The notes under the pieces: generated by a model | The model's input: the letters and a program-made list of their open reading frames with translations, nothing else | Told to the model about the DNA's origin: nothing | Database searches by the model: none | Shown: one piece after another, positions 1 through 64,000 of the stretch | Position numbering within the stretch: the stretch's first letter is position 1 | How the letters are laid out: each line of letters begins with the position of its first letter | DNA from: Hydractinia symbiolongicarpus | Taxonomy: Eukaryota > Cnidaria > Hydrozoa > Anthoathecata > Hydractiniidae | Length of the DNA: 64,000 nucleotides | Direction: 5' to 3' | Assembly: GCF_029227915.1 (NCBI RefSeq) | Contig: NC_079888.1 | Location: 12,073,001 to 12,137,000 of the forward strand | Made by a program: the position numbers and the translations under genes

Positions 1-930
1 CGTTGTACTTGGTCTAACATTGCGTCCTACTTTTATTTAATATAATAATATCAAACCTAATTAAAAAGAGGTTTTGTATTTTAAAAATTATTATTTAACA
101 GTGCAGTTTTCTAACTTCTCCACAACCGAGCGAAAATTCTTCATACCTAAACTTTTTCAAACACTTTCGATGTCATTTTTTTATTTAGTTTTTTCTGTTT
201 AGAAAAACGTATAATGCTTGAGTATGGTATTCCCGCGTCTCACGTCGTTGCTATGTTGAGTGTTGTATGAGAAACAACTACACAATTGACAGATGGCTAC
301 GATATTAGTGCTATTCTTACAATAGTAAATTTGCATGTTAAGTTGATAATCGTCGTCTCACATCACTTTTACACACTTTCTTGATTAAAATTAAGTATCT
401 AAATGATAATACGTTCTGTTTGTCTTTGTGGAGACGTGAGCATTTCTCTTAAAATTTCTACTTATAAGGTTAATCAACAGTTAAGGATTTACGTTACACT
501 TATATGGAAGACTTCGCAATTGGCGACACAGGCACACAAAACATCAAACACGAGCTGAGATGAGATGTAAAGCAAACAAATCATTAGAAATTTTTAGAAG
601 AACTCGTTTTCTGTAATAGAATAAGCCGAAGTTATTGATGATTGCTTACCTGAGTGTGGTGTGCGTGTGGTTCTGTTTTAGGTTCGAGGATGCTCCTAGC
701 TTCAAGCCAGGTCGTTACTGTTAGCAACCGGTTAACAACGATTCAGACAAAATGTAACGTGAAACGAGCCACAGGTAAGAAAAAATATTTAAAGATTGTG
801 ATGTTTCTTATTTTTTGTTTATTTTTTTTGTATTTCTCTGTTGTTGTTTTGTTTTTGACGATTTGGGAAATGTGCACAGTTAACTCACGATATCACGATA
901 TCGATGTAACAAACAAAAGGGGGGGGGAGG
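1..930. other. No recognisable gene
   Basis: AT-rich sequence with only short, uninformative frames. The one structured segment is a possible exon listed separately at 682-774. I see no transposon ends or RNA genes here. Confidence 0.5.
682..774 (+). other. Possible small exon, unidentified
   Basis: A pyrimidine-rich stretch ending in TTTTAG lies directly before 682 and GTAAGA directly after 774, so the segment has plausible acceptor and donor sites. The enclosed 93 bases are open in one frame (around VTVSNRLTTIQTKCNVK) and richer in GC than the flanks. I recognise no domain and see no partner exon. It could be coding, a 5' UTR exon, or chance. Confidence 0.2.
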
Positions 931-1241
931 CTTTCATGGGAAAAATGGATTGGAAATTATTCCGATACTAAACCTATATATTCCGATACTAAATTCTATA
1001 TAAGCCTTATGTTGATGATATTTTTGCTGCATTCACAAACAGAGAAGAAGCCATTAAATTCTTTAATTATTTAAACTTAAGACATCCTAACATAAAATTT
1101 ACTATGGAAACAGAAACGAACGGTAAATTAGCCTTTTTAGATTTATTACTTGATAACTCATTAAAAAAAACTTTTACTGGTATTTTCACTAACTACTTTA
1201 GCTTTACTGCTTTTTCTTACAAAGTTGGACTCATCAAATGT
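931..1241 (+). pseudogene. Penelope-like element reverse transcriptase, 5' fragment
   Basis: The frame from about 1001 reads YVDDIFAAF, then HPNIKF, LAFLDLLL and FTGIFTNYFSF, ending SYKVGLIK. This is the catalytic YxDD motif and following region of Penelope-like (PLE) reverse transcriptases. Upstream the frame shifts: an MGK...SDTKP segment matches the stretch before YVDD but carries stops and a short internal duplication. The reading frame continues exactly at 9160, on the far side of the inserted element. It is one half of a dead PLE copy; the reverse transcriptase N terminus is not recognisable. Confidence 0.85.
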
Positions 1242-1539
1242 CAGGGGCGTAGCCAGAAAAAAATTAACCTTAGTCGAACCATTGACCCGCAGGGTGAACA
1301 TCGCACCGAAGGTGCGATAATAACCAACTGGGGGTTTGGGGACCAACGCCTTTTTACGCCCTTTAAGCACTGAAACGGCATAAAAACGACTCTCTGACAT
1401 ACGCGATAGACGTTAAGTGTTGATCGAATTGATCGAAAAAGAGGAATAAATGACATCATATAAAATACATTAAAATCTTTATCATCAAGGTTTTAATCAA
1501 ACCAGCAATAAGACAACACAACACCATCATAATGTTTTT

Positions 1540-2010
1540 TATATGACGTCAGCTGTGCAGATACAAAAAAAAATGCGGAATTTAGTTTATTCGTTGCCTA
1601 TAATGTGTATAGGTTAAAACGCTACTCAGGAAAATGTATATGATCATGTATGCTTTTGATGAGACGTTAATCAGATATAAGTGTTTAAAGATTTTGCTGA
1701 CGTCAGCAATGGTCCGTAAAAACCTAAAAACTTTTTTTTAAAAATTTGTATACTTGCTGCCTTTATCGTATAGATCTTGAAACGCTGATCAAGAAAATGT
1801 ATAGGATCATGTACTTTTGACAAATCAACCCATCCATTCCGAAACGGATTTGGGGACCCATGTTTAGGAAACTTACCCAAATTGGTCTAAGGTGTTCCCT
1901 AGTTACCCACGCGGTGAAAATCATTGACGTCACCACCTCGTTTCCAAGTTATTTGGCCTCAAAATTTTTAGTGGACTAATCTTAATATACTTTCCTTTGA
2001 CGTCAACATT
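1540..2010 (+). repeat. Dispersed GACGTCA-bearing repeat, copy A
   Basis: This segment is clearly similar to 3721-4260. Both contain the phrases TTTAGTTTATTCGTTGCCT, CAAGAAAATGTATAGGATC and TTGACGTCACCACC in the same order, with a deletion of about 60 bp in this copy. A third, inverted copy lies at the window's right edge. No coding capacity is seen. It lacks the GACA tract and the terminal motif found with copy B, so it is partial. Confidence 0.75.
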
Positions 2011-3620
2011 ATTGCGAAGCAATTGAGCTTTGCGAGCGAAGCGAAATTGTGGAGCACGTTTGCTACACGCGAGGTATACCAAGAGAATTATTGAGATTCT
2101 CAAAATTTCGATAGAAAAAAAATCATATAAAATCAGCGTAAAGAAATAGGACTGATATTTTTGCACATAAAGCTAGGGTATTTTTTTTAATAAAACAAAT
2201 AAGTTTGGACCGAGGTGTTAAAGTATAAGTTTAGTAAAAAATGCAATAAGTACGGCTCGTACATATATTTTAACATATATTTTTAACTCAAAGTCATAAA
2301 CCCACGTAAATTTCTAATGTAATTTCAATAACCCCATGTAAGAATAACTTGGCATTTTACACGTAGCCTGAAAAGTTTAACAGGATGTCAGAAACAAAAG
2401 AATAAAAAATAACTTAACACACACACTTTAAATTCTACAAAATTTGTTCAAGTTGTGATATTGCATGTGGTCCCCTTGTAAAGTTTACAGGTAATGTGAA
2501 AAAAAACTATACTCTATGGGCATTAACATGATTCACACTATCCTAAAAGTTCAAGAAAGATTTTGTAGCTAGCTTGCTACATCATAATTCGTGTTCAAAA
2601 AAGAAGAAAAGTTTGACTACTAAGGTAGCTATAAATACCTAATAAAAGAGGAATAACAACATAACTTATAGGTTAGAGCTAACTATGGGATGGAGCCTTC
2701 TTAAAGCTAACATTAGCTAGCTAACAGTAGCTAGGACACCCAGTTAAATATACTTAAGCTGGGGAGACTTAGCTACGTCTATAGCTAGCCATTTGTGCTT
2801 AGTAAAACACATAAGGAAAACAATAGCTATGTAAAAATTATGACATTTGCAGTTATAGTTCAACACACCAGAATTTTCTATTTCGCCAGCACATTGTAGC
2901 CAGCTAACAGCTTTATGTAGCATTTTGAATTTTAGGACAAATACATTAGTTACGCACCAGGAGACACATTAATTATGCAAAAAAACAAAAACAAATATGC
3001 TAGCTTCTTTATAAAAAAACGCGGTAAACTTTAAGAATTTGAAGCTCTAATTGATTTTTTTTGAGAATACGATTCTCCTTGACAACTTTAAGTGTCCTAC
3101 ATATAAAAACGGAAAGTCTAAAATATCAAAGTTCTTACTTTTTCTTAATTCCAAGTCACTTGAACTTGAAACTCTAGCATTCATTTTCTACTTCTAACTT
3201 TACTTCCGAAGTAACTTATTGTAGCTTACTTCTACTTCTTCACTTGGACTTTTCTTTCTTTCTCATATATTCTATTTTGAAACACTTTTTTACCATTTCA
3301 CTTTTTGCACTTGTTTGAAAACAAAGGGACCGTTCCTTTGTTGTTGTTTTGTGTGTCAGTGTTAACGCTGTTCCAAAGTATATGCTTTTTTAATCCACTC
3401 TACTTCTTTACTTTGACTTTCCTTGCTCTTAATATCTGCACTTTTTTATGACTAAGGGATCGTCGAAAATAAGACATTTTTTAACCGCTTCTTCAGTTCG
3501 CCTTTTGTGTCGAGAACTTTGTCGAGAAAATTTTATGTTTTGTTTGTTAATGTAAACAAAACAAAAAAACTCGACAAACTGGCGCATTCGGGTGGTAAAA
3601 TATATTGCGTTTGCAAAATT
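2011..3620. other. Gene-free interior of the inserted element
   Basis: AT-rich filler with many GCTAGCTA runs and pyrimidine-rich tracts near 3120-3420. No convincing coding frame, RNA gene or transposon end is seen. Confidence 0.5.
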
Positions 3621-3623
3621 CAC

Positions 3624-5372
<1,749 letters not shown>

Positions 5373-5554
5373 ATGTTCATTCTCCTTTCTTCATATTTAG
5401 CACCAAAATAACGTTTTCTGCAGATTGGAGGTTATTAAAAAATAACCAAATCAAAATCTTCTTTCTTCATAAATATAATAAAAAATTCAAAAATATAATG
5501 AAATGGAACCATGGACAAAATGCCTTAATACATATCATTAAAAACCTCGTGTTA

Positions 5555-7460
5555 ATTACGGAGTTTCATACCGCGCAGGTCACTAGCGAAGCGCTTGTAG
5601 GGACAAATTTTTATATCCCCCGCAGAGCGTAAGGCATTTGCTAAGAAAAACATGCAGTACGAAGAGAATTATTCACTTTTTCGTTTGTATTTTTACTTTT
5701 TAAACTGGTGCGATATATTGATTTTACAATTATTTAAAGGAAGGATACTCAGTATTGACATAAGATTGCATATTATGAAGGTTCAAGACCTAAACTTGGT
5801 TATTAATTTAATTGCTTCAAGTTGTGGGGTACACTCATCATGAAAAGATGAAAAGTTGGCAGTCAAAAGAGAAAGAAACCTTATTTTCGTAGTTAGTTAC
5901 ATCACAAGTTTTAATATTGTCTTAAATATCACAGTGCTGATCAAGGAGGGATTGCTAGCATGTGATTGAAGATTTATATAGTCACTAGTACAGCCAAAAT
6001 AATGTAGCTCATTAAACACAGTAAAGAAAACAATGGGTTTTTTTCTAAACTAATAGTTTCATGCTCATTAAACAGATACCTAGCTAGCTATAATATGAAA
6101 AAAAAATTCCAAAATTTCTTATTTTGTGTTTGCTAGAAACTTTTATTTAACTAACCAGGGCGGCGCTTTGTACATTTTTTATAAACCAAATTAAAAATTG
6201 TCAGGAAGCTGGCTGTATCTGTCTCGTTGTAGTTTTTGTTAGCTAGGGGTCACACTGGGTCACTCATATATATCGTAGCATTATTCATACAGTAATCAGA
6301 TATATAGGTGGGTAAGTGCCCAGATGCTAAAGATAGGATCAAAAAAACTCATTTCTAATATCACTCAAATTAACAGTGTAGTTCAAACACCAACTTAGCC
6401 TTAAAAATTGCTACGCCTCAATTTTGCATTAGAATAATTTTAATCTGTAAAGTACAAAGTTTCGACCACTGCGAAATATAAAATAAAATAACATACTGTG
6501 GTTAAAATTAACAAATTTAATGGAAAGTAACTTTTTAAACAAATTTAGTGACTTTAACTGTTTTAGTAAAATACTTTCGGTTGCCAAATGTTTATGTACC
6601 AAAATTACTATAGCTATCACAAAATTGTAAAAGTGGACCTTGCCTAAATTTATTTTTGCATTTTACCAAAATTAAGAACACAGTAATACAGTGTAACATG
6701 CTATTATATATATCCCTAGCTAGTTATGTAATATTTATCTACAATAATTTCTAACGAAAAGTCAAAGCCAGTCATTATATCATTGAAGTGTGTATTTTAT
6801 TATCAGTCGATTTCATCTGTGCTCTTTTTTATATAACTAGTTAGCTATACTTTGCAAATAAATCCTTTATTAAATGCTCTTCCACGTTAATCCATTTCAA
6901 ACTTGCAGATCCATATATAGCTAGCTAGCTATAGCTTACTGTAAAAAAACCTTCCTTTAAGTCTTTCTATAGCTAGCTTTAATTTTTTCTTCTTCTTGCC
7001 AAAGTGCACTGATAATGATAGAATAGTGTTTCTTTTTAACCATTACTTTATTCCTCACAACACACAAGGCATGGTATATGTAGCTTGCAACTTCAGGAAG
7101 CTAACCCCTAAAACCAACATCAACAACATGTCTTCTCTTGCCTCTCTATAAAAGTCAGTAATTTATGTATTCTTTGATTCCAACATCTTACCCACGTCAA
7201 TATACCACAAAGAGGGTTAGCAACACCAATTAAACTTGTTATTAAAAAGCAAAACATCGGTTAACGTAAAAAATTAGTTGAAGAAACACCAGGCAGGATT
7301 TTGCATTTCTGCCTCTTTTCGCAGCACTAACCAGAATAGTTGTGAAAAACTGACCATGAAAATTATTTGGGCTATCGAGACAAATGAAAACAAGCCAAAA
7401 ATTTTTCCCTACAAAGCGCTTCACTAGCGCCCAGACCTGCGCGGTATGAAACTCCGTAAT
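5555..7460. repeat. Inverted repeat pair about 1.8 kb apart
   Basis: 5555-5610 (ATTACGGAGTTTCATACCGC then GCAGGT, CACTAGCGAAGCGCTT and GTAGGGA) is matched in reverse complement by 7401-7460 with a few substitutions and a short indel. The arms could be subterminal repeats of another inserted element. No coding frame lies between them; the interval is AT-rich with CTAG repeats. Confidence 0.6.
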
Positions 7461-9159
7461 ACGTTCCACACATCGTGTTACAAATATTAAAATTATGGGC
7501 ATAGTTGGGATTATTAGTTAAGTAAGGAACATTCTTGCGTAAAAATTTTAACCTTCTTTTGGAAAATTTGTAAAAATATGTTACGTTTGATTCGATTCAT
7601 CATGTTTTAGAAATAATGTACAAAGCATGAATTACAGACTAAACTAAATTTAAACAATGAGAAGAACGAGGATATGTATAAAGCTAATCTGTTTTGCTAT
7701 AAAATGTTAGCATGACAACTATTAATTTTAACTGATACATTGCCAGTATCGTCATAACATTGACCTTATCAATTCTGTATATAAATCAAGAAAAAGTTCA
7801 TAAGGTTTTTAAAATGACCTTTGAAAAAGACAAACCTGAGAGCCTTCACTACAATGAACAAACCTTAAGACGTCCCCTCGCAAGTTACAATGGGAAAATT
7901 AATCGTAATCACTGAGGTGTGGAGCTTGTCGTAGTGAGTGCCTACATTATATTTTCCAATACCGTTAATAGAACCTGAAGGGAATGAATCTACCAAGGTT
8001 CTGCAGATAAAACTTGTTTAGGTTTAATAGGTTTCGATTTAGAAAGCCCTTTGACGCAAAAGATTTTAAGTTAAAGGTTTGCTTTTTACAAATGGAAGAA
8101 GTCTCGTCATTAGTAGTTGAAGTACAGCATTGATTAACTAACGTTTGGGCTAATGCAAAAGGAACAACTTCGAGATGATACACACGTTTCCTTTTTTTTT
8201 CTTTTGCTTTGTTATCATAACGTATGACAACCTAGCTTAAAATTTTGAGCAGAACGCTTTAACATAGCTTTACTCAAACTTAAAGAAACTGAAGGGATTA
8301 GGTTTAAATTGCCCAGAATGTTTGTCATTATCGCAAAATAAAATAAAAACTGGTTGTAAATTTTTATTTGAAGGCAGATGAGGAAAAATCTTCTGATTTA
8401 AAACCGTGTTGAATCATAGCTGACCACAATCAGGATAAAAAGTTAAAATATTTCTCTTAAATAAACTGCTATAAGGAGTTATAAGAATAGCTTTCTTCTG
8501 TATAGCTACAAGATCTGCTGTCTACACAGTGTTACAGAAGAGGACGAATGGCTAGCTAACTGAAAACTTGAAAGTGCTTTCTACACAGAAAAACAAATCT
8601 GAAGATTAACATACAGATACAAAAATTGGATGGTTCGAGTATAGAGAATTTTCATGAAGCTCTATACAAGTTATAAAGCTAAATACTGATCCACGCTTGA
8701 TTTGACAGCAACATCATGCTTTCTTCACCTTCACAACTTCGCTAGCCTTGTTTTTTTTTACTTTTTTGCGTATTTTCTATAGCCATATATGGAGCGAATT
8801 TTTAACCTCTCTGCGAAATTTACTAGCCAATAGGATGCGTCCAAAATTACCATAAATGGAAGACATAAGACCGTACATAGGCATAATTTTCGCAGGTAAT
8901 CCTGCGAAAAGGACTATCTGCGAAACAAAGTAGAGATTCAACACCTCAGCCTGCAAAACAAAGTGGATACTGTTAAATACTGCGAAAACGACGTGCGAAG
9001 CGCGAAGCTTGTGTGCGCCGCCCGGGAAAAAATTTGTGCCGATGCACAATTGGTGCGCCCATCCATGTGTTGGCGGTGGCGGTGGAAAAAACGACGTGTT
9101 GAAATGAAACTAGTAGGTAAGTCGATCGCAGAGCCTGACTGACGCTGTCTACGCCCCTG
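7461..9159. other. Gene-free right part of the inserted element
   Basis: Nothing coding is recognised. From about 8770 to the element end the GC content rises and TGCGAAA-type motifs recur, as often seen in subterminal transposon sequence. Confidence 0.4.
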
Positions 9160-10095
9160 AATGTTTAATCGATAGAGCATTCAAATTAAATAACACTTAG
9201 CTAGGGTTTCACACCGATCTAACCGATATTAAAATTATTTTAAAGCGTAACCTTTATCTTGAGTATTTAATTAATAAAATAATTTGTTATTACCTAAATA
9301 ATAAACACAGTGAAAATAAGAGCGTAAATGAGGCGGACGATACACACTACTTTAAGCTTCCATTTATCGGTAACTCGTCCAAACAAGTAAACATAAAAAT
9401 TAACAAGGTTATTAAAAAGTATTGCAAATCACGTTTCATAAAAATTGTTTTTCAATCATTTAAAATAGGTAGCTTATTCTCAACTAAAGATAAAATTCCT
9501 AAGCATTTAAAATCAAACGTTGTCTATAAATTTGCTTGTGCCACCACCTGTTATATTGGTGAAACCACCAGACATATTGGACAACGTATTGACGAACATT
9601 TGAAGAAAGATAAAAACTCTCATGTGTACAAACACATTCGAGAGAAAAAGGAATGTTTTGATAATGCTACTGTTGAATCTTTTTCTATTCTAGATTATGC
9701 ATAAACAAAATGGCAACTCAAATTGAAAGAAGGGTTGCATATAAGTAGGAAAAATCCAGATTTAAATAAACAGGTTAAGTATGTTGACAAAACCCTAATA
9801 GTCTAACATTTATTCTCTGGTACCTACACTTTTTCTTTTGTCTCCTTCCGTCACACTTTCTTTTTTCACCGCTTTCTCTATGAAGCCGTTAATGGTTTTT
9901 TATTATGTTCTTTCATCTATTACTCTGTAAAAGTTTTTATTATATATTAATATTCTTTAATTACTTTCCATTGTATTACGTATATACTCATTATTTTAAC
10001 GAGTTTTGTATTTATATTTATGACAACTTGTAATTTTTCATTATATTGACTGAAGATAATGTCGAAACATGTTTCAAATAAAAAAATGCGTATTT
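9160..10095 (+). pseudogene. Penelope-like element, 3' part with GIY-YIG endonuclease
   Basis: Continuing the frame from 1241, this reads LIDRAFKLNN, a stop, LGFHTDL, then LPFIGNSS, IVFQSFKIGSLFSTKD and a GIY-YIG nuclease block (VVYKFACATTCYIGETTRHI, then GQRIDEHL and SHVYKHI). It ends LNKQVKYV. In-frame stops at NNT*LG and DYA*T show the copy is dead. The GIY-YIG domain downstream of the reverse transcriptase is diagnostic of PLEs. The 3' part (9800-10095) is non-coding and ends near a GAAACATGTTTCAAATAAA stretch. Confidence 0.88.
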
Positions 10096-12883
10096 TTCTT
10101 AAAATATTAACTCACATTGTGCTAATACGAACATTTGGAAATATTTTTTTGTTATCTCCTTCTTTGCTAAATCTTTAGTCAAAAATTATTCAGTTGATAA
10201 ACATTTGAAAGTAATCACACGTGTAAGATAAAATGAAGACTATATGTGTAATTTACAGACCAGAATATATAATTTACGGATCAAAATTGATATTTTACGG
10301 ACCAGATTTTCAAAAAATTCATTTTTTTGATGACGTCACTACAGGTGGTAATGACGTCATAAGACTCAAATTAAAAGCCAATCTTATTCCTATTGTGATT
10401 AATTCTTCATATTGAGAAATATACTTACTTTTGTAAAAAAAGAAGAAATTGATGTTTTGAATTGGAAAAAAACATTTTTTTGAATTATAAGTGTGCCAAG
10501 TTTTATAGCAAAATGATTTGTAGTTCATGAGTAAAAAAACAAGTCACGCAAGATCTCCAGCTTTGATATTATTCTTCATCCTCGCTCATTGTGAATAACA
10601 TTGTGTAATAACCAGCCACCAGGAAGGTGAATGTACAACAAATTAAACTCACTTTTTTAAAATAGCGTAGACAATCTGATAATGAATAATTACTTTTATA
10701 TAATTTGCTATCTTTTTAATGGAATTTTCTAAGAATAGAGACATTATTTCTTAGTGTTTTTTTTTTTGGCTGTTTTGGCTACATAACAGTATAATCAATA
10801 GTTTGTTTTGATGAAGAAGCAAGACAACACAAGGGACTGTATTTGTTACTATACCAAAATGCTATATACTATATATAGTCTTAAGAAGGTAATTAATATC
10901 TCTTAAAAGATTTTAAAGTTGTTGTTGTTGGCTTCAACTTGCTTTATATGCAATACTTTGATATGATTCTGTATAGATTTTAAAAAATAGCTAGCTAACG
11001 GGCTAGGTTAAAAAGTTCAAAGTTTCTTATACTAAAAAAACTTGATTTAAAAGCAAGGTACTTGCTTAAGTAAAATAAACATTGAATATCAAATTCTTGT
11101 TAGGTACTTTTCTGTCGTTTTTATATTCGAGTCTCCAAGATGATTTAAGATCTTGTTTTCGCCCTCAATGCTCAAATTTTTCCCCCGCTGAAAACTTGAT
11201 TTTGGTGTACACTTTTTTTTATAAGAAATCAAGCAATAGTCAACATCTGAAAGTTAAATTCTGTGCTCATTTTACTAGAAAAAAAAAACTTTCTTAACAA
11301 GTTTCTTAAATTTTGACGGCGACTATAATAATTTTTCTTCAAGATAACAAGTATATTCAATGAAAACATCATTTTGACACAAGAGACTTTGATGCCTCCT
11401 TGTTTGACTTACTATTTTCAATTTTACGAAATATTTCGCACTATTTTTAAACCGGAGTTTTGTTTTCAAGTATCCTTTGGACGGCTGACATCTTGACGAT
11501 CTAGCAAAACAAAGCAATCGTTCTTTTGTTGTTTGTGTTCAGATTTTAAATTTTAAATGTTTTAGGCGCATTCGAATTTTTTAAACTTTTTGTTCTATTT
11601 GTTGTGAGATTAACCTTTAGCCACAAGAACGTTCGAGATGGGACCAGGATTTTTGTTGGAGATAGAGAAAAATTCGAGATACAGAGAGGAAAATATTTTA
11701 GAGCGTACACAAATGTTTAAGAGAACAGGATTTTTTTGAGATAGAAAGAAGTTTCGATATTCACGATAAAGAGAGTTCACTGGACAAACACATTTGTACT
11801 TGGTAACGGAAAATTACATACGCAGACCGGAAATACAAAAATGCTGAGTAAATTGCACTTTTTTAACATGTAATTTAAATTATTAGTTTATATGAATTTA
11901 TATAACGGGAACAGAAACTTATATAAAAATATACCATGTTTATAATTGCATTACCATATCTGTTTGTGTGAAATGAGCTACGAAACAAGGAACCACAAAT
12001 CCATTACAATGTCACAAAAATATAATCCATGTTAATTAAAAAACGAATCCTCACACTGTTTGACAGCAAATTTAATTTCAATACTGTCATATCTTTAATT
12101 TTCTAATGGAGGATTTAATCTTTTTATTCTGCATTTAATTAAAAGACGTCTTACCCTATCGTTTCACATTTTATAAGTTTACAGTCTGGAAGTTTGGTGC
12201 GCGAAATCGTAAAATTTGTTAAGAGAAACGTTGATACCGTGCATACTGACAATCGTTTAGCGGTAAGTAGTTTTACTAATTTAAGGTTACGGACAAGTCA
12301 TCCTTTATTAATATTGCACTTCGCTCAACGTTTGTAGATAACGTTGTGCAATAAATAGATCACAAAAAAAGTTTAAAGTACAAGTAGAAAATGTCTGGAC
12401 TTTGGATACACAGTGAACGACTCTCTATAATTATAAGTCCATAGGATCAAATAATTCGTTTAATTTGTAGAGAGTTAGAATTATAGGCTCGTCTGACGTT
12501 TTATAACAGACCATTATAATAATGGAGTTGAATTACAACTGTATATAAATAAACAACATGTGCTTGATATAATGTGAACTATCCTCTAAACAATAAAGCT
12601 GTCATTTATGGAAACCTTTCAACATCTAATTTTTTTCGCCAAAATTAATTGCAAAATATCACAAACGGTTGTATTTCCTATGAAATATTAAATGTACCAT
12701 TTGCCAACTGCGAGTTTAAAATTTTGGGTGATACTTTTGTATTTTTACGCCCAACTTGGAAGAATATATGCATATAGCAGGAATGTTGAAACACTTCCTA
12801 CGTTCTACCTAAAAAGAGTGTTAGAAAAAAAAGGAACGTGTTTATAGTGATTAGAATTTTTAACTTATTGTAATCTACAGTGG
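10096..12883. other. No gene recognised
   Basis: AT-rich intergenic DNA. Two TGACGTCA palindromes lie 21 bp apart near 10331 and 10352. Frames here are short and have no recognisable domain. Confidence 0.5.
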
Positions 12884-12945
12884 ACATGGTGTAGTGGTAG
12901 CGAATTCGAATTATTATCTTAAATCTGAAGGTCACGCTTCTGCTT
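12884..12945 (+). repeat. tRNA-like (SINE-type) relic
   Basis: GGACATGGTGTAGTGGTAGC resembles the 5' half of a glycine- or glutamate-type tRNA, including an A-box-like stretch. The 3' half has no good B box and I cannot fold a full cloverleaf. It is more likely a SINE or tRNA pseudogene remnant than a functional tRNA. Confidence 0.25.
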
Positions 12946-13796
12946 CTGTCGAGGAAACGAGTTAGAACATTATTATAACCTTCTGTGGTAACGTAGTCAC
13001 AGTCAGAGATAAGGAGGAACATGCTGTTTAGATGATATCCAAAAAAGCGCAGACAGAGAGTATTTGGTTTTTGTCTTTTTAGAAATCGAATAAAAACTGA
13101 GAACATAATGCAGACAATGTTTTGAACTTTCTAGTTTATCATATATTCCACCAAAATCTTTATACATTGTTCAAGTAAGCTTTAACTGTCCTTAGTTTCA
13201 AATACTAGTTATTTTTAACCTAATTTCGCCCCCTCTCCTTAACTGCCCTCTTAATATTCCCCCATTACTTGTCAAGTATACCGTTTTAGGGATTAGAAAT
13301 TGGAGACTTTTAATCATTTTAGTTTGCTCCCGAGAGTCTAACAAATTTTGGTGTAATATCACGTTTGTCTTGTCTCATCGATCTAGAGGACAGACGTAAC
13401 ATTACACGAGAAAAAAAAACACACAAATTTTTTTTATTTCCTTAATTATCCTTATTAAGAGTTCATATTATAGCCTTTTTATGCGTTAATCAGGTTATTT
13501 TACAGATTTAAGTCGTTTGAAAGTCTTTTTATTCCAAAGTTTATGTTCCACAGATTTACCCCTTTATATTCTCAAATATATGACGACATCATCTTTAACT
13601 AACTGGCATCACCCAAATTTTAAAATTGAGAAATCGCTGCAATAAAGAATTACAACCCAGGTTGGCTTCTACAGATTATACATCAGGACAAAGGGTACAA
13701 ATCAAGACAGGATGATAAAACAAAGTAGGAAATGTATGCAACATAGAATCTTTTTTGTCTTAATTTTAGGGTAAATCTTAGATTTATAACTGAAAC

Positions 13797-16700
13797 ATGC
13801 TGCTGGCTCATATTTTGATGACCACCGTTTGTATATCAGGTTGGTTGATTGGTTCTCTTGCTGTCGCCGCCGCCATCATCGTCGTTATTGTTTACTTTGT
13901 TTTTGTCGTATTCTTCTTTCTTTAGGAGTTTTATCCCTGAAATATGAAAAGCTTCTGCATACTAATCTATTAGAAGGAATTATACTTGATGTACTTCCGG
14001 AACCTAAACACGGAGAGCCTGTAAAAGTGAAGTTCGGTGTTCGAATACAAAAACTCATTAAATTGGTGAGTATATAATTGCGATGATATTTTTAATGGTA
14101 AGACAACATCACGGTTAATGTGTTCCTAAACTAAAAAACGTTAAATGTTAAATGTTAAATGTTAACTAATACAGTGTGCTAGGACTTTTTGATTGGTAAA
14201 AATCGTTAGGTAAAATTTCAACAATAACGCGTTAAAAGATTGCTTAAAAATACACGATACTTAAATGAGAACAAAGATGCTTCATTATCAATGTTGCATT
14301 GATTATACCATTTTAGAGGAAAAGTTTCGTCCTGAAATAATTTTGTGTTATCTGACACTAGCAAGTTTGTTCGGGCATTAGAATGTATTAAAAAACTCCA
14401 TTTGTACAATCTTTCTTGCAAGCTATAAATTGTTATATAAAAATTGTAAGTAAATAAACTATTATTTCTTTATGAATATACTCAGTACTTCGTGTACCAA
14501 TTTGGTTTTACCTGGACAAAGATGTGGCTAAAACCAAGTTGAATAAAAATGATGTTTTATGTGTTACAGGACATGAGAGAACAAGTACTTACCGTCAATG
14601 CTTTCACAATGATGGTATGTTCAAATTTCGTAAATTCCTCATATTTTTAAAATTGTTTTGTTCGCCATAGTACAATTATTATATACAAGAACACACAAGA
14701 ATGTACAATAAAAAGAAAGAACCTTTGTGTGTTTTTATTGTACATTTTTGTATGTTCTTGGATATAATAATTTCTCATATTTGTTTCTATGAACTGTTAG
14801 AGGATTTTTCTGTGAGGCTTACAGCTAATCTTGTATAGTAACCTTTAAACAAATGGCACCATATTTTCTTCTTTATACGGACGAGTTCTACAAACGTCCC
14901 AGAATGTTTAAGTTTATTTTGCCTGTCGATTTGTGCAAAAGATCTTAGGAATATATACAACGCCACATCACAATGGAACTAGTCTGAAATTGCTCAGATT
15001 TGTTGAAATTTTCTGCAGATCATGTCTCAAAGGGTATTCTATTAGACTAGCCTTCAACCCATAAAACAACGGTTGACTATCGCAGATATCTTTAGATTTT
15101 CGCCCAAGATATATCTCCCTGTCATCCTTTTACAGGCGTCCTTGGTACAAAATAACAATTCGGCTACCAGTTTAAATAAAATATGCATATCATTATTGAG
15201 CTCAGTGACTAAACAGGAGGGTTCTACAATTTAGCCACCCGGTTTAATTTTTCCTCTGTAAAACAAGCACCAAGCATTAGTTATACTACCTAAATTGCAA
15301 TGTCAACCTTTTGTTGCCCTAATGAATTTCTTATCTTCGATGCTTTAAAGTGTTTTCTCAATGCTGTATATATTTTATTGACATAAACTAGCTCTTATGC
15401 AGTGAAATTGTGTTATTAAAACATGCTTTTGCTGGTACAACTTTTAACTTTTATTAGAAACCTTATTTACTTAAAAAAATGATGTAACATTTCCATTTCA
15501 TTATGTTTCAGTCTTGAGTTTGTGAAAAGTAATAAAAACGATTTTTAATAATTAGTCTAGCATCACCTGTTGCAAATGCTAGGCAAGCGAGGCTTAAGTT
15601 TTTATTGGTTTGCAATACGTTGATGATTAGAAATAGGCTTTGTGTATCCTAGAGTAACAAAAAAACCCCAGCTCCGTCATAACATTGGTTCCACATCTTC
15701 ATAGCTGTACAGCTATCTTGTTCTTTTTTAAATTCATCTTATTTCCAAAAAAAATTTCCTATTTCTGAAGGAACAAATTGACGCCGTCAACAAAACTCCT
15801 TTTAACTGTAAAATTTATTTACCCGTTAAAAAAGCACCTGATCCAATACATTATTTTATTGAATTGTTTACGCTCCAAACATAGACGTTAAAAAAATTAT
15901 GGAAGGAAAGTTTGACGGGCCAGGGACAAGTTACGACAAATGCACACAAGCATAACTACAGGATTTAAATACAAACCCGCCACCTGTGTTGATTAAACGA
16001 TGCGTATTCCAAAAGTATTATGCTGCAGGCAGTTACTTAAATATTCACGCTAGATAGAAGCGACTCTCTTTTTTTACTCAGAGATGGAATGATGCACAAC
16101 TTAGATGGAATAAATCCGAATATGGCAATTTAAGATACGTTACAATGGGTAGTGACAAAATTTGGACACCAGATGTTGTTGTGTACAATACGTAAGTGTA
16201 TCTTTGTTTTCACGCTGCAAGGGACTGGAAATTTGTTTAAGCTTTGGAAAATTTAAGATAAAAAAAGATGTGGGAAGAAAATTTACGGTAAGAGGTTTGT
16301 TCCAGACTCAGAGTTTTCATGATGGGAAGTTTTCGTAATAAAAATAGTTCACTTTGTGTATTTGTTAAGAAAGGTAAATGCTCTTGTTTCTGTACAATAA
16401 TATTTCTGCGGAGAGAAATACTCATTTGAACATCCATGAACAAGTTGTTCAGTTTTAAGTTGTGTTGTGATACACATCTTTTAGTGCAGACGAAGAAAGT
16501 AATTCACACACAGACTACTACAGAACCAAAGTTACTATTTACTCAAATGGAGACGTATTATGGATTGCACCAGTCACTTGGAAAGTATCGTGCAGCTTTG
16601 ATGTCACCTGGTTTCCTATTGATCAGCAAGTACGTGAAATATTTGCTTCCATGACAACAGCGTATCTGAAAAGGAATTAGCTCTGACTGCGATATAACAA

Positions 16701-19700
16701 TAATTAAAAAGAAAAAAATTAAACAACAAGTCGGTTCATTAGATATATCTAGCTAGGGATATGTAAACCATTGTACCAATTTCCTTGCATGTATCACTAA
16801 CCAGTGACAAAAAGGGTGAAAGCATTTTTATATGCTTCAAAGTTTAATAAGTGCCAATTCAAACTCAAACTAGCAATGTTACGGATACAAAAGTCGTTAC
16901 CACTACCCACAGTAACGTTAAGTCAAATGTAATGTAACAAAAACGGTTGAAAATACACACTTAAACTGCTTCTCGTTAGACTTGCAACATCACGTTTGGT
17001 TCCTGGACATATACATTCCATCAAATCGATCTCTCAGCTTGGACACAGAAAGAAGAAGTGAAAGGTAGCATGTTTTTAAAAATTAAATATTTCTCATTGA
17101 TTATTAAGATTTCGGATCGGATCCGAATTCTTATTGAAGCCGGCCGATTTCCCTCCTTTTTCTTTTTTTCTTCGTCCAGGAATTTGACTAAAACGCCATC
17201 GATGCCGTTTCCGTTGCGGGGGCAACTTCTTGTAATGACGTATAATGCAACCAATCAGGTTCGAGTATTTTTTGTGACTGAAAGGACCACCAATCAGGGT
17301 TCAGACCGGCTTGCTTTGTGTTGAAAAAGAATCCCGGGGGCTGTACCCGAAATATATCTCAATTTTTGACACATTATAGTTCACACAAAATTATTTAAAA
17401 GTTATAAAAGTATTAAAAAGGTTACATTTAGGGTAAAGGGGCATTCATACGGGACCCTAGTAGGTTGTATTGTTACTTCTTTATTCTCCTCATATGTTAC
17501 CCCCTTGTCATAAAAGCAGAATATGCTGTCGTAAACATAAAGTTTTTTTTCATGATGGCGTTTTCAGCGAGATGAACTAGAAGGGCATTTCTGTCATGGT
17601 AATGTTCTGATCTGATAAGCTTTTCTGAGTAAATTTGTCACATGAGTGATAGCCAGCTAGCTTCTTTATTTCCACTCACTTGAAATGTTGAGTATCATTT
17701 AACGTTGTAAAAATGTTGTAAAATATGTGGATGTACTTTGAAAGTGGCAAAATTAAGGACTTAAATAGTGAAGCTGATATTGATATGATACTGAAAATGG
17801 AATAGTATCCAACCACTTGCATGTTAGATAAGAAGAACTTTACTGAACCCTGAACAATGAAGAAGCATCTTCTGTATTCCGTTTGTTGCAAGGTGGAACA
17901 TTAATTAATAACCATCTCTGAAAGTTTAATAAAGCGTTTTTCTGAGATATGGCGTACATGTCGAATACAGCAATGTGTAGTTAATTTTCAAATTACATCT
18001 CGTGCACTTTTTATCGAGTATGAAGTGCTATTTGGAATAAAGTACAACACACGTCATTGTCCTTCATTCAAAATTTAATACCAATGTTGAAATCATCTAT
18101 TAGTTCAACATGCATATTCCAATACCATGGCAATGCAATAGCGATGGAAATAGCTTCATTAAAACTGAACAAGCAGACAAAGTTGTACTGTTGAATTCAT
18201 TACATAGTTCAACATTCGAACACCTTGCCAATACAATTCCACTAGTCATAAACATCGATTACCAGATAAGCTCTAGTTTCATAAACCAGTGTGTACACAA
18301 AATGGTGTTGACAACTGTCAGTTCTCGTATGTTGGAATTCGGTTCGTCATGTTGCAGGAAAGAAGTGCGTTTTCAGATCATACTTCCGAACACTGATTTA
18401 CCTGTACGCTGTCGTATCGTCGATGCAACTTGGAAAAAATGAACTAAAAATGAACAACCACTATAAACTCTCAGTAAATGTTTAATCGATACTAAATGGA
18501 TTAACAATCAACTAGTGAATGTTTTGCGTTTCAAATGTGTCAGCTAAAGCCTACATTGTCACCCCGATGGCAAATTTTACCCTCTTAGTATCTTTTCCTC
18601 TATATGCGGGATAATTGAAAAAAGGGTTTATCAAATCTATTTACCCTCAGCATGACATATATACACTCATTATTTTGTTTCGTCGGGGAACTTTAATTCT
18701 ATTATACCTTGGCCATAAATCCCAAACTACTTATATTTCAGTGATGAAACTTGGTACAATTGTGGAATGCCTTAACACAAACTTACTCCGGGTAGAAAAA
18801 TAATTGTCCAAGGGATTGGAGATGGTGTCTCACATACCTATAATTTTTCCCATTTTACAATATACTTTAATTTCTCATGCGTCACCAATGCTACAACCTT
18901 AATTATTGGTATATTTGTTGAATGTGTACCATAAAATGATTCGATGTAAAAAAATGAATTTTAATCACTTTATTGAAATTAAAAATCAGGCCATTCCTGC
19001 AAGAAAATTTTAACGATATAAATAAAAAGATCTGCTTTTTCAGAAAAATGAACACCTACGCTATTTAACTTGTAGAAAATATAGACGTCATGGCAATGGA
19101 TTAATATTTCGTCCAAATCTGGTCTGTATTTTATCCCTAGTACCCATATTTGTCCTAACAACTTCGTGATAACCATTTGGTGACCAATAAATATGTATAT
19201 ATTAAATACAACACTTTGCAGTCTTCCATTATTTTTAGCAGTTTTCAAAGTTCAAAAAATTTATTTACACATATCCAAAAATTGCAATAGCTACTTCCCG
19301 AAAAGCATAAATTTTACAATAGAGTTTTAAACTTTTTTTGTATTTGTTCTTTTAAACATAAACTTATATTCACTGTAAATCGAGTAAAACTTATTGTTAT
19401 TCAGCAAAATTATCTTCTTTTAGAACATTTTATGGTTAAGAATGGTGAATGGAGAATTCTGGAAAAGAGGATTTACTATCAAAACATGACTTTTCCTTGT
19501 TGCGATGAGCCCTTCTCCGCTGTCGTTTATCAAATAGTCGTGTCTCGATTATCCCTCTACTATTTTATGTATATTTTACTTCCATTGATCTCGCTTGCGT
19601 TCCTCTTTCTGATGGTGTTTTACATACCATACGACACGGAACGAATGGGTTTCGGCGTGACCGTGCTCCTCAGTATCACAGTGTATCTTCTGGTGATATC

Positions 19701-20094
19701 AGAAGAACTACCGGAAAAATCGGATGATAAATCAATGCTTGGACTTTGTTTTATTATCGAATTTTATATGTTGTGTGCAGCACTAGGACTTTCTCTTTTA
19801 ACTAACAATTTGTCAAGAAAGACTACAGAACCTCCTGAGCTGGTCATAGAAATATACAACAAGCTGCGTAGAAAGCCAACCGAAAAATCTAAAGAACCCG
19901 AGATGGAACTAGAGGTTTTGCATCCAAATAATACCAACCACAAAGAGTCAGAAGAGAAAAGCTTCAACGAACAATGGGTTGACATTGCGCTAACACTGGA
20001 TAAATTTTTCTTGATTTCTCTCAGCGTCGTGATGTTCATAATACCTATTATTGTTTGTCTTAGTCTGGACAGTAGTGGACTTGGCACTGGATAA
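13797..20094 (+). CDS. Nicotinic acetylcholine receptor alpha-like subunit (Cys-loop channel)
   Basis: Exons: 13797-13839, 13926-14065, 14570-14614, 16082-16191, 16485-16629, 16980-17064, 19424-20094. All have GT/AG borders and matching phases, giving 412 residues. The third and fourth exons are 45 and 110 nt, the sizes usual in nicotinic receptor genes. Visible features: signal peptide MLLAHILMTTVCISG; loop A WTPDVVVYN; Cys-loop Cys149 to Cys163 with 13 residues between; loop B GSWTY; vicinal Cys215-Cys216, the mark of alpha subunits; M1-M3; M2 TERMGFGVTVLLSITVYLL; a short M3-M4 loop; M4. The glutamate before M2 fits a cation-selective pore. Three ligand-site aromatics differ from the usual: Phe73 for loop D Trp, and Phe213 and Phe220 for loop C Tyr. 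It should act as a pentameric plasma-membrane channel. The ligand is not certain, and no partner subunit is seen nearby. Confidence 0.93.
14674..14772 (+). repeat. Foldback hairpin in receptor intron 3
   Basis: Two arms of about 40 bp (AATTATTATATACAAGAACA.. and ..TGTTCTTGGATATAATAATT) are nearly complementary around a loop of about 15 nt. It could be a small foldback transposon or a hairpin precursor RNA. It lies in the intron between exons 3 and 4. Confidence 0.6.
17065..19423 (+). other. Large last intron of the receptor gene
   Basis: The intron separates the extracellular-domain exons from the single exon carrying all four membrane segments. It contains a 110-residue open frame at 18110-18442 with no recognisable domain; it is probably chance or repeat-derived. 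No transposon ends were identified. Confidence 0.5.
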
Positions 20095-20176
20095 TAAAGG
20101 AAAACTATTGTTTCGTGTCCATAGTGACATCAAAACTTACTCATCACATGTAACACGTAGGAATTGTTAGGTGTGG

Positions 20177-20182
20177 AATAAA
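20177..20182 (+). promoter_or_regulatory. Candidate polyadenylation signal of the receptor gene
   Basis: AATAAA lies about 80 bases after the stop codon. A second AATAAA at 20093-20098 overlaps the stop and is less likely to be used alone. Confidence 0.5.
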
Positions 20183-21783
20183 CGATCAGTTTAAAATCCA
20201 AATGTTTTATATTCCAATTATTCATAATTTAAGTAATACCAAATTTTACACGCAGAAGTTTTCAAAACAACCGAGACTAACATATTAAATACATAAACAA
20301 TAGTATGTGCTTTTCAAATACAAAATTTACCGATATTAATAAGTTTTGAGGTTAGAAAAATTATAAAAGCTGTGCCCAACAGCTGGCCTAGTTAAGACGC
20401 ACGCCTTAGTAAAGCTTGACCCGACTGTACAAAACCTATTTAGCAAAACATTGTAGGTAAATACAGCTACCATCTTGAAAATTTATATGGGGTCCAGTTC
20501 GGCTCAGGTTGGAACGGATCAAATTGGCTATTAAAAAAATATGTGCCGATCCGATCCGAGGCGTGCTGAATATTTTATGAGTTTGATTCAGCATAGCTTG
20601 CATAATAAGCCTTAACCAACTAAATTATTAGATTTTTACATGCGAAATATCTGTATTAGTCAGGTAATAAAGTTGCAGTGAAAATTATAAGTTCGCTTGT
20701 CATTTTTTTTACCGAATAAAATTGATCGTCCATTCCACCCTAAAACATTTCACTTTTCTTTAATTTGCACATTATCGCACATGCTTCACATCATATGTTG
20801 CATTATTGTATTGTTTTTCATAAAATCAAGTGGAATATCTTTTAAATCAGAATCAGAAATAACCACAGTGATTTTGTAGTTTTTTCATTTACTTGCTCAT
20901 GTTTTAAAAAAAATTTTCGGTTAACGACAGGCTTTAACTTGTCGCTGTATTAGGAAGTGTTACAAAAGTAATAAAAAAGTGAAGAAAGGACATTTCACAC
21001 TTTGTTACCTTATGAAAAATAGTGTTCAACAGTTGAGCGTTCTGATAGTTGGTGAAAAGTGTAAAATAGTTAGATGAAGTGCTTTAAAAATTAAACTTTG
21101 AGCATTAAAATTATATTTTTTTCGTCATCTAGAACCTACATGCTTAGCCATATAATAAATTTTAGCAATATCTCAAAATATTTGCTTACGCAATGACGTT
21201 AAATTACTTTTCTTATCAGCGTGATAAGACACGAAGGATGGACACCGTAAAATTATTTTCTTTAACTTTTGAAACTTAGAATGTTTTATACGTAAGCAAA
21301 CAATGGGGTAAGCAAGGAGTCCTTTTGTAATTTGCAGCAACACGATATGCACTACCCATTTAAAATTAAGGTTTCTTTCATCACGAAAATTTACTAAAAT
21401 TTGCGCTTAGTGGTTAGAGCTAGTAAATTTTACATCAACAAATGGTGATGTAAAAATTGAACATAAGAAACACATTGCATTAAGAAACATAATTTATTAT
21501 AGTTGATTTATTTTTCGTGACAGAAGGAGAAACTAAGCGGAGTGTGATTTAATGAAGTGGGATGTCAGAAGAATGATTTTTTTGTTTACACGGCGGGCAA
21601 ATCTGCGAATAATAATGCGCAACTTTCATAGCCGAAACAATCCAGTAAAATTTAAAAAATTTTTGTGTATAAATGTATCTCTTGATAGCCAGATAATGCT
21701 CCCCCATTGTATAAGCTCGATTATTATGGATCCTGGTTCATACTAAGACCCGTTCGACTACCCCGCAATTCTGGTAAAAAAAT
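20183..21783. other. No gene recognised
   Basis: AT-rich intergenic DNA with short frames only. No repeat boundaries or RNA genes were identified. Confidence 0.5.
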
Positions 21784-22577
21784 ATGGCTCACGAAAACAG
21801 CAACTTCCGAGAGGCTTTAACAAGATGTGCACAAACTTTGTTGAGTATGGTTGACAATTTACAGCAACCACTGAATACTGGCCAAACTACAAGAAACACA
21901 ACATCTAACGACAACGCTGGTGCAGAGTTTTCGCGATTATTTTGTAGTAGAATGTTAAATAACCCTTCAGCTTCTTCCACCACCAGGTTTGTGAGCGCCA
22001 CCAACATCACCACAATGGCACCAGCATCGATGTCAACTACCCTAATTGATACTATATCAAAATACCAGAAACGTATCCAAACAGAGGAAAACTATTATCT
22101 GAAAATTGAAAGAAATAATACTTACAGGGAAAGTCTTACGTGTTATAAATGTGTCCTTGCCAGAAAGGTTTTACTAACTGACAGTTTTTTTGTTGATTTT
22201 AAAAATGAAGATGGCATAGATGCAGGTGCAATTAAAATAGAATTTTTTGTGAAATTTTTCGAAAGTGTCGTTACAGAGTTATTTGAGCAAATTGGTGTGT
22301 ATTCGGTCCCAAAGAGATCTGCCGGCAACCTTGTTTTGTTTAAAATAGTTGGTGATGCCATTGCACAGAGTATTTTACTAGAAGGACCATCATTTTCTGC
22401 TTTGCACTCATATTGTATGCTGTAATGTGTGGAAAAAGTGAAGAAGATGTCAACACCTTCCTCACTGCTGATATAATTCCCCTTAGTGCTGCAACAGGGA
22501 ATTTGTTGCAATTTATAAATAAAATTAAAGAATGCACAAGTGACCTAGAAATCAATGATGTGTTTGTTATGGAAGAA

Positions 22578-22624
<47 letters not shown>

Positions 22625-22688
22625 AGAAGAAGAAGAAAAAAAAAATTTATTCTACAGTAATAGCATACATAAGGTAAAAGGCAAATAA
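21784..22688 (+). pseudogene. HECT-domain protein copy, 5' part (disrupted)
   Basis: An open frame from 21784 has a Ser/Thr/Asn-rich N terminus, then VDFKNEDGIDAGAIKIEFF, matching the start of the HECT ubiquitin-ligase N-lobe (usual form xFxxExGxDxGGxxxEFF). It continues to VGDAIAQSILLEGPSF. A frameshift near 22405 moves the frame to YAVMCGKSEEDVNTF...IPLSAATGNLL, ending in a Glu-rich run encoded by (GAA)n. The HECT C-lobe is found 4 kb downstream at 26736-27218, past an antisense LINE. The gene copy is intronless here and belongs to a lineage-expanded group of HECT proteins; I infer it is a pseudogene. Confidence 0.7.
22572..22636 (+). repeat. (GAA)n microsatellite
   Basis: About 21 GAA units with one GAG interruption, at the end of the HECT 5' fragment and just before the LINE 3' end. 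It lengthens the frame with a poly-Glu tail that is unlikely to be functional. Confidence 0.9.
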
Positions 22689-22869
22689 ATATCAAATTTA
22701 CGAAGAAAATTAGGCTATCACTGTAAGGAGACCAGCATTATTAGCCTACGGCTATGAAAAGATGCTGGCCACCCTTAATATACAAAAACAAAACAACAAA
22801 ACAAAACAAACAAACAAAAACATATGCAAAACGGAGTAACATATTAAAAGAAAACAAATGATGACAAAC

Positions 22870-25419
22870 TCAGCAGTACAATGAGAAAAAGAACTGGATC
22901 AGAGAAGAAGTTAGTTTAGGAGAGGTGAGAGACACTAGTTGAGTTGAAGGAAAGGCGTTTTGTACAAAATTCCATGAATAAATGGACTGACTTCGAATAG
23001 AGTTCAAGCCGAAGGATTTAGTTAACACAGTGGGGGGATTTATCAAACCAAGAATAGATCCACGAGTCCGGAAAGAGTGGGAAAAGTCAACTTTGTAAGT
23101 ATCAAGAAGTGCCTCTGGGAGTTTTCCGTGATATAAATTGTACAGAAAAATTAAATTTTTCAAGTGAACCAAATCAGCAAATTTTAAAATATTAAGAATA
23201 GAGAAAAGATGGGTAGAAGTCATTCTGCATTGCGCAAAAGAAATTACTCTAACTGCACAACGTTGTAAACAGTAAATACGATCAATATAGTGATGACCAG
23301 GTTGGCCCCAAATTGCATTGCAGTAACGAAGATGGCTACCAAAGATAGCATGGTACACAGTTTTCTGTTCCACTTTGTGGAAAAAGGTGTCAGAGTTTAG
23401 CTATAGCTTCATTAGCCCTCTTGAGTTTAACCGCAATCGCATTGATCTGAGATTTCCAGTTGATATCAGAATCTAAGAGAATACCAAGGTACTTAATGCA
23501 GTTACTGGGGAAGAGTTTCTTGCCGTTATGAATAATTTGAAGTTATAGTTTGTTGGTTTAAGCTTGTGCTTAAACAGGATATATTCAGTTTTACTTGCAT
23601 TTAGAGAGATTTTGTTGGCGTTGAGCCATTGGATAAGAAATTTTAGATCCATTATGATTCTTTTAGAAAGATATTTTAAAGACTTATCAAAACATATTAG
23701 GTTGGTATCATCAGCAAAGTGATGAACCATGGAAAATTTTATGGCACAATTTAAATCATTTATATAAATAAGAAAGAGAAGAGGGCCTAAAACAGATCCT
23801 TGTGGTACACCATGTCTAACAAGTTTGTACTCAAATTCAGTTCCATTAATTGACACAAATTGTTGTCTGCTAGATAAATATAAGAACAAAACAGATTAAG
23901 AGGAGTTTATCTGATACCATAATGAAAAAGTTTTTTCAGGAGAATTTCGTGACTAACAGTGTCAAAGGCCTTCTGGAGATCAACAAAAACACCACAAGCA
24001 AATTGGCCATTATCAAGGGCATCCATTATTTTTTGGCATATATTTTGAAGGATCTTTACCCTTTATAAGGGATTTATAAAGGCGATCACGTTGCTGGATA
24101 GACTTAATGATACCTTTAGTGATCCAAGGATTGGAATCACGCTTTTTTGACGCTTTGTCAATAACCTTGTGGGCACATGCTGATCAAGAAGGCCATCCAC
24201 CCTGTTGATGAATTTATCAAAGGAGAGATTTACATCATCAGATTCAATTTCAAGGGCTTGTTCCCAATTAGTGTCAATAATTTCGAGGATAAAATTTTCA
24301 TTATCAAATTTTTTCCAATCTCTGACAATGGCATTATTCTCAGGTGGGCAGATTACAGCTTTCTTTTGGAAGATTAAAAACTGAGGCAAGTGGTCAGAGA
24401 TTGCAGTACAAATATTACCAGACATGTTGTCAAAGTTAGATGTATTAGAGAAAATGTATGGATTGTGTGATGACGTCATCCGTCGTTTCTTACATCGTGT
24501 TTCTTGATATACCTGAAAATTTTTCGCACAAAGTCTTTCACAATATTTTTAATTTTCTCATATATGGTTCTCAATGTTTATTCTCTTAAATTTTTCAATA
24601 TCCGCGAATTTTTATTTCTCTCCGTTTAAATCTTACTTCGAAAATTTTATTTTTGTTATTTTTGTTTTACACAGGTCTCTCATTGATAACAGTAACATTT
24701 ACATATATCTTGTATATATTATACTGACGTAGATAAACCTGTATAAAGATGAATAATAATAATAATAATAATAATGTTATCTATAAGGGTGCTGGAGGAA
24801 TTAGTTATTCTAGTAGGAAGAATTATACGAGGAAGCAAGGAGAAAGAGGATGTTGTATCTAAGAAATTTTGCAACAGATTTATCAAGGTTACAATTAAAT
24901 AAGTTGATGTTAAATTCCCCTAAAAGAATCAACATTTTCCTTTCTTTGGATACAGTTTCTAATTAAAGGGGACAAATATAGTGTATTGAATTCATCCACT
25001 GACATGCTATGATGTCTGTGGATGCACCCAACAACTACATTCCCCCCTTGGTTTGAGATATCTCCACAAAAACTAACTGTAAAAAAAAGGTTTCAACAGT
25101 TTATTTGGAACAAGATATGGGATTCTTTTGTCAATATTAGAAGGGGCATCGTCATGTAGTAAAGGAAAAATTTTAGGGCGACATTCGATACAGTGCTAAT
25201 CATCAGGGGAATTTTGTAGGGAGATATAATCACTATTAGCAAGACCATTACATTAAAACCATACATACAACCATACAACCATATTACAGCCATTACATTA
25301 CAACCATTAGCAAGGCCATTACAACGAATATGGATCCATTTGTTACAATAATCACATTGCACAACTTTGTGATTAGAACTTACATAATTGCCACAAATAC
25401 CACAAGGGTACTGTGGCAT
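22870..25419 (-). pseudogene. LINE ORF2: PHD finger, endonuclease, reverse transcriptase remnants
   Basis: The N-terminal PHD finger reads CGICG..CDYCNKWIHIRC, then an imperfect tandem expansion interrupts it, then DDWHCIEC. Endonuclease pieces follow: GCIHRHHSMSVDEFN, PRIILPTRITNSSSTLIDNI and AISDHLPQFLI. Reverse transcriptase blocks are VFVDLQKAFDTVSHEIL (motif A), GVPQGSVLGPLLFLIYINDL (motif B) and FADDTNLI (catalytic FADD). A C-terminal region with RYCNAIWG follows. Frames shift at least four times and a segment between RDSNPWITKG and motif A is missing. The FADD box and layout fit the CR1/L2/jockey group. Confidence 0.85.
24476..24773 (+). mobile_element. Short insertion with (AAT)n tail inside the LINE
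   Basis: The LINE endonuclease frame reads STLIDNI on one side and SNTSNFDNMSGN on the other. Between them lies about 300 bp of unrelated AT-rich DNA ending in (AAT)n on the plus strand. The simple-repeat tail suggests a SINE or a truncated retroelement 3' end. The other boundary contains TGACGTCA. No internal promoter boxes were recognised. Confidence 0.5.
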
Positions 25420-25922
25420 TTATAGGCTATAGGAGCTTATAATATAAAATAATACTATAAAAATCAAGAGAAAACTAAAAAAACTAAAAACAACAACAAA
25501 ACAAAATAAAACAAACGAGCAGAGTAATAACACAAACAATCTGTCTAGAAATTTAACACTAGTGTCTTTTAGTTAGGGTAAGAGACACAGACTAACTTTC
25601 TAGAAAGTTGTAAACACAAAGTGGTATAGCTAGCTAAACCACATGATTATACACTTGGGATAGATCATAATGTACAATAATAGAAAAAAAAAGAAAAAAA
25701 AAGTAAGACCATAGAAATTTATATCGCAAAGCGAACAAAAAGATTCACATACTGAGACACAAGAGCAAGGTACGCCATTGTTGATGATGAGGCTAAGGAA
25801 CTTGTTGGAATTCAAAACGGCAAAAATGCACCAAGTAGTCAATAAAACTAGGAAAAAGGCGCGAAAAAAAAGGTGCGAAAAAGGGAGCGTGTCACGGGTT
25901 TATACAATTACCAAAATATCAC

Positions 25923-26577
25923 TTACAAATTATCAATATCTACTTCCTTGAATAAGTTTTTGAGATCTTGGATGTGAGTTATTGGAGTAATATCTCCAAA
26001 TTCAGTAACTTTAATCCGAACTGTCCCATTACTTATGCCATAGTTTTTTGCACTTGTTCCAGATATTTTTATATTAGGAACACAGCCTTTCTTTGATGTA
26101 TATTTTAGCACCAGCATTTAGATCAAAAACTCTGCCATCTATATTCTTTAATTTGGACCTGTTGTATAGTGTTTCCAAGCAATCTTTTCTTCGGAAAAAT
26201 TTTACTATAACCCTGTCACGTTTCTTTAGGCGGTGACAGGCCTCAATATTATCTGGAGTTATGTCGACGTCTATTTTTTTAAAAATTTGACATACTTTTT
26301 CCTCAATGTAATCGTCACCAACCCATTCATCAATTCTAGTAACTTCGACACATTCACGTCGACTGTACTGTTCATTACTAAAACATCGCCGTTCCAGTGT
26401 CGTAATTCTTGTAGCCAGTGCTTCATTGACTGAACGTGATTCTATTTTTACGAACTTTTTTTTTAGGTCTGCTGAAATGACATCTAAACTGCTGTCAAAT
26501 TTCTCTTGAAGTTTGAGCATAAATGCTATGATTTCATCCTTCGTCATTCTATTAAGTGTTGCTCTATTTAAAGCCAT
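25923..26577 (-). pseudogene. LINE ORF1 (RNA-binding protein) remnant
   Basis: Two overlapping frames give MALNRATLNRMTKDEIIAF, a coiled segment, ERRCFSNEQYSRRECVEV, IEACHRLKKRDRVIVKFF and, after a frameshift near 26110, SNGTVRIKV and ITHIQDLKNLF. This order (coiled coil, RNA-recognition-like domain, C-terminal SNGTVRIK block) is that of CR1/L2-type ORF1 proteins. The shift makes it non-functional as it stands. Confidence 0.75.
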
Positions 26578-26735
26578 TGTGGTTTAGTATTAAAAATTAA
26601 AAGTAGAAAATAAAAATAAATAAAAGTAAAAATCAGATTGAAAAAAAAGCCACCATTGTGTTTTCAACTTATTCAGCCAACTCGGAACATACGTCCGAAC
26701 GCTTCCGTGGCTGAGCTGAATGAATGGTCCTGAAT

Positions 26736-27218
26736 GAAGAAGGTCCTGCATTTGAACAATTAGTTAACAGTTCACAGTGGGATGCTAGCTTACCAGTCAC
26801 TATGCATAACAGGGAAACCTTAATATATATGTTAACTTTTGAGGAGTTAAAGCGTTAGAGGCAACTTAAAGTCATACATGAAGGCTTAAAATACCTGAAC
26901 TTAATGGACATAGTTAAAAGAAACTTTAACATAATCAAATCATCATTTGTTTCTGAAGATAAACCACTCACATTTAATGATTTAGAATTTGAATATTCCG
27001 AATTATCAAATGAGAGAGAACGAAATACATTATCATGGTTTAAATTTACGGTCGAAAATATGAGTTCTAAGCACTTGGAAATGCTATTGAAATTTGCAAC
27101 ATCATATAATAATATTCTTAAATTTCGAGCCCTGAAAATTCATGTTACCTGCATGGAAGAAAATGAAGGTGTCTATCCAAAGTCATCTGCTGCACTGACA
27201 CAATTCGTTTACCTATAG
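26736..27218 (+). pseudogene. HECT-domain protein copy, 3' part (C-lobe)
   Basis: The frame reads EEGPAFEQLVNSSQWDASLP, one internal stop (FEELKR*RQ), then a C-lobe-like segment with LLKFATSY and YPKSSAALTQFVYL before the stop. HECT ligases end LPxAxTCxxxLxLP. Aligned with that, the catalytic cysteine position is Ala here, so this copy could not form a ubiquitin thioester. It continues the fragment at 21784-22688. Confidence 0.6.
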
Positions 27219-27357
27219 TGCAATTCCAAAGAAGAATTCAAGTTCAACACAATTTCTGCTCTACAGTTTGAATGTGAGGGATTTTTGAACCTTAAGTTAT
27301 ATATATAAATTAGGATAATATTTTTTAGCACCATTGTTAAATTTTTTTGCTTTAATT

Positions 27358-29265
27358 CTACTGATAAAACAAATATCGTCGAATATTAAAATAAGTGGTC
27401 ATGCCAAAATCTTGGCAGTCTTCCAATGGATTGAATCTGTTTCTCAAGTCTGTTATCTGTTCAGGTGTTAATATCGTTGAAGCTTCAGGAACATCTACTC
27501 TAGCCACGTCATTATTGTCAAGTATGGGACCATCCCAGTCAATCCCATAGAAATCATAGTCATCCTGTAGAAAAGTCAAGCATTTTTTTACATTTCTAAG
27601 ATAGTAGTCTATATTTTGAGAACAACTTATTTGTTATTTTGTTTGTTGTTAAGGTTGCTATGTTGTTTGCTACTTTAATTGGAGAAACTTTCGCGAGAGA
27701 AACTTTCGCGAATTCGCGAGTTTTCGCTATTTTCGCGAAAGTTTATCTCGCGAAAATGTGCTAGTTTCTTCATTCGCGAAACTTTATCTCGCGAAAGTTT
27801 TCGAATTTCTTCATTCGCGAAAGTTTCTCCAATTAAAGTATTCTTTTTATATTTTGTTATTTTGTTGCGTTTAGTTTTTGTTTGCAAAATATATGTACTT
27901 ACTTGAATAAGAGCTGCTTTTTCTGCGTCGTAATTGACTTGGCTTTGGTTGTTCAATAACCCCTCAATAAATAGTTGCATTGGTGTTCTTTCTCTAGCAG
28001 AGGACATTTTATGGTGAATCCATCCTTCTCGCCAGATATCCAAATGACGATTTATCCTTGGTAAAATTATGTAATGTAAGCAGGACAGATCCATATCGCA
28101 GGAAGGGTCTAACATATCACAATCTTCCATATAGTAAAACAAATTGTAATACAGTTTCAGCACGCCAGTAAAAGCGTCTCTCCAAACACGTTCTATTCTC
28201 TGATTGTGTACACTCTTACCGCAAATCATACTTCCCGACCTGGACCACGCAAGGGGTGGTTTAACATGAACCATGCAACATCTACATTTTCACCGCCTTT
28301 GTCGGAACGGACACGTGAAGGAAGGCCGTACTTACGGATTGCGTCTGTAAAACACTGAAGAACAGTTAATGCTTTATTATTGTTCGAACATTTTAGGAAT
28401 ACTGGGACTCTACTACATCCATCCACACCACCATGAACGACTATGCGCCATCTAAATAAGAAATAGTAATGGGTACATTATGTGTTGAAAACATTAAGAA
28501 ACTCTTAGTATTAATTGCACACATTGTACAACGGTGCGATACAAAGAAGGTTAGAGGTATATATACGTAAGTATATTCCCTGAAAACATACCGAAAAAGT
28601 TTGTGGTTTCCATCTATGTGACACAAGGAAAACGGTGCTGGTACGTAATATTTACGTCGGTGAACTGGGGATTTTAACCACCTTTCAGTAACCCCAATAG
28701 GGCCAACTCTCCGGAGAGATTCTCTTGCTTTAGTTCTACTCAATCTGATTCCTTGTCTGGATAATTCACCCATTAGTCTCTTATATCCAATATTAGGAAA
28801 TTCAATACAAATACGTTGTACTTTATCGTCGAGTGATTGCTCGTCCACGTGACTGTAAAACATACGTTGAGTTAGTCGAAGTTCTGACATTCTTTTTTGA
28901 CTGTCCTTACAGAAACAGTTAACATGGAAAACGCATGAAAACTGGTTGTCAAGCAAATAGAATAGCTACTCGTAATTTATTTTTACCTTCGGTCTACCAC
29001 GTTCTCCACATGTAAAAGGAACCTCGTAGCCAACTGTAAATTCATTATTTTCAATACTGTCATCAACTAATCTATTTAAGGTGTTATTAACGCTGAGAAG
29101 GTCATCATCACCCAAGTTGCCAAGCCTTAACATTTGTCGGCTAATTTGGTCTAGCAACCTGTGTGCAGAATCAAGTATGTTGTCATCTACAGGCTCTTCC
29201 AAGTCTCTGATAACAGACAGAAGCAAACTACGTATTACACTTACTGCTGCTTCCGCCGACATCAT
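27358..29265 (-). pseudogene. IS3-like (IS3EU-type) DDE integrase/transposase, four exons
   Basis: Exons (minus): 29265-28987, 28941-28592, 28451-27903, 27564-27358. Borders are GT/AG and phases fit, giving about 461 residues. The N-terminal helical region is followed by FPNIGYKRLMGELSRQGI and the integrase core. The core has CHIDGNHKLFR (first Asp), then [14 protein letters not shown] (second Asp) and SVHNQRIERVWRD (Glu), then LPRINRHLDIW and a C-terminal YGIDWDGP block. All three catalytic acids are present. The defect is one missing base near 28240 (RGPGR before SMICG). The family, with bacterial IS3-like cores and many animal copies, is known; IS3EU membership is my assignment. No terminal repeats were found. 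Confidence 0.8.
27673..27838. mobile_element. 166-bp MITE with CTTTAATTGGAG ends
   Basis: The perfect terminal inverted repeat starts CTTTAATTGGAGAAACTTTC and runs on through GCGA; TA lies directly outside each end. The interior is packed with TTCGCGAA motifs in both orientations. It sits in the last intron of the integrase gene. Its ends share CTTTA, GAAACTTTCGCG and the TA flanks with the 7.8-kb transposon at 48536-56341, so it is probably a non-autonomous relative. Confidence 0.8.
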
Positions 29266-31949
29266 GGAATTACAGCAGGAGGCATGGTTGTGTCCTGCAT
29301 ATGTCCCCTGCGCATTGATGACGTATTACGCAAAGCATTGTTGACAAAAATATTCTTCCGATTGGATAATACACGAAAAATGTTTGTGCTCAAAAATTTT
29401 TTTCAAAAACATTTCAAAAAAAAACAAATAACAAATAGTAAACGAAAATAAAACGAAAACAATAAATCTGCGACAAAAAAATTTTCCTGCTCAAAAATAA
29501 AAATGAGTCTTTCGAAAATAAAAATTACACGGAAAATAATTTTGGCACGAATTGCTCTTCATATAATTCAACTTTTAATTTCGAATTTTTAACATTTTTA
29601 ATAAACAAGAAACTAGCTACTATTTCTAAACAAATGTTTCGGGAAGGGTAAGTGAAGAGTTCAATATGCCTTACAGTTTTCAGTCTACCATAACCGCACG
29701 TGGTTATCACGTTTAAAAAGATACAACGTAAGATCAGACTAAAGTTGAAGACAAAGTTCGTGTAAAGATTGGAATTGATGAGGAATTAAAAGAAATTGAC
29801 CCCTCTTGCTGCCCAATTAGAACATTGGTTGACCAACAAATATATTCTCGGAAATTTCTCGGCCGTTTATTTTTTTTAAAGAAGAGGATTATGGCAGTAT
29901 TAATGGAATCGAGTCGAGTTGTCAACAAAATATAGACCTTCTCCCATTCCAGCCGGAGGATTAGAGTTTCCATTGACTTCAAAAATTCATAAGTCGCAAA
30001 TATATCACTCATAGGAAAGTGAAAGAGTTCATTTCCACACTCTATTCATTTTAATACAATGGTAATAAAGAAGATGAAGAAGAATTATCCTCAGAGGAGG
30101 AAATCAATTTGGTAATATGGGAATCCAAAGAGAGCCAGAGTGATAATGAAGTCGTGAAGTCAGGTAAAAAGAAGAAAGCACTCATTATAACGGAAACCTC
30201 GGGTGAAAGTAAAACAGATAGTGAGATGGTAAAACAACACCGGAAGAAGAAGAGATTGGATGTTTGGATGACCTTCTAGTTGATAGAGTTTATGATATTG
30301 TGAAATAAAAGTTTGATTAATTAAATAAGAGCTTGTGGTTGTCTTCCTTTAAAAATTGCAAATATTTTTTTGGGTGTGTTTTTCTTTCTGTATTTCTTGC
30401 ATTTTTAAAAATCTTGCATTCTTAAAAATCTTGTTTGAGACTTTCAGCCTAGCCATGTTTTTTAACTGTTTCTTAATTTTGGCCTAATCTCGCCCTCATG
30501 TTTCTTATATAGATGTTTCTTATATAAAAAAAAACCTTGTAAAACACTCGACTCAGATTATTACGAAAGATATATGGAAATTGAAACAAGATTTTTTTTT
30601 AGTACAGGGAAGTGTAATGTCTTCTTTATATCTGACGTATTTATTGGCTTATAGCGATCGCGTGACCTGTCGCTATTTTTTGGAGCAATCGATTAAAATA
30701 TAAAAAAAGGAAAGAGAGAGAAAAAAAAGTACACAAACATTCGTGAAACGTGTACACTGTAAGAATTAATGTTTACACTGGTTGATCATTGCTTTTACAA
30801 GAACGATTTTGTCTTTCAAAAAGGGGATCAAACGACAAAATATTTTTTGAAGAACTGGTCCATCAGACTGGAATTTTAAATAACATGACGTTGAATGTGA
30901 GAACAAAAGTCGTTTTTATTATATTCAAATGAATTGATAATAAATGTAATCCCAATAAACATTTTTTCACCAATAAAAGTGTTAAGTTAAAGCCTTTTCT
31001 TTTAAAAAAATTTACATTATAAAAATATCAGGCTGGAGTTTTAGGTTAAAATCAATATGTCTAATGTTTAGAACGGTAGAGAAATAGAAATAATAACCAG
31101 TCTGGTCAGCATTTTAATATTTTTATAAAAACCGTGTACGATCATCCACTTCTGCTAGGATTAGCAAATTTAGATTTTATTTGTTTTGTAACATTCTTCA
31201 TCATTTCTGCGATTTTGTTAATAAAATGGATTTGTTGAACATGGTAACTGTCTGTCCATTAAAGCTACGTTAACCATATTTGAACATAAAATGATTTAAT
31301 GTAAGGTGCAAAGTGCTACATTGACCTTCTGTCACGCCGCTGTTACATTTAACAAGTAGTTATGGACGTTAATTCCTGATTGAATTTGTAAATTGAACCT
31401 TTATATTGTGAGCCTGCTAATATGACAGTAGCGAAAGATGACACCTTTTTCCAAGTTAGCCAGGGCGTTGTCTTTATTGCTGTAAAAGCAACAACTCTGT
31501 TTCTGCCACTGCAACTTTGTAGAAATGCACGCGTAGTAAGTGTCAACCCGAGACGGGGATTTACAAAGTCTGCTAAAACAACATGCGCCTCTCTGTGTTG
31601 TAAAACCGGCAGATAGACGACATTAGGAAAGATTTTAAGCCTGAATATCTTTTAAATCCGCTCTATCCAAACATCTAATTACTTTTTCTGTAAAGGAAAG
31701 AGCTTGTTGTACCGTCTGAAGTTTGTACCATCCGAAGTTTGTTCGTTTGTTCGAAAGAAATTGTGACAATCACAACTAGCTAATACAATAAACATAAATT
31801 TGATTCCAAGTGCTATCAATATTTTATCAAGATAGATAGCACTTGCAAGAAAGATAGCGAGAGAAAATGCATTAGCTATAACAATGGCGTTTGGTAGCCT
31901 TAGTATAAAAACCGGACAGTTCTTCACTGCGCATAACAGCCAAATATTT
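29266..31949. other. Mostly gene-free; weak coding relic near 30060
   Basis: AT-rich DNA. Apart from the acidic relic listed separately, frames are short. One minus-strand frame at 31679-31927 is hydrophobic but matches no family I know. Confidence 0.45.
30060..30306 (+). pseudogene. Acidic/basic coding relic, unidentified
   Basis: One frame reads EDEEELSSEEEINLVIWESK, later SGKKKKALIITETSGESK; after a shift, EEEIGCLDDLLVDRVYDIVK and a stop. Composition differs from the surroundings and resembles a decayed, charged linker and C terminus. No family recognised and no start codon found. Confidence 0.3.
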
Positions 31950-33550
31950 AGGAAGATAAATGTTAGTTTTTTTTCGTGTACCGTTAATATACGGAAATAT
32001 ACTGAGGTGTTTTACGTTGTATACTAATGTCGAATACGGAAATATACTTTGCGTAGAGAGACTCCGGAGAATACGACAATAATGCAGCCATGCTATGCCT
32101 TGATTATACGTGCCATATATTAACGTATAATGTCGTATACGCAAATTATCGCGGTGTGTTCCTTTCAATTATACGGGCGTATACGAAGGTGTAGGGAAAC
32201 AAGAAAACATTCGTGATATGTTTTGACTGTACATGATGTATATTTATGTATAATGTTGTACGCATATATTCGCGTCGTATTTTATTGAAAAATGTGGCCG
32301 TAAAAAAACCGTAAGGAATTTATATCATTTTAGCGTCTTGTTGTATATATACAATTATTAGCTGTAGAACACATAGCTTCTAGTTTCGGCCAAAATCCTG
32401 ATCTTCTGGTATATAATTTAAGATATGCGTGTATCCGACGTGGTTAGTAAAATTGACGGTTAATCTGCCATTTTAAAGTGGCATAGCTTAGATTTGGAAA
32501 AGATCCCTGTTTGGCCTTTGCCATACTTTGTATTTTCTAGCCATGTAAATCTTAGACAAACTATTTATTATTTTGCTATAACTAAAGTATAGCAGGTCAC
32601 CTAACGCAGTCAGTGTCAGTACATAGCCATAGACAGACAGCTACGCTAGCTAGCTATTTGGTGCTTTTCTTAAAATTGGTTTGTTTAAGATTTATTTTAG
32701 TTAAACCACAAGTAACGCCAGATTAAGCGCTTTTTAAGAGTCGTTACCTGTGTCACATATGCATGTAAGACGATTTAGTACAAGTATTCAGTAAATTGTA
32801 AATCAAACGAAGTCCACACAACTTTTTAGTGTTCCCGATAAGTTTCCGTGGAAGTACAAAAACTAATTGTGGCACCGAGCTGAGCACTTAGTATAGGTAA
32901 ACCATGTCGCACATGCGTAAAAAAATTATTGCAAATTTGGTTAAAATGAAAGCACAGGAGACAGCCCGTAATTATCCCGTCCAGCTAAAAATCAGTCAGC
33001 AATTTTATTTTGCTGAATAAGTTGTTGCAAAATTGTCAGTGTGAATAAAGAACACATCCTTCAGGCTGTATATACAAAATTAATTGCAGATACAAAATAA
33101 ACCTTAAGTATCACATGTTAATGGAGACTGTTCTCTCATTGAATCAATAAACTAAATAATTTTTCCAAAGTCTAACAACCAGCTAGATGACCAGTTAAGA
33201 TTTGTAAAAATAACACAAATAGAAATGATGCTGGCTGAGACCAAAAACTGTCGTACCAAACTGAATAGTAAGGCTAGCTATCTGGATTTTAGGATGCTTC
33301 CTCGAAAGCCAAAATCTGAAAATTGTTGAGTTCAAGATTTGTATGTGGCTAAAAACGTGAAAACATATTCATCTTAACGTGTAAAAACATAAAAATGATT
33401 AAAAGCTTTTAGAAAGTAAAGAAAGAACAGCTTTTAAAATAGCCGTAGTCATGCTAGCTTATATTATTTCATAATCCTTCGTCCGTATAAATCGGGTTCT
33501 GCAGACATTTTCCGAATTTTTCGAAAAAAAACTACCACAACCATTATGAA
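31950..33550. other. No gene recognised
   Basis: 32000-32290 is rich in TATACG/CGTATA words with local short repeats. The rest is AT-rich with GCTAGCTA runs near 32640. No transposon ends or genes were seen. Confidence 0.45.
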
Positions 33551-34778
33551 TAAAATTATTATAGAGACTAGCTGGTACCCTGTAGGTAAATCCACGGGTT
33601 CACCCGTCCTTTATATATCGCATTTCGTGCTTCCGTAATACGACGTTTTTCTTGCGCACAAACAGACAATACCGACAAATTAAAGAGATAAGACAGGTTA
33701 TCTTTGCACAACATAAAACTTTCGAGACAAACTTATTATCAAAAGTCCCACAACCTTATATTTGAATCTGAATTATATTTTCGTTGAAAAGGGATTCCGA
33801 ATTATATTTTCATTAAAACGGGGTTTACATCTAGTAAAAAGACGAAACTTACAAAAAAGCCTAAAGTGATTAAGCAGAGCAGATTTATTTATCGGTGTGT
33901 AAACATAGCTACTAATCAATGGAAGATTTTGTCAGTTTTAATGAACTTAATAAACAAATACAAAATAATATGTCTCTGTCTATATCTAAGTTTGTAGTTG
34001 CTAGATGATTCCGATACGTTATCATTTTTTTTTTTAAAAAAAGTCACTGGATACGTTTTTTATTAGATTTCGGTCTAGCTTCTTTTCATGTTATAACAAA
34101 GCATAAATCCTGCTTAAAATGTTTCATAAAATGACGATTTAATCATTCTTAAAATTACCAAAAAACTTAAACTGGATGGATGGATAAATTTGAATTTTAC
34201 AGATAATAACTCAACCAAACAGGTTTTCTGAAAATTCAGGCAATATACAGTTTCGCTTATGGTCTGCATAAAAACTGCATAAAAAGATTATAAGTTCTAC
34301 ATCCTCTCTGTGTGTAAGAATTGACATAAACTGGATGCATGTCTTGTGTATGCAATCTTTCGAAAATACTCTCTACTTAATATAGATGTTATATCCGTGA
34401 TCGCTCTATTTACAACGAAATTGAAGCCAGACAAAGATTCCTGTAAGGACTAATTAATATTGCTCCGTTTCCTTATAATGCAGAAATTAAGCCTAACACA
34501 ACGCTTCTTCAAATATGTTTATCTTTCATAGAAGACCTTTCGTGAATGCGTAGGAAAAAAATCAAATGTTATTGTAACCTATCCACATACTTAGAAGTTT
34601 TTGTTTCCAACATTTGATTATTCAATCGCCTTGTGAAATTGAGTGGCAAATTCTGATGTAAAAAAACATATAGCCAAAACAGTCTATCTGTCTGTTGCAG
34701 CAAAATTGTAGCTGTGAGAGCTTTATCTTGGAAATGTGTAGGGATTTTTCCACGGGATAACGACTAGTCTGATAATAC
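33551..34778. mobile_element. Possible element or inverted repeat pair bounded by ATTATAGAGACTAG-type ends
   Basis: The left end reads ATTATAGAGACTAGCTGG and further on AAATCCACGGG. The reverse complement of the right end reads ATTATCAGACTAGTCG and CCCGTGGAAAAATCC. The same motif occurs at 3648-3692, next to the GACA-associated repeat. The two ends are inverted, about 1.2 kb apart, with no coding frame between. They may be one element or two opposed partial copies. Confidence 0.4.
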
Positions 34779-37388
34779 ACATTCTTTCTCCTTTGTTTAT
34801 GATGTCTGCACAAGGTAGTTACTATCAGTTTAAAAATTAGAAGTTGCTATGATTATATCGAGTGGAGAGGAACAAAGCGAATGAAAAACTTTACTCAGCA
34901 ATAGAGTTAACGCAACAAAATGACCTTATGAACGCCAACCCTTACCCTCGAGCAATTTTCTCAAAATTTATAAAATCATTACACTAGTATGTTGAAATTT
35001 TTAATTAACCAAAAATTTGCTAACCATAGCTTGTGTTAGGTCTAAGAAAAAATTATTAACTTTTGAACGAAGTAAAATGATTCGATTGTTGCGTAGCACA
35101 ACTCGTGGCAAAAATGTTGATGTAATTAGCTGATGTGAGTTAATGCCATCATTAAGTAAAGTAGCATTCAAGGCAGTATGTGTTGCTAAAACGTATATTT
35201 TTAAATCTTTAGCTATTAAAGTTATCTCAATAAAAAAATCTCAGCTACTAGGCGTCGGCCATTAAAATCCTTCTCTAATTTTTATCATTAAATTATCTGT
35301 ACGGGGTGGGAATTTTAAATAGTTTATAATTTAGGAATATTAAGGCAAATTATAGATTGTTATTATAAAGATATATATACAAATAATGGTATAGCAACCT
35401 TTGCGTATTATTGCATTTAGAACACCCATTCGTTTATTTGTGTCTTGTCGGCGTTGCTAAGGAGAGTTTTTATAAGTATCAAATTGAACAAATCAACACA
35501 CATACATAATCTAGATTTTGCTGAAGTCACTAACTGCTACTATCAATCTAGCTTGTTATCTTTTATATCTTAATGCTCAAATTTAGGTAAGGCGGATTTA
35601 TGGATTCTATAGATAACGTTTTAAAACATGACGGTGTGTGAAAAGTCTTGTTTAGACTGACTCCACTTCAGACGAGACTCTATAAGGTGATAAGATCCAC
35701 TCCTTAGCAATTCACAGTGTACATTAATTTAATTAGCCACGTGTGGAAGCGATACAAAAGTATTTAGTTTGTCTCCAAAAACTTCGTAAAGCGCAACGTG
35801 AAAGTTTTAAATGACGTTAACACTATTTACTCTGAGATCTGAGTACGTGAGGCTAAGGGAAATTAGATGAAGCAAAATACCATAGCCCTGTAACTATGAG
35901 TCTTTTTTGAAAATTATTCAGGATACAATACCTATTCGCCAACAAGCGTAGATGTAACCTGATTTTCACCTCAGGTCATGTGGTTAATTGCTGACGCCAG
36001 CAACGATTCAGAATATTTCGATAATTGATTGCTGTATTGCGCATATTTTGGATAGTTTCTTTTGAAGAAAACAATTTTATCCAAAATATGCTTCTTGAAA
36101 CTTAAAAATGTACAATTTAAAGCTGTTTTGTCATTATCTTCTTCTTTCTGATTACAATTGAAAGTTCTTCCACAGGGTAAACCTATTTTTTTACTTTTAA
36201 AGCCAGTATATTCCATTCTTTTTATTCCTCTCATTTTAAGTTGAGTTGGTAAAATGTTCTTTATCTTAAAAAAAGTAGGTCCATAAACTTTTTCATCCAA
36301 CACAAAAATTCTCTTCTCTCTCTAATGACTTTTGATTATAATTCACTATAGCTTTTTTTCTGATTGAAAACTAAAACTGATTTCTTAGTTGAGTGACTCC
36401 TTATTAAGGCCGACAATTACCGGCTTTCTGTAGTAGATCAAAAAATTACGCGAAGAAGGAAAAAAATTGGAAGGAGAAGATAAAACAGTTTTCTTGCTAT
36501 GGTTATTTTATTTCAGACTATTTTACAATTAGTTTTATTTCAAAAGCTTCTACCTAATATACTTACTAGATTCGTTTGTAACAATTAAGTGCATTGACTA
36601 CAAAATGTCTTGTAAAAAACAACAGCTTTAATATTTAATTGCGTAGCAATCATTAAAATTGAAACAGTTTACACGAAGGAGTGTGGACACGACCAACATG
36701 CTGGGCCAATTGTTAAGCGGTTTTTAAATTCTATTTATATACTAAGTACAGGCTATTAGTTCTTGTTATTCCAAGGATAATAATAATATTATGCAGAAAC
36801 ATGAATTGATTATGTATGCATATAAAAGAATTATCTTATTTGTAAAGATCTTTTTTCCAAATCGAGATAAGACGCTTAACGAGTCAGACCACTCGTCCAT
36901 ACAACCAAATGATCAAAACAAAGAGGAAAGTATGGATGCGACTAGACTAGCATGGCTTAGAACAACGTTAATTGAAATATTCCTTTGATTCCTACTTGCA
37001 GCCTTATAACGCCATTTCTGTAACCAACTCGTTCTGCTGTAGCGATAGATCCTTTCACGATAATTGTCTTTGGTCATTTCAGCAACTAGACAAGTGTCAA
37101 CAGTGTAACATTTCAACACATTTTCTCACAAGAGATTTAAATACTTGTGATTGTAATTTTTTTCTTTGTTCCAAATGTTTAAAACGCTGTTAATAGACGT
37201 ATACTTTTGGTTTCCATGTGACAATGGATCTCCTAAAAAACAAATATCAACAAAATAACCAAAACGCGGTTGAGAAAATAACTTCTTTTTAAACACCTAC
37301 AGTATAAGAATACAAGGCAAAACTTTTCGAAATGTTTAAGTCACAGGAATGTTTTGTGTGGTGATATTTAATCGTATTTTAATTTCTA
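34779..37388. other. No gene recognised
   Basis: AT-rich DNA. A 110-residue minus-strand frame at 35971-36303 is Lys/Asn-rich with no recognisable domain. A Cys-rich plus-strand frame at 36972-37193 has no complete zinc-binding pattern. Neither is called as a gene. Confidence 0.4.
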
Positions 37389-39073
37389 CTATATTGTCCA
37401 CCGTACGTCAGTTTGTCTTTGAGGCAAAATTGTGGCTGCAACTAGAGGATAAATGTCGTGTTCTCTTTTACGGGCTAATTTGATGAGAAAAAGCTAGACT
37501 CACCATAAAGAGATTGAATACCCATGATATCATCTGTAGAAAGAGACAGGCGGACATTAGGATGATAAAAACTGTGGTAGTAAGGACTCATAACAGCACC
37601 CCAGACATGCGAATGTTTCAATCCCAAGCTATGGCCTATTTCATGTAAAGCAGTCCAAGCCAAACTTCTTCCGTAGAAGGATTTATCTGTGAACATTTCA
37701 TCATCGTCAAAGTGAATATCTCCTGCTATATCTAAATTAAATGTGGGCTGTTCTTAGTTCAATGACAAAGGCGATAAGAACCATACTGGAATATAGCCGA
37801 AAATTGGGAGAATTATTGACGGCAAATTTAACTAGCTTACCTTGACCCTGATAGGGATAATACGCATGCGCAATATCACCATCTCTACCATCGAATGGAA
37901 AATTACAGGGTTCGTGATTTTCAATAACGAATTGAATACTTATATCAACTGGACCGTATTTCTTCTCCAAAAATCGAACAGGTATCCAAACAGCCCATTT
38001 TCGAAATGCTCGCCGTATTATTTTTCTGACTCTTTGTTGGGAAAGGTCTTTTGTGTACCTATCAACTCTCCAGGTTAGAATCTATAAATATCATCGAGGC
38101 GTATTGCGCCAATTTTCATCTTAAATTGTCTGTACCCTCACACCGAGAGCTGATTAACTAATTATAATCCCGAATAGGGTAGTATCACTCGCAAGTAAGA
38201 TGAAAAAGCTTTTAAAATCATTAATGCTGTTAAGAGTTCTAACTTGTTAGAGCCCGCACGTACGACTCAATATGATGAATGAATTAACTTTTTTTTTATC
38301 GGCACGTCAAGATCTTTCTTTCACGTGAACATTGACGTCAAGCAACGCGCAGACTAAGTTGTACTGTACAGACAAGGATAGAATGATAAGAATTTTTTGT
38401 TTTACCTTAGCAAGTTATATAGTGCTTAAACTAACTATATCGAGTTTGAGCAGAACTGGAGCCTTAGTTGTCTCCACAATGAAAAATCCCAGAAATGCGC
38501 CCATAAATTACAATACTTACCGACTTTTTCCAAATTGTGTTTTGCAATACGTATCGTTTTTGACGAGTAGGTTCCGATTTTACACCACATTTCGGAATTT
38601 TATTACTTTTATTCGATGCTAAATGAGTCTAAAAAACCAAAAGTGAGACAATAAAAAAAGCCCGTAATCCTAATTCTTATTAATTGCTTTGGATGAGAAA
38701 AAAAATTTCAAATTTTAATTAATGAAGTCTCAAATTGATTTATTTTTTACTTAATAAATATGACACCAAATAGGAAATGGGAATCTACGGATGAAGCAAA
38801 AAAGAGCATAGCGTGGTATTATTGTAACACAAAATTTTCTTATGTAACAATAGGAAAATTTAGAAAACTATATTAGACCGCTAAATGTAAAAACAATTGC
38901 TTCTTTCAGAAATCTTAATGTAACCATTCTCGTATTTATATTAATTGTTTAATTTTGCGGCACAGTATATACGCTGTAATTAATACTAATACGTATCCAA
39001 TACTTACGTTATGTACTGACTTGGCTTCCACTTGGTAAAAGCAATACAATACCAACAAGATGTTGAACTTCAT
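37389..39073 (-). CDS. Matrix metalloproteinase, catalytic-domain-only, short prodomain
   Basis: Exons (minus): 39073-39008, 38628-38521, 38081-37841, 37731-37504, 37441-37389. All junctions are GT/AG and in phase, giving 231 residues. The signal peptide is MKFNILLVLYCFYQVEA. IPKCGV holds the cysteine-switch Cys36; RQKR (44-47) is a furin-type site; YVLQNTIWKKSILTWRV starts the catalytic domain. The zinc site is H168-E-x-G-H172...H178 (HEIGHSLGLKH), with Met-turn Met186 in AVMSPYY and the structural metal region FPFDGRDGDIAHA. No hemopexin domain follows; the last exon ends QRQTDVRWTI. Only about 17 residues lie between the signal peptide and the switch cysteine, against about 70 in most family members, and I found no missing prodomain exon in the 38629-39007 intron. 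It is probably a secreted, furin-activated zinc endopeptidase of the extracellular matrix. Confidence 0.88.
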
Positions 39074-40460
39074 TGCGATTAGACAAGCTCCTGTAAAAGG
39101 GAATCAAGTAATGAACTGTAGTACCACATGGCACGTGTCTATTTATGTAAACACACAACAAATCTTAATAATGGTATTTTAAAACCTTAATTAATATTTT
39201 TAACAATCTTAATGCTTAGCTACGTTGTTTGCATCAATTTGCTCTCTGTTTGCAATTCTAATGCATTTCAAGTTAACATGACAACAGTATATTAAAAATA
39301 TACCAATGATTTAGACAACAAAAAGCACGAATAACCTCAACGTTATTTGTCTTCCTGTCTTCACATCTAATGAAAATTTAAATTCAAAACTAAAACTGAT
39401 TTACTAGCAAAGAGTTACAGACAGATTAACCTATCCATCTACGAACGAAAGTACCCTCCAACCTTAAATTGGTTACAGCCTGAGTTACGGATAGCATTGC
39501 TCAATCTTGTTTTTTTGTCACGCAAAATTTATACTAGCTACACCAATTTAAAAGCTAGATAATGCCAACAAATTATATTTTTACACCGGTAGACAATTGA
39601 AATGCCTTTGCCTGTTGCTATTCTTACGTGTAAACGTGAAAATAATTTAAAGACATAAAAATTTTATATGTCCGCCCTATTAAAATAATACTGTATTTCA
39701 GTGTAATCGCTTGCCTTTAACACAGAGAAATGATAATTTTAATGATGTTTGCTTTTTTCATCTTAAGGTCGGTTTTCATTAGCATAAAAAAAGTGTTTAG
39801 AAACAGTTGTCCAACAATGTTTTTTACGACTTTAATGGAAAAATCTGTTGTCCAACAAAGTGACACAAGAGATGTTCCGCAAATAATGTTGGAGGGTTAA
39901 AAAGTTTTTCTATCTTCACAACAATTACACAAAAACTGTTGCAAGACAATTACTGAATTTAATGAAAACCGACATTTCTAGATTTTAAATTGTAGAAAGT
40001 CCATTGCTTTCAGTTAATTATTTCTGTTATTAGGCACTGCAACAAGCCATACAATTTAGTAGTTCTAGCAGGAATTGAAATATTAATATGCAACACACTT
40101 ACATATATACTCATTAAAAAGTTATACAATGGAACAGTTTACAACGTAATTCGACATTTATATATGCTGACATATATAATTACCAATTGTAACGAAAAAT
40201 ATTCTCCTTGTGATCTATGGATTCATGTATAAATCGAAGCTGAGTATCTGCATTCTTGGTCACAATATGTCCGCCACAACAAGTATTGCATAAGCTAATT
40301 TTATTCTGAACTTTTTAAAGTTTACTTTTTAACATTCAAAGTGGACTTAGATCTTGATATTAGGTTTTTGATTAAATCCAAACTCTCGAAATGTTCTAAT
40401 TGTTACTGACGTCAGCAAACTGACAAATTTAAGCTCTTTTTGCCTGGCCTACATATGTGC
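39074..40460. other. Upstream of the metalloproteinase; one MITE, no gene
   Basis: This is the 5' side of the minus-strand metalloproteinase gene and should contain its promoter, but I see no distinctive element. A 206-bp inverted-repeat element (39768-39973) is listed separately. Confidence 0.45.
39768..39973. mobile_element. 206-bp MITE
   Basis: The left end GTCGGTTTTCATTA is matched by TAATGAAAACCGAC at the right end. The interior contains GTTGTCCAACAA-type palindromes and no coding frame. No target duplication is clear, so the superfamily is open. Confidence 0.65.
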
Positions 40461-42310
40461 AAAAGTAGCTACTTTGCAATTAATTAAAAGTAGCGACCTT
40501 GCAATCTACCAAAAGTAGCCACTTCGCAATCTACAAAAAGTAGCGACTTTGAAATCTACCAAAAGTAGCCACTTCGCAATCTACCAAAAGTAGCGACTTT
40601 GCAATCTACCAAAAGTAGCGACTTTGAAATCTACCGAAAGTAGCGACTTTGAAATCTACCAAAAGTAGCCACTTTGAAATCTACCAAAAGTAGCGACTTT
40701 GAAATCTACCAAAAGTAGCGACTTTGAAATCTACCAAAAGTAGCGACTTTGAAATCTACCAAAAGTAGCGACTTCGCAATCTACCAAAAGTAGCGACTTT
40801 GAAATCTACCAAAAGTAGCGACTTCGCAATCTACCAAAAGTAGCGACTTTGAAATCTACCAAAAGTAGCGACTTTGAAATCTACCGAAAGTAGCGACTTT
40901 GAAATCTACCAAAAGTAGCGACTTCGCAATCTACCAAAAGTAGCGACTTCGCAATCTACCAAAAGTAGTGACTTTGAAATCTACCGAAAGTAGCGACTTT
41001 GAAATCTACCGAAAGTAGCGACTTTGAAATCTACCAAAAGTAGCGACTTTGAAATCTACCAAAAGTAGCGACTTCGCAATCTACCAAAAGTAGCGACTTT
41101 GAAATCTACCAAAAGTAGCGACTTTGAAATCTACCGAAAGTAGCGACTTTGAAATCTACCAAAAGTAGCGACTTCGCAATCTACCAAAAGTAGCGACTTC
41201 GCAATCTACCAAAAGTAGTGACTTTGAAATCTACCAAAAGTAGCGACTTTGAAATCTACCAAAAGTAGTGACTTTGAAATCTACCAAAAGTAGCGACTTC
41301 GCAATCTACCAAAAGTAGCGACTTCGCAATCTACCAAAAGTAGCGACTTTGAAATCTACCGAAAGTAGCGACTTTGAAATCTACCAAAAGTAGCCACTTT
41401 GAAATCTACCAAAAGTAGCGACTTTGAAATCTACCAAAAGTAGCGACTTTGAAATCTACCAAAAGTAGCGACTTTGAAATCTACCAAAAGTAGCGACTTC
41501 GCAATCTACCAAAAGTAGCGACTTTGAAATCTACCAAAAGTAGCGACTTCGCAATCTACCAAAAGTAGCGACTTTGAAATCTACCAAAAGTAGCGACTTC
41601 GCAATCTACCAAAAGTAGCGTCTTTGAAATCTACCAAAAGTAGCCACTTTGAAATCTACCAAAAGTAGCGACTTTGAAATCTACCGAAAGTAGCGACTTT
41701 GAAATCTACCAAAAGTAGCCACTTTGAAATCTACCAAAAGTAGCGACTTTGAAATCTACCAAAAGTAGCGACTTTGAAATCTACCAAAAGTAGCGACTTT
41801 GAAATCTACCGAAAGTAGCGACTTTGAAATCTACCAAAAGTAGCCACTTTGAAATCTACCAAAAGTAGCGACTTTGAAATCTACCAAAAGTAGCGACTTT
41901 GAAATCTACCAAAAGTAGCGACTTTGAAATCTACCAAAAGTAGCGACTTCGCAATCTACCAAAAGTAGCGACTTTGAAATCTACCAAAAGTAGCGACTTC
42001 GCAATCTACCAAAAGTAGCGACTTCGCAATCTACCAAAAGTAGCCACTTCGCAATCTACCAAAAGTAGCCACTTCGCAATCTACCAAAAGTAGCCACTTC
42101 GCAATCTACCAAAAGTAGCGACTTCGCAATCTACCAAAAGTAGCGACTTCGCAATCTACCAAAAGTAGCGACTTTGAAATCTACCAAAAGTAGCCACTTC
42201 GCAATCTACCAAAAGTAGCGACTTCGCAATCTACCAAAAGTAGCGACTTTGCAATCTACCAAAAGTAGCGACTTCGCAATCTACCAAAAGTAGCGTCTTT
42301 GAAATCTACC
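40461..42310 (+). repeat. 25-bp tandem satellite, 74 units
   Basis: The unit is AAAAGTAGCGACTTTGAAAT followed by CTACC. The tract spans exactly 1,850 bases, i.e. 74 units of 25 with no length change that I can see. Units vary at few sites: GCGAC or GCCAC, AAAAG or GAAAG, and a linked pair giving either CTTTGAAAT or CTTCGCAAT. The first unit is the most diverged. Spacerless units rule out a CRISPR array. Confidence 0.95.
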
Positions 42311-42543
42311 GGTCGCAGAGCATTGACTGCTTGACGCCTTTGCCCATATTTAAAAAACGACCAAAAAAACTGTCGTTGTCTCAACATCCTTGTCCAAGGT
42401 TGTAATTTGTTATGTAAAAAAACTTCCCTAGCTACTTTATCGTTGTAATCAATATGCTCAACACTTAATTTTGAACTAACTAGAGTTGATTGTTTATCAT
42501 ATCCCTTATATGTAGTTTTACCTCGCGTCCCTTTTAGCTTCAA
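42311..42543 (-). other. Unidentified coding-like segment beside the satellite
   Basis: A minus-strand frame starting at 42543 reads MKLKGTRGKTTYKGYDK, then KVAREVFLHNKLQPW and RQRQFFWSFFKYG, then runs into the satellite. Before the satellite it has the composition of real protein (basic, Trp/Phe-containing). I do not recognise the family. It could be an exon of a transposon or a host gene; a donor-like GGTAGA at the satellite edge is possible. Confidence 0.35.
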
Positions 42544-44500
42544 ATCAGTTCGTTTTAATAAGGTGGTATTGTGCTGCGACTAACTAAACTTAGGTAATCA
42601 ACTATAAATGTCTTGACAATTCTTTTAAGTTAAGCGGATAAAACCGTAATTCCGTAATTAGATATACCTTATGGAAAAACAGTGCACCTGTATAAAAGTA
42701 GTATTTAGAAGTTTCAGCAAGTTTTAAAGTTGTTTTTTATAGGATTAGTCCTTTTATGAATACATCAGCAGAAAAAAAGATGAGATAGAGAGTCTTTACG
42801 GTAATTCAAACACCAAGATTCCGCTCTATAGAACAAAACGTATTGGGGATAAAACAGCAGTATTTTAATGAGACTACTGGTAATTGCAAACAGGAAAGTA
42901 AATTTAAGCGCCATTCATATAATACAAAATCCCATAATAGGATTTCCTCTTACAAAAAAAGTTTGATCTAAACTAAAAAAATGTGTCATATCATTTATAC
43001 TTCTGTTGTTAGCACATTATCGAATTATTAACAATAAGACTGGCATTACACCACCAGATTACATTAAAGTCGACAAAGCTAGTTTATAATGTTTCCAGGC
43101 ATAACTGTGAAACATACCATTTCTCGTACGGGAGAAACCCATGTTTTTTGGTAGCGCTCTGTTTTGTTTGGAGAATGGTGAAGACATCGTGCAAATTTTT
43201 TCCCAATATATACGCAGGGTGGAATTCGAGGGCTAAAATTTGCTGATATCTACAGCAATTTTTTTCAAATTACCCAGGGCTTCGCGACGTTGCCCATAGT
43301 ATTGGCTAGCGCTGAAACTTGTAAAAGCGACAAAACTAAACTTCACGACTTATTAAGAATTTATGACTGAAAGAAAACTCTGTACATAGTTTTTTTATTA
43401 ACCAACTATTAGTAAAGCGTCTTTTTCAAAATACTTTTTTTTCTTTTTTGAATCTCCACAAACAAATGAAAATCAAAAATGATTATCTGAAAAGATTGTA
43501 GCATCAACTGAGAAATTTTCTTCAAAGTTGAATATTTATTTTTTATTTTATTTATTTATTTATTTTTTATTTATTTATTTATATTAATTTTTTACTTATT
43601 TATTAAAAACAGTTGTGGAACATGTGGAAAACATCATCGTTAATGCGTCAGCAAAGTACTAAAGAAAAAGACCACCATGATTAGCGTGCAATTTACTGTA
43701 GTTAGTAACTAGTGTAAAAATCTGTACAATTATACACAAGAAGAATTTAAATAGTCCTCACTTTAATGCTTCAATGCTGATAATGCTTAAATGGGCAGTA
43801 AACAAAAGACATATTCAATTCTTTTGGAATTGATTCAGTAGATATTAGTTTCATCAAATCAATCTGGTTTAATGTGACAATTAATTGTGTCCAATATATT
43901 ATAGCAGTGGAAACTAGCTTTTTGGTCGTTGTTACTATACATTTGGGTTGGGAGGAGATCGATGGTAAATATTTTGGTCGGGTAAAGATAGTAGTTGAGC
44001 AAGTGAATTTGGGTGGGTGTAAAATATTTTAGGGAAGCGTGGGGATAAAGTGGTGGTTGTGAATTATTAATACAGTTAGTTACAAAGAGCTCTTGATTCT
44101 AATTAATAATATTTGTCTAATCATTAGCCCTAATGATAATTATGGGCGTTCATTTTTTTTAGTTAAAAGTAATTCCTTAGTGTTGTTAGTTCATAACTGC
44201 TACGCAAATTAACATGATTAGTGTTAGTATCAACAAATTTTCATAAAATTAACTACACAGGACACGATATCGCCTACTTTCAAGCAGTATAACACAATTC
44301 ACAACAAATTAGCATTTTTTTAATAACATTTTTTTCAAGTAACAATTAGCGCTATGAATGTTATTATCAAAAGGATTTTGATAAAAGGGATTTGAGCATC
44401 ATTATAAATACAAGCATTAAATAGAATACGGTTAAAATACCTTGCTATGATGTTTGCAATCTTGATGATGATCTGACGAAAGAACTGGCTGCAATAATAA
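42544..44500. other. No gene recognised
   Basis: AT-rich intergenic DNA including a TTTA-rich low-complexity tract at 43532-43604. Nothing coding is seen. Confidence 0.5.
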
Positions 44501-47334
44501 CCCAGCCGGCAAAAAAACGTCTTTAAGACGTCTTTAAGACGCATTTTCGTGCGTCTTTTTGGCGTCTTATTTTGGTCTTAAATGTCCGCTTTCCTGACGT
44601 CTTTTTTCGTGCGTCTTCACGACGTCTTTTCTATGCGTCGTAAAGACGTCTTTTTTTTAAGTTTTTAAGACGTCTTCCAAATGCGTTTTAAAGACATCTT
44701 TCAAATGCGTCTTAAATGCGTCTTTTCTAGGTCTTAAATGTCCGCTTTTCCGACGTCTTTATGGCGTCTTTTTGTGCGTCTTAAAGACGTCTTTTTCGCA
44801 GTCTTAAAGACGTCTTTGTAATGCTTTTTAAAGACGTTTTTTTAAATGCGTCTTAAGTGCGTCTTTTATAGGTCTTAAATGTTTGCGTCTTTTTTGTGCG
44901 TCTTTTTTAGTGGCAAATAAGACGTAAACTCTAAATAAAGTCATTCTAGAAAGCTGTTCAAACAACCTTTGTCCTTAGAGGGGTTAGAAATGCAGTAAAA
45001 CTGTATAACTTTATCTTTTTGTAATATTTTCTTTAAAATCATAAATATCATAAATAATTCTATATTATCAACAAATTTACAATAATTTTATTCACAGCAG
45101 TTAAACATCAGTATTTGCTCAAATTAGTTAGTTACTACACGTTTTTCTTTTTATGAGAACCTAGTTTAAAAGAACGTTGAGGATTAGTACTCAGTCTGAA
45201 TTCCCCCATAGATTAAGGACCAAATAATGTGAGTCTAGAATCGATAATTATATTCGAATACTTACAAGTTAAAATACCGTAGTTTTTCTAAATATAAAAA
45301 TAATTATTTTCACGCGTTAATAATTAAAGGGAAATAAAATAGAAACTGGAACGAAACTAAACACGCGTTAATAAAAGGCAAAAAATTTATAAGCCCGGAA
45401 AATAAGAATTTTTTTCAAATTATATTATCTGCCTTATGTTATAGAAATACTGTGACCAAACATAATTTGTTTTTTTACTTTTTTTATAAATCTTGTTAGA
45501 AGAACCATGGTACTTCCACTAAGTCGGAATTTTTTTCGGGCTCTTTCAATGTTTTCCGCCACAGGTAGGTTCCACTTTCCCAGAGCGTACTGTACTGATA
45601 TGTAAAAAGAATAAGTCTGTTTTGGTAATAAACTACAATTTTTGCTAAAAATGGCCTATGCGCGTTAATAAGAGGGAGTGTTAAATTAGACAAACTACGG
45701 TAGTTTTTGAATGACTATCCTGTATAAATGCTCGTGATAAATAAATAAAGACTAACAGTTCCAAATCCTGTGGAGCGAAATAAACAAACAGAAAAACAAT
45801 AACAAAAATATTAAATATTTCATTCTGGCTGGTTTGCTTTTTTGGCGACCGGCACCGCCCTTTTGATCAGGGGCGTTTTTTAGCTTTATTGCAATTTGAT
45901 TGCGCACATCGTTTTCCGTGGCTGCAGGGTACTTTCGTGCAATAGCATCTAAAAAAAAAAAGAAAAAAAAAGACGATTGTGAGATTTATTTTTCTTATTT
46001 TAATTCTAAAATTTGAAATAGGCAACTTTTTGTTGCAACCTCCGTCGTTCATTCCGCCTCTTTGACTTATCCATTTTTAAGAAACGTCAGTTTTTAGTTC
46101 AGGTCAAGTTACAGAAACGTGTCTGTGACCGGCAAAGTATATGTCATTTTCCCTTAAGAAATAGCTGCAAGATATCACAAATATTTCTCTGCATTTTGTA
46201 TGACTTTCTAATAATCTTAATTTGGAAATTTTATTAAGACACAGGTACTTTTTGTGATGTAAATACTTTTGTTTAATTTTAAAATTCAATTGTACAAGTC
46301 ACGCAGAATCAACAGGGTTTGTGTGTGGGTGGCGTGGTGGCTTTTGGGTGTAAAAGGCTTATAAATGTTTGCTAGCTAGCTGGTATAACTATAAACTTTT
46401 GTGACTAGGTATTTCCTCTTTAGATAGCATCTAAAACTTGGCTTTATGAGACTTATGGTTACACTACCTGGCTAGAAACACCTAGCTACAACCCTGGAAA
46501 AAAACATTTTCACTATTTTTTCAGGGTTGCAACTAGCATAACTACTAGCTTTAACAGTAAAAAAAGTAAACAAGAAAATAAATATATATACATGACCTTA
46601 ACTGTATACGATCCATAGCTCTTAGTCCCCAAACTCGCTTCACAAAATAAAAAGATAACTTTTTTGGTGCTTATGAAAAAACACGATCAGTTTTAAGAAG
46701 AAACAAGCCTCAGCTCATTGGGCTACCATATTGCCAGAACTCATTTGATGGATAATGCAAATAAAAACAAAAACAATTTTAACTTACTCTCTGCAATCAA
46801 CCGGTTTCCTTTCTCGACTTGGTTTTGTTTAAAAGTTACCGCCACTTCAGACGTTTAAAATTGTACAGACGGGGGTAATAATTAAGTTTTTTACTCTTTA
46901 ACCACTCTTTTGAATGATAAATGCAGATTTACTCTGCTATTTTAATACAATACAAGTTTTTAAAATCAAGTTATTGTAAGATATATTTTTTTTATTGGCA
47001 TTATCGTTTTTACATGAAAGAAGTAATTAAACATGTTACCCGCGGAGAAATGGTAGACCAATTATATCACGAATAAAAACCGGTCTTTTCTCGATCTTTT
47101 TTGCGTCTTTCAAATGCGCGTCTTAATTATGCACGAAAAAGACGTCTTAAAGACGTCTTTTATCACAAATGAAAAAGACCGTGCCTGAAAAAGACGCATT
47201 AAAGACGCCTTTAAAATGCGCGTCTGACACATGCGTTTTAAAGACGTTTAAAAGACGTATTTCGGGTGCGCGCATATTTCATGCGCAAAAAAGCTCCAGA
47301 AAAGGCGTCTTTAAAACGTCTTGTGCCGGCTGGG
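44501..47334. mobile_element. 2.8-kb TIR element with GACGTC-palindrome ends
   Basis: The left end begins CCCAGCCGGC and the right end finishes GCCGGCTGGG. The terminal 430 bp on the left and 250 bp on the right consist of many variants of AAAGACGTCTTTAAGACG, each itself nearly palindromic, so both ends could fold extensively. The target duplication is unclear. The centre is AT-rich with a possible minus-strand exon at 45830-45953. No transposase was recognised, so it is probably non-autonomous. Confidence 0.75.
45830..45953 (-). other. Possible exon inside the 2.8-kb element
   Basis: After a long pyrimidine tract and TTTTTTAG, the minus-strand frame reads DAIARKYPAATENDVRNQIA, then IKLKNAPDQKGGAGRQ. 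This has clear protein-like composition with a helical, DNA-binding-like feel. A candidate first exon upstream (MDKSKRRNERRRLQQK, near 46073) does not join in phase as it stands. The family is not recognised. Confidence 0.35.
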
Positions 47335-48535
47335 AATACTTATTTTATGACAGATTGGTATAATCTAAGAGGCAAGAATGAATGCTTTTGCTCTTTAGGC
47401 GTTCTTTTCTAAAGAAGATTTTTCTTCCTATATGATGTAGTAATTTGATTGAATGTCTTTATTGTATAAGAAAGCTTTTTATTGTGTTTTAATGCTAATT
47501 TATTTTGCAAGATTTTGTTAACAAAACTCCTTTACATGCGAAACAAAGAACACCGCAAATAGCGTTATGATATGCTTGTCAAGTTGATGTATAAAAGATA
47601 GAGTGAGATATGTACAATAGATGTGTATATCTACAAGAGATATGTATATCTACATACATATGTATATGCATGTAGGGGAAGTAGAATTCGAATTAGTCCT
47701 TAGTTAATCCTTAAAAACCAATAAAATCTAGCTTCATAAGTTTCAGATCAGTAAAAAGTCAAGCAGCGATTGTTGTAGATGATATTTTCCAACTGAACAT
47801 GAAGTGCAAATGATTTATTTATAATTGTACGTTTCTGTACTTTGCCTAACAAAGTAATATACTTCACAACGCTCGACAAGAACAATTTCGGTGTTACCAC
47901 ACTAGACTGTTACCATTCGTACTTTAGTTTTGAAAGTAAAAACGGCAACATAAAGAAATCTATTTCAAGGTTTTAACGGTTTAAACACCGTAGAACATTT
48001 AAACCAAAAAAAGAAGGAACTGTACAGGGGCAAAAAGGGGCACCTAAAAGTCTGAATTGTTGTGGTACTAAATGTTTTTTAAATTCTTTATAGCTACTGT
48101 TTAAAGAATGGATCATCTTTACAAACACCCCTAAACACTTGTTTGTATGTAGCGAGTGTCACTAGAAACCTTTGTTTATTACTAAATCGCCTTGCAATGC
48201 TGATAAGGAATTCCTCCTCGGTTGGCCGAGAAGCATATTGCGCTGTTAAGAGTTTATAAGTTGGTTGATTACAAGCCGAGAAGCGTATGCTGTTATGAGT
48301 ATATATGTTCATATAACTACTTCAGCGATGACTTTATTTTTTTTAAGAAAATCATTTGTTATTCATAAGGTTGAAAGTGACAATTCACCAATATGTTGTA
48401 TGACGTCAACATTGACAACGATCATATTTCTTTTTTTTATTTCCTATATGAATTTTTTGATTTGTTTTTATATAAGCAGAAGGAATTAGTTTTTCTTACT
48501 TTCTAAACAGTGCGTTGCATAGCTACATATTGATA
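47335..48535. other. No gene recognised
   Basis: AT-rich DNA between two transposons, with a palindromic TATATCTACA/TGTATATGCATG stretch near 47630. A 72-residue minus-strand frame at 48094-48312 has no recognisable domain. Confidence 0.45.
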
Positions 48536-49359
48536 CTTTAGGGGCAGAAACTTTCGCGGGCATTAACTTTCGCATGTCAAATAAAACGCGAATTATTTGA
48601 CAAAAACTTTTGCGTTTGCCAATTTTTGAAACAAATTTCCCGGAAAAAACTTTCGCGAATTTAAAATAAGGTTATATTCGCGTGAAAAAACTTTCGCGAA
48701 TGGGTAAAATCCAAGAAAAAAATTTATTCGTTAAATAACATCTCGGGTATTTACCGTAATCAAAAATGTATAAAATATACAAGGCGAAGTAAATTTAATT
48801 ATCTGCCTCTTCCCATTCTGAGTCAGTATCGTCGTCCCTTTCTTCTCGGGCAACTTACGGAACGTCTGGGATTTGTTAAATTCATCGGCGCACTATAAGG
48901 GTACTAGTCACAATAACAGATGAATGTCCAATAGTTAACATGACTTTAGGGCTTCCTGAAAAAAGGTGTTTTAAATGTAAAATAAATATTATGACGTCAC
49001 AGCCTCGATTTGAAGGTTTTTAAACAATCCTCTTTTCGCGAATATCTCAAAAAATAGAAATACGACAGTCTTTGAACGGCTTTTTTACCGTTCGTAATCA
49101 TTTTGTGGATGAATTACGTCAAAAAAATATGTCGTAAGTCCTGTGCGCATAGTGCGATCATGCTTTTCCGTCACTTTCACAAGAATATTTGTCAGAAATA
49201 GAATGTGTCGGCAAAAATTCACAGTTTTGACGTTATTGCCGTGCCTGCGTCGATACTTTTCCGTGATGCCAGCAGATGTAAAACGCGCGGGAGAATTTTA
49301 AATAGAAATGGCGGATATTCAGCGGGAATTGGAGGCAGAGAAATTCATTCTATAGTTAA

Positions 49360-52300
49360 ATGGCAAATTATTTCCAATGCGCCTTTATGCGAGGAGAGGT
49401 TTTACGTGAGATCCAGAGTGTAAGTTACCACCATGAAGACAGATATAATGCCTTCATATCTATGTTCCCTTCTTGTGTAAACTTGAAGAAATCTCACTTT
49501 AACAGGAAGGCTAAAGAGCTTGTTTCCTTTGTTAGAAAAAGAAAATGGCATGGCAATATCAGGGTTAAGTACTTAAAGGACTTTTCCAGAGATGTTTGGA
49601 ACAAATTCAGCAATGTAGAAAAAAATAAACACACAATCCATAATTGTGAAGGATGTTCTTTTTTACAACTAGAAGAAAAAAATACGTTTCCTACTGCAAC
49701 TGGACACAGAAATAAAAAATATAAAACATCAAAAAAGGTTTTCTTGGACATAACAAACACATTAGACAGTATTACAAATACAGCTATCAATACAAACACA
49801 CCGTTAAATAAAAATATGTCTATAAACACACCAATTGTGTGCAAGCGAAATACACCAGAAGCAGTGAACATAAATACACCTTTAAATACAAACAAGCCAA
49901 TAGATATAAACTCACCCAACAGGACAGAATTGGTGAGTGCTAACACACCTAATAAAATGAACACACCAATAAATAAGAAAAAAACAGGAGACAGCTCTGT
50001 CACCATCTCATTTGAAATACAGTCAACAAAAAATGACATGAAATATATGAAAATTAATGCAGAAGGAGCACTTAAATCAATAAATTCGAAGTGGGATAGC
50101 ATATATGACACACCGTTCACTAAAGTCCTCACAAAAATTAGATCTGTAAATTTAGTTGAGGCCAAGTCTGATTTGCAGAAAAAAAAGGAATTAAGACAGC
50201 GGAACAGCAGAATAAAAAAGTCCTTGGAAAGCAAATGTTATGGAAATGGCAAGGCAATGGAAACTGTTTTCGGGATCAGGCAGTCTGCATCTTCATACAG
50301 AAAATCACGATCGATCCAGTATTTTGAGACAAAGGATGAAGCTGTCCAGAGAATGATAGGTAATCATTACTCATTCCTTTTTTTTCTCTTTCATATCAAT
50401 TTCTTTGTAAAAACTAATTATTTATATTCACATGTTTAGGAAAAAAACATCAATGTGGAGAAGTAGATGCAGCACTAGGTAAAAAGAAGCGGCATAGCCC
50501 AGATCCTAATAAAATAAATTTTGATAAAGCTGCGTTATTGGAAGAAGTAAATAACATGGAAAAAGGAACCAAGGTATATATATGCATGCAATTGTGTACT
50601 TTTCCAGGAAGAAATTTTTTAATTTAATTAATAAAATTTATACAAAACTGTCGTGCAGTTAGCCAATAACAGTGCTCAATAAACATACAAGTTTAGAGCT
50701 TATTAGTAAAGGAAGTAAAAATTAACTTGACATTGGTTCGGTACTCCGAGTTTCGTGTTATACACTCATCAGCCAAATTATACAAGTGAAAAAAGTAAAC
50801 AAAAAAATTCGTATCTATCTATTTGACAAATTCCTAAGAGACATCATTAAATGCGTGGTGTTATAAACATGTGAATAGATAATTGGCTAAGTAATTATCA
50901 GTCCTTAGATTTATAATTAGCCAAAAGAAACTTATTTGTGTGACGACATTTAGCAATGAGTTCACTGCGTTTGTTTAAAAGCTCACTTTTGTCTTTGTAA
51001 AAGAGGATTTCAAATTTTTCTTGAAGACAAAGAGGACAATTTCGTGAATTGTTAGTGTAGCTTTGTACTTGCTGATGGTCGACCATTTGAGCGTCGGGGT
51101 GACGTTGCTTTTCTCTTTCAAGTCCCAAACGTATGATGAAAGTGACGTGCTGTTCTTGTACTTTTTGTTGCTAAAAGACTGTTTGTGGCCATTGAATCTT
51201 GTCTTAAACGATTTCTCAGTCAGACCAATGTAGACTTTCTTTTGGTGAGTGGGTGCTGTAACTTCGCATTTGTATATGACAGACGTCACTTGGCAGTTTC
51301 CTTCCAATGGACATAAAATTTATATATATATATATATATAATAATTTATTATAATAGCAGATTTGCACTGGAAATTTTTTTACGTTTTTGCAGTTTTAAT
51401 CATTCAGTACAGCAAAGATAAGCTCATGTAAAATCAATGGATTCTTGTGAAAATTCAAAAGCTACAAACTTTCCTCCAGTTAAATTAATTGAAGCATACA
51501 ATACAAAATCAATAACTAATTTTAGATAAACTACTCAGAATTAGCACGCAAGTACAATATACAACATACCACTGGAAATATGATCGTAAAAGAATATCTA
51601 CAACGCAACAATGTTGATTTGACCAAGTTTAACAACAACTTCACCAATCCATTTCGTGCTCGTCGAAGATATGAAAAATTTTCAGGTGAGTCACTAAAAA
51701 AAATTAATATTGGTTTGAGTAATTTCGCTCAAATATATTGAAATTCATATTGAAATTTAGGAATTGAAAGATAAAGGAACAATGTTTAAGAGTAACAGTT
51801 TACGTATTTCAAAAATAAATGCACTTGAGTTATTTATTTTCTTCTTACATCCTTATTTGTTAAACATTACATAAAATGTATTTTCTAGATGGTAGTGGAG
51901 TTTCAACACCTTTGCCTCCAACATATGAAAAAATAAAAGAAGAAGTATTAAAAAAAATTGAAAATGGTGAAATTTTATTGGGATCATTAATAGAACCAAA
52001 AACCTACAAAAAAGTGATCATAAAAAATGGGATAATACAAGCAGAGGAATTCACTGTTTTCGGACGTCGTATCCCAATAGATCAAATACGTTACAATATT
52101 TTTATTGAACATGACAGATTAGGAATCCTGAGAGAAACATCAAAAAAAAATCTTACGAGATACTTTATTTTATGGTCTGATCATTCATCCATACTTAGTG
52201 CTGGTCACTTATTGCTCACTGTGAAAGTTGTATATGATACTGATATATTTTACACAGATCAGGAAATATATACAAGGACAGGTAGAGGTTAATTCTATTA

Positions 52301-54787
52301 GAATTTGAGAAAAGATAATTTCAAAAAGCTTTTACATAACCAACTTGATAAATGAAATTATAAGTTACACTAGTTTGTTTCTATTTTTAGGTATGTTATA
52401 TGATGTTCAGGAACTTGTTGAATGTCCTTCTATATATATATTGGGATTTTGTAAAGATAGTATTGCAGAGAAATTGTCATATGTTGAAACAAGGCTTGGT
52501 GATATAGAGGCGATGGCAAAACCACTTATCATCAATGACACAAATGTTTCGCACGTAATGAGGTTTTTTCATGGTGTGTATAATACTTTACAGTAATTGT
52601 GAAACTTTTAACTTTTATTGACATACATTTGTTTAAAAAAATTGCACTGAAAACAACATCGTAAATTGAAGATTTTTTTGTAGGTGATCATCCTGAAATA
52701 CAGTATGAGAGTGGTAATTTACATGGAGGTAACTTTCCATGCCCATGTGGGTGTAGGAAGAGCCGATTCACTGATATAGCACATGTTTACAGTACAAATA
52801 TGATGTCTCTTGATGAGAGAAGGCAAAAGGTATATATATCTACATATACACATATACACACACATATATATATATATATATAATATATCTATATCTATAT
52901 CTCTATATATATATATGTGTATATATATATATGTGTATATGTTTACAGACAATTGCTGGACCAGCTGGTTGTAAAAAAAAAGCTGTTTCCCCATTTCATC
53001 AACTTAACATTGAAGATTTGAGTTTGGAAGTCAACTATCGTAACCTTGACCGACATACGTCTATTCATGAAAAAATGCTCAAAAAGAATTTAGGTTTAAT
53101 ATTAAAGAATGATTTGGCAGGTTAGCACAAAATTTATAAAAGAAAATTGATTCATTATATAAAAAACCATTTATAAAACTAGTTTTTGAATGTCTTTTCA
53201 CAACAGGTATTGCTCGTGTTCCAGCTCTTAGCTTTGGTAACGAACACACAGAAATGGCTGCCCTTAATCTTGGAAAATATGAAGTAATGCCAATCGAACC
53301 ATTGCATGATTGCAAAGGACATATAAAAAATATTTGGGATGTTCTACACGAAGTTCTCAGTACTGACGAAAATAAGATTTTTCAACAATCCTTGGAAGCA
53401 ACATATGGATACAAAGATCAAGTAAGAGGATCAGACTACCGCTTATCAACAATAGTTGCATACCAAGCAATGAAAAATAAGTGTCATGAAGCAGTTGAAG
53501 ATCTCCTATACACTTTAATGGAGATTGTACGGTTAGCGTATGGGAAATCTCTGAAACGATCGCCAAAATATATTTTACGCTTGCACAATATCTGCTTCCG
53601 TCACATGATACTATGCCAATCAGTACTGGGTACAAAGTTGAAAAGTATCTCAAAAGAAAAGTTGTATGGTATATACTATCATTCACTTACAACACATTTG
53701 CCAGAAGTTTCGCGAATCGTTGCTCCAAGTTCCTTACACACAGAGAACGAAGAACAGCTGTTCAGCAAAATCAAATCAATAAGCTTAAGAACATCGTCAA
53801 GAACTTTGGAGGCAATACGTGATAACAGCATCATACGTATCCAGGAGGAGCAAAAGTTCAATGCTAAAGAAAAGCTTGTAAAGTCAACCTCTTCCAAGAT
53901 ATCTGCATTTTCAAAAGTGGTTGGTAAGTTAAGTTATTGTATGACAGCTTTGATGACAAAAATCACAAAAACCCGTGCATTAATAATATTGAATTTTATT
54001 TAAAAACTATATATTGCTAACTATTATTGAAACATTTCCATGTTAAAGAACAAAGTATTTCTCTAAATGCTATATGGTATTTTAGATGGGCATGAACGGA
54101 GCTGTTTTGACATAGATATGCCATTGAGAGATTACCAGGCTCACTTAGAAAGGATAGGTGACTTTCTGGTATGTGGCATTGGTGTTTGGTGGCATAGGGA
54201 GAATGGAAAATTTGTATTCCATGATGACGAGAAGGACGATGATTTTAAATGGGAGGGTCCTGAAATGACAAATTTTAAAACACACAACCTTCAATCAGTC
54301 GCGAATGAAGTGCAAGCCTGTTGGAAAAGGTGCATTACAGAAGACATTGATTTGCCTATCACAAAAATAAATATTTATAACAAGGACGGTGATTTTGAAA
54401 ATTGCAAGGTTTGATTTTAATTTGTTAGTTATTCTCCTTCAATTTTTCTCCATTTTTAAGCCAATTTTTTACTGGCTTACGTTGTTTCATATATGGATCT
54501 CAATTTGCTGACAAGTGAAACAAAACCTATATATACATTTAACAATAAAAAGTTTTTAGTCGTGTAGTCGATTATGTATATAAATATATACCAATTTGCA
54601 AAAATTCATGGCTAAGATTTTAACTTTAATTTAAATTCAGGTCATTCATAATGATGAGTTAACACTACTTAATACTGATGATAATATTCAAACTGAAGAG
54701 GATGAAAACACTGTGATTGATATATCAATGGAGCAGCAACCTGGTTTTCTGAATATGGCAGATGAAAAAAATGATTTTGACAGCTAA
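49360..54787 (+). CDS. Putative transposase of the 7.8-kb element, ten exons
   Basis: Exons: 49360-50359, 50440-50573, 51526-51685, 51889-52281, 52391-52573, 52684-52829, 52949-53120, 53207-53923, 54086-54408, 54641-54787. All introns are GT/AG and all phases fit, giving 1,124 residues. A start at 49308 (MADIQRELEAEKFIL) is possible if a small intron or shift follows. In order: a basic N-terminal region with HTIHNCEGC; an Asn/Thr/Pro-rich linker; a helix-turn-helix-like INYSELARKYNI (from 379); WSDHSS (Asp529); a metal-binding-like CPCGC (643-647); EPLHDCKGH (Asp764); TENEEQLF (Glu909-912); and a C-terminal WWH block. The Asp, Asp and Glu are my candidates for a DDE triad. I recall similar uncharacterised proteins in cnidarian genomes, but no named family. 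Catalysis is inferred from its position between the terminal repeats. Confidence 0.82.
50735..51310 (-). pseudogene. Penelope-like element 3' fragment in transposase intron 2
   Basis: On the minus strand from 51307: VTSVIYKCEV, then KKVYIGLTEKSFKTRFNGHK, SSYVWDLKEK, and, after a frameshift near 51070, CPLCLQEKFEI, LLNKRSELIAKCRHTNKFLL. This is the GIY-YIG endonuclease and C-terminal Cys/His block of a PLE, of a different subfamily from the copy at 931-10095. A hammerhead ribozyme follows at the 3' side in the same orientation. A short (TA)n run borders it at 51320-51341. It is a truncated retrocopy in an intron and need not affect the host transposon's coding. Confidence 0.85.
50737..50777 (-). 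ncRNA. Hammerhead ribozyme of the Penelope-like element
   Basis: On the minus strand: stem I TTTGG pairs with CCGAA (one G-U); core CTGATGA; stem II GTGT-ATA-ACAC; core GAAA; a short stem III ACT-CGG-AGT; then TA as the expected cleavage dinucleotide. All conserved core nucleotides are present. Hammerheads with very short stem III are known in Penelope-like elements, where they process the tandem RNA. Location downstream of and in line with the GIY-YIG fragment fits that. Activity of this copy is untested. Confidence 0.85.
52850..52941 (+). repeat. TA-rich microsatellite in transposase intron 6
   Basis: Mixed TATATA, CACATA and TATCTA runs fill most of the intron between exons 6 and 7, ending just before the acceptor at 52948. 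Confidence 0.8.
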
Positions 54788-55177
54788 GGTCATCACATGG
54801 AAAAGAAAGTTGACAAGCAAGTCATGCAGGTTGAACAAGAAATTCCGTTGGAATCAGAAATTGCACGAAAGTTAAAGTTTGTCATTGGCTATTGTGATAA
54901 ATTGAAAGAATTCGACTATCATCATAGTGTATACAAAGACACGAAACGTGAATATTCTAGAAAAAAGTGTAAAGTGTTGATTACACATTTTCGAAAGTTA
55001 GTTTTAGATGCCGAAAGTGAAGCAGAAACCTTTATAAAACAATGGGAGAAAGAATTTGTTATAAAGAATTCCAGAGTACCAAACATCAAAGACTTAAAGA
55101 CAAATGATAATTATATGAAAAAGTATAAAGTTGCATATGTTGGTAAAAAAATACTTTGCCAGTGGAAAGATATTTAA
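54788..55177 (+). pseudogene. C-terminal continuation of the transposase after one in-frame TAA
   Basis: The frame of exon 10 stays open directly after the TAA at 54785-54787 for another 129 codons, reading through MEKKVDKQVMQ, IARKLKFVIGYCDKLKEFD and IKQWEKEF to a stop at 55177. AATAAA lies five bases beyond that second stop and none lies between the two stops. The segment is charged, helical and codon-like. The simplest reading is a recent nonsense change in a protein of about 1,250 residues. Stop readthrough or a separate small protein starting at 54797 are alternatives. Confidence 0.7.
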
Positions 55178-56303
55178 TGATAATAAACTTTCACATTAGA
55201 AATTTTCTCAAACTTTTTTAGACACATTTTTTGAAATAATATATAGCTAAGAATTTTTGAGTCTTTTGAAAATTTCTAATGTAAAATATAGCTTTTTTAA
55301 ACATATATAGCTTTAATGTATTTACTTACTGGCTATACTTAATCTAAGAGAATACTAGCTAAATTGCTTTTCTAATTAAGCTTCTCTTTTTGTACAGAGG
55401 TGGGACTTGCACCCACAACTATTTTAGCTAGCTAATCTGCTGTGATCTACGACATTTCCAGGTATTATTAATTAAATATATATATAACTTTAATTATGCT
55501 TTTACTAGTAGTTTAAATATATATTAGTTATAATTTAACAAACCTTGATTTTCTGTGTAATCACTACGGGTACCTTTGTCAACGTTACGTTCCTGAAGAT
55601 GGCGGTGCCTTCCTTCACAAACTTAAAAAATTGGCTCATCATCGATGTAGTCATACACAAAAACACACGTCAAAACAAACACGTCAGATAGCAAAACGCG
55701 GTATAAAATTGTGAAAAACGCGGTATATACGTGCTTTACCCGAAATAATTCCAGACGTTCCGTAAGTTGCCCGAAATTGCTTCCACATAATACTTCAAAT
55801 TCCTCAACTGTGACATCAGAAATTGCTAAGAGATGGCTATCATCAGATTGCCCAACATCATTACTCAGCATCGGATCTATATCTTGGAAAGGATCAATCG
55901 ATGGCATTTTGCCTGAACCGAACAAAACCAACAGAAGAGATAGCGGTTGGAAATCTGTTTAATTTTGTCATGACGTCGCCGCCTACAGTCGTTACACCGC
56001 AAGCCCCGGCAAAAGAAAGAAAAGTCTGCATCCACAAGCACTGTTTCAAATAATCGGGACACCCGAGAAATGCTCGCAGCTCCAAAGAAGAAAAAACACC
56101 AAGTGTTATTGTAGTTGACGACGAATAAAGTAGAAATAAATCATTACTTTTGACAATTCCCCGTTTTTATGATTTTTTTTATGGTGAAAAAACTTTCGCG
56201 TTCTGAAAAATATCCATGATTTTGTGTGAAAAAACTTTCGCGTTTTGATGATTTAGAATTTCCAAAGTCGCAAAAATGACCAAAAAACGCAAACGCGAAA
56301 AAC
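55178..56303. other. 3' flank of the transposase inside the transposon; possible small exon
   Basis: AATAAA at 55182-55187 probably ends the transposase mRNA. On the minus strand an acidic frame from 55909 (MPSIDPFQDIDPMLSNDVGQ) runs to LELFR before a GTAAAG donor-like site and could be an exon of a second gene. A T-arm-like GTGGGTGCAAGTCCCAC (minus strand, near 55400) suggests a tRNA-derived SINE piece. None of these is firm. Confidence 0.35.
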
Positions 56304-56341
56304 GCAAAAGTTAATGCCCGCGAAAGTTTCTGCCCCTAAAG

Positions 56342-57512
56342 TAGTCTTTAATAATAATAATAATAAAAAACACTATAAAAGAAGTCACTTGGTTAACAGG
56401 AGAACATGCTTTTGTAAATGTTATCTCTTTCTAGAAAGCCTTTTTGTTGTAAATTTAGTTAAGGTGGCGTTTCTGGTGCGTTTCACGGTAACGGCGTTAA
56501 GTTTCCTTACTCTAGTTTTAGAAATGACGTTCTGACCATTCATGCTGGACATGTCAGTGCTATAAAGTTTAGTTTTCTATCAATTGTTAATTAAGACTGC
56601 TTTGTCACAGAAATAATATGTCTTCCTTCTCGCTATTATTTCAGGATTTTTAAAGTGTTGTAAGTCACGTAAATATGTGCTTTCAAATATAACATGCCGC
56701 ACATGAAATAGTTGGATTAAGTAACAAGCATCTCTTTTATTATCTTTTGCCTGTTAATAATGTCCGGTTTATTTGATTAAAGGAAAAAAAATAAGTTTCA
56801 AAATCTGTCATTGGAAAATATTTTTCCTACAACGCGATTTAACTATACATCTATGCAGTATTATCGCCCTCAAAGGCCCGTGGCTCAATAGTATTCCACT
56901 GGTATAGGCACCGTTAATCTATAAGGATAAATCTTTCTTAGCCACATCATCCCTAGATATTATAGAGGCTTTTAAATTATGGAGGTCTTCTGGGACTAGG
57001 TAATCAAGTGAAATGTGAGGGGCAACAAAGAACCAAATAATCAACAAAACAGGCTCGGTACTCTATAAAATACATGTGTATTATAATACTCAAATTTCTG
57101 TCTGTGAGCCAAAAATATTGGCTGGGAGTAGCGACAGGGAAAAGCTCGCGTTTTTTTTGGTTAAGTTTGTTTTGGTCAAGTTTATTTGTTTAAGGATAGC
57201 TCAAAATTGTGGTGATAAATATCAGTGATTACGAAAATATAAAGTTTCTCCTCAGTTATTCGCGACGCATGAGCGTGAAAAGACTTTTTAAGATTTTAAA
57301 TATGACGAATGACAGATCTTTAATACAGTGGCTCACAAGTTTCACGGCAAAAGAAAAAAAGATCTCGGCAAAACAAGAAAGTTCAGAAAATAATATCAAT
57401 TCACTTGTCATCTAGCTGTGTGGGTAGTAGTGGATATGTATAGTTAATAAAATTCCAATATCCTGGCACGTTCTTTGTATGAAAGTACTATTAAATACTT
57501 TATAACCTAATT
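56342..57512. other. No gene recognised
   Basis: AT-rich DNA beginning with a short (AAT)n run near 56350. A 68-residue frame at 57209-57415 has no recognisable domain. Confidence 0.45.
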
Positions 57513-57830
57513 GAGGCGGGCTGACTCGGTTGACCGTGCTGGCTCGGCTGAAACACATGAAAAAATAAAAATGTGTTCATATGACAGGCGAGCCTGCATT
57601 GGCGAGATGAAATTAACAATAGATTTAAAAAAAATTCTCATCAATTATTTAAATTCGAAATATATTCTTTTGTCTTCATTGTTTATGGATCTTTTGTGAA
57701 ATGTAAACAATTTTTCCACCCCGGCTGGCCGAGATGTAAAAAACTTCATATGAACACGAGATGAAAATCACCCCGGCTAGCCGAGCCAGCCCGCGTAACC
57801 GAGCCAGCCCGCCTCCATGTGAACAGCCCC
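57513..57830. mobile_element. About 320-bp MITE with GAGGCGGGCTG ends
   Basis: GAGGCGGGCTGACTCGGTTG at the left matches, inverted, the right end (GAGCCAGCCCGCCTC), with further GCTGGCTCGGCT copies inside both arms. The right side continues with CATGTGAACAGCCCC, which the left lacks, so the left end may be truncated. GC-rich arms surround an AT-rich centre. No coding frame. Confidence 0.65.
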
Positions 57831-57857
57831 TTAATTTGTTAGTTATACCATTTTCAA

Positions 57858-59450
57858 GTGGCCGAACGTGATGAACAGAGTTTGATAAGGTACTACTTTG
57901 AACATGGTTATGAGTATGATGGAAATTTAAAATTCCTTAAAGGAGAGGCGAACAAGAAACTATTTTGTGGCAGCCAGAAAATAAATCTTAAGCGAGAGAA
58001 AAATATATATAGATTTCCAAATCCTAAAATCTGCTAAGATAACTACTATAATGCCAAATATAAAACTATATTTCACGACTAACTACCTATATATCTTTCT
58101 AACAACATTTTTATAAAAATTCCATGACTGTGGGGTGAAAATAAGTAGGTTTTAAATGTACTTTTTAGTAGGCAACACAAGTAACATCTTTTACTTGAGA
58201 TAACCATGAATATTTTACGTACTATAGTAGTAACAGCTTTTTATAACCTTCGTTTAAACTTCTTTGAACTTAAGAAATACCTGTCATAACCAACAACAAT
58301 ATTTTTTCATGTTTTGAGACCCTTTTCCACAACATACTACCAACTTCGAACGATAAAGTTTGTTGTCATGAGATGGCGCCAAATTTGAATAAATATACAG
58401 ACCGGAAACATTCAATAACAAATCGAACGTGCAATATGGTGGCTTCATCTTTCTTCCTTGGTTTTTTACTTTCTTTATCTTTACTCGCTATTTTATTGGC
58501 AAGTTAAGTAGTACAAAATAATAAAAATATGTTCTTTACATGTTGTTCAACATTTCCGCCATTTTGATCTTCAACTTTGTGTACATTGACCCCGTGACCA
58601 TCACAATAAAGAGAAATATATCCCATTGTTTTTTTTAATTTAGCCACCCGTTTGACAAATGCGTAAAAAAACTCAATTATAAATAATTCAGCACTCGAGC
58701 AAGCGAGCAAGCCAATCAGTCTGGTCTTTAAAATCAACACTTATCATAAACTTTTATTCAGCAGCCGTGCCGCAGCGCAGTTCGCCTCTCCTTTAAAGAT
58801 TGCCACAATTAGCAGCACACTCTTACGTCGATTTAACTGTACTGTTTAAACAGATGGTTAGGTTAGATGGTTAGGTTAGATCTACATAATGATTACAAAG
58901 AACTGACATTATGGGTATTCAGTCATCAAATGAGTATCCAGCTATATGGCAGTCATTTTGTCTAAAGGAATACACGTGCCTCGGTGTTTGGTGTTAAACT
59001 AAAAGAAAACATCGTCTCAAAAGACGAACTTACAGTAATCCTGGGCCAGACTATATGTAGCATGTAGGTGGCTATGATAAGCTTAACTCCCTTCGGTTTT
59101 CCAATACATGAGGTGAAAGATGGTTATAGGAGAAAGGTCCTATGGTTAAACTGTCCCCGTACCGTAGCAAACTTGTTTTTATGTTACGTGAAGGATTGTG
59201 GTGGTTGCCCTGTGAAGCTTGTAACTGATTTGGGAATTATAACAATTTAGCCGCTGCTCTACACGCTTATTTTGGGAAGATGTGCATCTGCACATAGGAA
59301 AGAACATAATGGTTATGGTATTGTTTTTCGGGGGTCATTCAAAAGGACTTGGATGTTGATAAAAACAATTTACATAATATAAAATCTCGCTTTGACACTT
59401 TCCAAATATTTTGTACTTTTTACCATCTCGTAGTGAAGGAAAAGAAAATC
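57858..59450 (+). pseudogene. Second IS3-like integrase copy, decayed and split
   Basis: The first part reads AERDEQSLIRYYFEHGYEYD then GNLKFLK, like the N terminus of IS3-like integrase proteins. An 852-bp element interrupts it, and joining the flanks continues LKDCHN. Further on, GYDKL, a frameshift, then TPFGFPIHEV, KVLWLNC, ANLFLCYVKDCGGCPV, KLVTDLG and, after stops, AHR match the integrase core around the second Asp. It belongs to a different subgroup from the gene at 27358-29265 (DGYDKL type rather than DGNHKL). Several stops and shifts show it is dead. Confidence 0.65.
57941..58792. mobile_element. 852-bp TTAA-flanked TIR element
   Basis: AGGAGAGGCGAAC at the left is matched exactly by GTTCGCCTCTCCT at the right. 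TTAA lies at 57937-57940 and 58793-58796. TTAA duplications are typical of piggyBac and Kolobok elements. The interior has only a 78-residue minus-strand frame, so the copy is non-autonomous. It interrupts the decayed integrase N terminus. Confidence 0.8.
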
Positions 59451-62960
<3,510 letters not shown>

Positions 62961-62968
62961 CTTGCAAT

Positions 62969-63440
62969 TGTGGCATTATTATTTTTTTGGCAATTTAGAT
63001 CAAGCAGTGATTGTGCCTATTTTGGTGATTGGCAACTGTTTGGATACACCTATTTTATCGCACCATTGATTGGCTACGCAATATTTAGTTACCTTCTAAC
63101 ATCGTGTTTTAAAAAGTGTCAAAGTAAAGGAGTATGCTGCACTGGTATTACAGGTTTACTTTCGATAATTAGCAATAATTTCCTTGTTAATTTTGCTTTA
63201 TTATCGAATTGGAAATGTTGGTTGATGGTACTTCTGATTATTCTGACTATGTTTTCTCTCGTTCTTTATACCCTGTCCGACCCAACATTTACCGTTTTAA
63301 TTTGTGCGAAACTCGTCTATTCTTGTAAACAAGGATTTTTAGAAAACGTCGAATCTTTACACTGCAGTCCAGTCGAACTTTTGGGTGGAATGCTTATGGC
63401 ATGTATTACGGTCATACGAATTTTTGTTATCCTTAAGTAA
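62969..63440 (+). CDS. Hypothetical multi-pass membrane protein or exon
   Basis: A 156-residue open frame follows ATG at 62970. Hydrophobic stretches lie at FGYTYFIAPLIGYAIFSYLL, ITGLLSIISNNFLVNFALL, WLMVLLIILTMFSLVLYTL and LLGGMLMACITVIRIFVIL, consistent with four membrane spans, with Cys-rich loops between. I do not recognise the family. A TTTAG acceptor-like site at 62999 could mean it is a spliced exon rather than a single-exon gene. Hydrophobicity can also arise by chance in T-rich DNA, so it is tentative. Confidence 0.35.
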
Positions 63441-63455
63441 ATTCGTAGCATTTTC

Positions 63456-63572
63456 GTAGTATTTTATTTCGGATCATCATGATTTTAAGAAAAACCAGTT
63501 GTATAATGCTTTCTACAAGCTTTATACAACTGGTTTTTCCTAATGTCATGATAATCCGAAATAAAATACTAC
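63456..63572. repeat. 117-bp foldback element
   Basis: GTAGTATTTTATTTCGGAT at the left is perfectly matched by ATCCGAAATAAAATACTAC at the right, and the inner parts (AAAAACCAGTTGTATAA and TTATACAACTGGTTTTT) also pair, leaving a loop of about 15 nt. It could be a tiny MITE or a hairpin RNA source. It starts 16 bases after the membrane-protein-like frame ends. Confidence 0.85.
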
Positions 63573-63739
63573 AAAAATGGTTTGTGACAGGCATAGTGGA
63601 TGTGCTTATTTTCTTTGAAGTAGCCGAAAAAACATACCTAATATGTGAGTTCAATATTACGTGCCTACAGTGTATTAAATGTCAATAGTGTTTTTTAAAA
63701 TTAAAGGTTATAGCATTGCACTTTTACGTTTGAGGCCAA

Positions 63740-64000
63740 AACTCAGGTTATCTCATGCACGAGTAGTTAGGGACCAATTTTCTGAAGTAGGATCAACCCA
63801 TCAATTTCAGAACAGATAGGTTAAGGAAATCATTAAATTAACCTGTAAACATCATTATCTCTGTAACCTCTCGTCGAAAGCATACAATACTCTATACCCT
63901 TTCTTGATCTACGTTTTAACACAATAAAAGCATTAGGCTAAAAAAAATAAGTTTTTTTAAGTTTTTTTTGTTGTTTATGCCGTGCTGACGTCATCAAATT
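63740..64000 (-). repeat. Dispersed GACGTCA-bearing repeat, copy C (runs off the window)
   Basis: Read on the minus strand, TTGATGACGTCAGCAC, GATCAAGAAAGGGTATAG, AAATTGATGGGTTGATCC and AAATTGGTCCCTA follow the same order as copies A and B. It is more diverged and is cut by the window edge. Confidence 0.6.

Follow-up and report, generated by a model that had tools for sequence, protein, structure and literature searches.

What kind of mobile element lies in the stretch of Hydractinia symbiolongicarpus DNA analyzed here (the window, 64,000 nucleotides of contig NC_079888.1), and where among the known DNA transposons does its intron-rich gene belong? To answer this, we examined the ends, the gene, the further genomic copies, and the predicted fold of the protein. 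The original prediction reported matching 38-bp ends with one mismatch, TA flanks, and repeated subterminal sites, and all of these were confirmed. The inverted arms at 48534-48573 and 56304-56343 (40 nt including TA) differ by a single mismatch, while 100 shuffled controls gave a mean of 0.00 arm matches at ≤3 mismatches. The motif AACTTTCGCG occurs 11 times in the whole window versus 0.06 expected, with 6 sites inside the element and the other 5 inside a separate short element. The features concerned are as follows.

27671-27840, no strand: separate nonautonomous element (MITE), 170 bp, with related ends TACTTTA-N5-AGAAACTTTCGCG
48534-48535, no strand: left TA, presumed target duplication
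48536-48573, plus strand: left terminal inverted repeat (TIR), 38 bp
48549-48558, plus strand: AACTTTCGCG site inside the left TIR
48648-48657, plus strand: subterminal AACTTTCGCG
48689-48698, plus strand: subterminal AACTTTCGCG
48846-48873, plus strand: left arm of an inner inverted repeat, 28 nt, 96% paired with 55747-55774
55747-55774, minus strand: right arm of the inner inverted repeat
56191-56200, plus strand: subterminal AACTTTCGCG
56233-56242, plus strand: subterminal AACTTTCGCG
56304-56341, minus strand: right TIR, 38 bp, one mismatch
56319-56328, minus strand: AACTTTCGCG site inside the right TIR
56342-56343, no strand: right TA

A third TACTTTA end pair (7044 and 18044, 17/24 matching) was taken as chance. 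The termini of the element are CTTTAGGGG..CCCCTAAAG, and those of its copies are mostly CTTTA..TAAAG. Among the other two-ended copies, the outermost TA was present at the right end in 15/15 and at both ends in 12/15. The TA flanks were present at both edges without a longer direct repeat: none of 3 to 9 bases was found outside the TA in any of 17 rows (the window element, the MITE, and 15 copies), and none of 2 to 11 bases at the ends of the 20 MITE copies compared. Because no empty site was spanned when 27 joined flanks were searched against 334 kb, the TA could be the element's own sequence rather than a duplication.

A search for further copies in the genome revealed terminal inverted repeats common to several dispersed copies, as a mobile element had been expected to show. 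At least 146 matched pieces were found in the genome. Both ends were present in 15 of the 20 copies examined (from 44 other left-end matches), at 13 independent sites, the ends of coding copies being known from the window element alone. The left end of L058, a 98% sibling, was absent among the matches listed (40 of 168 candidates scored). Many short derivatives carry the same ends and look as though they were generated by a common transposase. The suggestion that closely matching ends reflect recent activity proved weak for the window copy, although a related family has dispersed, near-identical copies (two of 20 equal-scoring coding copies compared by DNA).

The predicted gene, with ten exons joining in phase into 1,124 residues, was reproduced exactly, with nine GT-AG introns and 1,124 codons up to a TAA, and is laid out as follows (catalytic and zinc residues are predictions).

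49360-50359, plus strand: exon 1, N-terminal W..L....K..HT...C..C domain, possibly zinc binding; start of the RAG1-core-like region
50440-50573, plus strand: exon 2
50975-51319, minus strand: GIY-YIG-like open reading frame (ORF) in intron 2, weak match to 9201-9704 (E 0.036)
51526-51685, plus strand: exon 3, helix-turn-helix-like segment, within the region aligning with RAG1 from ~residue 459
51889-52281, plus strand: exon 4, with D529 as the first catalytic Asp (codon 52179-52181)
52391-52573, plus strand: exon 5
52684-52829, plus strand: exon 6, with D625 as the second catalytic Asp (codon 52686-52688); zinc ligands C643 and C645
52949-53120, plus strand: exon 7, divergent SAP-like segment (~residues 687-735, together with exon 8)
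53207-53923, plus strand: exon 8, containing the LHDCKGH motif (H763-H768), the histidines H888 and H893 of the zinc site, and the catalytic Glu E909 (codon 53743-53745)
54086-54408, plus strand: exon 9, conserved block QAHLERI.DFL..G.GVWW on the C-terminal side of the core
54641-54787, plus strand: exon 10 as far as the premature TAA (54785-54787)
54788-55177, plus strand: remaining C-terminal domain past the stop, homologous to relatives

The reading frame continues for ~129 to 130 codons past the TAA, and this stretch is 48% identical to P0001 residues 736-861 (E 4e-35). The TAA position is an ordinary residue in all seven genomic copies compared, two of which carry stops at other places of the matched stretch (1 in L059 and 5 in L062), a stretch that may cross introns. 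Given this homology and the absence of the TAA from all seven copies, 1,124 residues is a truncated length, and the window copy, lacking the last ~130 codons, may no longer be autonomous. The copy, proposed to be nearly intact, is not intact: it carries a stop codon absent from seven other copies, and its intron 2 holds the GIY-YIG-like ORF, without a Pfam match, which is probably a fragment of a Penelope-like element. No Pfam family was detected in the minus-strand ORF 55623-55958, and no kelch (RAG2-like) family in the four element ORFs scanned. The ten-exon structure is not general in the group, since elsewhere in this genome matches consist of uninterrupted open frames of 600 to 987 codons. 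Exon lengths at the exon-8 position differ in other families, so that a fixed-offset check of the exon-8 donor was uninformative there.

The original prediction could place the protein in no named superfamily, which holds by sequence and not by predicted fold, since the latter groups it with RAG1/Transib. An alignment-based homology search, in which the 7,993 candidates with the most words in common were scored, gave 8 matches, and five alignments were used (A1, 16/25 relatives plus the window; A2, 17/25; A3, 31/31; A4, 54/69; A5, 26/69). P0069, a gene-model fusion with a reverse transcriptase, was excluded from the 69-row conservation and zinc alignment, and the tree took 64 of the 69 rows after five with <300 core columns were dropped. 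A Pfam scan of the window protein returned no family at E≤10; no transposase or RAG1 family was found among the 20 listed families of 17 relatives or among the best 25 of 31 for 26 relatives, and NCBIfam gave just four weak, unrelated names for the 17 relatives. A Drc1-Sld2-like match in 54788-55177 fell below its cutoff (22.2 versus 28 bits) and was kept as a hint only; in relatives, the domain appeared at E 0.23 in 1/26 of alignment A5 and did not figure in the list of 20 families for A2 (E≤1). A PDB profile search yielded SAP domains only, the SAP insertion being found in relatives and the window protein having no SAP score; a PDB sequence match to Tim29 (E 0.54) was attributed to chance. 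Relatives were confirmed in none of 40 pattern stretches from viral contigs and none of 73 from prokaryote contigs, the left end had no exact DNA match in viral contigs, and viral structures gave no match at E≤0.001.

In vertebrates, RAG1 is the enzyme responsible for cutting antibody genes. Using predicted models of relatives rather than the window's spliced protein, we found that the best structural matches were RAG1, HzTransib, and BbRAGL, with a structural identity to RAG1 of 9 to 13%. The predicted core follows RAG1 residues ~459 to 1008, corresponding to residues ~288 to 953 of the window protein, and the helix-turn-helix-like segment noted earlier was recovered in exon 3, within the aligned region. 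An RNase H core whose three acids fall at the catalytic positions was predicted in these models. Two of the acids proposed at first, Asp529 and the Glu at 909, were retained, and the second should be D625: Asp764 is invariant (67/67) but sits in a helical insertion, and Asp625 is predicted to occupy the position of the second Asp of the triad. Based on secondary structure, conservation, and spacing, the catalytic triad is very probably D529 (59/61, the other two carrying N), D625 (65/65), and E909 (62/62), with 284 residues between the last two versus a group median of 279. The predicted zinc site is formed by C643, C645, H888, and H893. In the group, C(2)C is present in 57/64 and H(4)H in 62/62, C-x-C replacing C(2)C in the window protein and its nearest relatives (7/64). 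The pair H763/H768 was dropped in favor of H888/H893 because the latter two are spaced as in RAG1 and lie at nearly the RAG1 distance from the Glu.

Several known systems share individual traits with this element. Tc1/mariner elements have a TA duplication, consistent with the TA found here, but their D-E spacing is ~34 to 41 residues. P element and hAT (Hermes) transposases are weaker structural matches than RAG1, generate 8-bp duplications, and have, to our knowledge, no such zinc layout. EnSpm elements contain repeated subterminal motifs and several introns, and EnSpm/CACTA has the CMCT zinc motif in common with the hydroid group; however, the hydroid element lacks CAC..GTG termini and a 3-bp duplication, and no EnSpm/CACTA Pfam transposase matched (window; 20 families listed; best 25 of 31). 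For KDZ transposons (Zisupton and kin), 8-bp duplications, and 7-bp ones for Kyakuja, are described in part of one source (PMC12730594); here, no 7- to 8-bp duplication was found in the 17 rows and no Pfam KDZ match in the same three sets.

The element may instead belong to an animal branch of ESTA or another CMCT lineage (Mirage, Plavaka), and so represent a familiar type of transposon in a host new to it, a reading we regard as possible but not favored. In the excerpted text of PMC12730594, ESTA is an EnSpm-like group of rust fungi with TA duplications, the CMCT zinc motif, and HHpred similarity to RAG1, and PlavakaA has 2-bp duplications. The TA ends, a relation to RAG1 through structure-aware comparison, and C(2)C and H(3-4)H are thus shared, a comparison made by description only. 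The named hosts of the protein matches (a minority) are animals only, the termini differ from the CA..TG usual in CMCT elements, and a Pfam transposase is missing from the sets above. No CACTA, Chapaev, ESTA, or Plavaka structure was among the 50 matches listed, which excludes nothing.

Repbase includes hydrozoan families, so that the group could already be catalogued there or in Dfam under another label, which we consider conceivable though rather unlikely. The 35.7% of unknown repeats given for the related hydroid Podocoryna in the part of PMC13119343 available is compatible with this, while a description of the group was not found among the matches listed in open-license PMC text.

It is very unlikely that the element is a diverged member of the Transib or RAG-like (RAGL) transposons proper. 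In its favor are the best structural matches and the DDE and Cys pair/H(4)H zinc layout, of similar spacing in the RAG1 core and ProtoRAG-type RAGL. However, Transib and RAGL have 5-bp target duplications and recombination signal sequence (RSS)-like CAC termini, as given in portions of PMC4411706 and PMC8355894 (and of PMC9435367 for AanRAGL); here, neither CAC-type termini nor a 5-bp duplication (17/17 rows) was found. The structural identity is also below the 26% mean identity between RAG1L cores and Transib given in the same portion of PMC9435367. Sequence comparison gave no link: an hhalign run of A3 against one RAG1 sequence was not significant (probability 0.2%), and none was detected to Transib, whose gene is shorter and less intron-rich. 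Relative to RAG1/RAGL, the hydroid group has an extra N-terminal domain, a SAP insertion (in relatives), and the C-terminal WW block. Finally, a transposase-derived host gene with incidental inverted ends is scarcely credible despite motifs conserved over long distances in animals, being contradicted by the copy number, the dispersed near-identical copies, the short derivatives with the same ends, and the stop codon missing from seven other copies.

Taken together, the ends, the copies, and the models of relatives argue with high probability for an H. symbiolongicarpus DNA transposon encoding a DDE transposase of the cut-and-paste type, built on a RAG1/Transib-type core, as predicted in outline. 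Such a protein would comprise a RAG1-like segment that includes the helix-turn-helix-like stretch and, after this segment, an RNase H fold split by a zinc-binding helical insertion. The N-terminal domain and the helix-turn-helix would bind the terminal repeats and subterminal AACTTTCGCG sites, and the two element ends would be paired; the DDE center would then cut the strands, possibly through hairpins like RAG1, Transib, and hAT, and the ends would join the target 2 bp apart at TA. We give about even chances to the broader proposal of an undescribed animal superfamily, from sponges to hydroids and molluscs, which combines the RAG1 fold and zinc/DDE layout with TA insertion, lies outside the Transib and RAG clade, and includes a family amplified very recently in H. 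symbiolongicarpus.

Transib and RAGL elements have supplied most of the arguments on the origin of the RAG recombinase, as presented in portions of PMC4411706, PMC8355894, and PMC9435367. Another animal lineage that shares this predicted fold and zinc layout but differs in termini and target would provide an outgroup for ancestral RAG1 traits, including hairpin cutting, the 5-bp stagger, RSS-like ends, and RAG2. If the superfamily is real, RAG1-type recombinases would be one branch of a wider transposase radiation. Some of the repeats still unclassified in hydroid genomes would also receive a name, and activity would naturally be sought among the near-identical copies of H. symbiolongicarpus, a laboratory animal.

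The two termini of the window's transposon, each bordered outside by TA, paired along 38 bp with a single mismatch, and six AACTTTCGCG sites were found in its ends (five on the plus strand and one on the minus strand), so that the matching ends, TA flanks, and repeated subterminal sites claimed in the original prediction were all borne out. The window occupies G000:C14:12073001-12137000; the element and the other features of the window are as follows.

993-1373, reverse-transcriptase-like ORF (YVDDIF), which we take to be a Penelope-like element piece
4221-5400, CAGA/TCTG tetranucleotide repeat of ∼1.1 kb, with several frames open on both strands
9201-9704, GIY-YIG ORF (Pfam GIY-YIG, E 0.0011, below the cut-off), likewise presumed to be a Penelope-like piece
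19291-20094, match to the Pfam family PF02932 (E 2.6e-17), the transmembrane domain of neurotransmitter-gated ion channels, in what is probably an exon of a host gene
27671-27840, non-autonomous element with a 25-bp inverted repeat and related ends, TACTTTA-N5-AGAAACTTTCGCG
27675-28965, minus strand, ORFs matching the Pfam families rva_4 (integrase core) and HTH_21, which may form a second DNA transposon
48534-56343, transposon, whole element including the TA
50975-51319, antisense, GIY-YIG-like ORF nested in the transposon (intron 2), presumably a Penelope-like element fragment
55623-55958, minus strand, ORF of 111 aa in the right part of the transposon, with no Pfam match; the right arm of an inner 28-nt inverted repeat lies inside it

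The genome search proposed as a check for other copies with these ends returned at least 45 matches to the left 187 bp of the element, a lower bound from scoring 40 of 168 candidates. Both ends were present in 15 of the 20 loci fetched, separated by 490 to 7,193 bp, and these two-ended copies occupied 13 independent sites, flanks being common to two pairs. An outermost TA was found at the right end of all 15 and at the left end too in 12, while no direct repeat of 3 to 9 bases beyond TA was observed in any row compared. The three exceptions to two-sided TA (L027, L028, and L030) carry an altered left edge, AAGTATA where TACTTTA was expected, as though by the joining or copying of a neighboring right end (TAAAGTA). 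None of the 20 fetched loci contained transposase coding at E ≤ 1e-5.

The short family with related ends yielded at least 120 matched pieces genome-wide. Both ends were recovered in 12 of 20 fetched copies, with two-sided TA in 11 of these and no repeat longer than TA at the ends of any of the 12; their lengths were 388 to 454 bp in 10 (one with altered ends), 161 bp in one, and 608 bp in one. The window copy overlaps the 3′ end of the rva_4 integrase ORF (27675-28289, minus strand). Because the outer CTTTA was kept at unrelated sites by most copies of both families, it is probably part of the element, with the border at TA.

The rebuilt gene model reproduced the claimed ten exons joining in phase (nine GT-AG introns, 1,124 codons), and it was supported by the genomic copies L059 to L064, whose matches were interrupted in common near residues 563, 624, 673, 730, and 967-972. 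Past the TAA (54785-54787), the same open frame continued for 129 codons, which were 48% identical (E 4e-35) to the C terminus of P0001, a Hydractinia symbiolongicarpus protein, and were detectable in other relatives too. All seven genomic copies compared had a residue at the position of this stop; one of them is L058, the closest sibling, whose DNA is 97.7% identical to that of the window over 2,593 bp. Thus, among the copies compared, the stop is private to the window. Judged from its sequence, the window transposase is a truncated protein, and the near-intact state originally claimed did not hold.

With the exon-8 protein (238 residues) as the query, at least 146 matched pieces were obtained from scoring 150 of 162 candidates, some being parts of one copy. 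Among the coding copies, termini were read for the window copy, and the others are known from matched stretches. The window was 98% identical to the match at C1:31091352. Twenty matches on ten contigs had one shared score (open frame of 275 codons in 19 and 267 in one), and the two of these 20 that were compared as DNA, from different contigs, were 99.92% identical over 3,714 bp; another set of four (L059 to L062) showed 97 to 99% identity. Such near-identical sets point to recent amplification of related families, so the recent activity originally suggested would apply to these but not to the window copy itself. Other matches in this genome, from more distant relatives of the transposase, fell in single open frames of 600 to 987 codons (e.g., G000:C12:340550-341197), so the ten-exon structure is not general, and intron content varies strongly within the group.

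Three homology searches provided 68 usable protein relatives, including sequences from Hydractinia symbiolongicarpus, Clytia hemisphaerica, Mytilus coruscus, and Ephydatia muelleri, and the window protein joined P0001 in the tree with a local support of 0.996. In one gene model, P0069 (eukprot, Em prefix), the transposase is fused with reverse transcriptase and integrase sequences, a fusion that is probably an artefact of gene prediction. Within the zinc motif, H(4)H was present in all 62 of the group sequences compared and C(2)C in 57 of 64; the window protein and those closest to it have C-x-C instead. A SAP domain (Pfam, E ≤ 1) was detected in two samples of relatives, in 10 of the 17 in one and 14 of the 26 in the other; the window's own SAP-like segment, too divergent, gave no Pfam score.

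Of the features behind the probable mode of action, the shared ends, the copy number, and the conserved residues were observed. The transposase, for which the fold and catalytic triad are predicted, would bind the subterminal sites, and in relatives the SAP segment might aid DNA binding; the ends would be paired, the strands cut, perhaps through hairpins, and the ends joined to the target 2 bp apart at TA. The short copies may use the same enzyme.

No Pfam transposase family was found among the 20 families listed for the 17 relatives or the best 25 of 31 for the 26, and no published description of this group was among the literature matches listed (open-licence PMC text), in line with the original failure to place the protein in a named superfamily. 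The usual CA..TG ends are not matched by the group's termini, and the 5-bp duplication and CAC ends that mark Transib/RAGL transposons (PMC4411706, PMC9435367) are both missing from it. Nearest in end type, by published description, are the ESTA elements of rust fungi, with TA duplications and structure-level RAG1 similarity (PMC12730594). Very probably, the element is ordinary among mobile elements in its mode of life but has a transposase of a lineage that the searches left without a name and that predicted structure links to RAG1.
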